Under the pieces are notes generated by a model, which saw nothing but the letters and a program-made list of their open reading frames with translations, had not been told where the DNA came from and made no database searches. The position numbers and the translations under genes are program-made. From positions 310,001 through 374,000 of the forward strand of contig NZ_JAAWVT010000002.1 in assembly GCF_012271785.1 (NCBI RefSeq): 64,000 nucleotides of DNA, read 5' to 3'. Below, in pieces: positions 1 through 64,000 of the stretch (positions are counted from its first letter, which is position 1; each line of letters begins with the position of its first letter). The DNA is from Paeniglutamicibacter terrestris. Lineage in GTDB: Bacteria; Actinomycetota; Actinomycetes; Actinomycetales; Micrococcaceae.

Positions 1-725
1 AGCTGTTTGGCGCCGTCGAGGTTCTTGACGGCAACGCCGGCCTGCGTCGCGCACTGACTGACCCGGCCCGCGGAGCTCAGGACAAGGCGGGGCTTGTAGC
101 CTCGCTGTTGCGCGGGAAGGTTTCGGTAACTGCCGAATCCACCGTTGCAGAATTGGCCTCCTCGCGCTGGAGCTCGGCACGAGACATTGGTGATGCACTG
201 GAAACCGTGGCGGCAACTGCCGCCATCGCGGTTGCCGAGCGTCAGGACGGTTCCGCTGGCCTGGAGAGGCTCGAAGAAGACCTCTTCGCGTTCATCCGAG
301 TTGTTGGATCCAGTCATGATCTGCAACGTGCACTCGATGATCCACAGGCATCGACCGAAGCCAAACGCGCCCTGGCGCTGCGTCTTCTGCCGAACGCCAG
401 TGCCGCATCCGCATTGTTGATCCGCCAAGCTGTCTCGGCACCGCGTGGGCTCAAGCCCATCGCATTGCTGGAGCGCTTCGTGGAATTGGTGGCAAAGCGT
501 CAGGAACGCTGGATTGCTTCGGTGAGCGTCACACGTGACCTCACCACCGAGCAGCTGGCGCGCCTGCAGGCAGGCCTGAACAACCTCTACGGTCGAGAGT
601 TGAACATCAACGTCGAGATCGACCCGGCACTAGTCGGCGGAATCCGCGTAAAGGTGGGCGATGAGGTTGTTGACGCAACTATCGCTACCCGCGTGTCGGA
701 TCTGCGCCGCAGGTTGGCAGGCTAG
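1..725 (+). CDS. atpH: ATP synthase F1 delta subunit (5' end cut by window)
   Basis: Delta subunit of the F1Fo ATP synthase, part of the peripheral stalk that ties the F1 head to the membrane b subunits. The reading frame is open from base 3 with no start codon before the window edge; about 240 residues are visible and roughly 30 N-terminal ones are missing. The C-terminal part, with [20 protein letters not shown] and the ending [16 protein letters not shown], is typical of OSCP/delta. It is followed by atpA, atpG, atpD and atpC in the standard order, so it belongs to the atp operon. Confidence 0.95.
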
Positions 726-835
726 ACAGTACCTTCGGGTCTGTCTTGCCAGCCAGTCACCATAGACTGAATCAAATTTCGGTTACCGCTACGATTCACC
801 GCGGTAATCACAACTTAGGAGAGCAGGGACTGCAG

Positions 836-2473
836 ATGGCCGAATTGACCATCAACGCCGACGACGTCCGCAATGCCTTGAATGAGTTCGCAGCGTCCTA
901 CGAACCGGGCAAAGCAGAGCGCACCGAGGTCGGCCGCGTAACTACGGCAAGCGACGGCATCGCCAAGGTGGAGGGTCTTCCCTCCGTCATGGCGAATGAG
1001 CTTCTTCGCTTCGAAGACGGCACTCTGGGCCTGGCCCAGAACCTTGACACCCGCGAGATCGGTGTTGTCGTCCTTGGCGACTTCGCCGGCATCGCCGAAG
1101 GCCAGCGCGTTGAGCGCACCGGCGAGATCCTTTCGGTTCCGGTTGGCGACGCCTTCCTGGGCCGAGTGGTTGACCCGCTGGGTGAGCCGATTGATGACCT
1201 GGGCCCGATTGCTTCCACCGCACGTCGTGCGCTGGAAACTCAGGCTCCTGGCGTGACGCAGCGTAAGTCGGTTCACGAACCGTTGCAGACCGGCATGAAG
1301 GCCATAGACGCAATGATCCCGATCGGCCGTGGCCAGCGTCAGCTGATCATTGGTGACCGTCAGACCGGTAAGACCGCTCTGGCCGTTGACGCGATCATCA
1401 ACCAGAAGGCCAACTGGGCTTCGGGCGACACCAACAAGCAGGTCCGCTGCATCTACGTGGCAATTGGTCAGAAGGCATCGACCATTGCTGCAGTGCGCCA
1501 GACTCTTGAAGCTAACGGTGCGCTGGAATACACCACCATTGTTGCTTCGCCGGCATCTGACCCGGCCGGCTTCAAGTACCTGGCACCGTACGCCGGTTCG
1601 GCCATTGGCCAGCACTGGATGTACGACGGCAAGCACGTTCTGATTGTCTTTGATGATCTGTCCAAGCAGGCCGAAGCTTACCGCGCCGTATCGCTGTTGC
1701 TGCGACGCCCACCGGGACGCGAGGCCTACCCAGGCGACGTGTTCTACCTGCACTCTCGCTTGCTCGAGCGTTGTGCAAAGCTCTCCGACGAACTCGGAGC
1801 AGGCTCGATGACCGGTCTGCCGATCATCGAAACCAAGGCAAACGACGTTTCGGCATTCATCCCGACCAACGTCATTTCCATCACCGACGGCCAGATCTTC
1901 TTGCAGTCGGACCTCTTCAACGCTAACCAGCGTCCGGCAGTTGACGTAGGCATCTCGGTGTCCCGCGTTGGTGGCTCGGCGCAGATCAAGGCGATGAAGA
2001 AGGTTGCCGGTACGTTGAAGCTCGAGCTGGCCCAGTACCGCGACATGCAGGCATTCGCCATGTTTGCCTCGGACCTGGATGCCGCTTCGAAGCAGCAGCT
2101 GACCCGTGGCGCTCGCCTGATGGAACTGCTCAAGCAGGGACAGTACGCACCGTTCCCGGTTGAGGATCAGGTTGTCTCCGTGTGGGCCGGTACCAAGGGC
2201 TACCTGGATGATGTCCCGGTTGAAGACGTTATGCGTTTCGAAACCGAGTTCCTGGCTCACCTGCGTCACCGCACCAACGTCCTGACCGTGATTGCCGAAA
2301 CCGGCAAGCTCGAGGACGAGACCGTGGAATCGCTCAAGTCGAACATCGCCACCTTCAAGGCTGGCTTCTTCGGTGAAGGTGACGACCAGCTGGTCGCCGC
2401 CGGTCACGAAGAATTTGATGCTTTGGCTGAAGGTTCTGTTGACCAGGAAAAGATCGTCAAGCAAAAGCGCTGA
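836..2473 (+). CDS. atpA: ATP synthase F1 alpha subunit
   Basis: Alpha subunit of F1, 545 residues, the usual family length. It carries the non-catalytic nucleotide site and forms the alpha3beta3 hexamer with AtpD. A P-loop GDRQTGKT lies near residues 173-180 and the alpha-specific VSRVGGSAQ motif is present. The ATG at 836 was chosen because AGGAGAG lies 12 bases upstream and the N-terminus [11 protein letters not shown] is family-typical; an upstream in-frame codon at 746 would add 30 atypical residues. The gap after atpH is 110 bases. The long antisense frame across this gene is a codon-usage shadow. Confidence 0.98.
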
Positions 2474-2551
2474 CATCTCCTTTGATTAGTGGTTGCCGCG
2501 CCACCTCGCGCGGCGCGGCAACCTCTACAAAGGGATAAGGAAAGGACAAAC

Positions 2552-3445
2552 ATGGGAGCCCAGATTCGGGTCTACCGCCAGAAGATTGCTTCGACCTCGT
2601 CGATGCGCAAGATCTTCAAGGCGATGGAACTGATCGCCTCTTCCCGTATTGGCAAGGCACGCGCGCGTGTCTCGGCATCGCTGCCGTACGCCAATGCGAT
2701 TACCCGTGCTGTTACTGCCGTCGCGTCACAGTCAGAGGTTGATCACCCACTGACCACCGAGCCGGAGTCAATCCGTCGCGCGGCGGTCTTGGTTTTGACC
2801 TCGGACCGCGGACTCGCCGGTTCCTACTCCGCCAGCGTCTTGAAGCAGGCAGAGCACCTCGCAGAACTGCTCCACAAAGAAGGCAAGGACGTCAAGACCT
2901 ACCTGGTCGGCCGCAAGGCTCAGGCGTACTTCGACTTCCGTGGACGCGACTTCGCGAAGGTGTGGACCGGTGGAACCGACGCCCCGGAGTTTGAGACCGC
3001 ACGCGAATTGCGCGAAGTCCTGCTCAAGGACTTCGCCGATGATTTCGAATTGGGAGGCGTGGACGAAATCCACGTTGTTTTCTCTCAGTTCAAGTCGATG
3101 GTCGTTCAGGAACCGACGGTCATTCGTTTGCTGCCGCTTGAGGTTGTCGAGGAGGAGTCTGAGACTCCTGCCGATGAGCTGTTGCCGCAGTACGAATACG
3201 AGCCGGAGCCGGAGCAGGTGCTTGATGCACTTCTCCCGCGGTACATCGAATCGCGTATCTTCAATGCCATGTTGCAGGCTGCAGCTTCCGAGCTCGCACA
3301 CCGCCAGCGTGCCATGAAGTCCGCTGGCGACAACGCCAACGAACTGATCAAGAAGTACACGCGTCTTCGTAACAACGCCCGCCAGGCCGAGGTTACTCAG
3401 GAACTTTCCGAAATTGTTGCCGGCGCCGACGCGCTGAACGGCTAA
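2552..3445 (+). CDS. atpG: ATP synthase F1 gamma subunit
   Basis: Gamma subunit, 297 residues, the rotating central shaft of F1. The N-terminus [14 protein letters not shown] begins the long N-terminal helix, and the C-terminal helix contains [13 protein letters not shown] and [18 protein letters not shown], the most conserved gamma segment. The ATG at 2552 follows a purine-rich GGATAAGGAAAGG; the upstream extension from 2489 has no family similarity. It sits 78 bases after atpA and 59 before atpD in the same operon. Confidence 0.98.
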
Positions 3446-3492
3446 CGGAATCTTCCTAACCAGACTTACATCCACGCCATCTACACAAGTGA

Positions 3493-4962
<1,470 letters not shown>

Positions 4963-4964
4963 AC

Positions 4965-5249
4965 ATGAGCGAACTCCAAGTCGAAATCGTTGCGGCCGAC
5001 CACTTCGTGTGGTCGGGTGCGGCGAAACTGGTCAAGGGACGCACCACCAGCGGCGAGATCGGGATTCTTCCCGGCCACGTACCGATGTTGGCCGTCCTTG
5101 CTGCCGGCGATCTTGAAATCGATCCGATTTCCGGTTCCCGGTTCTCGGTTCAGGTTGATGGCGGGTTCTTCTCCGTTGACACCGACCGTGTGGTGATCGT
5201 AGCGGACAATGCCGTCATGGCTGGTTCCGCACCGGCAGGGAATAGATAG
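4965..5249 (+). CDS. atpC: ATP synthase F1 epsilon subunit, short form
   Basis: Epsilon subunit, 94 residues, beginning MSELQVEIVAADHFVW 2 bases after the atpD stop. It contains the N-terminal beta-sandwich (GEIGILPGHVPMLAVL, VDGGFFSVDTDRVVIVADNA) but ends just after it. The C-terminal helical hairpin that inhibits ATPase in E. coli (139 residues) is absent. I recall similarly short epsilon subunits in related Arthrobacter, so this is probably the native form and not a truncation; the next gene starts only 8 bases on and shows no epsilon remnants. Confidence 0.93.
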   Translation: MSELQVEIVAADHFVWSGAAKLVKGRTTSGEIGILPGHVPMLAVLAAGDLEIDPISGSRFSVQVDGGFFSVDTDRVVIVADNAVMAGSAPAGNR

Positions 5250-5257
5250 ATCCTGCC

Positions 5258-5695
5258 TTGAACGAACTCGGCATTCCTGTACTCATCGTGTTGGCAGCTC
5301 TGCTGCTTGTGGTGATGTTCTTGGGTGCCATGGGAGTGCGCCGCATTCAATTGCGGCGCACTCTTGGCACTTTTGACGCCTCCATCTCCACTTCCCCCGG
5401 GAAGTGGGTGACGGCGATTGCGCGGTATGGGGCCGGAGAGCTTGAGTTTCTCAAGCTCTTTTCGGTTTCCCCGCTTCCCGTGCAAAGATTCCGACGCAGC
5501 TCGATCCGGCTTAACGGCTGGCGGCGACCTGCGGACGCGGAGATGCACCAGGTGCAGCCCGGAAGCGTCATCGTGATGATGAGCTATGAAAGCCGAGAAA
5601 TCTTGGTGGCCATGGACTACCAGACCTATAACGGCCTTTCGGCCTGGCTAGAGGCTGGCCCCGTTGCGGGCGTTGGCACCTGGCGACAGGACTAA
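5258..5695 (+). CDS. DUF2550 family membrane protein
   Basis: A 145-residue protein with one N-terminal membrane helix (residues about 4-27, IPVLIVLAALLLVVMFLGAM) followed by a basic cytoplasmic domain with many arginines (RRIQLRRTL, RFRRSSIRLNGWRRP). Matches the actinobacterial DUF2550 family, which sits directly after atpC in mycobacteria too. Function unknown. The start is a TTG 8 bases after atpC with no clear ribosome binding site, so it is probably coupled to atpC. A strong terminator follows, making this the last gene of the atp transcript. Confidence 0.85.
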   Translation: MNELGIPVLIVLAALLLVVMFLGAMGVRRIQLRRTLGTFDASISTSPGKWVTAIARYGAGELEFLKLFSVSPLPVQRFRRSSIRLNGWRRPADAEMHQVQPGSVIVMMSYESREILVAMDYQTYNGLSAWLEAGPVAGVGTWRQD

Positions 5696-5702
5696 GCAAG
5701 AC

Positions 5703-5748
5703 AAAAGCATGGGGCGGGATGATGAAAATCATCCCGCCCCATGCTTTT
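5703..5748 (+). terminator. Rho-independent terminator of the atp operon
   Basis: A perfect 21-bp inverted repeat (5703-5723 with 5728-5748) around a GAAA tetraloop. The core is GGGCGGGATGAT and the arms begin with AAAAGC and end in GCTTTT. It lies between the end of the DUF2550 gene (+) and the end of the cold-shock gene (-), so it may serve both strands. Confidence 0.93.
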
Positions 5749-5840
5749 AATGCTTCTTCTAGCGTTACCACCCGAGAGAATCCGTGGCGCTAAGCGATAC
5801 GGGACCTTCTCGAGGGAATGTTCAAAGAGTCTGTGAAGTC

Positions 5841-6044
5841 CTAGAGACCGACAACGCCGGTCGCCTGCGGGCCCTTGGCACCCTGGCCAACTTCGAATTC
5901 AACACGCTGGTTTTCTTCCAGAGTGCGGAATCCGTTGGTCTGGATTTCCGAGTAGTGCACGAAAACGTCTGCCTCGGCGCCATCCGGAGTGATGAAACCG
6001 AATCCCTTTTCGGCGTTAAACCACTTCACGGTTCCCTGAGCCAT
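5841..6044 (-). CDS. Cold-shock domain protein, CspA type
   Basis: A 67-residue single cold-shock (OB-fold) domain that binds single-stranded RNA and DNA. RNP1-like [10 protein letters not shown] and RNP2-like DVFVHYSEI motifs are intact, and the start [14 protein letters not shown] is classic. The start at 6044 is set by AGGAGATATAC immediately upstream on the minus strand; the longer frame to 6125 reads into the leader. It has a predicted promoter about 140 bases upstream and hence a long 5' leader, as is typical of cold-inducible csp mRNAs. Confidence 0.95.
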
Positions 6045-6184
6045 GTATATCTCCTCATTTAGTGCGAAAATCTGGCCGCTGCACTGTGCAACTGCCATGG
6101 GGTGGTACTCAAGTGAGAAGATCACTGACGTGGGTCTGACCCCGCCATGGTCACTTCACACCCGCAGCACTGCTTTGGCGGGTA

Positions 6185-6212
6185 TGACTAACCAACACAA
6201 AGACTGAGTCAA
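6185..6212 (-). promoter_or_regulatory. Predicted promoter and long leader of the csp gene
   Basis: Reading the minus strand, TTGACT (6212-6207) and TAGTCA (6190-6185) are separated by 16 bases. A transcript starting near 6178 would have about 134 untranslated bases before the csp start codon. Long leaders of this kind carry the temperature-responsive structure in known csp mRNAs; that role is inferred here. Confidence 0.5.
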
Positions 6213-6258
6213 GCATCACACACACCCGTGACTAGGGTCAACACCCTACGGCCCGTGG

Positions 6259-7494
6259 TTAGGCAGAAATGTTAAAAATGTTTTCGCCATGGCGAATGAC
6301 TTGCTGCAAACCCAACTTGTCATCAAGGACCAGTAAATCGGCCACAAAGCCCTGGTGTAGTTCCCCGGCCTCATCAATCAGTCCCAGAACGCTGGCCGGA
6401 ACCTTGGTAGCGGAGATCAGCGCATCACGCAGTTCAACACCCGAGTCCACCACGGCACGTAGCACCTCAAGCATGCTGGCGGTGCCGCCGGCCAGAGATC
6501 CATTGGAACTCAAGCGTGCCTCACCCTTGGACACCGTGACATCGGCCGGGCCCAGAGTGTATTCGCCATCGGCTAGGCCGGTGGCAGCCATCGAATCGGT
6601 GACCAGGGCGATGGATTCGGCTCCCACGATGTTGAAGACCGTGCGCACCGTGACCGGGTCTAGATGGACGCCGTCGGCAACGAGCTCAACGATGATCTTG
6701 CCCGCTGCGGCCAGCTCCAGACATGCGGCCACGGGACCGGGAGCGCGGTGGTGCATCGAGGGCATGCCGTTAAACAGGTGAGTGACAGTGGGCCGCTCGG
6801 TGAATCCGTCAACCCCGGCACTGGCCAATTCTTCCCGGGCAAGATCGAGCGAAGCGGTGGTCGTGGAGGCATCGGCATCGGTATGGCCCAGCGAGGGGAC
6901 AACGCCCTGGGACACCAGCTGCTCCAGCAGGGCATCGGATCCTTCAAGTTCCGGGGCATAGGTCATCGTGCGCAACTGGCCGGCCGACGCGTTGATCAAT
7001 TCGTCAACAAAGTCAGCATGCGGATCGGAAAGGAACGCAGGATCCTGAGCGCCGCACCGGGCGGTGGAAAGGAACGGGCCCTCGGCGTGGATGCCAGCAA
7101 TATCCCCGCGTTGGGCGAATTCGGCCAGGACCGACGCCGCGCCGAGCATGTCCGCCCGATTGGCCGTCACCAGCGAGGCCAGGAAGGTGGTGGTGCCGGA
7201 GCGGTGCAGGTGCTCGATGGCCCGCTGAATGGCGATAGGGTCACCGGAGGGAAAATCTCCACCCGCGGCACCGTGACAGTGCAGATCGATCAGGCCGGGG
7301 ATGATGATGGTTCCCTCGGGGCTTTCGCGCAGCTCAAACTCGGCAGCGCCATCCACGAAAGAAAACTCGTGCTCATCACCGGCAAAGGCAATCCGATGGC
7401 CCTCAACGGCAATGATGCCGCGGGCGATGTCCAACCCGGGGGAGAGGAGTCGGCCGGTCAATGCGTAGCGATGCGGTGCAGAAGAGGCAGTCAT
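6259..7494 (-). CDS. nagA: N-acetylglucosamine-6-phosphate deacetylase
   Basis: A 411-residue amidohydrolase that removes acetate from GlcNAc-6-phosphate during amino-sugar and peptidoglycan recycling. The metal-site motif DLHCHG, the HAEGPFLS segment (catalytic Glu), HLFNGM and LVTDSMAATG are present in the right order. The start at 7494 looks leaderless: on the minus strand TAGACT ends 7 bases before the ATG and there is no ribosome binding site. It stands alone; no nagB or PTS genes are adjacent. Confidence 0.95.
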   Translation of the reverse strand: MTASSAPHRYALTGRLLSPGLDIARGIIAVEGHRIAFAGDEHEFSFVDGAAEFELRESPEGTIIIPGLIDLHCHGAAGGDFPSGDPIAIQRAIEHLHRSGTTTFLASLVTANRADMLGAASVLAEFAQRGDIAGIHAEGPFLSTARCGAQDPAFLSDPHADFVDELINASAGQLRTMTYAPELEGSDALLEQLVSQGVVPSLGHTDADASTTTASLDLAREELASAGVDGFTERPTVTHLFNGMPSMHHRAPGPVAACLELAAAGKIIVELVADGVHLDPVTVRTVFNIVGAESIALVTDSMAATGLADGEYTLGPADVTVSKGEARLSSNGSLAGGTASMLEVLRAVVDSGVELRDALISATKVPASVLGLIDEAGELHQGFVADLLVLDDKLGLQQVIRHGENIFNISA

Positions 7495-7647
7495 GCAACC
7501 CAGTCTAGGTTGTGGTGAGCCAAGTCATCATTGTGCCGCTCCGCGCAAATGCGCCGGCCGTCTCAAACCGCCGGGCTTTGCCGGCATGCGGCAGCACGAC
7601 CAAGGTGCGACGGAGTGTCCCGAGCGGCACGAAAAGCCGCGAGAACT

Positions 7648-8343
7648 CTAGAAGAGTCGTGCCGCCACATCATCTACGCCGCGCATGGCATCGTAATCGA
7701 GAATCAGGCAGTCGATGCCACGGTCGGTGGCCAGCGTGCGGGCCTGCGGCTTTATCTTTTGGGCGGCGAAGATGCCGCGCACGGGGCGTAACAAGGGGTC
7801 GCGGTTGAGCAATTCGAGGTAGCGGCTGAGCTGCTCAACGCCGTCGATGTCGCCATTGCGCTTAAGTTCGATGGCGACCGTCGCGCTAGCGGCGTCACGG
7901 GCGAGGATGTCTACCGGGCCAATGGCCGTCATGTATTCGCGGCGGATCAGGGTGTAGCCGGCGCCAACCGTCTCGATCTGGTCGGCCAGCAGCCGCTGCA
8001 GATCTCCCTCGACGCCGTCCTTAATCAGGCCAGGGTCGATGCCCAGGTTGTGCTGGGAGTCGTGGATGACCTCCTTGATGTGCACCACCAGACGGTCATC
8101 GGACTTCTGGTGGGCAACGTGCCAGAGCTCCACATCGCCCTCCGCTGCCTGCTCTTCATCGGGAGCCACCACGCGCATCACTGCCGGGGGGCTCATCCAG
8201 TTCAGCGGCTTGTAGCTACCGCCGTCGGAATGCACCAGCACCGAGCCATCGGCCTTCACCATTAACAGGCGGGTCGCTAGGGGGAGATGGGCACGCAAAC
8301 GGCCCTCATAATCAACTGAACACTTGGCAATCACTAAACGCAC
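7648..8343 (-). CDS. nucS: Mismatch endonuclease NucS/EndoMS
   Basis: NucS makes double-strand cuts at mismatches and is the core of non-canonical mismatch repair in actinobacteria that lack MutS/MutL. The protein is 231 residues, the normal length. The N-terminus [16 protein letters not shown] is characteristic and the nuclease motif follows as D...AIELKR in the C-terminal domain. I chose the GTG at 8343 because homologues begin exactly there and TAGAGT ends 7 bases before it on the minus strand (leaderless). The longer frame to 8535 adds unrelated sequence overlapping the opposite-strand gene. Confidence 0.94.
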
Positions 8344-8473
8344 AGAGTGCACTCTACCGGGTTTCGTGCATCGCTCCGAGCAGATGTGCCGCTCACCACG
8401 CGGGGAGGGGCACGCAGGTGGTGCCATCGCGTCCCGGCTGGGGGTCAGCGATGATGTGGGGCAGAATTGAAAC

Positions 8474-8824
8474 ATGGCCCGCTCCAATCGTCCCTCCCGT
8501 TCCTCCGCACCCGTGCCCCGATCTGGCCGGGTCAATAAATGGACGAGACCGGTGGACGATACTCAGGAGCCGTGGCTGGAGAAGGCCCGCTATGGGGTTC
8601 AGCGGCTGCAGGACGCTCCGGACGGGCAGTGGCACGTGCGTCGCATCTCTTCCGTGGGTGCGGCCAAGACCTATACCTGCCCCGGCTGTGGGCGGTCCAT
8701 CGGCCCCGGCACCGAACACCTGGTGGCTTGGCGGGCAGATCACTGGTCCGGCGACGATGCCTCGGCCGCCGCGCGACGCCACTGGCACCCCAAGTGCTGG
8801 GATTCGCGCTCCTACCGGTATTAG
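8474..8824 (+). CDS. Small Cys/His-rich protein divergent from nucS
   Basis: A 116-residue basic protein of unknown function. A putative zinc site is visible: CPGCG near residue 70, then a histidine in [13 protein letters not shown] and the pair HWHPKCW near the C-terminus. Similar proteins are common in Micrococcaceae and are sometimes labelled ATP/GTP-binding, but I see no P-loop. The start at 8474 is preceded by CAGAAT six bases away, suggesting a leaderless mRNA. Its stop overlaps the end of the convergent permease gene by 4 bases. It is divergent from nucS with a 130-base gap. Confidence 0.72.
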
Positions 8825-10137
8825 CGCTGGTCTTGCCTGACAATAAAGACCTCGCGCAGAATCAACATGATGGCCGCGGCAACGGGAATTGCCATCAGCG
8901 CACCCACCACGCCCAGCAGTGAGCCGCCGGCGATCACGGCGATCACCGCCACGGCACCAGGTACCGAGACAGCCTTTTGCATCACCCGAGGAGAGATGAA
9001 GTAGGCCTCGATCTGCAGGTAGCCGAAGTAGCAGATGGCGTAGATGGCAGCGGTCTGCCAGCCCAGGGTCAGCGAAATCAGCGAGACGAGGATCCCGGCG
9101 GTCACCGCTCCAACCAGCGGGATGAAGGCCAGCATGGCGACCAACACGGTGAGCAAGGCAGCAAAGGGCACATGCAGAATACTCATCAAGATCAGTGCGA
9201 TGGCCGCATTAAGCAGGGCCACAAAGGCCTGCCCGATGACGTAGTTACCCACCGAATGCATGATGGTATCGCCCAGTTCCTCCACCCGGGCTCGACGTGA
9301 ATACGGGGCCAAGCGGTAGGCAAAGGTCTTGAGTGCGGGTAATGAGGCCAAGAAGTAGATGGCCAGCACCAGCACAATCAGCACGCCAAACATGCCCTGG
9401 GCGATGACCGTGCCCACGCCCAGCACACCGCCAAAGATTCCGCCGACGGCGCCGGTGTCGGAAAAGAACTTGCCAATCTCCAGGCTGATGCGATCCGAGA
9501 GCTGATATTGCGCATCGAGGGTGACGAAAAATTCCGACTTGAGGAAGTCGTCAACGATTTTTGGGGCACGCTCGATGAACTGCGAGGTCTGCTCGGTCAG
9601 TGTGGGGATGATGCTGGAGATGAAACCGGCCACCGAGCCCAGCAGCGCCACCATCGTGATCAAAACGCCGACGGTCCGGGTGATACCGCGGGTGACCAGG
9701 AAGCGCACGATGGGATCGAGCCCGAGCGCAATGAATAGTGCAATCGCGATCCAGATGACCAGCGATCCCACATTGGTCAGCAGGAAGAAGCCCAGCAGGG
9801 CTAGGCCCACACCCACGGTAAAGAGGAAGCCGAAGGCGATGGGGTGGGTTGCCGGGGCAGCTGCCAAATCGCCGAGCTCGGCATCGGTCTGGGCCTGATT
9901 CGGGTTGGGAACGGGCGGGAAGCCGAAGTTCGCCGGTGGCTTGATCCGTGTATCGAGGGTGTGCTGCGCGGTGCCCAATACGCGGCGCCACCAGCGCTGA
10001 GGGGCACTATGCACCGCCGGCTCTGGGCTAGTATTCGCCATCGCGGATTCGTTCTGTTCGGGAACCGGCGAACTGGCGGCTTGTGGCGCGCCAGCGGTGG
10101 TCCCGTCCTTGTCGTTATTCCCGTCTTGAGTAGTCAC
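8821..10137 (-). CDS. AI-2E family transporter (TqsA/PerM-like permease)
   Basis: A 438-residue polytopic membrane protein. An N-terminal hydrophilic region of about 95 residues is followed by about eight hydrophobic segments, with the family-typical VLVLAIYFLASLP, FIPLVGAVTAGI and ALMAIPVAAAIMLILREV. The PF01594 family includes AI-2 exporters and sodium/proton antiporters; the substrate cannot be inferred. The GTG start at 10137 is favoured because TAGTCT ends 7 bases before it on the minus strand; an ATG at 10176 would add 13 residues but has no promoter or ribosome binding site in position. Confidence 0.87.
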   Translation of the reverse strand: MTTQDGNNDKDGTTAGAPQAASSPVPEQNESAMANTSPEPAVHSAPQRWWRRVLGTAQHTLDTRIKPPANFGFPPVPNPNQAQTDAELGDLAAAPATHPIAFGFLFTVGVGLALLGFFLLTNVGSLVIWIAIALFIALGLDPIVRFLVTRGITRTVGVLITMVALLGSVAGFISSIIPTLTEQTSQFIERAPKIVDDFLKSEFFVTLDAQYQLSDRISLEIGKFFSDTGAVGGIFGGVLGVGTVIAQGMFGVLIVLVLAIYFLASLPALKTFAYRLAPYSRRARVEELGDTIMHSVGNYVIGQAFVALLNAAIALILMSILHVPFAALLTVLVAMLAFIPLVGAVTAGILVSLISLTLGWQTAAIYAICYFGYLQIEAYFISPRVMQKAVSVPGAVAVIAVIAGGSLLGVVGALMAIPVAAAIMLILREVFIVRQDQR

Positions 10138-10289
10138 AAATTCGAGACTAGTACGCCGGGGACCAGCTGGCACCATTCTTTCGTCGCGGGACGCTAGGTT
10201 GCGGACATGGTGAAGGACACGTGCCCTCCGGGCGTGTTACTACGCACATCTAGGAACCCGAAATCGGTCACACTCGTTAGACTTGAAAC

Positions 10290-10355
10290 GTGCTCGCCGT
10301 GGTTTTATCTGCGGCAGGTGTATCAGTGGCCGAATTTCGACCCCCCTTCCGTTAG
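10290..10355 (+). CDS. Candidate leaderless micro-ORF, 21 codons
   Basis: GTG at 10290 follows a TAGACT box (10278-10283) by 6 bases, the same arrangement as the leaderless genes of this window. The frame reads 21 codons, starting MLAVVLSAAG and ending RPPFR, and stops at TAG 8 bases before the GTG of the next gene. The stop overlaps the purine/GGTG stretch that could serve that gene as a ribosome binding site. Whether the peptide matters or only its translation is unknown. Confidence 0.4.
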   Translation: MLAVVLSAAGVSVAEFRPPFR

Positions 10356-10363
10356 GTGTAATT

Positions 10364-12133
10364 GTGCGAAAGATCTTCTCAGCGATCGCTATCATTCTTG
10401 GGCTGGCTGCCCTGGTGGCAGGGATCGGTCAGCGTACTATTTGGGCTCCGCCCGAGACGCTGACCGCTTCCGTTGCCACGGCTCCGGCCGATGCCCCCGT
10501 CACCCTCCTCGAGGCAGGGATCGGTACCGTGGGGGCTCACCCCACGGATATCACCATCACCTCCGATGGCAAGTTCACTGCCTCGCTGGTGCGTTCGGCC
10601 GATGCACAGGCATGGGTGGGCAAGGCCGCTCACACCACCATCAGCGGTATCAACGCCGAGACCATGGAATTCGACGTCAGCTCGAAGACCGGTGAAGCCA
10701 CGGTCCCGAACCCGGCTAAGGCCGATATCGTTCAGAGCACGGAAAACGCAGACAAGACGATGAGCTACCGCTGGACCAACCCCGATGCGGGCTCGTGGAC
10801 GCTGTTGCTGGCCGCCGATGGCAAGGCCGCAGCACCGACGCAGATCACCGCCTCTTGGCCCGGCGACACCGCCACCCCGTTCTCGATGCCACTGATCATT
10901 TCCGGTGCGCTGCTCCTGATCATTGGAATCGCTCTGGCCGCGGTACGCACCACTCCTCGTGGCGGCTCCACCGGTGGCGGACGTCGTTCCGTTGACACCG
11001 CGGTGGCCCCGGCCACCGGTTCGCTGCCCACCGCAGCTACCGGCGTTATCGAAACGCCGAGCAAACCGAAGAACGAACCCGGTTCACCGAACACCGTGGC
11101 GAAGGTTGTTGCAGCAGCATCGGTTCTGGCCCTCGCCGTGCTTCCCGCCGGTCCGGCCATGGCCGCCAGCGCCACTCCCTCAGAGAGCGCTACGTTATCC
11201 GAAAGCGCCTCGGCCACAGCCAGCGAGGAAGCACCGGAGGTTTACCCGGTGGTTCTCCAGGATCAGCTCGAGAGAATCCTCGGTGAGGTTTCTACCTCCG
11301 TGGCGAAGGCCGATAAGTCCAAGAAGGCTGCTGACCTTGATGAGCGCACCACCGCGGCTCTAAAGACTCTGCGCACGGAGAACTACAAGCTGCGCAACGA
11401 CGGAGTGAAGATTGATGGCCCCTCCGCCCTCGACACCACGGTGATTCGCTCCGCCGCAGTCCCCACTGACGACGGTGCTCACTTCCCGCGCTCCATCATG
11501 GTGGTCACCGCCAAGGACTCGGCCGCTTCAACGATCCCGAGCGTCATAACGTTGACCCAGAAGAGCGCGCGCGATAACTACCAGGTCGCCTTCGCCACCC
11601 AGATGCTGCCCGGCTCCACCTTCCCGGGCATCGGTGTGGGTGATCCTTCGGTGAAGTCGCTGAAGGATGACGCTAAGGATCTGAAGATGACACCAAAGAC
11701 GGCGCTCACGCGTTTGGCAGATTTCATGGACAACGAGAAGTCCAAATACGCCGACAACTTCGCCGAGAACGCCTTCCTGACGCTGAACACCAAGGACCAA
11801 AACGCCTTGGTCAGCGGCAACAAGGACGGAAAGATCAGCTTCAAGCGCACGGTAAACAACGACGATACTGTCGTGATTTCCACCCCAGACGGTGGCGCCT
11901 TGGTATCGGGCAACTTCACCTCGGTGACCACCGCCAAGCCGAAGGAAGACGGCGGTACCATCGGCCTTGACGCGGTGACCTCGAAGATTGTTGATGCCAA
12001 GGACACCAAGAAGGGCATCGAGATTACCTATGGCGAGCCGATGCTGGTTTACATCCCGGCAGCCGATTCAAAGGATAAAGTCTCGGTGGTCGCTGCCGAG
12101 GTCATTACCAAGGGTGCGAAGCTTCTGAAGTAG
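10364..12133 (+). CDS. Large membrane/exported protein with internal signal-peptide-like segment
   Basis: A 589-residue protein of unknown function. Segment 1 (residues about 4-21, FSAIAIILGLAALVAGIG) is a membrane anchor followed by a beta-rich outer domain. Segment 2 (about 173-195, PLIISGALLLIIGIALAAV) returns to the cytoplasm. A Pro/Thr/Gly linker leads to segment 3 (about 246-266), which ends in PAGPAMAAS and looks like a second signal peptide with an AxA site. A Ser/Ala-rich stretch and a second hydrophilic domain of about 290 residues follow. Start GTG 10364 has TTAGGT/GGTG close upstream; the frame open from 10283 gives an unrelated N-terminus. Similar proteins precede the thioredoxin-like gene in relatives. 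Confidence 0.8.
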   Translation: MRKIFSAIAIILGLAALVAGIGQRTIWAPPETLTASVATAPADAPVTLLEAGIGTVGAHPTDITITSDGKFTASLVRSADAQAWVGKAAHTTISGINAETMEFDVSSKTGEATVPNPAKADIVQSTENADKTMSYRWTNPDAGSWTLLLAADGKAAAPTQITASWPGDTATPFSMPLIISGALLLIIGIALAAVRTTPRGGSTGGGRRSVDTAVAPATGSLPTAATGVIETPSKPKNEPGSPNTVAKVVAAASVLALAVLPAGPAMAASATPSESATLSESASATASEEAPEVYPVVLQDQLERILGEVSTSVAKADKSKKAADLDERTTAALKTLRTENYKLRNDGVKIDGPSALDTTVIRSAAVPTDDGAHFPRSIMVVTAKDSAASTIPSVITLTQKSARDNYQVAFATQMLPGSTFPGIGVGDPSVKSLKDDAKDLKMTPKTALTRLADFMDNEKSKYADNFAENAFLTLNTKDQNALVSGNKDGKISFKRTVNNDDTVVISTPDGGALVSGNFTSVTTAKPKEDGGTIGLDAVTSKIVDAKDTKKGIEITYGEPMLVYIPAADSKDKVSVVAAEVITKGAKLLK

Positions 12134-12349
12134 TACCAGCGGCACCTTGGTCGATCAGCGGGTCACCGCACAGATCGGACTGAGGAGCCAGCGAAGAAAT
12201 GGCGTGGTGGCAATTGGTGCGGGGAACGGAACCCGTACCGAAGGCCATCACGCCTTTTTTGTGCCCTGCGCCCAAGGTGCCTCGGCTCAGCTTGTCAGCG
12301 GGCAGCGTACGAGTTTTCCTCGTGGCCCGCGCGGGCCTAAAGTAGAGGG

Positions 12350-13276
12350 ATGACCACCAGCATGCCTGAACCCACGCCTCCGTCCTCCCGTGGCGCCATT
12401 GATCTGGCTGCCCTCAAGGCAGCAACGCCCGAGCCTGCCGCACCAATCGCCGAGGGCGCACCCACCTGGGTCCGCGCCGTTGATCAGGCGCTCTTCCCGG
12501 AAATTGTGGCCCTGTCCAACCAAGTTCCGGTCATCGTTTCTCTCGGTAACCCACGTTCGCCGGGATCCGTGCAACTTGATGGACTGTTGGCAACGCTGGT
12601 CGATGCCAAGGGCGGCGCGCTGGCGCTGGCAACGGTGGATGCGGAAAAGGAACCCGCCATTGCGCAGGCGTTCCAGCTCACCCAGGTGCCTGCGGTCGTC
12701 GCACTGATCAACGGCCAGCCCGTTCCCCTCTTCCAGGGTGGTGCCGAACAAGCACAGATCCAGTCAATCATCGACGAACTGATGTCCTTGGGTGTGCAGC
12801 ACGGGGTCGCCGGAACCATCCCGCCCCTGGGAACCTCGGCTGCCACGGCGGCGCCGGTGGCACTGCCCCCACTGCATCAGGCAGCACTTGACGCGCTGGA
12901 AGCCGGGGACCTGAATGGTGCCGAGAACGCCTATAAGCAGGCGCTGAACGAAAAGCCGAATGACAATGAAGCATCCATCGGCCTGAACCAGGTCCGTCTG
13001 CTGATCCGCACCGAGGGTAAAGACCTGGCCCAGGTCCGCAGCGCGGGGGCAGCTAACCCCGATGATCTGGCCGGCCAGTTGGACGTCGCGGACATGGATC
13101 TGGTGGGTGGCCACGTCGAAGACGCCTTCGCCCGGTTGGTGGCCTTCATCGGTCGCAATGTGGGGGACGAGAAGGAAGCGGCCCGCGCACGCCTCGTTGA
13201 ACTGTATTCGGTGGTGGGTGTGGGCGATCCGCGCGTTGTGACCTCTCGTCAGAAGCTGGCTCGCGTTCTGTTCTAA
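12350..13276 (+). CDS. Thioredoxin-like/TPR protein, CnoX (YbbN)-like
   Basis: A 308-residue cytosolic protein with a thioredoxin-fold domain (residues about 40-150) and a helical tetratricopeptide-like half (about 175-308, with ALEAGDLNGAENAYKQAL). The CXXC site is missing: the equivalent stretch reads SLGNPRSPGS. This matches the CnoX/YbbN holdase group, many of which lack the redox pair, and the Rv1324-type gene in the same neighbourhood of mycobacteria. The ATG at 12350 follows TAAAGT (12338-12343) by 6 bases, so it is likely leaderless. Confidence 0.85.
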   Translation: MTTSMPEPTPPSSRGAIDLAALKAATPEPAAPIAEGAPTWVRAVDQALFPEIVALSNQVPVIVSLGNPRSPGSVQLDGLLATLVDAKGGALALATVDAEKEPAIAQAFQLTQVPAVVALINGQPVPLFQGGAEQAQIQSIIDELMSLGVQHGVAGTIPPLGTSAATAAPVALPPLHQAALDALEAGDLNGAENAYKQALNEKPNDNEASIGLNQVRLLIRTEGKDLAQVRSAGAANPDDLAGQLDVADMDLVGGHVEDAFARLVAFIGRNVGDEKEAARARLVELYSVVGVGDPRVVTSRQKLARVLF

Positions 13277-13306
13277 ATATTTACGGCGGCAGGACCCGCC
13301 ATGTAC

Positions 13307-13365
13307 AAACTCATGGGAGGCACCTCGCAGCACCGCGAGTTGTCTCCCATGAGTTTTGCCTTTTG
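13307..13365 (+). terminator. Terminator after the CnoX-like gene
   Basis: A 13-bp perfect inverted repeat, AAACTCATGGGAG (13307-13319) with its complement at 13344-13356, enclosing a smaller CTCGC/GCGAG hairpin. It ends in GTTTTGCCTTTT. Confidence 0.85.
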
Positions 13366-13448
13366 GTGCTTCCCTCACGTACGCCAACGAATGAATTAGT
13401 CCGTAGGGATGACGGCGAAACCATGTGCCGACTGCTAATTTCAATGGC

Positions 13449-14228
13449 ATGAGCAACTCTTACCTAGATCCCGGTGCACCAGCCCTGTCGATCCGCGAGC
13501 TCGGGAAGCGGTTCGGTGCAAAAGTTGCCGTTAACGGCATTTCTCTCGACGTTCCGACCGGTTCATTTTTTGGCCTCGTGGGCCCCAACGGAGCGGGAAA
13601 AACCACCACGCTGTCAATGGCCACCGGTCTGATGCGCCCGGATGCCGGGCAGATCTGGGTTCACGGCATCGATGTGTGGGAGCAACCGCTTAAGGCCAAG
13701 GCAGCGCTGGGCGTGCTGGCGGACGGCGTGCGGCTCTTCGACAGGCTGTCCGGGCGCCAACTGGTGACCTATGCTGGGCTGCTGCGTGGCATGGACCGAG
13801 CCACAGTGGATGAACGTACCGAAGATCTCTTGCGCGTGCTGGACCTTGAAGATGCCGGCAGCAAATTGGTCGTCGACTATTCCGCCGGTATGACCAAAAA
13901 AATCGCCCTGGCCACGGCCCTGATCCATTCCCCGAGGTTGCTAGTCCTCGATGAACCCTTCGAAGCGGTGGACCCCGTCTCGGCGGCCAACATTCGTGGG
14001 ATTCTCGCCGACTATGTGGCCCACGGCGGCACCGTCATCGTCTCCTCCCACGTCATGGATCTGGTTCAGCGCATGTGTAGCCACGTAGCTGTCATCGCCA
14101 ACGGCAACCTGCTGGCTGCCGGCAGTGTCGACGAGGTGCGCGCGGGGATGAGCCTGGAAGACAGATTTGTGGATCTGGTCGGCGGCCGCGGCAACAACGA
14201 GGGGCTCTCATGGTTGCATACCTCCTAA
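13449..14228 (+). CDS. ABC transporter ATP-binding protein
   Basis: A 259-residue ATPase of a two-gene ABC exporter. Walker A GPNGAGKTT, a signature-like YSAGMTKK replacing the canonical LSGGQ, Walker B LLVLDEPFEAVD and the H-loop SSHVMD are present. The start at 13449 follows TAATTT (13436-13441) by 7 bases (leaderless); a GTG at 13425 is possible but upstream of that box. It overlaps the permease gene by 19 bases, so the two are co-translated. Substrate unknown. Confidence 0.9.
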   Translation: MSNSYLDPGAPALSIRELGKRFGAKVAVNGISLDVPTGSFFGLVGPNGAGKTTTLSMATGLMRPDAGQIWVHGIDVWEQPLKAKAALGVLADGVRLFDRLSGRQLVTYAGLLRGMDRATVDERTEDLLRVLDLEDAGSKLVVDYSAGMTKKIALATALIHSPRLLVLDEPFEAVDPVSAANIRGILADYVAHGGTVIVSSHVMDLVQRMCSHVAVIANGNLLAAGSVDEVRAGMSLEDRFVDLVGGRGNNEGLSWLHTS

Positions 14229-15778
14229 AGCTCAAGCTCCTGCTCTTAGGCAACTCCTTCCGGCGCAGCCCCTGGCAACTGGTTGGTGTGATTCTTGCCG
14301 GTCTCTATGCCCTGGGTGTGATCAGCATGCTGGTCTCCGCCATGGCGTTCTTGGTTGATCGGGAGGCCACCTTCATTTCGATGGTCTTGGTATTGGCCGT
14401 CTCGGCCATCACCCTCGGCTGGGCGCTGATCCCGCTGGTAGCCTTCGGTGTTGATTTGACCTTGGATCCGGCACGGTTCACGACCTTCGCGATTTCGCGG
14501 CCCCAGTTGGCCATCGGACTCTTGCTCTCTGGATTCATCGGGATCCCCGGGCTGCTGACGCTGCTGGTGCTCAGCGGCCAGTTCCTCGCCTGGCGCGCAG
14601 AACTCTCCACGCTGCTCGCTGCCCTCCTGTGCGGGGTGCTAGCGGCGATGTTATGCCTGGTGCTGGCCAGATTGACCACCACCACCATGGCCCAGCTCAC
14701 CGGGTCGCGGCGTTTCAAAGATGTCGCCGGCATCCTGGTGATCATTCCACTGATGCTGCTCGGTCCGTTGCTGGTGGTAGTGACCGACGGAATTGACGGC
14801 CTGACGGATTTGCTGCCACGGCTGGCCCAGGTGCTCGGTTGGACTCCCTTGGGCGTTTTTGCCGCGGTGCCGGGGGATCTGGCCGCGGGTAGTACAGCAG
14901 TGGCGGTGGGCCGCTTGGCGCTGGGCCTGCTCTATCTGGCCGCAGCGATCTGGGCCTGGGAAAGGGCACTGCATCGGGCCATGGAATCCCCGCGTTCGGC
15001 CAAGACCAGCACCAAGGCCGTGGGCATGGGCGCCTTTAACATTTTCCCCTCTACGCCCACCGGTGCCGTTGCCGCTCGGGCCATGACCTACTGGTTCAAG
15101 GACCCGCGTTACGGGGCCAGCATCGTCATGGTTCCCCTGCTCCCGGTAGTGATCTGGTTCAGCGCCGGACTCAACGGTGGCGCTGAATTCATGCTGTTGC
15201 TCGGTCCGCTTCTGGGTGTGCTGATGGGGTTCGCCATTTCCGCCGATGTTTCCTACGACTCCACGGCTTTCTGTCTGCATGTGCTCTCCGGGGTACGTGG
15301 GATTCATGACCGTGCCGGCCGCGTGCTGGCCTGTGCCGTCATTGGACTTCCGGTGACGCTCCTGGCATCGATCCTGCCGCCGGTGTTACTGGGCCGAGCC
15401 GAGTTGCTGCCGGCCTCCATCGGAATCTCACTGTGTGCACTGCTGACCGGACTCGGAGTTTCCTCCGTGGCCTCGGCCCGCTTCACCTACTCGGTGCCGT
15501 TGCCGGGGGAGAGTCCCTTCAAGACGCCTCCCGGGGCGGGTGCGCGCATTGCCGTGGTGCAGCTGGCCACCTTCTCCGTTATGGGCGTGCTGTTGGCTCC
15601 AGCGGCCGGACTCGGCTTGGCGCAATACCTCACCGGAAATGATCTCTTGGGCTGGCTCGGTGGTGTGGTGGGGATCGTCATCGGCAGTGTTTTGTTGGTA
15701 CTGGGAATCCGCATCGGCGGACGCTGGATGGATCGGCGCGCTCCGGAGCTCATGGGTGCGGTGATGGTCAACAAGTAG
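14210..15778 (+). CDS. ABC transporter permease
   Basis: A 522-residue polytopic membrane protein with about 12 hydrophobic segments, for example QLVGVILAGLYALGVISML and LVILVIGSV-like stretches near the C-terminus. It overlaps the ATPase gene by 19 bases and is its obvious partner. It looks like the fused ABC-2-type permeases common in actinobacteria. No extracytoplasmic binding protein is encoded nearby, which points to export and not uptake. Confidence 0.88.
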   Translation: MVAYLLKLKLLLLGNSFRRSPWQLVGVILAGLYALGVISMLVSAMAFLVDREATFISMVLVLAVSAITLGWALIPLVAFGVDLTLDPARFTTFAISRPQLAIGLLLSGFIGIPGLLTLLVLSGQFLAWRAELSTLLAALLCGVLAAMLCLVLARLTTTTMAQLTGSRRFKDVAGILVIIPLMLLGPLLVVVTDGIDGLTDLLPRLAQVLGWTPLGVFAAVPGDLAAGSTAVAVGRLALGLLYLAAAIWAWERALHRAMESPRSAKTSTKAVGMGAFNIFPSTPTGAVAARAMTYWFKDPRYGASIVMVPLLPVVIWFSAGLNGGAEFMLLLGPLLGVLMGFAISADVSYDSTAFCLHVLSGVRGIHDRAGRVLACAVIGLPVTLLASILPPVLLGRAELLPASIGISLCALLTGLGVSSVASARFTYSVPLPGESPFKTPPGAGARIAVVQLATFSVMGVLLAPAAGLGLAQYLTGNDLLGWLGGVVGIVIGSVLLVLGIRIGGRWMDRRAPELMGAVMVNK

Positions 15779-15856
15779 AGAGGTTTTGGCGGATGCGACC
15801 TACCGCACGCTGCCGATCTGCTGGCAAAGGGGGTCGGCCTTGTTAGACTGGTGGAC

Positions 15857-16150
15857 ATGAGCATGCCCCTGGATCCGTTCCGTAATGACCCGCACACTAC
15901 CTCCGGCGGAGGTGCCACCACGATCGAGCGCACCGAGGTCGCCCAGGAAGTTGAGGCGGGGGACCACGAACGCTTTGCACACTATGTGCGTAAGGAAAAG
16001 ATCATGGAGTCCGCGCTGTCCGGCGACCCCGTCATCGCCCTGTGCGGCAAGGTCTGGATCCCGGGCCGCGACCCGCAGAAGTTCCCCGTATGCCCCGAAT
16101 GCAAGGAAATCTACGAGGGCTTCAACGGCGGCGACAAGCCCAAAAAGTAG
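15857..16150 (+). CDS. DUF3039 family protein
   Basis: A 97-residue acidic-then-basic protein of the actinobacterial DUF3039 family. It has HYVRKEKIMESALSGDPVIALCGKVW and a C-terminal CPECKEIYEGF, so Cys residues in LCG and CPEC could form a metal site. Function unknown; the gene is normally next to the following helicase. The ATG at 15857 lies 7 bases after TAGACT (15844-15849), supporting a leaderless start; a GTG at 15851 would add two residues. Confidence 0.85.
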   Translation: MSMPLDPFRNDPHTTSGGGATTIERTEVAQEVEAGDHERFAHYVRKEKIMESALSGDPVIALCGKVWIPGRDPQKFPVCPECKEIYEGFNGGDKPKK

Positions 16151-16179
16151 GGCTTCCACTACGCAATTCATGAGTAATA

Positions 16180-16216
16180 CCCCCTTGTGCACAGCTGTGT
16201 GCAAGGGGGAAAGTTT
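16180..16216 (+). terminator. Terminator between DUF3039 gene and helicase
   Basis: A near-perfect 30-base palindrome whose arms begin CCCCCTTG and end CAAGGGGG (16180-16209), with only two unpaired positions per arm, followed by AAAGTTTTT. The helicase start lies 23 bases after it, so the helicase probably has its own promoter or relies on read-through. Confidence 0.75.
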
Positions 16217-16238
16217 TTAGCGCCGTGGAGGTGTATGC

Positions 16239-18035
16239 ATGACCGATACCTTGTTCTCACTTGCAGACAAGCTGCCCCTGGAGGACCGTCTTCCTCCCGC
16301 GTACCCCGAACGTGCCGCCTGGGGCACGGGTCCCAAGCTGCGTGCCTGGCAGGCCGAAGCCCTGGATAAGTACTTCACCGACAACCCGCGCGACTTCATG
16401 GCGGTGGCAACTCCCGGTGCAGGTAAAACCACCTTCGCGCTTCGTCTGGCCAAGGTGTTGGTCGACGCCAAAACGGTGAACCGCATCATCGTTGTTGCCC
16501 CCACCGACCACCTCAAAAAGCAGTGGTCGGATGCCGCCGGTCGCGTCGGTTTGGCGTTGGATCCGAACTTCAAGAATTCCGATGGACGCCACGGCGATGG
16601 CTACATCGGCATCGTACTGACCTATGCGCAGGTCGCCTCCAAGCCACTGCTGCACCGCGCCAAAACCGAGGGTGCCCGCACCCTGGTCATCATGGACGAA
16701 ATCCACCACGGTGGTGACGCCCTGAGCTGGGGCGAAGGTATCCGTGAGGCCTTTGAGCCGGCCACCCGGCGCCTGGCGCTGACTGGTACCCCCTTCCGCT
16801 CTGACACCGCTGCGATTCCCTTTGTTGAATATGCGGAGGGACCCGATGGCATTCGCCGCTCCAAGGCCGACTACACCTACGGCTATGGCAATGCGCTGCG
16901 TGACCACGTGGTGCGCCCCGTGCTGTTCATGGCCTACTCCGGTTCGATGCGCTGGAAGACGGCAGCCGGTGAGGAAATGGAAGCCCAGCTTGGTGAGGGC
17001 TTCACCAAGGACATCACCGCCAATGCCTGGCGCACGGCGCTGAACCCTGCCGGAGACTGGATCCCTTCGGTGCTGGCCGCCGCGGATAAGCGGCTGACTC
17101 AGGTGCGCCGCACGGTGCCAGATGCCGGTGCCCTGGTCATCGCCACCGACCATGAAGATGCGCGGGCCTATGCCGAGCAGCTGGAGAAGATTTGCGGCGA
17201 GAAGGTCACCGTCATCCTCTCCGATGACTCCGGTGCCTCCAAGAAGATCGATGCGTTCTCCGCCGGGGATTCGCGCTGGATGGTCGCCGTTCGGATGGTG
17301 TCCGAAGGTGTTGACGTGCCTCGGTTATGCGTGGGCGTGTACGCCACCTCTACCTCCACCCCGCTGTTCTTCGCTCAGGCCGTGGGCCGTTATGTGCGAA
17401 GCCGAAAGCGCGGCGAAGTCGCGTCGATCTTCCTGCCCTCGGTGCCGGTGCTCATGGCTCTGGCCAACGAGATGGAAACCGAGCGTGACCACGCGCTGGA
17501 TCGCCCGGAGCAGCACTTCCAGGACCCGGACTACAATCCCGAGGATGCTCTGGTTGCCGAGGCCAACCGCGAGGAAAAGGCCAGCGATGAGCTGAACAAG
17601 GCGAAGTTTGAGGCGCTGAATTCCAACGCCTCCTTCGACCGGGTGCTCTTTGACGGCGGCGAATTTGGTACCGGCGGAGCCGTGGGTTCGGAGGAAGAGG
17701 AAGACTTCCTGGGCATTCCCGGGCTCTTGGATGCCGAGCAGGTGGGGGTACTACTACGCCAGCGCCAGGCAGAACAGGTTTCCCGCCGCAAGGTGCGCAA
17801 GACGGCGCAGGAGCCGGAGGCTGCTCCGTTGGTTGACCACCGCGCGCTGATGGATATGCGCTCGACACTGTCGAAAAACGTTTCGGCGTGGAGTGCCCGG
17901 ACCGGCACTCCGCACGGGGTCATTCACACGAAGCTGCGCGAGGTTTGTGGGGGACCGGCCGTCGCCCAAGCCGATGCCGAGCAGCTACAAAAGCGCCTGG
18001 CGAAGTTACAGGGCTGGTTCATCGGCAAGAAGTAA
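16239..18035 (+). CDS. SF2 DEAD/DEAH-box helicase
   Basis: A 598-residue helicase-like ATPase. Motif I TPGAGKTT, motif Ia-like VAPTDHLKKQW, motif II DEIHH, motif III LTGTPFRSD, motif V-like MVSEGVDVPRL and motif VI QAVGRYVRSR are all visible in order, so both RecA lobes are complete. A C-terminal region of about 150 residues after the helicase core has acidic and Gln/Lys-rich helices and is not recognised. The ATG at 16239 follows GGAGG. Paired with a DUF3039 gene in relatives; a role in DNA or RNA repair is likely but not shown. Confidence 0.9.
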   Translation: MTDTLFSLADKLPLEDRLPPAYPERAAWGTGPKLRAWQAEALDKYFTDNPRDFMAVATPGAGKTTFALRLAKVLVDAKTVNRIIVVAPTDHLKKQWSDAAGRVGLALDPNFKNSDGRHGDGYIGIVLTYAQVASKPLLHRAKTEGARTLVIMDEIHHGGDALSWGEGIREAFEPATRRLALTGTPFRSDTAAIPFVEYAEGPDGIRRSKADYTYGYGNALRDHVVRPVLFMAYSGSMRWKTAAGEEMEAQLGEGFTKDITANAWRTALNPAGDWIPSVLAAADKRLTQVRRTVPDAGALVIATDHEDARAYAEQLEKICGEKVTVILSDDSGASKKIDAFSAGDSRWMVAVRMVSEGVDVPRLCVGVYATSTSTPLFFAQAVGRYVRSRKRGEVASIFLPSVPVLMALANEMETERDHALDRPEQHFQDPDYNPEDALVAEANREEKASDELNKAKFEALNSNASFDRVLFDGGEFGTGGAVGSEEEEDFLGIPGLLDAEQVGVLLRQRQAEQVSRRKVRKTAQEPEAAPLVDHRALMDMRSTLSKNVSAWSARTGTPHGVIHTKLREVCGGPAVAQADAEQLQKRLAKLQGWFIGKK

Positions 18036-18045
18036 CCATAACGGC

Positions 18046-18106
18046 AAATGCCGCTTACCTCGGGTGTGACGAACTGTTCGTCACACCCGAGGTGAGCGGC
18101 ATTTTT
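18046..18106. terminator. Bidirectional terminator, helicase / pncA
   Basis: An inverted repeat of about 27 bp: AAATGCCGCT plus ACCTCGGGTGTGACGAAC pair with the complementary right arm, one mismatch, and end in ATTTTT. It lies between the convergent helicase (+) and nicotinamidase (-) genes. Confidence 0.9.
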
Positions 18107-18151
18107 GTGCCTAGACGACGGGCAGCGACACTCTTCCCAGCCTCCAGCTGA

Positions 18152-18787
18152 CTAACCCAGCGAGAGTACCGTCACCCGGGCGTCACGCAATTCTTGAAGC
18201 ACCGATGCCGCGTTTTCCTGATGGACGGCAGCTGTCAGTTGGGAAATGACGGTGGTGTCGAATCCCTGGGCGATGGCATCCAGTGCGGTGGCCCGCACGC
18301 AGTAGTCGGTGGCCAGGCCAACGATGTCGACCGCGGTGACGTTAGCGTCGCGGAGCCAATCGCCGAGCAGCGGACCCGATTCATCGGCGGCGTGCGCGTC
18401 GGCAGCTGCCAGTCGGCCCTCAAACCCCGAATACGCCGCGGCAAAGTGGCCCTTGCGAAAATGCTGTCCGATCAATCCGGCCACCTCATCCATCGCCGGA
18501 TGCAGCGCCGCTCCCGGCTGAGCAGCCAAGCAGTGCTCGGGCCAGGAATTGGTGAAGTCGGGCGTTGGTGAAAAGTGCGGCCCCGGATCAATATGCCAGT
18601 CTTGGGTCGCGAGGACCGCTGAGTATGAATCCGCGCGCTCCCGCACCACGGTGGCAATGGCCGTGGCCACCGCCTCCCCGCCGGTGATGCCCAGGGCACC
18701 GCCCTCACAGAAATCATTCTGAACATCAACGATGATCAAGGCCCTGAGCGGGGCTCGATCAGCTGATTCGGTTACTTCCTGGCTCAT
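18152..18787 (-). CDS. pncA: Nicotinamidase
   Basis: A 211-residue isochorismatase-fold enzyme that deamidates nicotinamide to nicotinate in the Preiss-Handler NAD salvage route. The catalytic triad is visible: Asp in VDVQNDF, Lys in FRKGHF and Cys in TDYCV, with the metal site in DWHIDPGPHF. The start at 18787 is preceded by AAAGGAAC; the ATG at 18808 lacks this. It lies 60 bases downstream of pncB on the same strand, so the two salvage genes form an operon. Confidence 0.95.
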   Translation of the reverse strand: MSQEVTESADRAPLRALIIVDVQNDFCEGGALGITGGEAVATAIATVVRERADSYSAVLATQDWHIDPGPHFSPTPDFTNSWPEHCLAAQPGAALHPAMDEVAGLIGQHFRKGHFAAAYSGFEGRLAAADAHAADESGPLLGDWLRDANVTAVDIVGLATDYCVRATALDAIAQGFDTTVISQLTAAVHQENAASVLQELRDARVTVLSLG

Positions 18788-18847
18788 GGCACTGTTCCTT
18801 TGCGGCATTAAAGTAGTGGGAGACGACGACGAGAGGGTGCGGGGGAG

Positions 18848-20161
18848 CTAGTCCTCATTGATGAAGCGAGTGGGGATCACCGGTTCCCCGCGCTGCAGAC
18901 GCCGGGAGGTCCCCGGCATCTCCTTGATCGAGTCACGGTGACGCTTTACGGCGCGACGCACTCCGGAGGCTGCGGTGAAATCGGTGTTGATCTCGCCATT
19001 AACAACAAACTGCTCCAGCAAGAGGCGGTCGTTGGCGTCGGTCTCGGGAATCTCGCCAATCCCGATCAGTTCCTCCGTGGCTCGGCCACGTTCGTCCAGC
19101 TGACGTACGGCGTACTTTCGTCCGCCCACGGAAACCTTGTTCTTGGCAGCCTTGGCAACATCGACAAATTCACCGGCGTCGTTGTGGCGCGAGACCAGCT
19201 TGTAGACCATCGAGGCCGTCGGATGTCCGGAACCGGTGACCAGCGAGGTACCCACGCCGTAGGAGTCAACCGGGGCCGACTGTAGGGAGGCGATGGCGTA
19301 TTCGTCGAGGTCGGAGGTGACCATGATCCGGGTGTTCTCGTTGCCCAGATCATCAAGCAGCGTGCGTACCCAGCGGGCCTGCTCCACGAGGTCGCCGGAG
19401 TCAAGACGCACGGCGCCGAGTTCGGAACCTGCCACCTCCACGGCGGTGCGCACACCCTGCTCCACATCGTAGGTATCCACCAGGAGGGCGGTGCCCACGC
19501 CCATCGAATCGACCTGAGCCTGGAATGCTGCCCGCTCGGAGTCGTGCAGCAGGGTGAAGGAGTGTGCGGCGGTTCCCACGGTCTTGAGGCCGTAGCGGTG
19601 TCCGCCCTCCAAGTTGGACGTCGAGTCGAATCCGGCGATGATGGCCGCGCGGGCGGCGGCCACGGCCGACTCCTCGTGGGTGCGTCGGGACCCCATCTCG
19701 ATGCACGGGCGCGTTCCGGCGGCGGCAATCATGCGTGAGGCTGCCGAGGCAATCGCGGAGTCGTGATTCAGTGCGGAGAGCACAAAAGTCTCCAAGACAC
19801 AGGCTTCGGCGAAGGTTGACTCAACGATCATGACCGGTGAATAGGGGAAGTAGATTTCCCCTTCGGCATAACCATAGATGTTTCCGCTGAACGAGAAATT
19901 TTCGAGGTACTTGATGGTGGTTGCATCAACCACCTTGGTGTCGGATAGGAAGCGCAGCTGCTCCTCGCCGAACCGGAATTCCTTCAGGCCCTCTAAGATC
20001 CGGCCGGTCCCTGCCAAGACGCCGTAGCGCCGGCCCTCGGGAAGACGACGAGCGAAGGCTTCAAAAACACTGGGTCGGTGGGCCGCGCCCGAGTGCAGTG
20101 AGGCCTGCAGCATGGTCAGCTCGTAGTGGTCGGTAAACAGTGAAGTGGGCTGCTGCCACAT
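18848..20161 (-). CDS. pncB: Nicotinate phosphoribosyltransferase
   Basis: A 437-residue enzyme joining nicotinate to PRPP to give nicotinate mononucleotide. The N-terminus LFTDHYELTMLQASL, the GTAAHSF segment with the regulatory histidine and VRLDSGDL are family hallmarks. The start at 20161 follows GAGGAG at about 10 bases on the minus strand; the frame to 20272 reads leader sequence rich in proline. It leads the pncB-pncA operon and diverges from clpS, as in M. tuberculosis (Rv1330c/Rv1331). Confidence 0.95.
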   Translation of the reverse strand: MWQQPTSLFTDHYELTMLQASLHSGAAHRPSVFEAFARRLPEGRRYGVLAGTGRILEGLKEFRFGEEQLRFLSDTKVVDATTIKYLENFSFSGNIYGYAEGEIYFPYSPVMIVESTFAEACVLETFVLSALNHDSAIASAASRMIAAAGTRPCIEMGSRRTHEESAVAAARAAIIAGFDSTSNLEGGHRYGLKTVGTAAHSFTLLHDSERAAFQAQVDSMGVGTALLVDTYDVEQGVRTAVEVAGSELGAVRLDSGDLVEQARWVRTLLDDLGNENTRIMVTSDLDEYAIASLQSAPVDSYGVGTSLVTGSGHPTASMVYKLVSRHNDAGEFVDVAKAAKNKVSVGGRKYAVRQLDERGRATEELIGIGEIPETDANDRLLLEQFVVNGEINTDFTAASGVRRAVKRHRDSIKEMPGTSRRLQRGEPVIPTRFINED

Positions 20162-20211
20162 AGCCGAGGGCTCCTCGCGACGGGGGAATGGGGGTGGTTG
20201 ATTGTTGCTGT

Positions 20212-20307
20212 GCCGGGCACCATTGCCCGGCGCGGGACGCGGTGGTGCCCCACCATGGACGGTGGGTTCCAATAGATCCGGCGGTTCGTTCGTTAGAAGC
20301 TACTCTA
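20212..20307 (-). promoter_or_regulatory. Possible pncB promoter and structured leader
   Basis: On the minus strand a TAGAGT box (20307-20302) could be the -10 of pncB, with a weak CTGACA 19 bases upstream. The leader of about 135 bases holds a perfect 8-bp hairpin, GCCGGGCA with TGCCCGGC around a 4-base loop, near 20213-20232, and a smaller CCCACC/GGTGGG hairpin near 20254-20271. No clear NrtR operator is seen in this 286-base gap. Low confidence. Confidence 0.3.
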
Positions 20308-20435
20308 AACCCGCTGCCGGAACCTTGTTGTCAGAACCGAGCGCGTCGGACACACTTGCTTCACTTTGGACCGTGGGCACCTAACATACGCACAGGTGGA
20401 CTTTGGACTGGGTTCGAATCGGTGGCACCCGGTCG

Positions 20436-20447
20436 TAGAATGGAATC
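20436..20447 (+). promoter_or_regulatory. Leaderless -10 box of clpS
   Basis: TAGAAT (20436-20441) ends 6 bases before the clpS ATG. TTCGAA (20413-20418) lies 17 bases further upstream and may be the -35. No ribosome binding site is present, so translation probably starts at the first base of the mRNA. Confidence 0.6.
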
Positions 20448-20753
20448 ATGCCAACCATGACTGCGATGCCCGATGTGCTTGAGCACGTGGAGCAGGCCCA
20501 AGCACACCAATTGGATCAGCCCTATATCTTGATCATCTGGAATGACCCGGTGAATCTCATGAGCTACGTCAGCTATGTCTTCCGGTCCTACTTCGGATAT
20601 TCCGAGGAGAAGGCCGAGAAGCTGATGATGCAGGTGCACCAGGACGGCCGCAGTGTGGTCGCCACCGGTAACCGGGAAAAGATCGAGTCCGATGTCGCGG
20701 CCATGCACGGCTTCGGTCTGTGGGCCACCCTGTCGAAAGAGGACGCCGCCTAA
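20448..20753 (+). CDS. clpS: ATP-dependent Clp protease adaptor ClpS
   Basis: A 101-residue N-end-rule adaptor that hands substrates with destabilising N-termini to the ClpC/ClpP protease. The binding-pocket motifs WNDPVNLMSYVSYVF and MMQVHQDGRSVV are intact. The TAA stop lies 2 bases before the DUF2017 gene. Confidence 0.95.
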   Translation: MPTMTAMPDVLEHVEQAQAHQLDQPYILIIWNDPVNLMSYVSYVFRSYFGYSEEKAEKLMMQVHQDGRSVVATGNREKIESDVAAMHGFGLWATLSKEDAA

Positions 20754-20755
20754 TC

Positions 20756-21325
20756 ATGGCTCGAGCATTCAAGAACACCCCGCGCGGATTCTCCGCAACG
20801 CTGGAAGCCGCCGAACGTCAATTGATGCGCGGCCTGTTTCAGGACGTCATCACGTTGCTGGAACCGGAAGTCGTACCGGACGAGGATCCGTTGTGGGCCA
20901 TGGTGGGGATGGATTCCAATGCCCACCGCGAAGACTTTGGCCCGCCGACCGATCGTGCCACCATGCGCCTACTGCCGGATTCAAACCCCGATGACGCGGA
21001 CGCGTCGCTGGAGTTCCGCCGGCTTTCCGAGCGTGGCATCCGTGAACGCAAAATCGGAGCGCTCCGCGAAGCCGCCCTATTGATGGAATCGGGCAGCATT
21101 CTGCTCAGTGAACAAACAGCCCCACGTTTTGCCGCCGCCATCAATGACGTGCGCCTAGTCTTGGCTGAACGGCTGGGTCTGGAGAGCGAAGAAGATGCTG
21201 AACGGATCCACGCGCAGGACGATTGGTCGAAGGCAGAATCGGTCGACGAATACCTTGCACTGGTATATAATTTCGTCACGTGGATGCAAGAATCCCTGAT
21301 GCAGGCCATGCTGAAATCGCTGTGA
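20756..21325 (+). CDS. DUF2017 family protein
   Basis: A 189-residue protein of the actinobacterial DUF2017 family, which nearly always follows clpS (Rv1332 in M. tuberculosis). Mostly helical, with DDWSKAESVDEYLALVYNFV and TWMQESLMQAML near the C-terminus. Function unknown; its fixed position suggests a link to the Clp adaptor. The ATG at 20756 lies 2 bases after the clpS stop, which suggests translational coupling. Confidence 0.88.
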   Translation: MARAFKNTPRGFSATLEAAERQLMRGLFQDVITLLEPEVVPDEDPLWAMVGMDSNAHREDFGPPTDRATMRLLPDSNPDDADASLEFRRLSERGIRERKIGALREAALLMESGSILLSEQTAPRFAAAINDVRLVLAERLGLESEEDAERIHAQDDWSKAESVDEYLALVYNFVTWMQESLMQAMLKSL

Positions 21326-21390
21326 GTCCAGCGACACTGTGTCGCGCTTGCTAACGGTTGCGTGAAAAAACCAAGTAGTCTTCGTAGACC

Positions 21391-22320
21391 ATGACAAGTG
21401 CGTCCTCCAACGATCAGCGTCCCCCCGTGAGTCCCCAGGCGAATGCGCCCTTGGGTATTTTTGACTCGGGGGTTGGCGGTTTAACTGTCTCTCGCGCCAT
21501 CATCGATCAGCTTCCGGGCGAATCGACGATGTACGTCGGAGACACGGCGAATTCACCCTACGGCCCCTTGCCCATCGCAGAGGTCCGCGCCAATGCGCTG
21601 GGGGTGATGGACGAGCTGGTTGACGCCGGAGTTAAACTTCTGGTGATCGCGTGCAATTCCGCATCCGCCGCCGTGCTGCGCGACGCCCGGGAGCGCTACA
21701 CCGCCCGCTACGGGATTCCCGTTGTTGAAGTCATTCAGCCGGCCGTGCGCCGTGCCGTCGCGGCGACACGCAATGGGAAGATCGGTGTCATCGGCACCCT
21801 GGCTACCGTGAGTTCGCGGGCCTACGAGGACGCCTTTGCCGCAGCACCGCACTACTCCATTACCTCGGTGGCTTGCCCGCGATTTGTTGAGTTTGTTGAA
21901 AACGGCATCACCACAGGCGCCGAGCTATTGGAAACTGCAGCAACCTACTTAGCGCCGCTCAAGGCAGCAGGCGTTGACACGCTGGTATTGGGTTGTACGC
22001 ACTACCCGTTGCTCACCGGTGTTATTTCCTACGTTATGGGCGAGGACGTCACGCTGGTTTCCAGCGCTGAGGAAACTGCCAAGGACGTATATCGCGAGCT
22101 GATGCGCCATGATCTGGCACGCACCGAAGAATCCGCGCCAAGCCACCAATTCCTTGCTACCGGGGATGCTCAAAGTTTTGAGATTCTTGCCCGTCGCTTC
22201 TTGGGCCCCGAGGTCCTTGCCGTGGAGCAAGTAAAGAACGTGGCCGCCCACTATCCGACCGGCTCCATCGCGATGATCACTCCGCAGATGCTTGCCCTTT
22301 CGAAAGCGAGTGCCTCATGA
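21391..22320 (+). CDS. murI: Glutamate racemase
   Basis: A 309-residue enzyme converting L- to D-glutamate for peptidoglycan. Both catalytic cysteines are visible in ACNSAS and GCTHYP, and [12 protein letters not shown] is the family N-terminus. An N-terminal extension of about 20 residues is rich in Ser/Pro. A TAGTCT box ends 9 bases before the ATG, so the leader is extremely short. Overlaps the next gene by 4 bases (ATGA). Confidence 0.96.
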
Positions 22321-23228
22321 AGTTGACGATCATTGGCTGCACCGGTTCCTTCCCGGGTCCGGGCTCACCCGCCTCCTGCTACCTGATCACGGCGTTCGAT
22401 GGGACACGCGACTGGAAGATTCTCCTTGACCTCGGCTCCGGAGCACTCGGCGTGCTGCAGCGCTACGTGGACATCAAGGACCTTGACGGGATCTTCATAT
22501 CCCACCTGCACCCAGACCACTGCATGGACCTTTGCGGTATGCACGTGGCCATCCGCTGGGATCCGAACGGCTGGAACCGCGATCGAATGCTGGTTCACGG
22601 TCCCGCAGCTACCGCGGACCGCATGGCCACCGCCTATGGATTGCCGCTGGAGGAGGGCATGCATCCGGACTACGACTTCCAGAATTGGGAGTCTCGGACG
22701 CCGGTGAAAATCGGCCCGTTCTCAATCACCCCGTACCCGGTGCGCCACCCCATCGAGGAGTCCTACGCCCTGCGCGTGGAGGCCACCGAGCCCGTCGCCG
22801 ACGGTTCGATGCGCACCAGCGTCTTGACCTACTCCGGTGACACCGATTCCTGCCCCGAGCTCGTCGAAGCCGCGGCGGGTGCCGATATGTTCCTGTGCGA
22901 GGCGGCCTTCGAAGAGGGTCGCGACGATGGCATCGACGGAGTGCACCTCACCGGGAAGCGTGCCGGTCAGGCCGCCACCGAGGCCAACGTCGAGCGGCTC
23001 CTGCTGACTCACATCCCGGTCTGGACCGACATTAACACCGTGGTCAACGAGGCGAAGGAAGTTTACAGCGGAGGGATTGCCGTGGCCGTCTCCGGCGTCA
23101 CCTACGGTGTCTTTTCCGGCTCACAACTGGGCACACCCAAGTCGCTACCCACCGCGCCGGTCTCCATTGTGCGCTCGGCACCGAACCGAGAATGGCCGGG
23201 CACTCAACCCCTCAAAAAGCGACGGTAG
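22317..23228 (+). CDS. MBL-fold hydrolase, Rv1339-like cyclic-nucleotide phosphodiesterase
   Basis: A 303-residue metallo-beta-lactamase-fold protein. The dimetal motif SHLHPDH is followed by further ligands in VRHP, SGDTD and LLTHIP. Its position between murI and rph matches M. tuberculosis Rv1339, reported as an atypical class II cAMP phosphodiesterase, so cyclic-nucleotide hydrolysis is the best guess. The start ATG overlaps the murI stop by 4 bases, implying co-translation. Confidence 0.85.
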
Positions 23229-23297
23229 TGCGGTGCGCGGCGCGGTGGAAGCCTTGACCGCCGCGCGCCGCCAGTCGTGGCGACTAGACTTGAAACC

Positions 23298-24047
23298 ATG
23301 ACTTCAGCATCAACCACAGCAGTAGTGCGCGCCGACGGACGCACCGTAGACCAACTCCGAGAGATCACCATTACCCGTGGCTGGTCCAAGCAGGCCGAAG
23401 GTTCGGCCCTGATTGAATTCGGCAACACCAAGGTGCTGTGCACCGCCTCTTTCACTGAGGGTGTGCCGCGCTGGCTTAAGGGACAGGGCACCGGCTGGGT
23501 GACCAGCGAGTACGCGATGTTGCCGCGTGCCACCAACACCCGCAATGGTCGCGAATCCGTGAAGGGCAAGATCGGTGGGCGTACCCACGAAATTTCCCGC
23601 TTGATCGGCCGCTCGCTGCGCGCCGTCATCGATACCAAAGCTCTGGGCGAGAACACCATTGTGCTTGACTGCGATGTTCTCCAGGCAGATGGCGGGACCC
23701 GCACCGCCTCGATCACCGGTGCTTATGTCGCTCTGGCAGAGGCCATCGAATGGGCAAAGACCAAGAAGCTGGTAAAGGCCAACGCCACCGTGCTCACCGA
23801 CTCTGTGGCAGCGATCTCCGTGGGCATTATCGACGGCACCCCGATGCTTGATCTTCCGTACGAGGAAGACGTTCGCGCCGAGACCGACATGAACGTAGTG
23901 GTCACCGGTTCCGGCGACTTTGTTGAAGTTCAGGGTACCGCCGAGGGCGTTCCCTTCAAGCGTGCCGAGCTTGACGCATTGCTGGACCTGGCGCTCATCG
24001 GCACCAAGGATCTGGCACGCATCCAGCGCGAAACGCTGGGGCTCTGA
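23298..24047 (+). CDS. rph: Ribonuclease PH
   Basis: A 249-residue phosphorolytic 3'-5' exoribonuclease that trims tRNA 3' ends. Phosphate-site and family motifs [22 protein letters not shown] and [14 protein letters not shown] are present. The ATG at 23298 follows TAGACT (23285-23290) by 7 bases with no ribosome binding site, so a leaderless start is likely; an upstream frame at 23277 lacks similarity. The rdgB gene follows after 2 bases. Confidence 0.96.
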
Positions 24048-24049
24048 AG

Positions 24050-24685
24050 ATGAGCAGCACTCCACGCTTAGTCTTGGCGACCCATAACCAAGGCAAATTG
24101 CGTGAACTGCGCGAGCTATTGCGCGGACAGGTTCCGGGCCTTGACGTTGACACTCAGGTTGTTGACGCAGCCGCCGTTGGGGCGCCGGACGTGGTGGAGA
24201 GCGAAGTGAGCTTCGAAGGCAACGCGCTGCTCAAGGCGCACGCCGTAGCCGAAGCCACCGGAATGATTGCGATCGCCGATGATTCGGGCTTGACCGTGGA
24301 TGTACTCGGTGGCGCGCCGGGCATTTTCTCCGCCCGTTGGGCAGGAAAGCACGGGGACGACGAGGCGAACATCGACTTGTTGCTGGCCCAGCTGGGGGAC
24401 ATTGCCGAGGAACATCGCGGCGCGTCATTTGTCTGTGCCGCGGCTCTGGCGACGCCCGACGGGTTTGATGCGGTGGAGTTGGGTCATCTGAGCGGGAGGC
24501 TTTTGCACGAACGACGAGGGAATGGCGGATTTGGTTACGACCCGATCTTGCAGCCCGAGGGCTACGACATCTCGGTGGCAGAGCTTTCCAGCGAGGAAAA
24601 GAACGCGATCAGCCACCGCGGAGGAGCGTTCCGTTCATTGCTGCCACAGATCGTGAAGGCGCTGGGGGAACAAGCGTCCAAGTAA
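24050..24685 (+). CDS. rdgB: dITP/XTP pyrophosphatase (non-canonical purine NTPase)
   Basis: A 211-residue Ham1/RdgB-family house-cleaning enzyme that hydrolyses dITP, ITP and XTP. The motifs LATHNQGKLREL, SFEGNALLKA, ADDSGL, GGFGYDPIL and NAISHRG are all intact. It begins 2 bases after rph and is the last gene of the murI-PDE-rph-rdgB block. Confidence 0.96.
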   Translation: MSSTPRLVLATHNQGKLRELRELLRGQVPGLDVDTQVVDAAAVGAPDVVESEVSFEGNALLKAHAVAEATGMIAIADDSGLTVDVLGGAPGIFSARWAGKHGDDEANIDLLLAQLGDIAEEHRGASFVCAAALATPDGFDAVELGHLSGRLLHERRGNGGFGYDPILQPEGYDISVAELSSEEKNAISHRGGAFRSLLPQIVKALGEQASK

Positions 24686-24712
24686 GATCTTTCGCCACAT
24701 TAGTGACGTTTG

Positions 24713-24747
24713 AAGGGCGGCTCACCCCGACGGGGAGTCGCCCTTTT
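24713..24747 (+). terminator. Terminator after rdgB
   Basis: AAGGGCGGCT (24713-24722) pairs with AGTCGCCCTT (24736-24745), one G-T pair, with an inner CCCC/GGGG stack and a TTTTT tail. Confidence 0.88.
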
Positions 24748-24830
24748 TGTGCCTTGCGGCAGAATCGGAGTGCTGGGTATTTATTCTCTGGAGCAGGCAC
24801 CGGCTCCGCTGGAATCCACAACGGGGAGCC

Positions 24831-26675
24831 TCAAAACAGCGTCGGATTTTGCGGACGGCTGCGCCAGTACGTATTGCGTCGAGGTTTTTGCTCGGGGTCC
24901 AGGAATTTGGGCAAGATGACGCTGTAGAGCCCGTCTTCATCACGAACCACGGTGATCAACCCCGCGTGTTTAGCATGGTGATGATTCCCGCAGAAAGGTC
25001 CTCCGGAGTTAATTTCCGTGCTGCCGCCATCTTCCCATTCGTCAAAATGATCGATCTCGCAGTGCTCTGGTGGGACGGTGCAATTTGGATAGATGCAACC
25101 GCCATAAATGGCCAGAATCGCTTCCCTCATGTAATCAGGGAACAGACGCTGCTCTCGGCCGAGATCCAGGATTCGTGACTTACCGTTCATGATCATGGGG
25201 ATGACGCTGCCATTGCACAACGATTGTCGGAGTTCTGCCGCAGAGAGTTTTTGGCTGCGGCTGGTGATGCCGTTGGTCTCGGCCAGCCCGCGCAGTTCGT
25301 CAAGTGTGGCGATGATCAGGGTCTTGGGTGATGGCATCCCGATGGTCTTCTTACCGCTGGAGGGTGTTCCTGCGGATCTGATCAGGTTGAGCAGCCCTTG
25401 GAGATGCCTTTGCGGAGGGGTGAGTCCATCAACGCCGTATGTCGTGGCGTTTAGTGCGCTCAGCTGAGCGGCGGTTCCAGTGGTGTTGGTGCCGTTGTCG
25501 TTGAATAGGTTGAGGAGATTGCCGATGCCGTCGGCATCTAGGGATAGATTCCGGATGGTTTCCGGATCTGTCAGTGGTTCGCCGGTGGAGGGCTTAACGA
25601 GGAAATCGGGGAATCCGGACGACTCGGTGGTACTTGATTCAGTCGTGGTCCCGCTGTTCGAATCTGTGGTGTTCGGCTCCGTGGTTACCGCTTCGCTGTG
25701 AACCCTGGTGGGATCGCTGGTGTCCGCATGGCCGCTGACGCCCCGAGCCTGCGAAAGTAGTCCGTCGCGGTTTCCTGCCTTGCTCCGAGGATTGTCGGTG
25801 CTCGCGAACATGGCGAGGATAGCTTCGGTGTCTGAAGGACGAGTGCGCAGCAGAAATTCTCCTAGCCCTCCGATGACACCCCGGAAGAAGAAACCGCATC
25901 GTGAACGCAGGACCTCTTCGGGGATGTCCTTGTTTCCCTGGTCGAGAGTTGTTTGGATGCCGCTGAGTAGCTTCGCCGTGGTCCGGGGGTCCTCGCGGCG
26001 GACCGATTCAGCGACTTGGCCTTCGAGCCGTTCTCGCGCGGGCCCGGGATCAGGGAGTTGGCTGATCTGCGGTGTCAGCTTTTCAAGTTTGCGGGCGGCG
26101 GTACCGATTTCGTGGGGATCTGCTGCACCGTCGGCTAGGTCTTTTGCTAGGGTCGGGAATTGTGCCGGGATGTGCACGCCGTGAATATCTGTTCCGGGAA
26201 GTAGCCGATCGATGGCACGGACGCGTTCGCGGGCCTCGTAGTAGCCGATGTGCAGGAACCCGGTGAGGAAGTCGGTGGTGTCTTTGAATACAAGCCGACC
26301 GGTGGGAACCGTTCTGGGGTCCGGTGGTAAGTCGGCGTTGCCGCTGAGGTACTTCGTCGGGTTTTGATGAATTGCAGCAATTTCATCGAAGGTCGTTTCG
26401 GGAAGTTCATGGGCCAGGGTATGCCTGACACTGTCGGCTGCCAGGAGTTGCATGTGGGCAGCGGTGCGATGGGCGTCTTCGGCGGCGCGGGCGAACAGTG
26501 CGGCGCGAACGGGGGAAGAAGTGTGGGCGGCCACCCGGCGGCCCAAATCGCGGACGAGGACCTGGGCCTTCAAAAGTGCGCACAATTCATCGTCCGGGGA
26601 CACATCGTGCCCCTGGATACCGCGGGAGCCCGCAGTGATTTCGATGAATTGGGTGGTTTCCATGTCCGTTAGCAT
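24831..26675 (-). CDS. DUF222/HNH endonuclease domain protein (13E12-type)
   Basis: A 614-residue protein with an N-terminal DUF222-type helical region, a low-complexity Ser/Thr-rich linker (residues about 310-355) and a C-terminal HNH nuclease fold: CIYPNCTVPPEHCEIDHF, then GGPFCGNHHHAKH. Such proteins are abundant in actinobacteria, often in many copies, and their role is unknown. The start at 26675 is supported by TAGATC ending 6 bases upstream on the minus strand (leaderless). Confidence 0.88.
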   Translation of the reverse strand: MLTDMETTQFIEITAGSRGIQGHDVSPDDELCALLKAQVLVRDLGRRVAAHTSSPVRAALFARAAEDAHRTAAHMQLLAADSVRHTLAHELPETTFDEIAAIHQNPTKYLSGNADLPPDPRTVPTGRLVFKDTTDFLTGFLHIGYYEARERVRAIDRLLPGTDIHGVHIPAQFPTLAKDLADGAADPHEIGTAARKLEKLTPQISQLPDPGPARERLEGQVAESVRREDPRTTAKLLSGIQTTLDQGNKDIPEEVLRSRCGFFFRGVIGGLGEFLLRTRPSDTEAILAMFASTDNPRSKAGNRDGLLSQARGVSGHADTSDPTRVHSEAVTTEPNTTDSNSGTTTESSTTESSGFPDFLVKPSTGEPLTDPETIRNLSLDADGIGNLLNLFNDNGTNTTGTAAQLSALNATTYGVDGLTPPQRHLQGLLNLIRSAGTPSSGKKTIGMPSPKTLIIATLDELRGLAETNGITSRSQKLSAAELRQSLCNGSVIPMIMNGKSRILDLGREQRLFPDYMREAILAIYGGCIYPNCTVPPEHCEIDHFDEWEDGGSTEINSGGPFCGNHHHAKHAGLITVVRDEDGLYSVILPKFLDPEQKPRRNTYWRSRPQNPTLF

Positions 26676-26713
26676 GCGCTTGATCTACGGACCATGGGGC
26701 AAGCTCCGCGAAG

Positions 26714-27085
26714 TTGTGGAAAACTGAAAGTCGGACCTGCGGATGTGGTGAGGTGGAGCGGATACGACCAGCACAAGGCCGAGGGATTCGGCCCGCGAAA
26801 AGCAGACGGGCAACCGTCGAGTCGGTACAAAATGATGTTGCCGCGGCCATCGCCGATGTCCGTTCCGTTGCCCGGTCAGAAGGTGACAGTCGGCGCAGTC
26901 AGGTTGCTGATTGGCTCGAGGGGCTGTTCCTCGACGCAACGGAGGGTAGGGAGCTACACGTCGCCGCGGCTACGGCTCTTGGGCTGTATGGAGGGATGGG
27001 ATCCTTCTCCGATGTCGGAACCGCCGCTTCTGCTCACGCGGTTGATGAGTTGGCTAAGGCTCTGCAGAGGGTGCGGACCCTCTAG
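26714..27085 (+). CDS. Small hypothetical protein with GGMGSFxD motif
   Basis: A reading frame of up to 123 codons, coding-like in its second half: VADWLEGLFLDATEGRELHVAAATALGLY then GGMGSFSDV and a C-terminal helix. The GGMGSFxD motif recalls the small DUF6966-type proteins; that match is from memory. The start is unclear: TTG 26714 gives an unlikely Cys/Arg-rich N-terminus, GTG 26753 is an alternative. It diverges from the HNH gene and its 5' part may overlap that promoter. Confidence 0.5.
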   Translation: MWKTESRTCGCGEVERIRPAQGRGIRPAKSRRATVESVQNDVAAAIADVRSVARSEGDSRRSQVADWLEGLFLDATEGRELHVAAATALGLYGGMGSFSDVGTAASAHAVDELAKALQRVRTL

Positions 27086-27262
27086 TCCTGAGCGCTGGAT
27101 TCCTGATTGCTGAATGCCGCATCGGGCAGCTTCCACAGCAGTGAGCGGATGTACGCCAGGGCCTCGCTCGCACCGTGCATGCGATCCATGCCGGAATCTA
27201 CCTACGGCACGGGTGAGCAACGCGGGGCGCAGGCGCTTTGACCCGGTGGGCTCTATCCGACG

Positions 27263-27763
27263 TTAGTTGCGCCCGAATTTCTTGCGCTGCGCACGTGAGG
27301 GGAACTCTTCACCGGTGCGCGGTGCAGAGAAATAGAGTCCGCCTTTCTGGGCCATGGCGGTGAGTTCATCGACTTGTTTCTGCGCTGCGGCACAGAGCGC
27401 GGTAAAACACCGTGCAGCCTCCGGGTTGGTGGCGGGGTGATCGCTGCGCAGAAGGCGAATGGACGCGGGCCGATTCTCGCCTTGCCGATCGATGACAAAA
27501 CCGTGACCCACCTCCCTGGCCACCCGCTGTGCCAGGCGCTGGCCTTCGGCTGAGTGGACCAGAGCAAGTCCAGCGGTGCGGAACTCATGATCGCCGTTGA
27601 GCGAGGCGTAGAAGTCCCGCTCCCACGCCCGTAGGGCAGCGACCAGTTCGACGCTCAGCGCCGTGTCCGCATAGTCGATGGGCCCGTCGAGCCACAGCAC
27701 GGTGTCCGCGTAGTCGACAAACATCCGAATGACTGCTGGCTGCGGTGAGTGGTTGCTTCCCAT
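27263..27763 (-). CDS. Hypothetical protein, 166 aa
   Basis: Not recognised. A 166-residue soluble protein with a central helical region (LSVELVAALRAWERDFYASL, then GLALVHSAEGQRLAQRV) and a basic C-terminus ending RAQRKKFGRN. The phrase DYADT occurs twice near the N-terminus. Coding is supported by a clean leaderless-type start: TAGAGT ends 6 bases before the ATG at 27763 on the minus strand. It diverges from the dedA-like gene. Confidence 0.68.
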   Translation of the reverse strand: MGSNHSPQPAVIRMFVDYADTVLWLDGPIDYADTALSVELVAALRAWERDFYASLNGDHEFRTAGLALVHSAEGQRLAQRVAREVGHGFVIDRQGENRPASIRLLRSDHPATNPEAARCFTALCAAAQKQVDELTAMAQKGGLYFSAPRTGEEFPSRAQRKKFGRN

Positions 27764-27911
27764 CGGCTCACTCTAACAAGTGGGCACCCGCTCGCGGGGA
27801 AGTATTTGGCGCTGATCGGGTACGCATGAGCGAGGAGTTTTGGTGAGTTTTTGGCCACATTCATTCCGCCACGCGGGAGGAATCGGCGGGCTTAGGGGAG
27901 ACTGAAAGGTA

Positions 27912-28610
27912 ATGACTATCTTGATTGCGCTACAGGCCGCACCCGCCGAAGCAACCGACGGCAGCCTGATTACTCGATTCGCCGACTGGGCAGTTCAGCT
28001 GATGGAGGTGATCGGTGCCCCCGGGGCAGCCCTGGCCATCGCCTTGGAGAACCTCTTCCCGCCCCTGCCCTCCGAGGTCATCCTGCCGCTGGCGGGATTC
28101 ACCGCCAGCCGCGGATCCTTCACGCTTTTTGAGGCGCTGCTGTGGACGACGATCGGATCGATCGTTGGCGCCTACGCCCTGTACTGGGTGGGCCGGGCCC
28201 TGGGCCGCAACCGTACGCGCGCGATTTTCGGTTGGCTGCCACTGGTGGAACTCGATGACGTCGATAAGGTTGAGGGCTGGTTTGAGCGCAACGGTGCCAA
28301 GGCGGTGTTCTTTGGCCGGATGATTCCGATCTTCCGCTCGCTGATCTCCATTCCCGCCGGCATCACCAAGATGCATCAGGGCAAGTTCTTGGGGCTCACC
28401 GCTGCCGGTTCGCTGATCTGGAACTCCATCTTCGTCCTCTCCGGGTACTTCCTTGGGGAGAACTGGCACATCGTTGAGGCCTACGCCGGTGTTTTCCAGA
28501 AGATCGTCATCGTGGTGGTCTTCCTCTTGCTGGTGCTCTGGCTGGTGTTCAAGATTCGCAAGACGCGAGCCAAGAAGTCGGCGGCGCGGGAGCGCGAAAC
28601 CGCCAACTAG
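27912..28610 (+). CDS. DedA family membrane protein
   Basis: A 232-residue polytopic protein of the DedA/VTT family, linked to lipid scrambling or undecaprenyl-phosphate recycling. The hallmarks ENLFPPLPSEVILPLAG and FFGRMIPIFRSLISIPAG (the Arg-containing re-entrant loops) are intact. The last hydrophobic segment is followed by a very basic tail, RKTRAKKSAARERE. The ATG follows GAAAGGTA. Monocistronic from spacing. Confidence 0.93.
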   Translation: MTILIALQAAPAEATDGSLITRFADWAVQLMEVIGAPGAALAIALENLFPPLPSEVILPLAGFTASRGSFTLFEALLWTTIGSIVGAYALYWVGRALGRNRTRAIFGWLPLVELDDVDKVEGWFERNGAKAVFFGRMIPIFRSLISIPAGITKMHQGKFLGLTAAGSLIWNSIFVLSGYFLGENWHIVEAYAGVFQKIVIVVVFLLLVLWLVFKIRKTRAKKSAARERETAN

Positions 28611-28775
28611 TCCTCTTCGACGCAGCAGGGCCCTAGCCCGGTCGCACGTCACGACGGGAATTCGCACTAACGCGAAACCGCTGATGTGCGGCCGGGCTTT
28701 TTGCTGCCGCGCTACCTCGGGCCAATGTCGAGCCAAGCTGGGCGTAGCGCGAAGGCCTGTGGTGGTGAGAAAGGG

Positions 28776-28804
28776 TTGACAGGGGAAAGGCTCGGCCCTA
28801 GGTT
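28776..28804 (+). promoter_or_regulatory. Consensus-like promoter of the GntR-ABC operon
   Basis: TTGACA (28776-28781) and TAGGTT (28799-28804) are separated by exactly 17 bases, the best sigma70-type promoter I see in the window. Transcription should start near 28811, the first base of an ATG. Confidence 0.75.
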
Positions 28805-28839
28805 AGTTACATGAGTAATGAACCACATAACCAACTAGG
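28797..28839 (+). promoter_or_regulatory. Imperfect inverted repeat over the GntR promoter, likely operator
   Basis: The arms CCTAGGTTAGTTAC (28797-28810) and ATAACCAACTAGG (28827-28839) are complementary apart from one inserted base and one substitution. They flank the -10 box and the transcription start. The next gene is a YtrA-type GntR regulator, so autorepression through this site is the simple reading. Confidence 0.5.
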
Positions 28840-28891
28840 CGAGCGTGGTCGTTGCGTTTCGAGAGAGGTTGGCCGTCGTGGCAGTAATTGA
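28811..28891 (+). CDS. Candidate leaderless micro-ORF overlapping gntR, 26 codons
   Basis: ATG at 28811 lies 6 bases after the TAGGTT -10 box. The frame (start MSNEPHNQLG, 26 codons) ends at TGA 28889-28891 and overlaps the GTG start of the regulator (28878) by 14 bases. Ribosomes terminating here would be placed at the regulator start, suggesting translational coupling. No known peptide family. Confidence 0.45.
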   Translation: MSNEPHNQLGERGRCVSREVGRRGSN

Positions 28892-29267
28892 CGATTCGCG
28901 GCCGATCTTCATCCAGATCGCTGAACTGATCGAATCGGAGATCGTTGCCGGAACCATGGCAGAAGAGAGCCAAGTTCCATCGACCAACGAGTTCGCGGCC
29001 TACTACCGCATCAATCCGGCCACTGCCGCTAAGGGAGTCAACCTCTTGGTGGAAAGCGGGATCCTCTACAAGAAACGGGGAATCGGCATGTTTGTCGCCA
29101 CCGGCGCCCGCGAGAAGCTGATGGCAGATCGGCGCAGCGCCTTCCAGCATCAATACGTCCAGCCGCTGGCCCGTGAGGCCCGCAAACTGGGAATCAACGC
29201 AGAACAGCTCGCTTTGATGGTTCACGAATCACTGAGCGCCGCGGCAACCGAAGGAAGTGTTCTTTGA
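28878..29267 (+). CDS. GntR family regulator, YtrA subfamily
   Basis: A 129-residue repressor consisting of an N-terminal winged helix (IFIQIAELIESEIVAG, then VPSTNEFAAYYRINPATAAKGV) and only a short C-terminal dimerisation helix pair. This is the YtrA-type layout that controls adjacent ABC exporters. The GTG start at 28878 precedes AVIDDSRPIF and has AGAGAGG about 10 bases upstream. Its TGA overlaps the ATG of the ABC ATPase. Confidence 0.9.
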   Translation: MAVIDDSRPIFIQIAELIESEIVAGTMAEESQVPSTNEFAAYYRINPATAAKGVNLLVESGILYKKRGIGMFVATGAREKLMADRRSAFQHQYVQPLAREARKLGINAEQLALMVHESLSAAATEGSVL

Positions 29268-30190
29268 TGAACGAGACACCGGCACCGGCCATCGAGGCTA
29301 GGAACCTGAGAAAGTCCTACCGCGAGTTAGATGCACTTGATAATGTCTCGCTGAGACTCGAGTCGGGGCGCATCTACGGCCTGTTGGGCCGCAACGGCGC
29401 GGGAAAGACCACCCTGATGTCGATCCTGACCGGCCAGGGGTTACCCAGTAGCGGAGAGGCGCTGATCTTCGGGCGCAACCCCTACGAAAACGACGAAACG
29501 CTGGCGAAGATCTGCTTCATCCGCGAGTCACAGAAGTACCCCGAGGACTTCAACGCCCGGCAGGCATTCGCTGCAGCCGCGCTCTTCTTCGGCAACTGGG
29601 ACCAAGATCTTGCCGACCGCCTGATCCAGGACTTTGCCCTGCCGATGAAGCGACGTATCAAGAAGCTCTCGCGCGGTCAGCTCTCGGCGGTAGGAGTGAT
29701 CATCGGCATGGCCGCCCGTGCCGAGGTGACGTTCTTCGACGAGCCATATCTGGGGCTCGACGCGGTGGCCCGGCAGATCTTCTACGATCGACTGCTCGAA
29801 GACTTTGCCGAGCACCCGCGCACCATCGTGCTCTCATCCCACCTGATCGACGAGATTGCGAATCTGCTCGAACACGTGGTGGTCATCGACAAGGGACGGA
29901 TCCTGCTGAACGAGGACGCCGAATCGCTGCGCGGCTCGGCGGTGGCTGTCACCGGAAGTCGGGAAAAGGTCGACGCCTTCATCAACGGACACCAGGTACT
30001 ACACCGGGACACCATGGGGTCTCTGGCATCCGTCACCATCCGGGCGCGGCTTGGCGATACCGAGCGGGCCATGGCCGCCGAACTCGGGCTAGAACTCTCC
30101 GTCGTTCCGCTACAGCAACTGGTGGTACGCACCACCATGGCCGGGACACACAACCTCGACAACACCGAATTCCTGGAGGTCCTCAAATGA
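29267..30190 (+). CDS. ABC transporter ATP-binding protein
   Basis: A 307-residue ATPase of the GntR-controlled exporter. Walker A GRNGAGKTT, the signature LSRGQLSAVG, Walker B VTFFDEPYLGLD and the H-loop SSHLIDE are present. A C-terminal domain of about 90 residues follows the core. The ATG at 29267 overlaps the regulator stop and has GGAAG upstream; the stop overlaps the permease start. YtrA-regulated systems of this type often answer to cell-wall stress; the substrate here is unknown. Confidence 0.93.
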   Translation: MNETPAPAIEARNLRKSYRELDALDNVSLRLESGRIYGLLGRNGAGKTTLMSILTGQGLPSSGEALIFGRNPYENDETLAKICFIRESQKYPEDFNARQAFAAAALFFGNWDQDLADRLIQDFALPMKRRIKKLSRGQLSAVGVIIGMAARAEVTFFDEPYLGLDAVARQIFYDRLLEDFAEHPRTIVLSSHLIDEIANLLEHVVVIDKGRILLNEDAESLRGSAVAVTGSREKVDAFINGHQVLHRDTMGSLASVTIRARLGDTERAMAAELGLELSVVPLQQLVVRTTMAGTHNLDNTEFLEVLK

Positions 30191-30882
30191 GTCGCATCAT
30201 CAACGTCGCCAAGATGCAAATGATCAACAGGTGGACCTTCCTGGGGATTCCGCTGGTCATCTTGGTGGGATCCACCGTCATGACGCTGGCCATCTGGGCG
30301 CTTCTGCCGGCCAGCGCCAGAGATGGGGAACTCTATTCGGGTTCCGGCCAGGCAATCATGTGGTATTTCCTGGCGCTGGGCATCCAGTCGCTGACCTACA
30401 CCTTCCCCTTCTCTCAGGCCATGAGCGTCTCACGGCGAACCTTCTACCTCGGAACACTGGGACTCTTTGCTGCCCTAGCCCTGGGCTACTCGATCCTGTA
30501 CTACCTCCTGGGTCTGTTGGAAACTGCCACCGGCGGGTGGGGCTTTAACGGCCAGATCTTCGCCCTGGGGTGGATAGCGGAGAACAACGCCGCGATCCAA
30601 ATCCTGTTCTACTTCGTGGCCATGGTGCTGTTGTTCATGATCGGGTTCTGGAGCGCCACGGTATACATGCGCTGGAAGGCCACCGGCCTGCTGATCGCCG
30701 GCATCTGCTTCGCGGTGTTGGTGCTTGGCCTGCTGGCGCTGGTAGGTCTCAACGACGCCTGGGCGCAAGTGGGCTCCTGGTTTGCCACGATGAAGGTGCC
30801 CGGACTGGCCCTAGTCATGGGCGTCATTGGCGTCGCGCTGGCCGGAGGATCCTACCTCACACTGCGCCGGGCCAACGCCTGA
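30187..30882 (+). CDS. ABC transporter permease
   Basis: A 231-residue membrane protein with six hydrophobic segments, for example FLGIPLVILVGSTVMTLAIW and LLIAGICFAVLVLGLLALVG. It overlaps the ATPase gene by 4 bases (ATGA) and completes the gntR-ATPase-permease operon. No family motif is recognised beyond membrane topology. Confidence 0.88.
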   Translation: MSRIINVAKMQMINRWTFLGIPLVILVGSTVMTLAIWALLPASARDGELYSGSGQAIMWYFLALGIQSLTYTFPFSQAMSVSRRTFYLGTLGLFAALALGYSILYYLLGLLETATGGWGFNGQIFALGWIAENNAAIQILFYFVAMVLLFMIGFWSATVYMRWKATGLLIAGICFAVLVLGLLALVGLNDAWAQVGSWFATMKVPGLALVMGVIGVALAGGSYLTLRRANA

Positions 30883-31003
30883 GTCGGGCCGGGTAGATTC
30901 CCGTGCCGGAAGGGGTGTGGCGCAGGGAGGCGTGATGTCTTTCGTGCCACATCCTGTCTTCCCGGTTCCCGACGCGTGGGGGTTCGGCGGTAAGCTGTGG
31001 CAC

Positions 31004-32002
31004 GTGGCTCTGGACTTTACAGCAATAGACTTTGAAACCGCCAACGGATTCCGTGGCTCCGCCTGCAGCGTCGGACTCAGCCGAGTCCGTGGCGGAAAGA
31101 TCGTTGAGGAAGCCAACTGGCTGATGCGCCCGCCGGTGGGATTTGACCACTTCGATCCGCGAAACGTGATGATTCACCACATCACTGCCGACATGGTCGC
31201 CAACGCTCCGCGCTTCGGCGAGATCTTCACCCCGATGGCCAACTTCATCGGCACCGACACCCTGGTGGCGCACAACGCGGCCTTCGATCTGGGCGTGATC
31301 CGCTCGGGGCTGGAGGTCTCAGAACTCTCCGGTCCGGCCTTCGACTACGCCTGCACCGTGAAGATGTCCCGACGCACCTACGAACTCTCCTCCTACTCGC
31401 TGCCCTTTGTGGCCGAAGAGGCCGGCTCTCCGATGGAGAACCACCACGATGCGCTCGCCGACGCGCGGGCCTGCGCCCAGATCATGATCGACATCGCCCA
31501 TCGCCAGGACGTGGATGCGGTGGTCGCGGCCGCCGACAAACTAAAGGTCAAGATGGGCTTTGCCCCCGCCTATGCGCCGGGTGACGCGCTGTCCAAGGCC
31601 ACGCGCGATGCGCACGGGTGGGCTGCCAGCGGTAATACGGTGCCGATACAGCCGGAGTGGGCGGCCTGGCCGCAGGAGGGCGAGGATCGTAGCGGCGATC
31701 CGCTGGCGGACCCCGCGCACCCGTTATACGGCGAGATGGTGGTGTTCACCGGTAACCTGCGCATTTCCCGCCAGGTTGCTAAGGACCGGGCGGCCGAGCG
31801 TGGTGCTTCCACCGCCAGCCGGGTCACCCGTGCCACCACGGTCCTGGTGGTGGGCGACGGATTTGTGCCAGAAGATCTCTCCACCGGCCGGTTGACCGGC
31901 AAGGCTAAGCGGGTGCTGCGCCTCCAGGAGGCCGGACAGCGGGTAGCAATTCTGGCCGAGGGCGAATTCCTGCAGCTGATCGACGGCTTTGACGCCGCCT
32001 AA
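31004..32002 (+). CDS. DnaQ-type 3'-5' exonuclease with C-terminal BRCT domain
   Basis: A 332-residue protein. The DEDDh exonuclease motifs are TAIDFETANG (Exo I, residues 6-15), HNAAFD (Exo II, 90-95) and HHDALADA (Exo III, 147-154). A BRCT-like domain occupies about 241-332 (MVVFTGNLRISRQVAKDRAA then TTVLVVGDG). The GTG at 31004 is chosen because TAAGCT ends 7 bases before it and the family starts here; an ATG at 30935 with a good GGGAGG would add 23 residues. Its stop overlaps that of the convergent rhomboid-like gene. Confidence 0.88.
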   Translation: MALDFTAIDFETANGFRGSACSVGLSRVRGGKIVEEANWLMRPPVGFDHFDPRNVMIHHITADMVANAPRFGEIFTPMANFIGTDTLVAHNAAFDLGVIRSGLEVSELSGPAFDYACTVKMSRRTYELSSYSLPFVAEEAGSPMENHHDALADARACAQIMIDIAHRQDVDAVVAAADKLKVKMGFAPAYAPGDALSKATRDAHGWAASGNTVPIQPEWAAWPQEGEDRSGDPLADPAHPLYGEMVVFTGNLRISRQVAKDRAAERGASTASRVTRATTVLVVGDGFVPEDLSTGRLTGKAKRVLRLQEAGQRVAILAEGEFLQLIDGFDAA

Positions 32003-34116
32003 ACTTTGGCTCGTTGGGTGCGCAATTCTCGCAGCGTGCCCAATCCTTCACGGGCGAGCTCTCGCCAACTAGCCTCGGGCCAGTAGGCCCGCGCCAGCGC
32101 ACCGGCCAAGCGCGGCAAATCTGCCTCGTCGCGATACACCAGATACATCGGGGTGCTCCGCGGATTGAACTTGGACTTAAACGCCCGAAGCGAGCTGAAC
32201 CCGTAGAGCGGTTCCAGCGCACGGGAAATGGCGGTGAGCACGCGGTCCACCGGTTCGCTGCCGCTAACACTGCTGGTACCGGCCAACGGGGCACCGGATA
32301 GTGAGGCGAAGGCTGCGCACTCCGCGGCGAAGGTGCGCAGTGAGGAGGCGATCAGGAATTCCATCACCGGGGAGAAAACACCGACTTTTCGACGCATCAG
32401 ATCAAGAGTCCACCCGGTGACGGTTCCACCCGGCGCATGAACCGGCAACCAGGAAAGAAACCCGAGGATCTGCCCCGTGGGATCCTGAGCCACGGCGAGC
32501 CGCACCGCCGGGTCACGTGCCTCAGCCAAGGTACCGAGGGTGAAACGCATTTGCGGCAGTGGCTTGTCTCCGGCCCAGGCCTCGGAGATTTCCTCCAGCT
32601 GCCGGAGAACCGATGCGGGTTCATCGATGAGCAAGGTCATCCGAAACGCGATGTTCTCACGTCTGGCCCGGTTCAGTGACGTGCGCACATCGGAAAACAC
32701 TTTGCCGGAAAATTCCAGCCCGCGAAGCTCCACGATGATGTCTTCGGCGATCGTCATGACCCGCCAGCGGTCGGCCGGGGCGCCCGGTGGCCTCGAGGTA
32801 GAGAAGAAACAGGGGATGAGCCCCGCATGCTCGGCGGTGGAGGCAAAATCTTCCATGGCCGCGTCCCGGTCGGCCACCGGGCCCACCGGATCGCCCAGGG
32901 CAATCGCGCAGCCGGCATGAATCTGGTAGCTCAGCAGAGTTCCACCGGGACTGCGATGGTGCTCGGTACCCTCCCAGGTGCCCATCCAGGACAGTGTGCC
33001 CCCGCCGTGTTCCTTCAGCGCCGTGACGATGTCCGCCCGCTCCAGGGGTGGCTGCCTGACACCGGAACGCAATCTCCGGTGTCTGCGCACCCCGAAGGCC
33101 CGGCGTGAAATCACCAGGTGGGCGGCCAACAATAGCCAGAGTCCGGCCACCGCGGCGGCAAGAGATATCAAGCCGCCGTTGCGGGGCAATTGGGGCCCTA
33201 TGGTGAGCACTAGGGTGATCCCCAGCGCGCCGCGGAGCAGATTGAGCGTGGCCAACGTTAAGGCGCCAAGCCAGGCCAGACGGCGCCCGGAGCGCAGCCC
33301 ATTGGCCAGTGTTAGAGCCACAGCGGCGTCAAAGAGCACGGCAATGTGGGCGCCGCCGGCCTGGGTGGGACCAAACGGGCCGTGCGTGGGCACGATAATC
33401 GTCAGGATCTGGACCGACACCAGCGCCATGAGTCCGACCCAGGCGATGAAGCGTTGTTCGCGGAGCTTGGGCCGGGAAATCGTGCGGTGCATGATGATCA
33501 GCACCAGGATGATGGCGGCACTGTGTTCTACATCGGGGATCTCCCCGAAGAGCGTCGAGCCGAGGATAGCTACGCCCAGGAGCAGAAATTGCCAGCGTCC
33601 CCGCCACGGCTGGCGCACGTGGCAAGCGGCCATCGTGATGGCGGCGAAGATGCCACCGGAGGGACCGGTATCAACATCGCGCGCCAAAGCGTCGATCCAC
33701 GTCGAGCCCAAGTCGCGAAAAAGCAGCAGCGTGGCGGCGGTGAGCAGAATCGAGCCTAGCTGCCCGCCGAAGAAGGTCAGTAGTGCGGTTTTGCTGCCGC
33801 GGGTAACCTCTAGCCAGCCCACACCCAGGGGTATCAGCAGCAGCACGCTGAGGTAGGCCACCGGTTCGGAGAGTACAAACATGCCGGTGATGGTCGTGAA
33901 CCAGTTTCCGGTATCAAAGGCCGGCAACCCGTAGGACAACTGGGCGAACCACGGTTCCTGCCCAATATCTCGCAAGAGGCCGCCGCTCAGCACCCCACCG
34001 GCCGCCACCGCGAGCCACAGCACTACGGTGAACGGGGCGGCGGCCAGCACGCCACGCATGGATCCGATCACCGAGCGCCGAGGCATTCGGTGCGGTTGCT
34101 GGTGCTCGCGGGGCAT
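31999..34116 (-). CDS. Rhomboid-like membrane domain fused to DUF2156 acyltransferase-like domain
   Basis: A 705-residue two-part protein. Residues about 20-340 form nine or ten hydrophobic segments. The first six resemble rhomboid proteases: GPSGGIF (Ser153) equals the catalytic GxSG, and His198 in DVEHSAAIILVL sits where the catalytic His is expected. From about 355 on it is soluble and matches the DUF2156/MprF C-terminal (GNAT-like aminoacyl-transfer) fold, with LSYQIHAGCAIALGDPVGP and LRAFKSKFNPRSTPMYLVY. MprF-type proteins add amino acids to phosphatidylglycerol. The start has TAAGAC 7 bases upstream, inside the end of the preceding gene. Confidence 0.82.
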   Translation of the reverse strand: MPREHQQPHRMPRRSVIGSMRGVLAAAPFTVVLWLAVAAGGVLSGGLLRDIGQEPWFAQLSYGLPAFDTGNWFTTITGMFVLSEPVAYLSVLLLIPLGVGWLEVTRGSKTALLTFFGGQLGSILLTAATLLLFRDLGSTWIDALARDVDTGPSGGIFAAITMAACHVRQPWRGRWQFLLLGVAILGSTLFGEIPDVEHSAAIILVLIIMHRTISRPKLREQRFIAWVGLMALVSVQILTIIVPTHGPFGPTQAGGAHIAVLFDAAVALTLANGLRSGRRLAWLGALTLATLNLLRGALGITLVLTIGPQLPRNGGLISLAAAVAGLWLLLAAHLVISRRAFGVRRHRRLRSGVRQPPLERADIVTALKEHGGGTLSWMGTWEGTEHHRSPGGTLLSYQIHAGCAIALGDPVGPVADRDAAMEDFASTAEHAGLIPCFFSTSRPPGAPADRWRVMTIAEDIIVELRGLEFSGKVFSDVRTSLNRARRENIAFRMTLLIDEPASVLRQLEEISEAWAGDKPLPQMRFTLGTLAEARDPAVRLAVAQDPTGQILGFLSWLPVHAPGGTVTGWTLDLMRRKVGVFSPVMEFLIASSLRTFAAECAAFASLSGAPLAGTSSVSGSEPVDRVLTAISRALEPLYGFSSLRAFKSKFNPRSTPMYLVYRDEADLPRLAGALARAYWPEASWRELAREGLGTLRELRTQRAKV

Positions 34117-34126
34117 GTGCGGTGTC

Positions 34127-35128
34127 TTACTTTCCGGCGGTGAGGGCTACCCAGCGGTCGTGCATCGCATCGAGGATCGGGTCAATTTCCGATGCCGGGC
34201 GGTGAGCCACGGCGTCGGTGCCCTGCACTGCTGCCAGCAGTGTGGTGGCGAAGGCAGCGGTCTCAACATCGGGTTCCTCGCCCAAGGCGTCGAAGAGCGC
34301 GTCGTAGCAGGCCTTGGGATCCGCGTTTTTCAGCGCGAGCGTCACGTACTTCACGGCCCTCACGAGTCCCGCACCGGCGCTGAGGTCTAGGGCTTCGCTC
34401 TGCTCTTCGTCACGTAGTTCCGCGTCGTTCGTGGCATCCTCGACGGCGTCCAGTTCGGTATCGACGGCGTCGATATCGGTCTGCGGGGTCTCAAGGTCCT
34501 GAACATCAAATTCCTGAACCAGCGCGGCCCAGCGGCTGATCGAGTCGGTTCCGGATTCCAACGCGGAACGCACCACCAGGGCAGCGGCTGCTGCCGCACG
34601 GTGGGCGGCCGGATGACCGTGGGTCAGAGCCGCGGCGTCGGTGGCGATCTTGGCGGTGGTGGCCTCATCAACACGGGGCAGTAGCGCCATAAACGCGGCG
34701 CGGGTCAGCACCCCGGTGCTATTGGCCTCGGGGAACAACGGCCGGCCCGTCGAGGCCATGTCCTTGTTATCCAGCGCCAGCAGGTTCTGCGTATCGCCGG
34801 TGGCGAAGTCCGGAGCCCCAGCGAAGGCCTCATCGATCCAGCGCGGCTGCGGTTCGGGGGCATCAACGGGGTAGGACTTGTTGACCAGCTTGTACCAGCG
34901 CAGCGCGGCCAACCACATGCAGGCAGCCTCATCGGAGGCAACTCCCTCATGGGCCCATTCCAGGGCCTCAAGCAATCCGTCAAGCAGGTACAGGGCTAGG
35001 GTCTCGGTTTCACCGGGTTCCTGGCCGTCACGGGCGTGGGCTGCACCGTCGGCAGCGGCCAGCAGCACGCCAAAAACATGGTCCGAATAATCGGCGGGAA
35101 GCGCGTACTGATCAGTTGATTCACTCAC
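34127..35128 (-). CDS. ADP-ribosylglycohydrolase-like protein with altered metal-site motifs
   Basis: A 333-residue helical protein. SDHVFGVLLAAADGAAHA and the family marker LTHGHPAAHRAAAAAAL place it near the ADP-ribosylglycohydrolases, which remove ADP-ribose from proteins using two Mg ions. The usual TDDT is replaced by ETET near residue 40 and the C-terminal GDxDT by PDVET, so metal ligands appear changed. A 60-residue acidic insertion (DAVDTELDAVEDATNDAEL) interrupts the fold. The GTG start is leaderless-type: TAGACT ends 6 bases upstream. It diverges from sbcD. Confidence 0.72.
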   Translation of the reverse strand: MSESTDQYALPADYSDHVFGVLLAAADGAAHARDGQEPGETETLALYLLDGLLEALEWAHEGVASDEAACMWLAALRWYKLVNKSYPVDAPEPQPRWIDEAFAGAPDFATGDTQNLLALDNKDMASTGRPLFPEANSTGVLTRAAFMALLPRVDEATTAKIATDAAALTHGHPAAHRAAAAAALVVRSALESGTDSISRWAALVQEFDVQDLETPQTDIDAVDTELDAVEDATNDAELRDEEQSEALDLSAGAGLVRAVKYVTLALKNADPKACYDALFDALGEEPDVETAAFATTLLAAVQGTDAVAHRPASEIDPILDAMHDRWVALTAGK

Positions 35129-35134
35129 GATCTC

Positions 35135-35198
35135 AGTCTAGTAGTTATCCGCTGCTTGAGACTGCGAATACCAACGCGTTGCACGGTGTCGCTAATGT
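35135..35198. promoter_or_regulatory. Divergent leaderless promoters between ADP-ribosylglycohydrolase-like gene and sbcD
   Basis: TAGACT on the minus strand (35140-35135) ends 6 bases before the GTG at 35128. TAATGT on the plus strand (35193-35198) ends 7 bases before the sbcD ATG at 35206. The two boxes are only 52 bases apart, so their -35 regions must overlap and the two genes may compete for RNA polymerase. Confidence 0.55.
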
Positions 35199-35205
35199 GG
35201 AATCC

Positions 35206-36372
35206 ATGCGTATCTTGCACACCTCCGACTGGCATTTGGGCCGCACCTTCCACCAGGCTTCGCTATTGGAGGCTCAGCGTGAATTTGTTGACCGGCTCAT
35301 CAGCACCATCGAGGCCGAGTCAGTTGATGTGCTCTTGGTCTCCGGGGACGTTTATGACCGTGCGCTGCCGGGGGTGGACGCGGTGAAATTGTTCGACGAT
35401 ACCCTGCTGCGATTACGCGAGACCGGGGTGCAGATGGTGATCACCAGCGGCAACCACGACTCGGCCCTGCGCCTGGGCTTCGGCTCGGCACTGCTGGAGC
35501 ATGCGGGGCTGCACCTGCGCACCTCTCTGGCCACCATGGACAGGCCCGCTGTCTTTAATGGGGAGGGCTTTGAGGTGGCCGTTTATGGGCTGCCCTATCT
35601 GGAACCGCGGATGGTCGCCGAGGCACTGGAGGTGAGCGAACCCGGGCACCCGCCGGTCATCCACGCGGCCCTGCAAAAGGTGCGTGCGGATTTGGCCGCC
35701 CGGCAAGATACGGCGTCACATCCGGTGCATTCCATCGTGCTGGCCCACGTTTTTGCCGCGGGAGGTGCTGCCTCGGAGTCGGAGCGCGAACTGAGCATCG
35801 GTGGGCTGGACATCGTGCCCACCTCCTACTTCGCCGACTTCACCTATGCGGCCCTGGGCCACCTGCATGGGCGCCAGAAGCTGGCCGAACACATCAGGTA
35901 CTCCGGCTCCCCGATTCCATACTCCTTCTCCGAGGCGGGGCATTCCAAGGGCGCCTGGCTGCTGGAGCTCGGGGCGGACGGGCTGGGTGAGGTGCGCGGC
36001 ATCAACTGGCCCGCGGCCAAGGAACTGCGCATCCTCAAGGGCAAGATTGATGCGCTGCTCACCGAGCCGGCGTACGAGTCGGCCACGGACGCTTGGTGCC
36101 AGATCACCCTCACCGACACGCACCGCCCCGCCGGAGCCATGGAACGGCTCCGGGCCCGCTTCCCCGACACCCTGGTGCTGAACTTTGAGCCCGAGGACCG
36201 ACCGGAGGACGAACAGCATTCCTACGCCGATCGGCTGGCCGCAGCAACCTCCCCGGTGGAAGTCTGCGCGGGGTTTGTTGACCATGTGAGAATGCGCCCG
36301 CTCAACGATGCCGAGGAAGAGCTGGTGACCTCGGTCCTGGCCCAGGTGCGTAGCGAGAAGGTTGAACGATGA
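35206..36372 (+). CDS. sbcD: Exonuclease subunit SbcD (Mre11 homologue)
   Basis: A 388-residue metallophosphoesterase, the nuclease half of SbcCD, which cuts hairpins and blocked DNA ends. Phosphoesterase motifs HTSDWHLGR, VSGDVYDR, TSGNHDS, LAHVFAAG and LGHLHGRQ are complete. The ATG at 35206 follows TAATGT by 7 bases. It overlaps sbcC by 4 bases (ATGA). Confidence 0.96.
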   Translation: MRILHTSDWHLGRTFHQASLLEAQREFVDRLISTIEAESVDVLLVSGDVYDRALPGVDAVKLFDDTLLRLRETGVQMVITSGNHDSALRLGFGSALLEHAGLHLRTSLATMDRPAVFNGEGFEVAVYGLPYLEPRMVAEALEVSEPGHPPVIHAALQKVRADLAARQDTASHPVHSIVLAHVFAAGGAASESERELSIGGLDIVPTSYFADFTYAALGHLHGRQKLAEHIRYSGSPIPYSFSEAGHSKGAWLLELGADGLGEVRGINWPAAKELRILKGKIDALLTEPAYESATDAWCQITLTDTHRPAGAMERLRARFPDTLVLNFEPEDRPEDEQHSYADRLAAATSPVEVCAGFVDHVRMRPLNDAEEELVTSVLAQVRSEKVER

Positions 36373-39300
36373 GAGTTCATGCACTGCAGTTGGAGGCTTT
36401 CGGCCCCTTTGCCAAGCGCGCGTTTATCAACTTTGATGCGCTCTCCGAGGCCGGGATCTTCCTGCTTAACGGGGAAACCGGGGCAGGGAAGACCAGCGTG
36501 CTCGATGGCATTTGTTACGCCCTCTACGGCTCGCTTCCCGGGGTCCGCACCGGGTCTAAGTCACTGCGTAGTGACCACGCGGCCCCCGATGCGCTCCCGG
36601 AGGTCATCTGCGAGTTCTCCACCGGTGGGCGGCGCTTTGAGGTCACCCGTTCTCCCGCCTGGGAGCGTCCTTCAAAGCGAGCCAAAAGCGGGTTCACCAC
36701 CGAGAAGGCGCAGTCGCGCTTGCGTGAACGCATCAACGGGGTCTGGGTGGAAAAATCAACCCGCAACGACGAGGTCGGTCACACGTTGCTCGGGATCCTG
36801 GGCCTGGACAGGGAACAATTCACCAAGGTGGCGATGCTTCCGCAGGGAGCCTTCGCCGCGTTCCTGCGCGCGTCGGATAAAGACCGTGAGGGACTTTTGC
36901 GCTCGCTCTTCGATACCAGCGATTACGCGATGACCGAGAGGATCCTGAATGAGCGAGCCACTGCCGCCCGTGCCGAGGCCGAGGACGCCGAACGGGCCCG
37001 CAGCACGACCCTGGCGCAGCTGGTGGCGGATGCAAGCTCCACGCTCTACGCGGAGTCGGAGTCGGAGTCGGACGAGAATGGGGACGGTGGATTGCCGCAG
37101 GCTGCCCGCGAACACCTCGCCGCGGGGGAAAGCGCCGAACTGGGTGAGCTTCTGCGCTTCGAGGTTCGGGGCACCCGCAGTGGGCTTGCGCAGAGCCGTG
37201 AGCGTGCCGATGCACAACTGGCCGCGGCGCAGAAATCTCATGTTGCGCTCGATGAGCGGGCCACCCGGCATCGGCAGCTGAGTGAACTGGGGAACCTGCG
37301 GCAGGCCCACGAGTCCCACGCCGAATCGATCGCCGCACTCGGTGCGCTGCTGGAGGCTGATGCCCGCGCCGTCGGATTGCTGCCCTACCACCAGCAACTT
37401 GTTGACGCCCGGGCGAAGGTTCAGGAGGCACACCGCCTGCTCGCTGCGGCAGCAGCCGCGGTTCAGAGCGGCGCAGCCAACGAGCTTTTGCTCGCCCGGG
37501 AACCCGACATCGCCGGGGTGCTGGATGCTGCACTCGACTCGGAACCCGAGACGAGCGTGCTCGAATCCCTGGCCGGTCACGGAAGTGAGGCCGCGAAGGC
37601 CGCGCGCGCCGCCGCAGCGCTGATCGAGGCGGCTCTGCCCGAGGAGGAGGAGTTGGAGCAGGTGCGCGGCGAGGTTCTTGTCCTGGGGGAGAGCCTCGGT
37701 TCACTCACCGCCCAGCAGAGAGAACGCGCGGCCCGCATCGAGGTGATCAACGCGGAACTGCCGATGCTGCGCGAACGACATGCGGAATTTGCCGCGCTCG
37801 CCGAATCGGCAGCGGCACTTGAGGCCGCGGTGCTTGCCGCCACACAACGCCGTGACGCGGTGCTCGAGCGGACCCAAGCGGAGAAGGCGCAGGCAACGGC
37901 ACATACGGCGGCCAATACGGCGCGGACACACACGCTTGATGCCCGCGAGCGGGTTAACAACCTGATCACGTTGCGGCTTGAACAATCCGCTGCGGTGCTG
38001 GCGCAGGAACTGAGCGACGGTCAACCGTGTCTGGTCTGCGGTTCCACCTCCCACCCCGAACCCGCCAATTTGCCGGAGGGTGAGCTGGTCACCACTGACG
38101 GCATCGAGGCCGCCCGGAACCTGCTGGCAGCGGCCGAAAAGGCCGAGGAGAAGCGGAATGCCGTCCTGAAGAAGGCGGAAACGGCGCTTGATCTCTGTCG
38201 CGGAAAGATCGGTGAGCTCAGTACCGCCGCTGCAGCCACGGAGCTGGCCTCCGCGACGGAGGCGCATGACACGGCACTGGCCTCGGGCCAGCAACAAAGC
38301 GCCGCCGAAGAGAAACTGCACTCCTCGGAAATCGAGCTCGAAACCCTGAAGGCCGAAGCCTCCGCGGCCGAAACCGAACGTCAGGTGACTGCCGCGAAGC
38401 AGGAAGCCCAAGCGGCGCGGATCGTGAAGCTCGAGACGCGGCTGGCCAAGCTGGGCAGGCCGGGAGAATCCCTGTCCGAACGCCACGTTCTGCTGGGGGC
38501 TGGCGCAAGCGCGCTGGAGGGCCTTGTCTCCGCCGTGCGGACGTGCTTGGAGGCCGGTAGGACAGAGAATGCCGCGGCAAAACTGTGGGAGCAGAAGCTG
38601 GGCGAGATTTCTGTCCCCGATACCGCTGCCTGGCGTGCCCTGCTGTTGGATGATGCTCAACGCACCGTTCACCAGCGTGAGGTGCGCGCTCACAACGATG
38701 AGGCGGTACGCATCAAGACGCTGGCCGAGGCGCCCGGCATCGAGGCGGCCCGGCTCGAGGCCGCAGCGGGAATCGGGGCCCCGGACGATGCCGAGCACGC
38801 CGCGGCAGCCCAGGTTCTTGCTGCGGCAACAACCGCCCGTGATGCCGTGTTGTCCCGCGACGCCGTGCTCGCCAGCTATGGACAGCGGCTGGAGGAAGCA
38901 CTGCACACGTTGGAAGTCCTGGCGCGTCAGGCCGGTCCGGTGCTGGAACGCTACGCCACGCTGAAGGGCATTTCCGAGCTGGTGCGGGGAGCGGGGGAGA
39001 ACCGGCTGAAGATGACCCTGAGCACCTACGTGCTCGCGGCCCGGCTGGAGTCCGTCGCGCTGGCCGCCACCCAACGACTGCTGATGATGACCGGGCAGCG
39101 TTATTCGTTGGTTCACGATGACACCCCTAAGGGCAACAACAAGTCCGGCCTCGGCCTGCAGGTGTTGGACTCGTGGACCCAGGTCAAACGCGATACCCAA
39201 ACGCTTTCGGGTGGGGAGTCCTTCATGGCCTCGCTCGCCCTCGCGCTGGGTCTGGCCGACGTGATTCAGGCGCAATCCGGTGGCATTGACATCGAAACGC

Positions 39301-39500
39301 TCTTTGTTGACGAGGGCTTCGGCTCGCTGGACGCCGAAACACTCGAACACGTCATGGACGCTTTGGAGAAGCTGCGCAGCGGGGGCCGCGTCATTGGGGT
39401 GGTATCCCATGTCGCGGAAATGAAGCAACGCATCGCTACCCAGCTGAACGTGCACAAGTCGCAGTTCGGCTCCACCGTTTCGATGCAGATCGGGGTGTGA
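36369..39500 (+). CDS. sbcC: Exonuclease subunit SbcC (Rad50 homologue)
   Basis: A 1043-residue SMC-like ATPase. Walker A NGETGAGKTSVLD is near the N-terminus. A long Ala/Glu-rich coiled coil follows, with the zinc hook CLVC (in SDGQPCLVCGS) at about residue 555, then the return coil. The ABC signature LSGGESFMASLALALGLADV and Walker B LFVDEGFGSLD are at the C-terminus. Its stop is followed by the MFS gene. The 643-codon antisense frame over it is a GC-rich shadow. Confidence 0.96.
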   Translation: MRVHALQLEAFGPFAKRAFINFDALSEAGIFLLNGETGAGKTSVLDGICYALYGSLPGVRTGSKSLRSDHAAPDALPEVICEFSTGGRRFEVTRSPAWERPSKRAKSGFTTEKAQSRLRERINGVWVEKSTRNDEVGHTLLGILGLDREQFTKVAMLPQGAFAAFLRASDKDREGLLRSLFDTSDYAMTERILNERATAARAEAEDAERARSTTLAQLVADASSTLYAESESESDENGDGGLPQAAREHLAAGESAELGELLRFEVRGTRSGLAQSRERADAQLAAAQKSHVALDERATRHRQLSELGNLRQAHESHAESIAALGALLEADARAVGLLPYHQQLVDARAKVQEAHRLLAAAAAAVQSGAANELLLAREPDIAGVLDAALDSEPETSVLESLAGHGSEAAKAARAAAALIEAALPEEEELEQVRGEVLVLGESLGSLTAQQRERAARIEVINAELPMLRERHAEFAALAESAAALEAAVLAATQRRDAVLERTQAEKAQATAHTAANTARTHTLDARERVNNLITLRLEQSAAVLAQELSDGQPCLVCGSTSHPEPANLPEGELVTTDGIEAARNLLAAAEKAEEKRNAVLKKAETALDLCRGKIGELSTAAAATELASATEAHDTALASGQQQSAAEEKLHSSEIELETLKAEASAAETERQVTAAKQEAQAARIVKLETRLAKLGRPGESLSERHVLLGAGASALEGLVSAVRTCLEAGRTENAAAKLWEQKLGEISVPDTAAWRALLLDDAQRTVHQREVRAHNDEAVRIKTLAEAPGIEAARLEAAAGIGAPDDAEHAAAAQVLAAATTARDAVLSRDAVLASYGQRLEEALHTLEVLARQAGPVLERYATLKGISELVRGAGENRLKMTLSTYVLAARLESVALAATQRLLMMTGQRYSLVHDDTPKGNNKSGLGLQVLDSWTQVKRDTQTLSGGESFMASLALALGLADVIQAQSGGIDIETLFVDEGFGSLDAETLEHVMDALEKLRSGGRVIGVVSHVAEMKQRIATQLNVHKSQFGSTVSMQIGV

Positions 39501-39523
39501 GCTCCGCCCTTGTGGGCCTCGGT

Positions 39524-39579
39524 TAGGATGGGAGATGTCTGCAAAGGGTTCTGTGTAGCGGGAGGCAGGGACGCTACAC
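39524..39579 (+). promoter_or_regulatory. Candidate leader with 7-codon micro-ORF and hairpin before the MFS gene
   Basis: TAGGAT (39524-39529) ends 5 bases before ATG 39535, which opens MSAKGSV and stops at TAG 39556-39558. That stop lies inside the left arm of a perfect 8-bp hairpin, GTGTAGCG (39553-39560) with CGCTACAC (39572-39579). Its loop carries GGAGG. A ribosome at the stop codon would prevent pairing. This looks like a translation-sensing leader for the transporter that begins 22 bases further on. Confidence 0.4.
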
Positions 39580-39600
39580 GCGTTTCTGTGGAGTACCCGG

Positions 39601-40860
39601 TTGACCATGACCAAATCTGCCCCCAAGACCAATTCCTCACCCTATGCGGCGCTTCCGCCGCTCTCCGGGTGGGCCTTCTTCCCCCTGGGCTTCTTCGCCC
39701 GCCTACCCTTAGCGATGCTCACCATCGGTTCGATGACGCTGATCAGCGATTCAACCGGATCCTTCGCCGCCGGCGGCATGTCCGCTGCGATGGTCGGTTT
39801 GGGCTCCGCCGTGGGCGGACCGTCCATCGGATACCTTGCCGATCGGTTCGGTCAGCGCCGCGTGCTGATTCCCGTCGCACTGCTACAAGCCATCTTTGTC
39901 ACGGCCCTGTTGTGGTTTGGTGGTGCCGGGCCACTGGCATCACTGCCGGTGCTCACCGTGCTCTCGATCCTCGCCGGCGCAACGGGTCCGCAGGTTGGTC
40001 CGCTGGCCCGGGTGCGCTGGATGGCGCTGACCGCCAAGCGAAAATCCGGCGGTAAGGAGCTGGGCGCGGCCCTGAGCTACGAATCGATGGTCGACGAGCT
40101 GGGCTTTGTACTCGGCCCGGCGCTCGTGGGTCTCTTCGCCGCCTTGGTGGCACCCTGGCTCCCGCTAGCCATCGCCGCACTGCTGACCCTGATCTTGGTC
40201 CCACTCTTTGCCGTGCACCGCACCGAGCGCGCGGTGGTGCCGGCGGTACGCAACGCCGTCAAGGTCAAGCTCACCTCTGCCCAAGGGATCGGGATCGGCA
40301 TCGCCATCCTGGGCATGATCGGCATGGGCACGTTCTTTGGCTCCAGCGCCGCCGGAACTCTAGCCTTCGCCGGTGCCATGGGCGATGCCAACATTGGCGG
40401 GCTGCTGTATGCCGCGGTCGGGTTCACCTCGGCGATCGCCGCGCTCTCGGTGGCCTTCTGGCCTAGCGGCTGGCCGCAAGCAAGCCGCTGGCTGGCCGCC
40501 GCCATCTTCATGGTCCCCGCCTCGCTGGTCTTGCAATTACCCGGCGAAGTGTTGCCGATGATCGGTGCGTTGTTGCTGGTCGGTATTTGGGTCGGGCCGA
40601 TTCTGGTCACGATCTTCACCCTGGGTGGGGAGATTGCACCGCCGACGCGACTATCCACCGTGATGACCCTGCTTTCCTCGGGCATCGTGGTGGGCACCGC
40701 CATTGGTAACTCCCTGGCCGGAGTGCTGGCGGATTCGCACGGTTACGCCGGCGCCTTCGGTGTGGCCAGTGGTGCCGCGGGACTGATCCTTCTTTCCGGC
40801 ATCGGTATGGCCCTGCTGCGCGGACAACAGCGCCGGGTCATGCTGCGCCACCTGCCCTAG
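39601..40860 (+). CDS. MFS transporter
   Basis: A 419-residue, 12-segment major facilitator. A degenerate motif A, YLADRFGQRRVL, sits between segments 2 and 3. The central cytoplasmic loop is short and the C-terminus ends RGQQRRVMLRHLP. Substrate unknown; a drug or small-metabolite exporter is plausible. The start is TTG 39601 (GGAG seven bases upstream) or ATG 39607. It follows sbcC by 100 bases and has its own leader. Confidence 0.85.
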   Translation: MTMTKSAPKTNSSPYAALPPLSGWAFFPLGFFARLPLAMLTIGSMTLISDSTGSFAAGGMSAAMVGLGSAVGGPSIGYLADRFGQRRVLIPVALLQAIFVTALLWFGGAGPLASLPVLTVLSILAGATGPQVGPLARVRWMALTAKRKSGGKELGAALSYESMVDELGFVLGPALVGLFAALVAPWLPLAIAALLTLILVPLFAVHRTERAVVPAVRNAVKVKLTSAQGIGIGIAILGMIGMGTFFGSSAAGTLAFAGAMGDANIGGLLYAAVGFTSAIAALSVAFWPSGWPQASRWLAAAIFMVPASLVLQLPGEVLPMIGALLLVGIWVGPILVTIFTLGGEIAPPTRLSTVMTLLSSGIVVGTAIGNSLAGVLADSHGYAGAFGVASGAAGLILLSGIGMALLRGQQRRVMLRHLP

Positions 40861-40895
40861 CTCCACCTACCTCCACCTAGCTCCGGCAAGTTCGG

Positions 40896-40951
40896 AGCGG
40901 TCCCGGCCAGTTCCGGCCAGCGTCATTAGGCGCTGGTCGGGACTGGCCGCT
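40896..40951. terminator. Imperfect hairpin between convergent MFS and IclR genes
   Basis: AGCGGTCCCGGCCAG pairs imperfectly with CTGGTCGGGACTGGCCGCT, leaving a four-base bulge. There is no T-run, so a Rho-independent role is uncertain. The preceding 25 bases repeat CTCCACCTA twice. Confidence 0.4.
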
Positions 40952-40955
40952 GTGG

Positions 40956-41687
40956 TTAACCGAGTTCGGCTTCGATGGCGCGGGCGGCCGCCTTGATTCG
41001 TTCGCCGATGTCATTTACATCAATGTGCTCCGATCCGGTGGAGTACACCACCGCGACGGCCGCCGGTAGCTGTCCGGGCATCATGATTGGGGCGGCCACC
41101 GAGGACAGCCCGGGGATCACCTCATCGATGCTGGTGGCGTAGCCCAGAGTGCGAGCGGTGGTGGCGATCTGCCGGTAGCTGGTCTCGTGATTTAGCGCGT
41201 TCCACGCATCCTCGGTGAGTGTTGACTGCATGGCGATGCCGGGGGCTCCATGCCCAAAGGGGTGGCGTGAACCGGGGCGTTGAACCACCGCCGCGTGCAC
41301 GTGGCGTGGTTCAACGGTGACCAAGGTGGTGCAATCTGGTTGGTCCCAGACAGCGATGAAGGCACACATTTTGAGCTCGTTGGCCAGCAGGGTCAGCTCC
41401 GGAAGTGCGGCACTCTGCAGATCTCGCTGGACGCTGGAGGCCAGCACCGCCAGACCGGGGGCGCCGTGGACACGACCCGACTCATCCCGGGTCACCAAAC
41501 GATGCGACTCCAGGGTGCGCAGGATGCGGTAGGCGATGGATCGGTGCACCCCGAGGCCGGAGGAAAGCTCGGCAATGGTCATCGGACCGTTGGCTTCGGC
41601 CAAGATTTCGAGCATGCGGATGCCGCGGGAGAGAGTCTGGGATGCCGGAGCAGACGTACTGGTGGCAGTCATGTGTTCGGTGGCCAT
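40956..41687 (-). CDS. IclR family transcriptional regulator
   Basis: A 243-residue regulator with an N-terminal winged helix (LSRGIRMLEILAEANGPMTI then LSSGLGVHRSIAYRILRTLE) and a C-terminal IclR effector domain (GHGAPGIAM, GYATSIDEVIPGLSSVAAPI). It probably senses an aromatic or organic acid, as is usual in the family, but no catabolic genes adjoin it directly. The start is ATG 41687 or 41672; neither has a clear ribosome binding site. Two matching operator-like repeats lie upstream. Confidence 0.9.
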   Translation of the reverse strand: MATEHMTATSTSAPASQTLSRGIRMLEILAEANGPMTIAELSSGLGVHRSIAYRILRTLESHRLVTRDESGRVHGAPGLAVLASSVQRDLQSAALPELTLLANELKMCAFIAVWDQPDCTTLVTVEPRHVHAAVVQRPGSRHPFGHGAPGIAMQSTLTEDAWNALNHETSYRQIATTARTLGYATSIDEVIPGLSSVAAPIMMPGQLPAAVAVVYSTGSEHIDVNDIGERIKAAARAIEAELG

Positions 41688-41770
41688 CCTTTGGGGATTC
41701 GCGCTGTGGTGGCATGGCCGGTGGCTGTAGGTTGTCGTTCGGCCGCCGGCGGGGTTACGGTGCAGAAGTA

Positions 41771-41805
41771 GTTCCTTATTAGAACTACTCGTTCGATATT
41801 AGAAC
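41771..41805. promoter_or_regulatory. Tandem 15-bp operator-like repeats upstream of iclR
   Basis: GTTCCTTATTAGAAC (41771-41785) and GTTCGATATTAGAAC (41791-41805) differ in two positions. Each is a GTTC-N7-GAAC inverted repeat, and they are 20 bases apart, two helical turns, so bound dimers would lie on the same face. Likely IclR autoregulatory sites. Confidence 0.62.
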
Positions 41806-42295
41806 ACTTGCTGCTCGAATGCGAGGATTCCAGCGGACCAAACTGAATTCAGGAAGCTGCGATGCTTCTCCTGCACCACTGGGGCGTCGACGAGGACGGC
41901 GTGCCACGCGCGGTTGATGCCTCAACATTGCCACATTTTTGCGGCAGTCTCGGCCACTTTGGCACGAGCGTCCCGATCAACTCCTCCACCACGATGGCGA
42001 TGGGGATGCTGCTGCGACTGGTCTGCATCGCCCGCGACTGCGGGGACCATGACGAGCTGCGCTGAGAACCGATCCGGAAGCGGCAGCGCCCGGCCTCATC
42101 CAACGTGAAGCAATGCCACGGTGCTTGAAGCACCACAAGCTCGGAATCCATGGGGATTTCTCCACGGCTGGGAGACTGCCCGGCACTCAAACATGTCACC
42201 ACCAGCGAACCAAATCATCGAATCAAGCCTGCGTTCGGGTGCGCTATGCAGAGCGCGCCCGTTATGAGCCGAGGACTCGCGAATGCCTGGTCGGA
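41806..42295. other. Gene-poor stretch, possible gene debris
   Basis: No frame here has a convincing start, codon pattern or family. Minus-strand frames contain short plausible pieces in different phases, such as IAIVVEELIGTLV and VDRDARAKVAETAAKMWQC (followed by a stop). These could be the remains of a decayed gene of 80-110 codons, but I cannot name it. Confidence 0.3.
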
Positions 42296-42880
42296 TCACG
42301 CCATCGTGGTCGGTTGGTAGGTCGCCATGAGAACTCCCGTGGCGGTGGGGGTGCAGGCGATCAGCTGCATTCGGTGCGCTTTTTCCTGTGGACCGAACAG
42401 GCCGTGGCCGGAGCCGATCACGATCGGGTGAATCATGAGCAACAGCTCGTCGACGAGGCCGTGTGGGAGGAGGGAGCGGATGAGTTGACCGCTGCCCATG
42501 ATGACAAGGTTGCCGCCGGGCTGTTCGCGGAGCGCAGCTACCTGAGCCGGGACGTCACCGCCGAGCAGCGTGGAGTTCGGCCAGGGGAGTTGGGTTTCGG
42601 GGCTGGAGGAGGCAACGTATTTTATTCTCTGGTTGAGTCCGTCCTTGAAGGGTCCGCCGACCTCGTTCCAGTGAGTGAGCATGTCGTCGTAGCTGCGTCG
42701 ACCAAATAGCCAAGCGAAGTCTTGGCCCATCCGCTCGCCCATGGCGGCACCCATCGCCGGATCGTTGTCCGGTTCGGCCCAGCCGCCGTGCAGGAAACCG
42801 TCACGGGTGTCTTCGTCGCTTCGCCCCGGACCTTGTAAGACTCCGTCGAGGCTAATGTGATTCACAACTAGAACGCGCAT
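42296..42880 (-). CDS. Dihydrofolate reductase family (RibD C-terminal domain) protein
   Basis: A 194-residue protein with the RibD-C/DHFR-like fold: VLVVNHISLDGVLQGPG at the N-terminus, WLFGRRSYDDM, GNLVIMGSGQLIRSLL and DELLLMIHPIVIGSGHGLF. Members bind NADPH; most actinobacterial copies have no assigned substrate. GGAG lies seven bases before the ATG. A second, more distant copy is at 47.7 kb. Confidence 0.88.
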   Translation of the reverse strand: MRVLVVNHISLDGVLQGPGRSDEDTRDGFLHGGWAEPDNDPAMGAAMGERMGQDFAWLFGRRSYDDMLTHWNEVGGPFKDGLNQRIKYVASSSPETQLPWPNSTLLGGDVPAQVAALREQPGGNLVIMGSGQLIRSLLPHGLVDELLLMIHPIVIGSGHGLFGPQEKAHRMQLIACTPTATGVLMATYQPTTMA

Positions 42881-43304
42881 GGGTACTCCTCGGATATATG
42901 GGACTCATGGGTGCTCAATTGACACCCTGAGCTGATCGGTAGCGTTGGGCCGGGGTCGGAACTGTTGGTCTCGTTCATGCCGGGAGCAATCCTCGAGCGC
43001 GATCATCCGGCTATCCGTTGGTCGACCAGTGGTTGACCCGGAGGAGAATTGCGCCCTGAAGCCCAGAGAGCGCACGACAACGGAATGCCGGCCCGAGTGC
43101 TCGGGCTCAGCCAACAGGTGGCCCATCCTTCAACAGTAGCGACTGTGTGTCGTGATTGCTTTAGCGGGGATGACAAAAATCCGCAGGATGCTTCGGCTGA
43201 AACTTCACATAGCTGCCCAGAGCTTCAACGTGCTCGAGAACGCCTGAACGTAGATGAAAAATGTCGATGGGGATTCGCTGCCCGTGTCGCGGCCCGGTAA
43301 ATGA
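42881..43304. other. Intergenic stretch without a supportable gene
   Basis: About 420 bases with only short frames rich in Arg, Ser and Pro, none of which looks coding. The regulatory sites of the next transporter begin at 43305. Confidence 0.4.
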
Positions 43305-43320
43305 TGTGAGCGTTATCACC
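43305..43320. promoter_or_regulatory. CRP/GlxR-like site
   Basis: TGTGAGCGTTATCACC fits TGTGA-N6-TCACA with one mismatch, the consensus of CRP-family cAMP regulators such as GlxR. It lies about 90-105 bases before the start of the MHS transporter, a position compatible with catabolite control of uptake. Confidence 0.4.
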
Positions 43321-43350
43321 CCGATGGGTTATCATGTTCACAGCACACTT

Positions 43351-43364
43351 ACCGTCCGAACGGT
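43351..43364. promoter_or_regulatory. ACCGT-N4-ACGGT inverted repeat, TetR-like operator
   Basis: ACCGTCCGAACGGT is a perfect 5-bp inverted repeat around CCGA, continuing into an overlapping CCGA/TCGG repeat. Such ACCG...CGGT palindromes are typical of TetR-family sites in catabolic promoters. No TetR gene is present in the window. Confidence 0.38.
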
Positions 43365-43410
43365 CGGTCAACACTCACAATGCGCGAAGCGCCCAACGCT
43401 GGAGCTCCTC

Positions 43411-44781
43411 ATGTCTTCCTTATCTCAGGCAGCACCCTCGAAACGATCCGAGGAGCGCCGGGTTCTCGCCGGAACCTTGGTTGGTACCACCATTGAGTGG
43501 TACGACTTCTTCATTTTCGCCCAGCTGACGGCGACGCTACTCACCCCGTTGTTCCTGGCACCCCTGGGGGAGTCCAACCCGGGTCTGGCCCAGATCTTGG
43601 CCTTCGCCATGATCGGCATCTCCTTCCTCTTCCGCCCGCTGGGCGCGATCGTGGCAGGACACTTGGGTGACAAATACGGACGCAAACGCGTCCTAGTTGC
43701 CACACTGATCCTCATGGGGGCGGCCACCGCACTGATCGGCATGCTGCCCACCTACGCCTCCATCGGTGTGTGGGCACCAATCTTGCTGGTGCTGCTGCGG
43801 ATCATCCAGGGCTTCTCCGCCGGCGGGGAATGGGGCGGCGCGGCATTGATGGCCGTTGAACACGCACCGAAAAACAAGCGCGGCTACTTTGGTGCCTACC
43901 CGCAGATCGGCGTTCCGATCGGCATGATCATCGCCACCGGCATGCTTTACATCCTGCGTACCTCGATGACCCCGGAGCAGTTCGGCGCCTGGGGCTGGCG
44001 CATCCCGTTCCTGCTCTCGGTCGTGCTCATCGTGGTCGGCTACATGATTCGTAAGGCCGTCGAGGAGTCCCCGGTCTTCAAGCAGCTGGCCCTGCGCAAG
44101 GCCAGTGAGCACACCCCGCTCAAGCAGCTCTTCCAGACCAATACCAAGGAAGTTCTCCAGGCCGCACTGATCTTTGTCTCGAACAACGCGGCCGGCTACC
44201 TGGTCATCGCCTTCTTCATCTCCTACACCACCAAGGTGCTGGGCATGCCCGTTGCACCGGTGCTGCTGGCGACCACCATTGGTGCCGTCGGCTGGCTGAT
44301 CTTCACCCTGGTCGGTGGGTGGCTCTCGGACATCATCGGACGACGTAATACCTTTGTGCTCGGCTACGCCATCGTTTTCATCTGGATGATTCCGATGTTC
44401 ATGCTCATCGACACCGGCTCCATCTTCCTCTACGGGCTCTCGGTCTTCGTTCTGACCACCGGGCTGGGGCTATCCTATGGACCGCAGTCGGCCATGTACG
44501 CCGAGATGTTCCCGGCGCACATCCGCTACTCGGGCATCTCCATCGGCTACGCGCTGGGTGCGATCCTTGGCGGCGCCTTCGCTGCGACCGTCGCCCAGAT
44601 CCTGCTGGAGGAAACCGGCAAGTCGATCTCCATCGCCCTCTACATCATGGTGCTCACGCTGATCTCGGTCGCAGCCGTGCTGTGGGTGGGGGAGACCAAG
44701 GGCAACAACCTGCATGTTGAGGATGTGGACCCGGAACTGCAGGCGGCACACGACGCCAAGCACCACGGTAAGCACGCCTAA
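43411..44781 (+). CDS. MHS family MFS transporter (proton symporter type)
   Basis: A 456-residue, 12-segment transporter of the metabolite:H+ symporter group (ProP/KgtP/ShiA-like). Hallmarks are GTTIEWYDFFIF, the motif A GHLGDKYGRKRVL, GFSAGGEWGGAALM and the C-terminal LYGLSVFVLTTGLGLSYGPQ with a histidine-rich end. The likely substrate is an organic or aromatic acid. The ATG at 43411 follows GGAG by six bases; the longer frame from 43261 reads the regulatory region. It could import substrate for the hpa operon 4 kb away. Confidence 0.9.
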   Translation: MSSLSQAAPSKRSEERRVLAGTLVGTTIEWYDFFIFAQLTATLLTPLFLAPLGESNPGLAQILAFAMIGISFLFRPLGAIVAGHLGDKYGRKRVLVATLILMGAATALIGMLPTYASIGVWAPILLVLLRIIQGFSAGGEWGGAALMAVEHAPKNKRGYFGAYPQIGVPIGMIIATGMLYILRTSMTPEQFGAWGWRIPFLLSVVLIVVGYMIRKAVEESPVFKQLALRKASEHTPLKQLFQTNTKEVLQAALIFVSNNAAGYLVIAFFISYTTKVLGMPVAPVLLATTIGAVGWLIFTLVGGWLSDIIGRRNTFVLGYAIVFIWMIPMFMLIDTGSIFLYGLSVFVLTTGLGLSYGPQSAMYAEMFPAHIRYSGISIGYALGAILGGAFAATVAQILLEETGKSISIALYIMVLTLISVAAVLWVGETKGNNLHVEDVDPELQAAHDAKHHGKHA

Positions 44782-44798
44782 ACCTCACCACCAACTCC

Positions 44799-44867
44799 AA
44801 GGGGCCGAGCGATTGCCCTCTTCTCCGCGCTGAACCAGCCGGGTGAGAGGGCCGCTCGGCCCCTTTA
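44799..44867 (+). terminator. Terminator after the MHS transporter
   Basis: AAGGGGCCGAGCG (44799-44811) pairs perfectly with CGCTCGGCCCCTT (44853-44865), and an inner GCCCTC/GAGGGC adds a second stem. It is followed by TATGC, and may act for both the convergent transporter and phosphoribosyltransferase genes. Confidence 0.82.
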
Positions 44868-44903
44868 TGCTGTGTCCGCCCGCGCCCGCGCAGGCAGTGG
44901 CCT

Positions 44904-45572
44904 CTAGCGACGCGGGATCAGAGCGGTGAGCTCGTAGTCGGCGAGCGAATCAAAGCGTGAGTAGAAGGCACTCACGGAGTGGAACACCCTGGGGGAGATG
45001 GCGCAGAGCAGCTCGTCAACGAGCGGCGTCACTTCCTTGAGTGCTTCCTTCGGTGCCACGGGGACGGCCACGACGATGCGCCCGGCGCCGGCCTCGCGCA
45101 TCAGCTCGATGGCAGCGCACATGGTGGCCCCGCTGGCCATGCCATCGTCAACCAGGATCACGGTGCGCTCGGCAACCTGCAGGACGCTCTGGCCGACCAG
45201 GCGGGCACGCAATTCCTCGAGTTCCTGCCGCGCGGTGGTTTCGACCTGGTCCAGGACGGCCTTTTCGAAGCGTAGCTGCGCGGAGTCCCAGACGCCCTCA
45301 ACGTACTTCAACGAGGTATGTTCGCCATAAGCGGCGATCGCGGCGAAGGCAATCTCGGTGCGTTCGGGCATCACCAGTCGACGCACCGCCAGGGCATCAA
45401 ACTGAAGTCCCAATCGGGTGGCAACCTCGGCTGCCACCGGTACCCCGCCGCGCAGCAGGCCAAGGACCAATGCGTTGGGGTCTTGAGCATAAGTTGCCAA
45501 GCCCACGGCCAAAAAAGTGCCGGCCGCCGTACGATCGTCAAAGCGGGTGGGGGCTATATGCTCGGTTGTCAT
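44904..45572 (-). CDS. Phosphoribosyltransferase-domain protein, copy 1
   Basis: A 222-residue type I PRTase-fold protein. The PRPP loop reads VILVDDGMASGATM and the N-terminal half has LVLGLLRGGVPVAAEVA. Such stand-alone proteins occur in many actinobacteria, with no proven substrate. The ATG is preceded by CACACT six bases upstream, giving a leaderless-type start. It is paralogous to the gene at 46798-47487. Confidence 0.85.
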   Translation of the reverse strand: MTTEHIAPTRFDDRTAAGTFLAVGLATYAQDPNALVLGLLRGGVPVAAEVATRLGLQFDALAVRRLVMPERTEIAFAAIAAYGEHTSLKYVEGVWDSAQLRFEKAVLDQVETTARQELEELRARLVGQSVLQVAERTVILVDDGMASGATMCAAIELMREAGAGRIVVAVPVAPKEALKEVTPLVDELLCAISPRVFHSVSAFYSRFDSLADYELTALIPRR

Positions 45573-46213
45573 CTCCTAAGTGTGCCCCAGTCACCTCCCG
45601 CGTGGTCACCCAGCCACGATCCACCTGCCCGCGGTCTTTTTTCCACGTGACGACCGATGATGCCAAAAAGGCGGCAGAAGTGGTGGTTGCTCGATTTTCC
45701 CGGGTGATTTCTCATGGGCCGGGTGCTGCCGGGCGCGCGAAGCCACCATCGTGGTTGCCCAGTTCCTTGCTGCCCCCACGGTGGTCTCAGGCGGAGCCTT
45801 CGGACAGGCGGCTCCTTCGAGTGCGAGGAGAACTGCACTGAGCACGCCATCAGTGATCCGCACGTAGCTCCACGTGAATCGCCAGACTTTTGTCATCGAA
45901 CCGGCGGCAAACGCGGTCTGGACACCCGATCGCCCAACCTTTACTGCGTTTTACGGTGTGCATGATCCGACCCATCGAAGCTCTTGGTTGAGATGGCGGA
46001 GAAATTTCGGGACCGAACTTCGCCGGGATGGCGCCGCACTGGTGATCGTCAAGATGACCAAGGGCGGCTCGCGCCCGACAGCCGCCCCAGCCGGGGGACC
46101 CTCCATTTTCTGACGTACGGGTGCAAGCTGTACTCCTGCTTGTTGCGTCGCGCGCACGCGCGCGCGAGGCAACGCGAGGCAACACGAACGCTGCTGAATT
46201 CCGGTCCGGGGAG
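45573..46213. other. Intergenic stretch, no gene supported
   Basis: About 640 bases. Several overlapping frames of 60-110 codons exist on both strands but all are Arg/Pro/Ser-rich and none has a good start. The stretch 46143-46185 is dense in alternating GC (CGCGCGCACGCGCGCGCG) with a repeated GCGAGGCAAC. It could form a GC hairpin but has no T-run. Confidence 0.4.
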
Positions 46214-46226
46214 CTAGCATGTGAGC

Positions 46227-46769
46227 ATGAAGCGAACGTGGACCCCGATCATGCTTGCGGTCGTGGCTGTTGCCTTGTCCGGATGCTCGACCGGTCCCGG
46301 CGAAGCCGATAGCTCTGCTCCCAGCGTGGTTTCACCAACCGACCAGCGCGGACCCACCACATCGAGCGCACCGAACCAGATGAGCTCGCCAACAGCTTCG
46401 CCGGAGACGAGCTCGCCGGTGTCCACCTCACCCGAGTCGAGCTCATCGAGCCCATCGCCTGGAGTTGATACCAACGCAGCGGTCATCGGCCAATGGGGCG
46501 GCGCCACGGAAGGTTCCCCGGTGCTGTGGTTCGCTCCGGAAGGTTACTTTAATGGCAACGATGGGTGCAACTCGTTAAACGGCACCTGGACCGGTGCCGG
46601 GATGACGTTCGAGCTGCGCGAGATGACCATGACGTTGGTTGCTTGTCTCGGCATGGACACCTGGCTGTCGGGCGCCGCCGTCGTGAGGGTAGACGGAGAA
46701 ACGCTACGGGTCAGCGACAAGAATGGTGTGGAGATCGGCACGCTGCCGCGGCTCAACGTCGCCGGCTAA
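46227..46769 (+). CDS. Lipoprotein with META/HslJ-like domain
   Basis: A 180-residue predicted lipoprotein. The N-terminal signal ends in the lipobox LSGC. A Ser/Thr/Pro-rich spacer of about 60 residues follows, then a small beta domain with GYFNGNDGCNSLNGTWTG and LVACLGMDTW, as in META (DUF306/HslJ) proteins. Function unknown; probably anchored outside the membrane. The ATG at 46227 has TAGCAT ending six bases upstream (leaderless); GTG 46221 is an alternative. It lies between two phosphoribosyltransferase genes. Confidence 0.83.
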   Translation: MKRTWTPIMLAVVAVALSGCSTGPGEADSSAPSVVSPTDQRGPTTSSAPNQMSSPTASPETSSPVSTSPESSSSSPSPGVDTNAAVIGQWGGATEGSPVLWFAPEGYFNGNDGCNSLNGTWTGAGMTFELREMTMTLVACLGMDTWLSGAAVVRVDGETLRVSDKNGVEIGTLPRLNVAG

Positions 46770-46797
46770 ATCAACTGATTCTCTTCGGGCACCGCGT

Positions 46798-47487
46798 CTA
46801 GAATCGAGGCCCGCCGGCATGGCGGGTTTCTCGCGCTGTATGCAGAAGCTGGAGCACTTCTTCCTCGGTGACCTGTGAAAAGTCGGCATAGTGTGCGCCA
46901 ACGGAGGAAAAATCCGGTGGGGAAATGAGCACCGTAGCGGCCGACGCCCCGGCCAGGGGATGGATCAGGTTGGACGGTGCCACGGGAACGGCGGTGATGA
47001 TTTCCCGGGCGCCATATTGTGCCGCCGCTTCCAGGGCAGCGCGCATGGTGGCCCCGGTAGCCAACCCGTCATCACAGAGCACCACCGTGCGGCCGGTGAG
47101 ATCGGGGGCGAAGCTGGCAAAGAGCTTGGCCAAGCGCTCGAGCTCGAGCGCGGCGCGAGTTTCCACACCCCGTAAGTCGGTGTCCGATACCAGATCTAGA
47201 GCCATCCGGTACACCCGCGGCACCAGGTATCTCCCGTGCGCCGAACCGTAGGTTGCGATGGCTCCGAATGCGAGCTCTTGCTGTCCCGGAACCCCCAGCT
47301 TGCGAACCGCTAGGGCCCCGAGTTTCGCATCCAGCCGCTGGGCCAGCGCCGCAGCCACCGGCACTCCGCCACGTAACAGCCCCAGCACCACGCCTGATCC
47401 GTTCACTCCCTGGGCGGCTAAAACCTCGCCGAGCGCAGTGCCTGCCTGCGCCCGATCCTGGAAGCGCAATCCCGCATGCTTACCCAT
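46798..47487 (-). CDS. Phosphoribosyltransferase-domain protein, copy 2
   Basis: A 229-residue paralogue of the 44904-45572 protein. The PRPP loop is VVLCDDGLATGATM and the N-terminal half has VVLGLLRGGVPVAAALA. The ATG at 47487 follows CACACT by six bases on the minus strand, the same box as in copy 1, so the two may be controlled alike. The frame to 47571 would add 28 residues without support. Confidence 0.85.
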   Translation of the reverse strand: MGKHAGLRFQDRAQAGTALGEVLAAQGVNGSGVVLGLLRGGVPVAAALAQRLDAKLGALAVRKLGVPGQQELAFGAIATYGSAHGRYLVPRVYRMALDLVSDTDLRGVETRAALELERLAKLFASFAPDLTGRTVVLCDDGLATGATMRAALEAAAQYGAREIITAVPVAPSNLIHPLAGASAATVLISPPDFSSVGAHYADFSQVTEEEVLQLLHTARETRHAGGPRF

Positions 47488-47671
47488 GGTCTTAGTGTGA
47501 TCGGGTTCCCGGGGTGAGTGAAGGCCAAGCTGGGCACGAGGACGTCCAAGTTCGTTGTTCCTCTCCGACATCCGATGACTTCATGCGCACCGGAGAGTAG
47601 CGTGAGGTCGACAGATTTGTACGCTTTTATACCAGCCAGAGAGTTAGCCACACGCCGTCGAAGGGCTCATT

Positions 47672-48232
47672 ATGTCCAAGTTGATTTACACCTTTCTCGC
47701 CTCGCTGGACGGCTATATTGCCGACGAGTCAGGGGACTTCGGGTGGGCGTACCCGGGCGAAGAGGTGCTGGACTTTATCAACATTTCCGAGCGCGATGTG
47801 GGCACCTACCTCTACGGGCGCACCATGTATGAAATGATGATCGGCTGGGAAACCGACCCCGAATATGCCGCTGCATCGGAAGGGAACGCAGAGTTTGCAC
47901 GGATCTGGCAGGCTGCCGACAAGATCGTCTTCTCGCACACACTTGAGGCGGTGTCCACCAAGCGCACAGTGCTGGAGCGCAATTTTGATCCCGATCGGGT
48001 CCGGGGCATCAAGGCGTCGGCCGGGCATGACCTCGGTATTTCCGGTGCGGACGTGGCCGCCTCGGCATGGCGCGCGCAACTCATCGACGAGGTCCAGATC
48101 TATGTGGCCCCGATGCTCGTCGGGGGCGGAAAACGGATGTTCCCCAACGGTGTTCATCAAGCCCTGCAGCTGCTTGAAGAACGTCGCTTCGGCAACGGCA
48201 TGGTCTTCCTGCGCTACGCCGTGGAGCACTAA
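47672..48232 (+). CDS. Dihydrofolate reductase family (RibD C-terminal domain) protein
   Basis: A 186-residue RibD-C-like protein: LIYTFLASLDGYIADESGDF, YLYGRTMYEMM, KIVFSHTLEAV, DEVQIYVAPMLVGGGKRMF. NADPH-dependent reductase fold, substrate unknown. It is distinct in sequence from the other copy at 42.3 kb, so the two are separate family members and not a recent duplication. Monocistronic, with a terminator downstream. Confidence 0.88.
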   Translation: MSKLIYTFLASLDGYIADESGDFGWAYPGEEVLDFINISERDVGTYLYGRTMYEMMIGWETDPEYAAASEGNAEFARIWQAADKIVFSHTLEAVSTKRTVLERNFDPDRVRGIKASAGHDLGISGADVAASAWRAQLIDEVQIYVAPMLVGGGKRMFPNGVHQALQLLEERRFGNGMVFLRYAVEH

Positions 48233-48298
48233 GCACGGGAGAGCGAAAACGAAGGTAGGGCGATGGCGGGCAGGGGCTAAGGGGCACATGCGCAGCAA

Positions 48299-48352
48299 GG
48301 GGCCGGTCCTTCAATGATGCATCAACCGATGAATCACCGAAGGACCGACCCC
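48299..48352. terminator. Bidirectional terminator between reductase gene and hpa operon
   Basis: GGGGCCGGTCCTTC (48299-48312) pairs with GAAGGACCGACCCC (48339-48352), one G-T pair, across a 26-base loop. No strong T-run. It separates convergent transcripts. Confidence 0.65.
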
Positions 48353-48368
48353 CTGCCGGATGAGCTGC

Positions 48369-49478
48369 CTAGACCTGGTTGCCCATCTTGAAACCGATTT
48401 CCTCGCCCGGATCTCCGGTCATGGCATCGCCCGGAGCCCGGGTGTAGGAGAAGCCGTCGGCCCCAACTGTCACTGCCATCTCTGAGCTGTCGGTACGCTT
48501 GAGGACTTCGCGGACGTTGCCGTCCAGATCAAGGACCTTGGACGCCTCGGTGTACCAGGACGGAACCACGGGGTTGCCCCACCAGTCGCGACGCTGGTTA
48601 TCGTGGACATCCCAGGTGATGACCGGGTTGTCCGGATCTCCGGTGTAGTAGTCCTGGGTGTAGATCTCGATGCGGTGATCATCCGGATCCAGGATGTAGA
48701 GGTAGAACGCGTTGGAGACGCCGTGGCGTCCCGGGCCGCGCTCGATACGATCCGAGATGCGCAGGGCACCCATCTTGTCGCAGATCTGAATGATGTTGTG
48801 CTTCTCGTGGGTGGAGAAGGCCACGTGGTGCAGGCGCGGACCATCGCCCCCGGTCAGGGCGGTGTCATGGACGGTGCCCTTGCGCTGCATCCAGGCCGCG
48901 TAGGTGGTGCCCTCTTCGTCCTGAATGTCTTCGGTGACGCGGAAGCCCAAATCTTCGAGGTACGCCCGGCCCCGCGGAACATCGGGGGTCACCTGGTTGA
49001 AGTGATCCAAGCGGACCAGCTCACCTGCGGAGTACAGGTCATAGCGCATGTGCAGGCGTTCCACGTGGGTGGTCTCGAAGAAGAACTCGTAGGGGAAGCC
49101 CAACGGATCCTCCACGCGCAGTGCATCGCCGATGCCGCGGACAAAGCCTTCCTTGCGACGCTCGGTGCGGCAGCCCAGTTCCTTGTAGTAGGCCTCGGCG
49201 GCGTCAACTTCCTCGTTGGAACGTACACGGAAGGCCATGGCCTTCAGCGCTGCGACCGGACCCAGGGTCAGGACTAGGTTGTGGTGGATGAACTCTTCGA
49301 AGGAGCGCAGGTAGATCTGCGTGTCATCCTCGTAGGAAACGTGCAGGCCCAGGACATCGACGTAGAACTTACGCGAGGCGGCCAGATCGGTGACAACCAG
49401 TTCGGCGTAGGCGCAGCGCAGGATGTCCGGTGCCGGAACCGATGGGGTGGGAATGGGGTTTGCTGGTGACTTCGTCAT
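48369..49478 (-). CDS. hpaD: 3,4-dihydroxyphenylacetate (homoprotocatechuate) 2,3-dioxygenase
   Basis: A 369-residue type I extradiol dioxygenase that opens the homoprotocatechuate ring to 5-carboxymethyl-2-hydroxymuconate semialdehyde. It strongly resembles Arthrobacter MndD (Mn-dependent) and Brevibacterium fuscum HPCD (Fe-dependent). The metal ligands His159 (RLDHFNQ), His218 (LHHVAF) and Glu271 (HRIEIYTQD) and the acid-base His204 (TVHDTAL) are all in place, each offset by four from HPCD numbering. Whether it uses Mn or Fe cannot be read from sequence. Last gene of the operon; GAAGGAG precedes the ATG. Confidence 0.95.
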   Translation of the reverse strand: MTKSPANPIPTPSVPAPDILRCAYAELVVTDLAASRKFYVDVLGLHVSYEDDTQIYLRSFEEFIHHNLVLTLGPVAALKAMAFRVRSNEEVDAAEAYYKELGCRTERRKEGFVRGIGDALRVEDPLGFPYEFFFETTHVERLHMRYDLYSAGELVRLDHFNQVTPDVPRGRAYLEDLGFRVTEDIQDEEGTTYAAWMQRKGTVHDTALTGGDGPRLHHVAFSTHEKHNIIQICDKMGALRISDRIERGPGRHGVSNAFYLYILDPDDHRIEIYTQDYYTGDPDNPVITWDVHDNQRRDWWGNPVVPSWYTEASKVLDLDGNVREVLKRTDSSEMAVTVGADGFSYTRAPGDAMTGDPGEEIGFKMGNQV

Positions 49479-49526
49479 AATGGGTTCGCTCCTTCGCGAA
49501 AAAATATTTGGGGAGGGGGGAGGAAA

Positions 49527-51032
49527 CTAGGCGCCGAACTTGGGGGTGTGAACCTCACCGAGGGTGATGTGCACTGCCTGCTGGTCGGTGTAGAAATCGA
49601 TGGAGCGGTAGCCGCCCTCATGTCCAAGGCCCGAGGCCTTCACTCCGCCGAAGGGGGAGCGCAAGTCACGTACGTTGTGGCTGTTGAGCCACACCATGCC
49701 GGCCTCGACGTCCTGAGCGAAGTTGTGCGCGCGCTTCAAATCGTTGGTCCAGATGTAGGCGGCCAGTCCGTACCTGGTGTTGTTCGCCAGCTCGAGGGCT
49801 TCTTCGTCGGTGTCGAACGGGGTGATCGCCACGACGGGGCCGAAGATTTCTTCCTGGAAGATGCGTGCATCCGGAGCCACATCGACAAATACCGTCGGGG
49901 CGACGTAGGAGCCGTTTTCCTGGCCCTCGGGCAGATTCTCCGGGCGTCCACCGCCGGCCACCACGCGACCCTCGGACTTGCCGATCTCCACGTAGCTCAT
50001 GACCTTGTCATAGTGCTCCGGGTGGACCAGCGCGCCGACCTGCGTGGCCGGATCGTGCGGGTCGCCCACGGTGATGCTCTTGGCGCGGGCCGCATAAGCC
50101 TCAACGAACTTGTTGTAGATCGGGCGCTGTACCAAGATGCGGGAACCGGCGGTGCAGCGCTCGCCGTTCAGGGAGAAGACACCGAAGAGCGTGGAGTCGA
50201 TGGCCGCGTCGAAGTCGGCATCGGCAAACACGATCGCCGGGGACTTGCCGCCCAGCTCCATGGACATGCCCTTGAGGTTCTCCGCGCAGTTGCGGAAGAT
50301 CAGCTGGCCCGTGGAGGATTCGCCCGTGAAGGAGATCAGCGGGACCTTGGGATGCTTGACCAGTGCGTCGCCGGCTTCCTCGCCGATGCCGTTGACCAGG
50401 TTGAAGACGCCTGCCGGCAGGCCGGCCTCCTCGAAGATGGTGGCCCACAGGGATGCTGAGAGCGGGGTGAACTCGGCCGGCTTGAGCACCACGGTGCAAC
50501 CGGAAGCGATGGACGGGGCCAGCTTCCAGGACTCGAGCATGAACGGGGTGTTCCACGGGGTGATCAGCCCGGCAACGCCGATCGGCTTGCGGTTCACGTA
50601 GTTCAGCTGCGAACCCGGGACCTTCAGCGCGGTGTCATGCTGGGCGACGATCAAATCGGCGAAGAAGCGGAAGTTCTCCGCGGCACGCTGTGCTTGGCCG
50701 CGGGCCTGGGTGATCGGCAGGCCGGTGTCGAAGGTTTCCATTTCCGCCAGGCGGTCTTCCTGGGCGACGACCGCGTCGGCGATCTTGTACAGGACCTTGG
50801 CGCGGGCACGCGGGCTCATGGTGGGCCACGGGCCGTTTTTGAAGGCCTCGGTGGCCGCAGCGACGGCCGCATCGATGTCTGCCTTTTGGCCAGCGGCAGC
50901 GGTGGCGTAATTGGTGTTGGTCACCGGATCCAGGACGTCAAAGGTTTCCCCGCCGATGGAGTCAACGAATTGTCCACCAATGTAGTGCTGCAGGTGGGTC
51001 GGGAGGTTCTCGGGAACGAAGTGCTTGCTCAT
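49527..51032 (-). CDS. hpaE: 5-carboxymethyl-2-hydroxymuconate semialdehyde dehydrogenase
   Basis: A 501-residue NAD-dependent aldehyde dehydrogenase, the next step after HpaD. The catalytic Glu in SMELGGKSP and Cys in NGERCTAGSR are present, with SFTGESSTGQ for NAD binding. Product is assigned from its place beside hpaD; other ALDH substrates are possible. The ATG at 51032 follows AAGGAGAG; the frame to 51170 reads through the spacer. Confidence 0.93.
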   Translation of the reverse strand: MSKHFVPENLPTHLQHYIGGQFVDSIGGETFDVLDPVTNTNYATAAAGQKADIDAAVAAATEAFKNGPWPTMSPRARAKVLYKIADAVVAQEDRLAEMETFDTGLPITQARGQAQRAAENFRFFADLIVAQHDTALKVPGSQLNYVNRKPIGVAGLITPWNTPFMLESWKLAPSIASGCTVVLKPAEFTPLSASLWATIFEEAGLPAGVFNLVNGIGEEAGDALVKHPKVPLISFTGESSTGQLIFRNCAENLKGMSMELGGKSPAIVFADADFDAAIDSTLFGVFSLNGERCTAGSRILVQRPIYNKFVEAYAARAKSITVGDPHDPATQVGALVHPEHYDKVMSYVEIGKSEGRVVAGGGRPENLPEGQENGSYVAPTVFVDVAPDARIFQEEIFGPVVAITPFDTDEEALELANNTRYGLAAYIWTNDLKRAHNFAQDVEAGMVWLNSHNVRDLRSPFGGVKASGLGHEGGYRSIDFYTDQQAVHITLGEVHTPKFGA

Positions 51033-51087
51033 ATGTTCTCTCCTTGCTGGTAAGTGTGATGGCGGCGGGTTATCCCGCGCCGGTTCT

Positions 51088-51747
51088 TTAAAGCGGTGAG
51101 GCCGGAAGGCTGGCCGCCGCGAGGTAGGCGTTGAGTGTTCTGGTGCGGTGGGCCCGAGCTGCCTGTTCAATCTCGGCGGCCGGGGCCTTGGCTTCGATCA
51201 GATCCAGGATCTGTTCGTGTTCCTTCACCGATTCCCTGGCGCGGCCGGGGATGTGGGTGAACGATGAGGAGCGCATGAGCGACATCCGGTTCCACCCGCG
51301 GTGCACCAGATCCAGAATGTGCGGATTGGGGCAATGCTGGTAGAGCACCTGGTGGAACTCGTTATTCAGTTCGGTAAATCGGGTGGCATCAAAATCGAGC
51401 AACAACTCGCTCATGATCTGGTTGATGGCCCGGGCTGCGGCCAGCTGCCCGGCATCAACAAACGGTGCACTCAGGGCCGTGGCCGCACCCTCGATGATGG
51501 CCAGGGTTTGCATGGTGTGCAGGTACAGTGCGGCATCGGTGGTCACCACGGTGGCTCCGACGTTGCGTTCGAATGTCACCAGGCCTTCTGCTTCCAGACG
51601 CCGGATGGCTTCGCGTACCGGGACCACCGAGCAGCCAAGTTCCGCCGCGATGGTGCCCAGCACCAGTCGGTAGCCGGGGGTGAAGGCGCCCTCGGTGATC
51701 CGCTCGTGCAGCAGCCGGTAGGCCGACTCTGATTTACTCGGGGCCAT
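51088..51747 (-). CDS. GntR family regulator (FCD domain) of the hpa operon
   Basis: A 219-residue regulator. The N-terminal winged helix is YRLLHERITEGAFTPGYRL and CSVVPVREAIRRLEAEGLV; the C-terminal all-helical FCD domain carries metal/effector-binding His residues (NNEFHQVLYQHC, KEHEQILDLI). It is encoded inside the operon between the FAH-RraA fusion (6 bases upstream) and hpaE, so it is co-expressed with its probable targets. Its likely operator is the ATCGTATACGAT palindrome at 53283. Confidence 0.92.
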   Translation of the reverse strand: MAPSKSESAYRLLHERITEGAFTPGYRLVLGTIAAELGCSVVPVREAIRRLEAEGLVTFERNVGATVVTTDAALYLHTMQTLAIIEGAATALSAPFVDAGQLAAARAINQIMSELLLDFDATRFTELNNEFHQVLYQHCPNPHILDLVHRGWNRMSLMRSSSFTHIPGRARESVKEHEQILDLIEAKAPAAEIEQAARAHRTRTLNAYLAAASLPASPL

Positions 51748-51753
51748 GGCGGC

Positions 51754-53259
51754 CTAGATTTCCGGTTCGCCGTCGGCGACCCACGCGTTGTACTTGGCTT
51801 TCCAGTCGGCGTTCATCGGGAACAGGCCCTTGATCTGGTTGCCGTTTTTCACGTTCAGGAACACGAAGGTGTCCTGGCGTTCGGATTCGACGACCTCGTC
51901 GGCGATCTCCGCTGCCAGGTGCGGTGGGATGACCAGGATGCCATCGGCATCGGCGATCACGATGTCCCCGGGGACGATGGTGGTGCCACCGCAGCCCACT
52001 GCCACGTCGGTGTCCCACGGCACGTGCTTGCGTCCGAGCACCGCGGGGTGTGCACCGTTGTGGAAGGTGGGAATGTCCAGGGCTGCGACGGCGTCAAGGT
52101 CGCGCACGCCGCCGTCGGTGATGATGGCCTCGGCGCCGCGCACCTGGGTGCGCATCGCCAAGATGTCACCTAAGGTGCCCGAGCCCTTTTCGCCGCGGGC
52201 CTCCATGACGAGAATTTCACCGGGGCCGATGTCGTCGATGACGCGCTTCTGGGCGTTGTAGCCGCCACCGTGCGTCTTGAACAGGTCCTCACGGTTCGGT
52301 ACATAGCGCAGGGTCCGGGCGGTGCCGATGACCTTCTTCATGCCCTTGGTGGCCTGCAGCCCGTCCACCGAAACGTTGTTCAGCCCGCGCTTGCGCAGTG
52401 CACCGGAAATGGTGGCGGTGGCTACCGAGAGCAGCTTGGCCTTGACCTCGTCGGTCAGGGCCTGCTTGCCGGTGATCGGAGCATCGATGCCAGCTGCGGC
52501 GGCGGTGCCGAAGGCATCAATCTTGTCGGCGTCGGTGATCTTGGGCTGGTTGCCGAACGCCGCGAACGTCTCGGTACCCTCGATGACGGTGGTGGACAGG
52601 CGCCCGGTGGACAGGCCCGCTGCCTCGTCGTCGACCTGGATTTCCACAACATCGCCCGGGACGATGACCGAAGAACCCGCCGGAGTGCCGGTGAGGATCA
52701 CATCTCCTGCCTTCAGGGTCATCTGCTGAGAAAGGTCGGCAACAATCTGTGCAAAGGAGAAGATCAATTCGGCGGTGGAGGCATCCTGGGCGATCTCGCC
52801 GTTGACCCAGGTGCGGATGCGCAGAGCGGCGGGATTCAGGGCGGCTGCCGGCAAGAGAACCGGGCCGAGTGGGGTGTAGCCGTCACCGGACTTGGAGCGA
52901 ATATTCGATCCCTTGTCGGCGTATTTCATGTCATACACGCCCAGATCGTTGGACGCGCTGACGTGTCCGACGTGGCTCCAAGCGTCCTCGATGGACACGC
53001 GGCGGGCGTCGGTGCCGATGATCAGCGCGATTTCGCCTTCGAAGGCGAGCAGTTCGGTGCCGGCGGGACGTTCGACGGTGGCGCCGGTGACTGCCAGCGA
53101 GGAGGAAGCCTTCATGAAGTACGACGGGAAGGCGGGGGTACGTCCGCGCTGGGCGGCCCGTGAGGAGTAGGAGAGATGAACAGCAAGGACCTTGCCTGCA
53201 GCATCGAAGATGCTCTGGTCGACCTTGACCAATTCGGTGGCTGTGGCTTCTTCGCTCAC
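51754..53259 (-). CDS. hpaG: Fumarylacetoacetate hydrolase domain fused to RraA-like aldolase domain
   Basis: A 501-residue two-domain protein, first gene of the hpa operon. Residues about 20-230 are an FAH/HpaG-type domain (FEGEIALIIG with the metal Glu pair, ASNDLGVYDMKY, LTGTPAGSSV). In HpaG this fold decarboxylates or isomerises the ring-cleavage product. Residues about 275-490 match RraA-like class II aldolases, with an intact D-X20-R-D motif (Asp365, Arg386, Asp387) and ITDGGVRDLDAV. The GTG at 53259 is fixed by AGGAGG six bases upstream. The fused aldolase half may do the job of a missing hpaI. Confidence 0.88.
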   Translation of the reverse strand: MSEEATATELVKVDQSIFDAAGKVLAVHLSYSSRAAQRGRTPAFPSYFMKASSSLAVTGATVERPAGTELLAFEGEIALIIGTDARRVSIEDAWSHVGHVSASNDLGVYDMKYADKGSNIRSKSGDGYTPLGPVLLPAAALNPAALRIRTWVNGEIAQDASTAELIFSFAQIVADLSQQMTLKAGDVILTGTPAGSSVIVPGDVVEIQVDDEAAGLSTGRLSTTVIEGTETFAAFGNQPKITDADKIDAFGTAAAAGIDAPITGKQALTDEVKAKLLSVATATISGALRKRGLNNVSVDGLQATKGMKKVIGTARTLRYVPNREDLFKTHGGGYNAQKRVIDDIGPGEILVMEARGEKGSGTLGDILAMRTQVRGAEAIITDGGVRDLDAVAALDIPTFHNGAHPAVLGRKHVPWDTDVAVGCGGTTIVPGDIVIADADGILVIPPHLAAEIADEVVESERQDTFVFLNVKNGNQIKGLFPMNADWKAKYNAWVADGEPEI

Positions 53260-53282
53260 GGGTTCCTCCTGTTGTGTATGAA

Positions 53283-53294
53283 ATCGTATACGAT
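53283..53294. promoter_or_regulatory. Palindromic operator of the hpa GntR regulator
   Basis: ATCGTATACGAT is a perfect 12-bp palindrome 24 bases before the hpa operon start codon. Its GTATAC core is typical of FCD-type GntR operators. Binding there would block the operon, and the regulator is itself the second gene. Confidence 0.65.
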
Positions 53295-53299
53295 CCAGT

Positions 53300-53824
53300 G
53301 TGATGCGGATCTCCACGGATGTCAAGGCGCTGGCTCAAGATTCTTTCCGTCGGGTTGAACGCTGGCGTGCTGAGCCCCAGAAATGCCGAAAAATCGGGGC
53401 TGGGGAGGGTTCGGAAAAGACTCCCCATTCTCTTTTCCGATTCGCGTCACGATCCAGATGAACGTGTGTCTTCGCTAGTTAAAGCCGGTCGATGTAGCCC
53501 ATCTCCGCGGAAGCACAATGTACAAAAGACGCTCCTGCCCGCTGGGGGAGACGTCGAGGTTTGGCTGCGTGCCGATTAAACGACGTTGGCAAGGTGATCT
53601 GCCCATGGGTGATCTCCACTCCTTGGGGGAGAGGAGAACTTCCGCGAAGACGCTGGGGCCTCGGGGGTCCCTCGATGTGAGAAACGGCAGGATCTAGGTT
53701 CCGTGGGGGATCCAGAACCTGCCGTTTTCGTGGGCGGCGGCGGCTCCGCAGGTCAAAGTATCGGTGCGCCATGGCAGTGTGTGCGCCAACCATCGTTCCC
53801 CTTATAGCCCAGGAGCCAACAGAC
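53300..53824. other. Intergenic stretch with two hairpins, no gene supported
   Basis: About 520 bases. A 9-bp hairpin, CGGAAAAGA with TCTTTTCCG, lies at 53412-53440. A larger one is listed separately at 53683. No frame looks coding. The region may hold a small RNA or the remains of a gene. Confidence 0.35.
53683..53735 (+). terminator. Orphan terminator-like hairpin
   Basis: AACGGCAGG and its neighbours pair with the complementary arm ending CCTGCCGTT, followed by TTTCG. The pairing extends for about 19 bases with a few mismatches. No plus-strand gene ends upstream of it within 5 kb, so if it is a terminator it would serve an unrecognised transcript starting after 53300. Confidence 0.45.
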
Positions 53825-54622
53825 ATGCCAGAGACCACAGAATACTGCCAGCCATGGTGCGACGATCACGGCGGCGGTACCTGCCGGGCCGCGTTTGTGC
53901 TCTATGAAAAGCCCACAACTCTTCGCAGCAGGGAGACCCTGGCCGGGATCGACCTCGAAGGGGCCAGCGGCGGGGTTTCGGGCTGCAACGACCTAGAGCT
54001 TTCGGTGGGCAGCGAATTTCTAGATGACGAGGACCACGCGCCATTAATGTGGTGCACCCTGAACCTCGCGCGGATTGACAACACCTACCGTGGGGAGGCG
54101 ATGGCATCGTTCCAAACGAGCGTTCCGGGCATGAAAACCGTCCACGCGCAGCTGGGACGGTTTCTGTCCCTAGTCTGCAGTGGGGATGCGCACCGGGCCG
54201 AACGGGAAGCGGGCATTGCCCCGACCCACGTGGACTGGGTTGCCCGGCCCCGGGACCAACAGCACCCGGACGACTGTCAGCCGTGGTGCGAGGTCCATGG
54301 TGACGACGGCTGCCGCCTGAATAAGACGTTGGGGTTGACCGCAGGATCCAGCGACGACAACCTGGTCTACGGGGATCTAGGTGCTGCGGCAGGGGCGGCC
54401 GACTTGCTGGCGGCACGGGCCATCTATACCCCCGGCGCCGACGGTAGTGGCGGTTGCTTCTACCTCGCTCTGGACTGCTGGAACACCATCGGTAACGATC
54501 AGGACGATCAGGACGATCACCGAACCGACCGGACCGCATCCCTGCCCGTAACGTTGCCAGCCCTGAAGCGCGCCCACACTCGGCTCGGTGAACTATTGGT
54601 GCAGGTTCGAGCGGCCAGCTGA
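53825..54622 (+). CDS. Protein with two CxPWC...H...C domains (DUF6907-like)
   Basis: A 265-residue soluble protein made of two similar halves. Each begins with a Cys/His motif: CQPWCDDHGGGTCR near residue 9 and CQPWCEVHGDDGCR near 152, and each ends in a helix of the type VPGMKTVHAQLGRFL / LPALKRAHTRLGELL. The CxxWC-x2-H pattern recalls the actinobacterial DUF6907 family, usually single-copy and of unknown function. A metal site per half is likely. The ATG at 53825 follows CAGGAGCC. The acidic stretch DNAGNDQDD-like before the last helix is a local repeat of GACGATCAG. Confidence 0.72.
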   Translation: MPETTEYCQPWCDDHGGGTCRAAFVLYEKPTTLRSRETLAGIDLEGASGGVSGCNDLELSVGSEFLDDEDHAPLMWCTLNLARIDNTYRGEAMASFQTSVPGMKTVHAQLGRFLSLVCSGDAHRAEREAGIAPTHVDWVARPRDQQHPDDCQPWCEVHGDDGCRLNKTLGLTAGSSDDNLVYGDLGAAAGAADLLAARAIYTPGADGSGGCFYLALDCWNTIGNDQDDQDDHRTDRTASLPVTLPALKRAHTRLGELLVQVRAAS

Positions 54623-54689
54623 ATCAGGATGCTGCGGTCTATGGCCGGACGCGGGCATGAGGGCGACGGGCCATACGCTGAGTCTGGGT

Positions 54690-55505
54690 CTATTTCTCGC
54701 CCAGGAATTCGACGGCGGCGTTTTTGAACTCCCGGCTGGTCACCGCGTTGGCGTGATCGCGGCCGGCTATCCAGAGCACCGACTTTTGGGTTCCCCGAGT
54801 ACTCAGGAGCTCGGTGAGGCGGGGCATGGTGGTGGCCAACGCATCACCGTCTCCCGCCACCAGAAGCGTGGGCATCGAGGGGACCATCTGCTCGGGCGCG
54901 AACGGTTCGGTCTTGATGGCCAGGATCATGCTCATCAGCGAGAACATATCGTTGGACTCCACGGTCATCGCCATGCGCAGCAAATCCGCCGTGGATTCGT
55001 CGACGATCGATGTGCCATCGGCCAGGAACCGTTGGGCAGCATCAACATCAAAGGTTGCCAGCGGGTCAATGCTGGCCGGACCGCCGAGCACCAGACGGTT
55101 CACGAGCTGCTGCTGGGTGCCGCCAAATTCCCACGCCAGTCGGGCGCCGAGGGAATAGCCGACGAGATCCACACCGCTCAGCGCGTCGCTAGGGGAGAGC
55201 GCGGTGACCCCGTGGTCCATCAGCAGCTGGAGCAGGTCCGCGCGCATGCGGCTGGGTGTGTAGGCATCAAGATCCTCGGGCGCCGGTGAGGTGCCGTGGC
55301 CGGGTAAATCCACGGCCAATACCTTGCGCCCGGCCTCGGTCAGGCTGCGGATCCAACCGGATTTGACCCAATTCAGCACGCTGGATGAGGCAAAGCCGTG
55401 CAGCAGGACCACCGGGCGCAATGCCGAGGGGGTGCCCGGCTCATAAACGCTCAGCCCCAGGGCGTTAGCGGTGCCTTCAACAAGGTGATCGTGTGTGGTG
55501 TCCAT
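54690..55505 (-). CDS. Alpha/beta hydrolase
   Basis: A 271-residue hydrolase. The oxyanion-hole VVLLHGFASSS, nucleophile elbow GYSLGA and a late GRDHANAV histidine define the triad. LAVDLPGHGTS is a family-typical strand-loop. Esterase, lactonase or C-C hydrolase are all possible. AAAGGATC precedes the ATG. It might act in aromatic breakdown given the nearby hpa genes, but there is no direct evidence. Confidence 0.9.
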   Translation of the reverse strand: MDTTHDHLVEGTANALGLSVYEPGTPSALRPVVLLHGFASSSVLNWVKSGWIRSLTEAGRKVLAVDLPGHGTSPAPEDLDAYTPSRMRADLLQLLMDHGVTALSPSDALSGVDLVGYSLGARLAWEFGGTQQQLVNRLVLGGPASIDPLATFDVDAAQRFLADGTSIVDESTADLLRMAMTVESNDMFSLMSMILAIKTEPFAPEQMVPSMPTLLVAGDGDALATTMPRLTELLSTRGTQKSVLWIAGRDHANAVTSREFKNAAVEFLGEK

Positions 55506-55598
55506 GAGGCAGATCCTTTCAGATCTTGATGAGCAATGCGAGTGTGGAGGGTGTGTGCCCGCTGTGGATGCCGATGTGTCATTCCACGACCACGGTGC

Positions 55599-55922
55599 TT
55601 AGTAGGCCCGCTCTGCCGGCGCATCCGTCATCGGGTCGATCGTCCTAAAGTGCTCAACCACCGGGAACGGCTCGTAAAAGCGGTGTAGCAGGTGCTTCCA
55701 TTGCAGGTAATTCTCAGAACCGCGGAAGCCGATGGTGTGCGCCTCCACGCTCTGCCACAAGACCAATAACAGGAAAATGTGTGGTGTCTCGATGCTGCGC
55801 GAGAGCTGCAGGCCTTCGAAGCCCTCGGTGGCAGCGATGAGCGGGCGCGCGCGTTCAAACGCGGCCATGAATTCTTCTTCCATTCCCTCGATGACTGGCA
55901 GCAATGCGTGTTCGGTGATCAT
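55599..55922 (-). CDS. Antibiotic biosynthesis monooxygenase (ABM) domain protein
   Basis: A 107-residue ferredoxin-like alpha-beta barrel protein. It starts MITEHALLPVIEGMEEEF and has GFEGLQLSRSIETPH and FLLLVLWQSVEAH, as in small ABM/EthD-like oxygenases. Such proteins oxidise quinols or bind haem; the role here is unknown. The ATG at 55922 has CAGACT ending seven bases upstream (leaderless). Confidence 0.85.
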   Translation of the reverse strand: MITEHALLPVIEGMEEEFMAAFERARPLIAATEGFEGLQLSRSIETPHIFLLLVLWQSVEAHTIGFRGSENYLQWKHLLHRFYEPFPVVEHFRTIDPMTDAPAERAY

Positions 55923-56230
55923 GCATCCAAGTCTGCACCAACCCGGGTCACCGAAGCGAAATTGTGCCGATGCGGGCTGGCGGTGCGCTCGCCGGCGGCG
56001 AGAACATGCAGCAGGGCACCCCTTATTGGTGCGGCGGCGGTTTCCAGAATGTCAGGCACAGAAAAATGCGTCAGTGCTCACTCACGCATTGCGTAAGAGG
56101 TTGCGCAAGGGGTTGAGCCGGAGGTTGAACGACAGAGGGCAATACGCGCCGTGGATGGGTGGCGGATGCGCGGTGAGGTAGAAGTTGGCGGAGCCCGCTG
56201 GCTGAGCGCAGAAGCCTAGAAACGCTGGCG
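55923..56230. other. Intergenic stretch, nothing recognised
   Basis: About 300 bases upstream of the ABM gene and beyond the terminator of the metallopeptidase gene. Only short, Arg-rich frames are present and none is supported. Confidence 0.4.
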
Positions 56231-56300
56231 CAAAAAAGGGAGGGCCCGATCCGGGATGATCCTGCGGTGGTGGTTTCCATCGCTCCGGAGCGGGCTCTCA
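56231..56300 (-). terminator. Terminator of the metallopeptidase cassette
   Basis: On the minus strand GAGAGCCCG (56300-56292) pairs with CGGGCCCTC (56249-56241), a G-T pair and an inner GGAGCGATGG region aside, and is followed by CCTTTTTTGCG. Confidence 0.6.
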
Positions 56301-56357
56301 GCTGGGTATCAGGTGTGTTGTCGGGGGGGCAGGTAAGACGCAGGCAACCTGCTGTGG

Positions 56358-58268
56358 CTAGCTAACGCCGAGTTGGAACCAGCCGGCCCAACCGGTTCTC
56401 CCGTCCCACCAGGTGCTGTAGGCCTTGGAATCGGAGCCAACAGCAAAAACATCAAGGTGCTCGGTGATGCGCGAGATGGCGGTGACCGTGCTGCCCGGGG
56501 CGCCAATGCCACCGCTGACGTTAAACCATCCGGCCCATCCGCCAGGATCATGCCACCACGTGCTGTAGATGCGGTTATCGGTGCCTACGGTGAACAGATC
56601 CAGCTGATTCGAGTACCTAGACACGGCGGTAACTTGAGATCCGGGTGAGGCGAGACCGCCGGAGACCTGGAACCAGCTGCCCCAACCGCCGAGCGCATTC
56701 CACCACGTGCTCACGATTTTTTGGTCCGACGCCACGGTGAACAGATCCAGCTGGTCCCGATGGCGAGCCACCACATTCACTGTCGAGTCGCTGCGTGCGA
56801 GCTGAGACCCGATCCGGAACCAGGAGGACCAACCGCTGCGTTCATCCCACCAGCAGCTCCAGATGCGATTGTCGGTGCCCACCGTGAAGAGGTCCAAATG
56901 GAAGGGGTACCGGGCGATCGCCGTGACGGTGGCCCCGGCTGCAGCAATACCGCCGGAGACATGGAACCATGTGGACCAGCCGCCGGCCGCATCCCACCAA
57001 CAGGACATGATCCGGCCATCGGCGGCCGTGGTAAACACATCCAGGTGTCCGCTCAGGCGTGAGACCACGTTCACGGTGGAGCCGGGCCGCGCGATTAGTC
57101 CGCCGGCCAAGACGAACCAGCTGGACCATCCACCCGACGCGTCCCACCAGGCCGAATAGATGCGATTGTCGGTGCCAACGGTGAAAAGGTCCAGATGACG
57201 GGCGTAGCGGGAAACCGCGGTGATGGGGGAGCCGGGTCCACCCGGGGACGCGATGCCACCGGAAATCTGGAACCAGCCGCTCCATCCGGTGGAGGCATCC
57301 CACCAGTCGGTGACGGTGCGTCCATCGGAACCAGCAGTAAAGACGTCAAGATGCTCGGGGTACCGAGCCACGACGCTGATGGGTGTGCGAGCACGGGCCG
57401 TGAGTGTGGTCAGCGGACCAATGCGGTTGATGATCACCTGAGCGCAGATCCGGCAAAACGGAACCGAAAGGTTGCGCATCTTGCAGTCGTACTCGGGGCG
57501 GTAGGCCCCGCAGTGGTAGTAGTGCGCTCCTTCGAATGTTCCCACGGTGCCGTTGGGCACGGTGCTGGCCCTTGAGTCCACGGCCGCACAATTGGGATTG
57601 GCCATGGTGGGCAACGCGGTGCTCGCGGCGACGGCCCAGCCCCATTTGAGCGTCGCACGATTGGTGTTGATGGTGACGTTGGGTTCCCCGGGTTCGGAGG
57701 CCGGGTGGTGGTCGTGCCCGGTCTCGGCGCCGCCGGCGTAGTAGGGATATTCATCGGCCAGGCCAAAGGCGGTATGCCCCGCCTCGTGAATGCCGATTTC
57801 CGAGGCGCCCGAGGCCAGCGAGAAGGTGCCCACCGAGCCGCCGGATCCGCCGTAGATGGTGGAATTGACCACCAGTATCGCCAAAGTGAATTGTGGGACC
57901 TGGGCCGCGGCGACGGAAAGCACCGTGCTGGTATTGCAGATCAGGAGCCGACGGATGCCGTTGCCGCCGAAGCTGGCATCAAAGTAGGTGCGGGCGCTTG
58001 CCCCGGTGCCACCTCCGGAGACCGGATCATCCGCCCCGGTGTCGGTGGAGGAGACATGAACGCGGAAAACGTTGATGGCGCTGGCCAGATCGCTAAACGG
58101 TGCCGTTCCCAGCAATGCGGTGACGAACGCGGTGCAGGCCGTGTTGAAGGCCCCCTGTTGGCCAGTTTGGAATCCGTCACCCAGCAGCACCACGTTGAAG
58201 GCCCTATTTGCCGGTGCTGAGCCACTGATCTGGGTCGTTCCAATGATGGTGCCGTCGGCGGTACTCAT
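56358..58268 (-). CDS. M64-type metallopeptidase with seven C-terminal propeller-like repeats, no signal peptide
   Basis: A 636-residue two-part protein. Residues 1-290 match peptidase family M64 (IgA-peptidase-like): NVVLLGDGFQ near the start, the zinc motif HEAGHTAFGLADEY at 161-174 and a Cys-rich end YHCGAYRPEYDCKM / FCRICAQ. Residues about 298-636 are seven repeats of about 48 residues with the pattern HLDVFTVGTDNRIYSTWW-x6-GWSSWF-x-VSGG, as in seven-bladed PLL-type lectin propellers. The N-terminus MSTADGTIIGTTQISG has no signal peptide. The start overlaps the stop of the 152-residue upstream gene, its probable partner. Confidence 0.85.
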   Translation of the reverse strand: MSTADGTIIGTTQISGSAPANRAFNVVLLGDGFQTGQQGAFNTACTAFVTALLGTAPFSDLASAINVFRVHVSSTDTGADDPVSGGGTGASARTYFDASFGGNGIRRLLICNTSTVLSVAAAQVPQFTLAILVVNSTIYGGSGGSVGTFSLASGASEIGIHEAGHTAFGLADEYPYYAGGAETGHDHHPASEPGEPNVTINTNRATLKWGWAVAASTALPTMANPNCAAVDSRASTVPNGTVGTFEGAHYYHCGAYRPEYDCKMRNLSVPFCRICAQVIINRIGPLTTLTARARTPISVVARYPEHLDVFTAGSDGRTVTDWWDASTGWSGWFQISGGIASPGGPGSPITAVSRYARHLDLFTVGTDNRIYSAWWDASGGWSSWFVLAGGLIARPGSTVNVVSRLSGHLDVFTTAADGRIMSCWWDAAGGWSTWFHVSGGIAAAGATVTAIARYPFHLDLFTVGTDNRIWSCWWDERSGWSSWFRIGSQLARSDSTVNVVARHRDQLDLFTVASDQKIVSTWWNALGGWGSWFQVSGGLASPGSQVTAVSRYSNQLDLFTVGTDNRIYSTWWHDPGGWAGWFNVSGGIGAPGSTVTAISRITEHLDVFAVGSDSKAYSTWWDGRTGWAGWFQLGVS

Positions 58269-58723
58269 TGTGAATCTCCCTGAGGCTCGAGGGAAAAGAC
58301 GCCAAGGACAGTTTCGGTGGGCTCGATCGGTGCCGGCGGGAGTCCCGGTTCAACCTCGCGCTCCGGCGCTGGGGTGCTCACAGAAAGTAGTGCGACGCTT
58401 GCCGCAGCCGTGGCGGCCGGCACGATCACGGTGAAGGCTCCGCGTGGTGTATCGGGGGTAATGCGGAGGATGGGTTCTCCAGCGGTCTCGGGAAAGACCT
58501 CCAGTGTGCTCTGGAGGGCGCTCACCGGGACGCGGGCGATCTCTCGTTCTGCCGTATCGCGGATGACGGCGAAGTGGCCATTGCGGGATTCAAGAGGTGT
58601 TTCGGCTCCGGTTAATGCCATATCTACCGGTTGTTGGGAGATGAGTCGAACCGCGTCTCCCTCGTATTCGAAGATCAGTCGCATGGCCCCGGTATTGGTG
58701 TCGGGGCCCGGTTCTTGGGGCAT
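58265..58723 (-). CDS. Partner protein of the M64-type metallopeptidase
   Basis: A 152-residue soluble protein, not assigned to a named family. Residues 15-118 look like a beta-sandwich (MRLIFEYEGDAVRLISQQ; LESRNGHFAVIRDTAEREIARV; PRGAFTVIVPAATAAASVALLSV), followed by a Pro/Glu-rich tail. Similar small proteins accompany M64 peptidases elsewhere, to my memory. The stop overlaps the peptidase start by 4 bases, so the two are co-translated. The start is uncertain: ATG 58723 has no strong ribosome binding site, and ATG 58687 is also possible. Confidence 0.7.
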   Translation of the reverse strand: MPQEPGPDTNTGAMRLIFEYEGDAVRLISQQPVDMALTGAETPLESRNGHFAVIRDTAEREIARVPVSALQSTLEVFPETAGEPILRITPDTPRGAFTVIVPAATAAASVALLSVSTPAPEREVEPGLPPAPIEPTETVLGVFSLEPQGDSQ

Positions 58724-58877
58724 GTCATTCACGCTTTCACTGCAGGAAGTCGGCATCCAAGATGGAATGCAGACCGGTGGTGAGCCCAGTACATCCGCCG
58801 TTCTCGGGCGAGTCAATGCTCGTCATGGCCGAGTAACGAGTCGGTAATGCCACGTCATTGCGCGGCGTGTCATGCTC

Positions 58878-58906
58878 TTGCGGATGGTGCTGGTTCGGAG
58901 TAATCT
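58878..58906 (+). promoter_or_regulatory. Promoter of the nrtR-nad operon
   Basis: TTGCGG (58878-58883) and TAATCT (58901-58906) with a 17-base spacer. The predicted start falls at about 58912-58914, inside the NrtR-like operator. Confidence 0.65.
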
Positions 58907-58910
58907 CACT

Positions 58911-58929
58911 TATGGTCAAAGTGACACTA
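58911..58929 (+). promoter_or_regulatory. NrtR-like operator
   Basis: TATGGTCAAAGTGACACTA is a 19-base imperfect palindrome: TGTCA/TGACA-type arms around a three-base centre, six of eight arm positions complementary. Known NrtR boxes have similar TAGTGTCA-like arms. It begins 4 bases after the -10 box, the right place for autorepression. Confidence 0.6.
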
Positions 58930-58947
58930 ACTAGGAAGGTGGATCGC

Positions 58948-59676
58948 TTGTCGTTTTCGAATGTGGCAGAACGCCGCGAGCAGCCGCCAACACTTGCCGT
59001 GTCCACGGTGATCTTTTCGCTGCGCGATAACGAACGCACCGGGCGTAAAAGCCTCTGGCTGCCGCTGGTGCGTCGCACACGCGAACCATTCCGTGGCCAA
59101 TGGGCGTTGCCCGGTGGCCCGCTCGGGGCCCGCGACTCGCTCCTGGACGCCGCGGCGAGCAACCTGCGCGACACCACCGGGCTGATCCCGCGCTACCTCG
59201 AACAGCTCTACGCCTTCGGGGACCTGGACCGTTCGCCCACCCGACGGGTCGTCTCCATCGTCTACTGGGCCTTGGTCCGTGAGGACGATGCGCACGATCG
59301 AGCCACCTCGGTGCTCCTGGATGACCCAAATGTCGCCTGGTTCCGTGCCGATGACCCGCAGGTCTTGGCCGAGATGGCCTTTGACCATCGCGAAATCATT
59401 GAGTACGCGCTGTGGCGCTTGCGCAACAAGGTCGAATACGGTTCCATCGCCCACCGCCTCCTCGGCGAGCGCTTCACCCTGGCCCAGGTTCGTGAGGTGT
59501 ACGAGGCCGTGTTGGATAAGGCCCTTGATCCGGCCAACTTCCGCCGGCAACTGCGCACCGCGGCCAACATCGAGGAAACCGACGAGTTCCTCTCCGGCGG
59601 CAAACACCGCCCCCCGCGCCTCTATCGCTATACCGGCACACCTACCCACCGACTTGAGAGCGAGTCCATCGCATGA
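58948..59676 (+). CDS. nrtR: NUDIX-domain transcriptional regulator of NAD synthesis, NrtR
   Basis: A 242-residue regulator with an N-terminal NUDIX-like domain (LAVSTVIFSL, RGQWALPGGPLGARDSLLDA) and a C-terminal winged helix (LGERFTLAQVREVYEAVL, FRRQLRTAANI). The Nudix box lacks its catalytic glutamates (ASNLRDTTG), as expected for NrtR, where the domain senses ADP-ribose or NAD. TTG 58948 is chosen because AGGAAGG lies eight bases upstream; an in-frame ATG at 58912, 5 bases after the -10 box, would give 12 more residues by leaderless initiation. It overlaps nadA by 4 bases and heads the nad operon. Confidence 0.9.
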   Translation: MSFSNVAERREQPPTLAVSTVIFSLRDNERTGRKSLWLPLVRRTREPFRGQWALPGGPLGARDSLLDAAASNLRDTTGLIPRYLEQLYAFGDLDRSPTRRVVSIVYWALVREDDAHDRATSVLLDDPNVAWFRADDPQVLAEMAFDHREIIEYALWRLRNKVEYGSIAHRLLGERFTLAQVREVYEAVLDKALDPANFRRQLRTAANIEETDEFLSGGKHRPPRLYRYTGTPTHRLESESIA

Positions 59677-60941
59677 GCAGCATCAATTCCACCCTGCAGA
59701 GTCTGAAACTCGTTTCACCCGAGGCCAGCTGCAACACCGATCTGTCCAAGGGTCCGTGGCTTTTTGACACCGGCGCACCGGCCTATGGGCCCGGCTCCTC
59801 GCAAGAGGATGTGGCCCCGGTTTCCACCCCGCGCCAGGGAGATATTCCCGCCGAATACCGCGAAGCCTCGGATGCCGAACTCACCACACGTATCCTTGCC
59901 GCGAAAAAGACCCTCGGCGAATCCCTCGTGGTGCTGGGGCATCACTACCAGCGTGATGAGGTGGTGGCGTTTGCCGACTTCGTGGGGGATTCCTTCCAGC
60001 TGGCCAACGCGGCGCTGACCCGTGAAAAGGCCAAGTACATCGTTTTCTGCGGTGTGCACTTCATGGCCGAGACCGCCGATGTGCTCTCCACGCCGGAGCA
60101 GCAGGTCATCCTGCCGAACCTGGCCGCGGGTTGTTCGATGGCCGACATGGCCGATGAATCCTCGGTGGAGGAATGCTGGGAACAGCTCATGGATCTGTAC
60201 GCGGATGAGTCGGATGCCGATGGTAAGGCTGCCGTCATCCCGGTGACCTACATGAACTGCTCGGCGGCGCTGAAGGCCTTTGTTGGCAAGCATGGCGGAA
60301 TTGTCTGCACCTCCTCGAACGCCGCCACGGTGTTGGAATGGGCCTTTGAGCGCGGTCGTCGGGTGCTCTTCTTCCCGGACCAGCACCTGGGACGCAATAC
60401 CGCCAAGGCCATGGGCGTTCCACTGGAAAAGATGCCGATGTGGAATCCGCGCAAGGCGCTGGGTGGCAATGACGCTGCCACCCTGCTGGACTCGAAGGTC
60501 ATTCTCTGGCATGGCTTCTGCTCGGTGCACAAGCGCTTCACCGTGGCCCAGATCGAGAAGGCGCGCGCCGAACACCCCGGGGTGCGGATTCTGGCGCACC
60601 CCGAATGCCCGATGCCGGTAGTTGACGCGGCCGATGAGGCCGGATCCACCGATTACATCCAAAAGGCCGTGGCCAACGCGCCGGCCGGTTCGGTCTTCGG
60701 CATCGCCACCGAAATCAACATGGTGAACCGGCTGGCCGCCGCGCACCCCGAACACACCATCTTCTGCCTGGACCCGGTCATCTGCCCCTGCTCCACCATG
60801 TACCGCATCCACCCGGGCTACCTTGCCTGGGTGCTGGAGGCACTGGTGGATGGGGTGGTGCTGAACAAGATCACCGTGGCCGATGACGTGGCGGCCGACG
60901 CGAAGGTGGCCCTGGAGCGGATGCTGGCGGCCCGGCCGTGA
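59673..60941 (+). CDS. nadA: Quinolinate synthase
   Basis: A 422-residue [4Fe-4S] enzyme that condenses iminoaspartate with dihydroxyacetone phosphate to quinolinate. Motifs LGHHYQRDEVVAFAD, CGVHFMAETADVL, TYMNCSAALKAF, FFPDQHLGRNTAK, HPECPMPVVD and ICPCSTMYRIHP are present, so the cluster cysteines are intact. The N-terminal extension of about 60 residues is normal for the long actinobacterial type. ATGA overlaps join it to nrtR, and GTGA to nadB. Confidence 0.96.
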   Translation: MSSINSTLQSLKLVSPEASCNTDLSKGPWLFDTGAPAYGPGSSQEDVAPVSTPRQGDIPAEYREASDAELTTRILAAKKTLGESLVVLGHHYQRDEVVAFADFVGDSFQLANAALTREKAKYIVFCGVHFMAETADVLSTPEQQVILPNLAAGCSMADMADESSVEECWEQLMDLYADESDADGKAAVIPVTYMNCSAALKAFVGKHGGIVCTSSNAATVLEWAFERGRRVLFFPDQHLGRNTAKAMGVPLEKMPMWNPRKALGGNDAATLLDSKVILWHGFCSVHKRFTVAQIEKARAEHPGVRILAHPECPMPVVDAADEAGSTDYIQKAVANAPAGSVFGIATEINMVNRLAAAHPEHTIFCLDPVICPCSTMYRIHPGYLAWVLEALVDGVVLNKITVADDVAADAKVALERMLAARP

Positions 60942-62692
60942 ATACCTGGGAGCTGAATGCCGGGCAGTTCAATACTCCGGAGCTGAACAGTGTGGACCTG
61001 ATTGTAGTCGGCTCCGGTGTCAGCGGTCTCTACGCGGCGCTGACGGCAGCTGCCCGCGGACGCACGGTCACGCTGCTGACCAAGGATGCGCTGGAGAATT
61101 CCAACTCTTGGTATGCCCAGGGTGGGCTCAGCGCCGTGGGCCCGGAGGGAATCGCCGCGGGGGATTCGATCACCAGCCACGTGGCTGACACGCTGACCGC
61201 CGGGGCGCAGCTGAACGATGCTGAGAACGTGGCGCTGATGTGTTCCTCGGCCTGGGCACATGTTCAGGCTCTGGTGAGCGCCGGCGCGCACTTTGATACC
61301 GACGCCAGCGGTGAATTTGCTCGGGGTCTTGAGGCGGCGCACAGTCACCCGCGAATCCTGCATGCCGGCGGTGATGCCACGGGCCGTTCACTGGCCAGCG
61401 CGCTGATCACCGCCTGCCGCAAACAGGAAGCCGCCGGCGGGCTCATCATCCGGGAGCAGGTGTTTGTCACCGAACTAATCACCACACCTAACCCCGATGC
61501 CGAGGCGTCCGAGGCTCATGCAGCGACGGATCATGCCGCCACCAGAGTCATCGGAGTGCGCACACTGGGACCAGATTCGAGCCGTGAAGAGCTGTTCGCC
61601 TCCGCGGTGCTGTTGGCTACCGGCGGCTCGGGGCAACTATATGCCGCCACCACCAACCCGGCCGGTGCCACGGGCGATGGTGCGGCCCTAGCCTACCGGG
61701 CCGGCGCGGCGCTAGGGGATCTCGAATTCATCCAGTTCCACCCCACCTTGGTGAGCCCCGGCGGATTTATGGTCTCCGAAGCGGTGCGCGGGGAGGGCGC
61801 GGTACTGATTAATGAACACGGCGAGCGCTTTATGCAAGAGGTCCATCCCGATGCCGAGCTGGCGCCACGCGACGTGGTGGCCCGCGCCATCCACTCGGTT
61901 CGAGCCAACGGCGGCACCGTGCACCTTGATGCCCGCGCGGTGGAAGCCAAACACGGCCCCGGGTTCCTGGCCCGCCGTTTCCCCTCCATCACCGCGGAAC
62001 TGGAGAAGCTGGGTTATGACCTGGGCCTGGAACCGGTACCCGTCACGCCCGCCGCGCATTACATCATGGGCGGGATCTTGACCGATGATCTGGGTGCCTC
62101 AACGCTGCCCGGGCTTTATGCCGCCGGGGAATGTGCGAACACCGGTGTGCACGGGGCCAACCGTTTGGCGTCCAACTCGCTGCTCGAGGGCCTGGTCTTC
62201 GCCTGGCGGATGGTGGTGAACCTGCCGATGACCCCCGAGATCGGCGACTTTACCAACTCCGAGACCAACAAGGCTCTCACCAAGGTGATTGTCACCCAGC
62301 CCCCGCGGAGGATCGAGGGCAAGGCAGACCCGAGCGCGAACTTCGAATCAGACGAGTTGCTTAACCTGGCCCAGCTCCAAGATCTAGCTCAGCGCTACCT
62401 GGGTGTGGTGCGCACCGGAGATGGGCTCAGAACCGCGCTACGGCAACTTGAACGCTGGCAGGTGAGCCCGCATGATCGCAGCTCCCACGAACTGGCCAAC
62501 CTGCTGACCCTGGCCACATTGATCGCCACCGCGGCGCTGCATCGGGAGAATTCCCTCGGGGCACACTACCGCTCCGATGCACCTGAGCCACCACTACCGG
62601 TGGCAGGTCACCTCCAGCGCTTCGCCCAACAAGCACCCACCGCGCTTCAAGAATCGCTCCAAGCACAGCAAAGGATCACGACCCTTGTCTGA
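60938..62692 (+). CDS. nadB: L-aspartate oxidase
   Basis: A 584-residue FAD enzyme that oxidises aspartate to iminoaspartate for NadA. The FAD motif VVGSGVSGLYAALTA, the SWYAQGGLSAV segment, EFIQFHPTLV and GVHGANRLASNSLLEGLVF are all present. It starts with GTG at 60938, overlapping the nadA stop by 4 bases. Its end overlaps the TTG start of nadC. Confidence 0.95.
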   Translation: MNTWELNAGQFNTPELNSVDLIVVGSGVSGLYAALTAAARGRTVTLLTKDALENSNSWYAQGGLSAVGPEGIAAGDSITSHVADTLTAGAQLNDAENVALMCSSAWAHVQALVSAGAHFDTDASGEFARGLEAAHSHPRILHAGGDATGRSLASALITACRKQEAAGGLIIREQVFVTELITTPNPDAEASEAHAATDHAATRVIGVRTLGPDSSREELFASAVLLATGGSGQLYAATTNPAGATGDGAALAYRAGAALGDLEFIQFHPTLVSPGGFMVSEAVRGEGAVLINEHGERFMQEVHPDAELAPRDVVARAIHSVRANGGTVHLDARAVEAKHGPGFLARRFPSITAELEKLGYDLGLEPVPVTPAAHYIMGGILTDDLGASTLPGLYAAGECANTGVHGANRLASNSLLEGLVFAWRMVVNLPMTPEIGDFTNSETNKALTKVIVTQPPRRIEGKADPSANFESDELLNLAQLQDLAQRYLGVVRTGDGLRTALRQLERWQVSPHDRSSHELANLLTLATLIATAALHRENSLGAHYRSDAPEPPLPVAGHLQRFAQQAPTALQESLQAQQRITTLV

Positions 62693-63611
62693 AACCACGA
62701 CCCACACCACCTCCAATCCCAGCGCAGAGATTGCGGTGCACGGCATCAACATCCAGCCGGTACCGGCTCGCGTGATCCAGAAGATTGTTCTGGCGGCACT
62801 GGAGGAAGATAACCCGCGCGGAGATCTCACCGGGAACACGCTGATTCCCGTACACACCACCGCCACCGCCGCGGTCATCGCCCGCGAACCGGGTATCTGC
62901 GCCGGGCTGGATACCTTCATCACCGCGATGAAACTCACCGATCCCGCCCTCGAACTGATTCCGGCGCTCGCCGACGGGGACAGTTTTGCGCCGGGGGATA
63001 CGCTGATCACCGTCAGCGGTCCGGCCCGCTCCCTGCTGGCCGGAGAACGCGTGGGATTGAACCTGCTCCAGCGCCTGTCCGGCATCGCCACCGCCACCGC
63101 CGCCTACGTTGCGGCCGCGCAGGGAACCGGCGCCCGGATCGTCGACACCCGCAAGACCACCCCGGGCTTACGGGTACTTGAACGCTACGCGGTGCGCTGC
63201 GGTGGCGGCTTTAATCATCGGGATAATCTCTCCGAGGCCGTGATGGCCAAGGACAATCACCTCGCGTTGCTGGGGACCGGATCGACGCTGACCAATGCGC
63301 TGCGCAAGGCCCGTGCCGCACTGGGGCACACCGTGCACTTTGAGGTGGAGATCGATTCCCTTGATCAGCTCGACGCGGTGCTTGCCGCCGGAGTGGACAC
63401 CATCATGCTAGATAACTTCACGCTCGCCGATTTGGCCATCGGGGTGCGTCGCATTGCCGGTGCCGCACTGGTGGAAGCCTCGGGGAACGTTAAGCTGGAG
63501 ACCGTGGCGTCAATTGCCGCCACCGGGGTCGACGTCATTTCCTCCGGCGCCCTGACCCACTCGGTGCGCGCCCTTGACCTCGGCCTGGATATCAGGATGG
63601 AAGCAAACTAA
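62685..63611 (+). CDS. nadC: Nicotinate-nucleotide pyrophosphorylase (carboxylating)
   Basis: A 308-residue quinolinate phosphoribosyltransferase giving nicotinate mononucleotide. The family core is DTRKTTPGLRVLERYAV, GGGFNHRDNLSEAVMAKDNH and a C-terminal SSGALTHSVRALDLGLDI. The TTG at 62685 is chosen because AAAGGATC lies upstream and it overlaps the nadB stop; the frame from 62577 runs inside nadB. The first 20 residues are Thr/Ser-rich and may not be conserved. Confidence 0.95.
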   Translation: MSETTTHTTSNPSAEIAVHGINIQPVPARVIQKIVLAALEEDNPRGDLTGNTLIPVHTTATAAVIAREPGICAGLDTFITAMKLTDPALELIPALADGDSFAPGDTLITVSGPARSLLAGERVGLNLLQRLSGIATATAAYVAAAQGTGARIVDTRKTTPGLRVLERYAVRCGGGFNHRDNLSEAVMAKDNHLALLGTGSTLTNALRKARAALGHTVHFEVEIDSLDQLDAVLAAGVDTIMLDNFTLADLAIGVRRIAGAALVEASGNVKLETVASIAATGVDVISSGALTHSVRALDLGLDIRMEAN

Positions 63612-63612
63612 C

Positions 63613-64000
63613 GTGATTTACCTCGATGCGGCGGCCACCACCCCCGTGCGCCAAGACGTGCTGGATACCATCATTCCACTGTTGACCCACGACTATGGCA
63701 ACCCCTCCAGCACCCATGAGATGGGCCAAACCGCGGCCCGCGCCCTCGACTACGCGCGCGAAACCGCCGCCGGCGTGCTGGGCGTACGCACCGGGGACAT
63801 CGTTTTTACCTCCGGCGGTACCGAGTCAAACAACCTGGCCATCAAGGGGCTGGCCCTTGGGGCCCCGCGCGGACGCCACCTGATTCGCTCGGCCATCGAG
63901 CATCCCTCGGTCGCCGAGGCCTGCGCCTATTTGGTGCGCCACCACGGTTTTGAGCTGGATATCGCCCCGGTGGATGCCCACGGCCGTGTTCAGCTGGCCG
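63613..64000 (+). CDS. Cysteine desulfurase (3' end cut by window)
   Basis: The first 129 codons of a PLP-dependent NifS/IscS-family enzyme, beginning with GTG one base after nadC. The opening IYLDAAATTPVRQDVLDTI, NPSSTHEMGQTA, FTSGGTESNNLAIKG and SAIEHPSV are family-typical; the PLP lysine and catalytic Cys lie beyond the window. At this position it is probably the NadS-like desulfurase that builds the iron-sulfur cluster of NadA. Confidence 0.93.
   Translation, partial: MIYLDAAATTPVRQDVLDTIIPLLTHDYGNPSSTHEMGQTAARALDYARETAAGVLGVRTGDIVFTSGGTESNNLAIKGLALGAPRGRHLIRSAIEHPSVAEACAYLVRHHGFELDIAPVDAHGRVQLA

Follow-up and report, generated by a model that had tools for sequence, protein, structure and literature searches.

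A pair of overlapping genes lies on the minus strand of the window, by which we mean the whole analysed stretch of 64,000 nucleotides from Paeniglutamicibacter terrestris. Reading of the ORFs showed that a gene for a partner protein of 152 residues comes first and is followed, with a 4-base overlap, by a gene for a metallopeptidase of 636 residues; both frames are present as the first-pass annotation had described them. Pfam assigned nrtR, a monooxygenase gene and a hydrolase gene to the flanks, and nadA is presumably also among the neighbours. The flanking genes look ordinary, and the bacterial host of the pair is of the soil type. The features of the locus are as follows.

58265..58723, minus strand: partner gene, 152 aa, with a conserved core, a proline-rich linker and a conserved C-terminal F.L tail
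56358..58268, minus strand: leaderless M64 metallopeptidase with a C-terminal PLL-type propeller, 636 aa (ORF, profile and PDB matches)
57426..58229, minus strand: M64 catalytic domain, residues 14-281 (Pfam and PDB matches)
57750..57788, minus strand: HEXXHXXXGXXDE zinc motif, residues 161-173 (from the sequence; motif as in the accessible part of PMC12402451)
57444..57485, minus strand: Cys cluster C262, C272, C275 (arranged as at the second zinc site of BF3526, accessible part of PMC12402451)
56367..57380, minus strand: seven-bladed PLL-type propeller, residues 297-634 (NCBIfam, PDB and repeat anchors)
58276..58281, minus strand: AGGGAG, Shine-Dalgarno-like, ending 7 nt ahead of the peptidase start codon (read directly)
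55923..58857, no strand assigned: stretch from the ABM gene to nrtR that holds the pair (comparison with genus-mates)

An M64 peptidase fused to a PLL-type propeller

The N-terminal half of the larger protein matched Peptidase_M64 (Pfam PF09471) with an E value of 1.8e-37 and 129.6 bits against a cut-off of 26, and its residues 21-281 aligned with PDB entry 4df9 (E 1.3e-21). Residues 161-174 read HEAGHTAFGLADEY and carry the HEXXHXXXGXXD motif at residues 161-172. For comparison we used a scan for the M64 domain over one genome per species (84,980 species), which returned 29 loci; for 24 of these, identity in the best segment is 71-85%. These loci together with the window and G111, minus damaged or cut copies, make up a set of 21 intact full-length copies. 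The zinc ligands H161, H165 and D172, the base E162, and E173, C262, C272 and C275 are invariant in all 21 copies, the window included, and G169 is kept in 20 of them. The intact zinc motif and the M64-type Cys cluster that had been noticed from the letters alone are thereby borne out.

In BF3526 of Bacteroides fragilis the second zinc site consists of E323, C398, C409 and C412 (PMC12402451, accessible part), and a Glu and three Cys are likewise found here as E173, C262, C272 and C275 in 21 of 21 copies. Both proteins have a spacing of 3 between the last two Cys; the remaining distances differ. By motif and order, the residues of the window protein correspond to those of the catalytic zinc site and of the second zinc site in BF3526, and peptidase activity is predicted. 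The HEXXHXXXGXXD motif and the order of the second zinc site are common to the window peptidase and the M64 family (BF3526, BACOVA_00663 and the ThomasA IgA protease), whose members studied so far come from gut bacteria, namely an IgA protease and BF3526, according to the accessible part of PMC12402451. Unlike them, the window peptidase lacks both a leader and an N-terminal beta-sandwich within its chain, while it adds a C-terminal propeller and a separate partner gene.

The C-terminal half matched the NCBIfam model beta_propeller_lectin (NF052348) with an E value of 6.1e-59 and 199.8 bits, just below the 200-bit cut-off, and clearly missed the NCBIfam equivalog cut-offs of CV39L and BP39L (350 and 400). 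The HMM search that had been proposed for the two domains returned M64 and, just short of the cut-off, the lectin propeller. Residues 297-633 aligned with the structure of the Photorhabdus lectin PLL2 (6rfz, E 2.2e-23), and exactly seven repeat anchors were located, at residues 306, 358, 408, 457, 506, 555 and 604, with a spacing of 49-52. The tail thus has seven repeats of the W type that are related to those of the PLL structures, in agreement with the earlier description of a seven-repeat PLL-type tail.

PLL lectins have been described from insect-killing Photorhabdus and bind fucosylated and O-methylated sugars between the blades, where two Trp stack on the sugar (PMC12203525 and PMC6943638, accessible parts). 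The position of the putative first stacking Trp was inferred from the PLL2 alignment and from the spacing of 14 in PLL3 (PMC12203525, accessible part). It is occupied by V, Y, M, W, V, Y and Y in blades 1-7 of the window protein. Over the 21 copies, V or M stands in blades 1, 3 and 5 and Y or W in blades 2, 4, 6 and 7, the exceptions being one D (blade 6) and one Q (blade 7). In our reading, blades of two kinds alternate in the propeller, and about four of them provide an aromatic, putative sugar site.

Seven W-type repeats are thus common to the window tail and the PLL-type lectins (PLL, PLL2, PLL3 and PHL, with the CV39L and BP39L families). The window propeller differs from them in that it is fused to a peptidase and that V/M (blades 1, 3, 5) and W/Y (blades 2, 4, 6, 7) alternate at one putative sugar-site position. 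A fusion of PLL-type repeats to a peptidase, also without an evident leader, is found in the Nocardia plasmid protein P0005; there, in contrast to the window protein, the peptidase is a papain-like cysteine peptidase (C70) and stands at the C-terminal end.

The partner gene, its pairing and its spread

The partner gene was found in 8 of 295 same-family genomes, and PF09471 in the same 8; in one of these, G200, both genes are broken. In all 21 intact copies the partner lies directly upstream of the peptidase gene, overlapping it or at most 20 nt away, and a further locus in which the peptidase runs off the contig (L078) has the partner as well. Hence, the survey of co-occurrence that had been suggested finds the two genes together, and the description of the small protein as a dedicated partner holds. 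Five copies are damaged, four of them broken (G200, L068, L079, L080) and one shortened in the propeller (L073). The partner is broken in G200 and L068, has no usual start codon in L073, was not found in L080 and is intact in L079.

The partner is less conserved than the enzyme, with a mean pairwise identity of 0.48 against 0.77 for the M64 domain and 0.74 for the propeller. Its divergence correlates with that of the M64 domain (0.68) and of the propeller (0.64) over 190 pairs from 20 loci, values that include the effect of shared ancestry. Beyond close kin, no conserved third gene was common to the flanks, which covered up to about 5 kb per side at most loci, except for an island shared by Arthrobacter sp. 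H20, Bz4 and H41. Weak matches to the partner profile without an M64 gene were observed in three genomes (G400, G296 and G565).

Relatives outside Actinomycetota occur in two Nitrospira bins (Nitrospirota), an Acidobacteria bin (Acidobacteriota) and Variovorax sp. J22R24. Their M64 domains are 74-77% identical to that of the window and the whole proteins 71-74%, the Acidobacteria copy being cut. MAG appears in the title of three of these four records (not Variovorax) and in that of the Acidimicrobiaceae copy, so wrong binning is possible. In a protein tree with midpoint root, the Acidimicrobiaceae, Variovorax and Nitrospira copies cluster with a support of 96/95, and the window protein stands beside G111 and then Arthrobacter MYb227 (100/100). 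The non-actinobacterial copies may have a single origin. Within the genus of one Nitrospira carrier, the partner is present in 1 of 79 genomes.

The window pair sits between nrtR and the gene of an ABM monooxygenase. In three genus-mates (G210, G022 and G050) the gap between these two genes measures 104, 267 and 678 nt, respectively, holds no pair and is followed by the same hydrolase gene; the ABM match in G050 is partial. Most other genus-mates had no ABM match within 1.5 kb beside nrtR, and the broken copy of G200 lies about 29 kb from nrtR. A search of viral contigs and plasmids with the partner gave no match. The pairing, the coupled decay, the relatives in other phyla and the pair-free site in three genus-mates together argue that the pair is a horizontally mobile, coupled two-gene module, as judged from comparison of the sequences.

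Searches of Pfam, NCBIfam, PHROGs, PADLOC and PDB with the partner returned nothing significant. We consider that it is most likely an inhibitor or chaperone, because of its strict pairing, its decay along with the enzyme and its fast evolution. Another explanation is offered by BF3526, where the N-terminal beta-sandwich adjoins the active site, covers the cleft and restricts access, and where the catalytic domain failed to express without this domain (PMC12402451, accessible part). As the window peptidase begins directly with its catalytic domain, the partner could be the detached N-terminal domain, i.e. a structural subunit that corresponds to the M64_N beta-sandwich (PF16217), serves folding and substrate choice and is not an inhibitor. 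The M64_N profile indeed places the partners somewhat high, at a median of 3.4% of 841 decoys, with 1 of 22 above all decoys. However, in the reverse test M64_N members scored like decoys (median fraction 0.71), and hhalign gave a local probability of 0.2-1.9% for the partner against M64_N, represented by 8 rows in one run and by 28 motif-picked rows from 53 loci in another. M64_N is absent among the families listed for 22 partners, and none of the 17 matches at E values up to 10 in a PDB profile search was an M64 chain. The hhalign, PDB and decoy tests gave no significant support for the partner as an M64_N relative, and we rejected this kinship. The idea is attractive, but it is not supported by sequence, and we consider this origin of the partner unlikely.

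M64 proteins without a leader are not confined to the window type. In the phylum, 10 of 396 genomes bear an M64 gene. By eye, six of the ten lack a signal-like start; a partner gene accompanies the M64 gene in five of them, upstream in the window genome (G000), G401 and G619 and downstream in G335 and G385, and the sixth leaderless genome is G411. The G401 partner was recognized by a profile match (E 2.4e-5), and the G619 partner was chosen by position. None of 515 decoys reached either of these two, and one of the two scored above all 1288 decoys of another set, which contained true M64_N and FG-type members. By eye, the M64 proteins of L031, L032, L054 and L056 have an ordinary signal-like start, and we noticed no partner relative directly upstream of them, within a short locus only in the case of L031 and L032.

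A second group (L050, L051 and L081-L085) combines M64, without an evident leader by eye, with a different C-terminal repeat domain, which is FG-GAP according to Pfam in L051, the one scanned. All seven loci have a co-directional ORF directly downstream, which in six of them encodes 251-300 aa with a shared domain. These loci thus resemble the window pair in joining a leaderless M64 peptidase, a repeat domain and a small partner gene, while they differ in the type of propeller and in a partner that lies downstream and has a long N-terminal tail; their M64 domains are 32-35% identical to that of the window. An alignment of window and FG partners by hhalign was colinear over 113-117 columns at a probability of 0.5%. 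With the FG profile, 11 of 22 window-type partners outscored all 841 decoys (median 0.12%), and in reverse the window-type profile ranked the FG partners at a median of 6.8%, with 0 of 7 above all 841 decoys. Kinship of the two partner families has moderate support, which the decoy ranking slightly strengthened.

Leader sequences and possible routes out of the cell

For the window pair and its close relatives, signal peptides and membrane segments were judged by hydropathy over 15 and 19 residues. By this measure, no signal peptide was found at any in-frame start of either gene. Extending the two frames in phase as far as the stop before them adds 27 and 33 aa, with a maximum of -0.62 and 0.78 over 15 residues; the first 70 residues of the peptidase have a maximum of 1.53. 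None of 23 related loci has a hydrophobic peptidase start, the highest value being 0.82. A signal peptide revealed by a corrected start codon, which would have contradicted the first reading, was thus looked for and is absent by hydropathy.

For membrane segments, a value of 1.6 is the usual guide. The best 19-residue stretch of the peptidase scores 1.94 at residue 116, inside the M64 domain, and that of the window partner 1.99 at residue 97, both above this guide. The first-pass annotation had claimed that neither protein has a signal peptide or a membrane segment; the first part stands, but the second is not clean. We read the hydrophobic stretch of the partner as a buried strand, because the best values of the 21 other partners are just 0.77-1.65, with two above 1.6. 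Upstream of the usual family start, the partner frame continues into a lipoprotein-like signal at three of the non-actinobacterial loci (both Nitrospira bins and the Acidobacteria bin), whereas Variovorax shows no such extension. At the three loci a good Shine-Dalgarno sequence precedes the family start inside the frame.

The lack of a leader had also been presented as unusual. It is less surprising than that, since the tails of PLL lectins likewise were not recognized as signal peptides, and PLL2 and PLL3 nevertheless appeared in an extracellular fraction (PMC12203525, accessible part). By analogy, these lectins may serve as a precedent for leaderless release.

Another possible route is an extracellular contractile injection system (eCIS). 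The genome of Arthrobacter sp. H20 has an eCIS locus with a cassette copy on either side; each copy comes with an S8 subtilase that lacks an evident leader and with one regulator-like and one membrane-like protein. Among ten proteins of this stretch, Pfam identified sheath, cap, tube, gp25, PAAR, CIS_tube, eCIS_core and S8, with nothing in two. The type of the regulator and an AAA ATPase in the island are assignments that we presume. Of 25 cassette genomes, 11 have the eCIS cap (PF14065) and 13 the tube (PF06841); among 52 controls the numbers are 4 and 5, respectively (Fisher p 9e-5 for the tube). At least one marker was found in 13 of the 25. Four of these 25 have broken copies only, and the L062 genome was left out; G401, which has both markers, and G619, which has neither, were counted apart. 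Within Micrococcaceae the counts are 3 of 11 cassette genomes and 1 of 41 controls (p 0.026); with genomes labelled same-family, the former become 2 of 8 (p 0.065), the latter staying at 1 of 41. Taxon and cassette are confounded in these comparisons, because the controls were self-chosen, mostly from the same family, and not matched by taxon.

These data fit a pair that is eCIS cargo, with the peptidase loaded into the particle and the partner acting as its loading chaperone or guard. eCIS-associated toxins include peptidases and eCIS fibres include beta-propeller lectins; the term M64 is absent from the accessible parts of the same papers (PMC8213781, PMC11297309 and PMC12923769). However, both PF14065 and PF06841 are missing from the window genome, which is given as 100% complete, and neither marker was found in its nearest cassette carriers, G111 and G074. 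Direct linkage was seen in H20 only, and Arthrobacter Bz4 and H41, which share part of the H20 island, lack both markers. As neither marker is present in the window genome, eCIS cannot be the route there unless both were missed; on these two markers we have rejected it for this genome and retain it as a rival for others. The protein may be carried by eCIS in some hosts, but as an account of the pair as a whole the cargo explanation seems improbable.

The protein might also stay inside the cell, for instance as a conflict or cell-death protease that is restrained by its partner and whose propeller binds a ligand other than a glycan. The lack of a leader would agree with this, as would the H20 island with its leaderless-looking S8 subtilase and its regulator-like and membrane-like proteins, and three Cys read as zinc ligands and not as disulphides fit cytosolic folding. 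On the other hand, the nearest solved relatives of the propeller are lectins, the ordinary-looking flanks of the window pair offer no hint in this direction, and a search with the PADLOC models gave no match to a defence system, an assignment that we rejected on this ground. We regard intracellular action as improbable.

Proposed mechanism and its meaning

Our preferred reading, which we hold tentatively but with a real chance of being right, is that a mobile module encodes a leaderless, glycan-aimed M64 metallopeptidase together with a co-translated partner on which it depends. It builds on the domains, the zinc ligands, the absence of a leader by hydropathy, the strict pairing, the coupled decay, the pair-free site and the relatives in other phyla, which the sequences themselves display. 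Export, glycan binding, proteolysis and complex formation of the pair are plausible predictions. The partner would bind the nascent peptidase in the cytoplasm and, as inhibitor or chaperone, keep it folded and shut, much as the N-terminal domain of BF3526 lies over its active site. Release of the enzyme would bypass Sec and Tat and occur through lysis or some other leaderless route of the kind that PLL lectins must take. Anchored by its propeller to surface glycans that are fucosylated or O-methylated, the enzyme would then clip the proteins beneath them.

Three observations speak against this mechanism. Three of the seven blades have no aromatic residue at the putative stacking-Trp position. 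The lipoprotein-like extension of the partner, seen at three of the four non-actinobacterial loci, would place a membrane between partner and peptidase. The hydrophobic stretch of the window partner exceeds the membrane guide of 1.6, although 19 of the 21 other partners do not.

A broader proposal is that leaderless propeller-M64 proteins form a widespread mobile class of effectors with partners in two designs, one with a PLL propeller and an upstream partner and one with an FG-GAP propeller and a downstream partner. They would act on other cells as glycan-aimed proteases delivered by contractile particles or lysis, with the dedicated partner controlling the enzyme until release. We offer this as speculation that is rather unlikely to hold in full.

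In the accessible open-access literature we found no published description of the pair. The domain combination, its mobility and a partner without known match are new, while the component domains were already known. The joining of both domain kinds, the high identity across phyla and the constant small partner make this a compact and testable case, relevant to partner-dependent peptidases and to leaderless export. If the partner is an inhibitor or an assembly subunit, a function would be gained for a family that has no match in the libraries searched.

Propellers of the peptidase and of related proteins

Window, 56367-57380: propeller with blade alternation
L088, 3998-5539: propeller-peptidase fusion on a Nocardia plasmid

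In the propeller of the window, one position of the putative sugar site is occupied by an aliphatic and an aromatic residue by turns from blade to blade, a pattern which is conserved, save two single exceptions, in the 21 intact full-length peptidases compared.

Several M64 proteins without an evident leader carry an FG-GAP-type propeller (loci L050, L051 and L081-L085). Here a partner ORF lies downstream of the M64 gene, and the two such ORFs that were scanned matched no Pfam family. In the Nocardia plasmid protein, in which no leader was seen, PLL-type repeats precede a C70 papain-like peptidase; a Pycsar effector gene is located on the same plasmid stretch.

Upstream extension of the partner frame

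Partner-frame extensions, lipoprotein-like, from three bins (two of Nitrospira, one of Acidobacteria):
L060, about 4409-4520
L064, about 4409-4520
L078, about 4407-4520

At these three loci, a lipoprotein-like signal lies upstream of and in frame with the partner (hydropathy 2.5-2.9 over 15 residues), and the inner family start is preceded by a good Shine-Dalgarno sequence. Hydropathy above 1.3 over the same length was absent from all other partner frames examined.

Damaged copies and the Arthrobacter island

L030, 8547-9689: damaged cassette copy in G200
L151-L153 (G696:C18:1-60000): eCIS locus with flanking island copies, Arthrobacter sp. H20

Five cassette copies are damaged (L030, L068, L073, L079 and L080), and in four of them the partner is likewise damaged or was not found.

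In Arthrobacter sp. H20, where the second cassette copy is damaged, an island that carries, besides the cassette, an S8 subtilase with no evident leader is present in two copies, one on either side of the eCIS locus.
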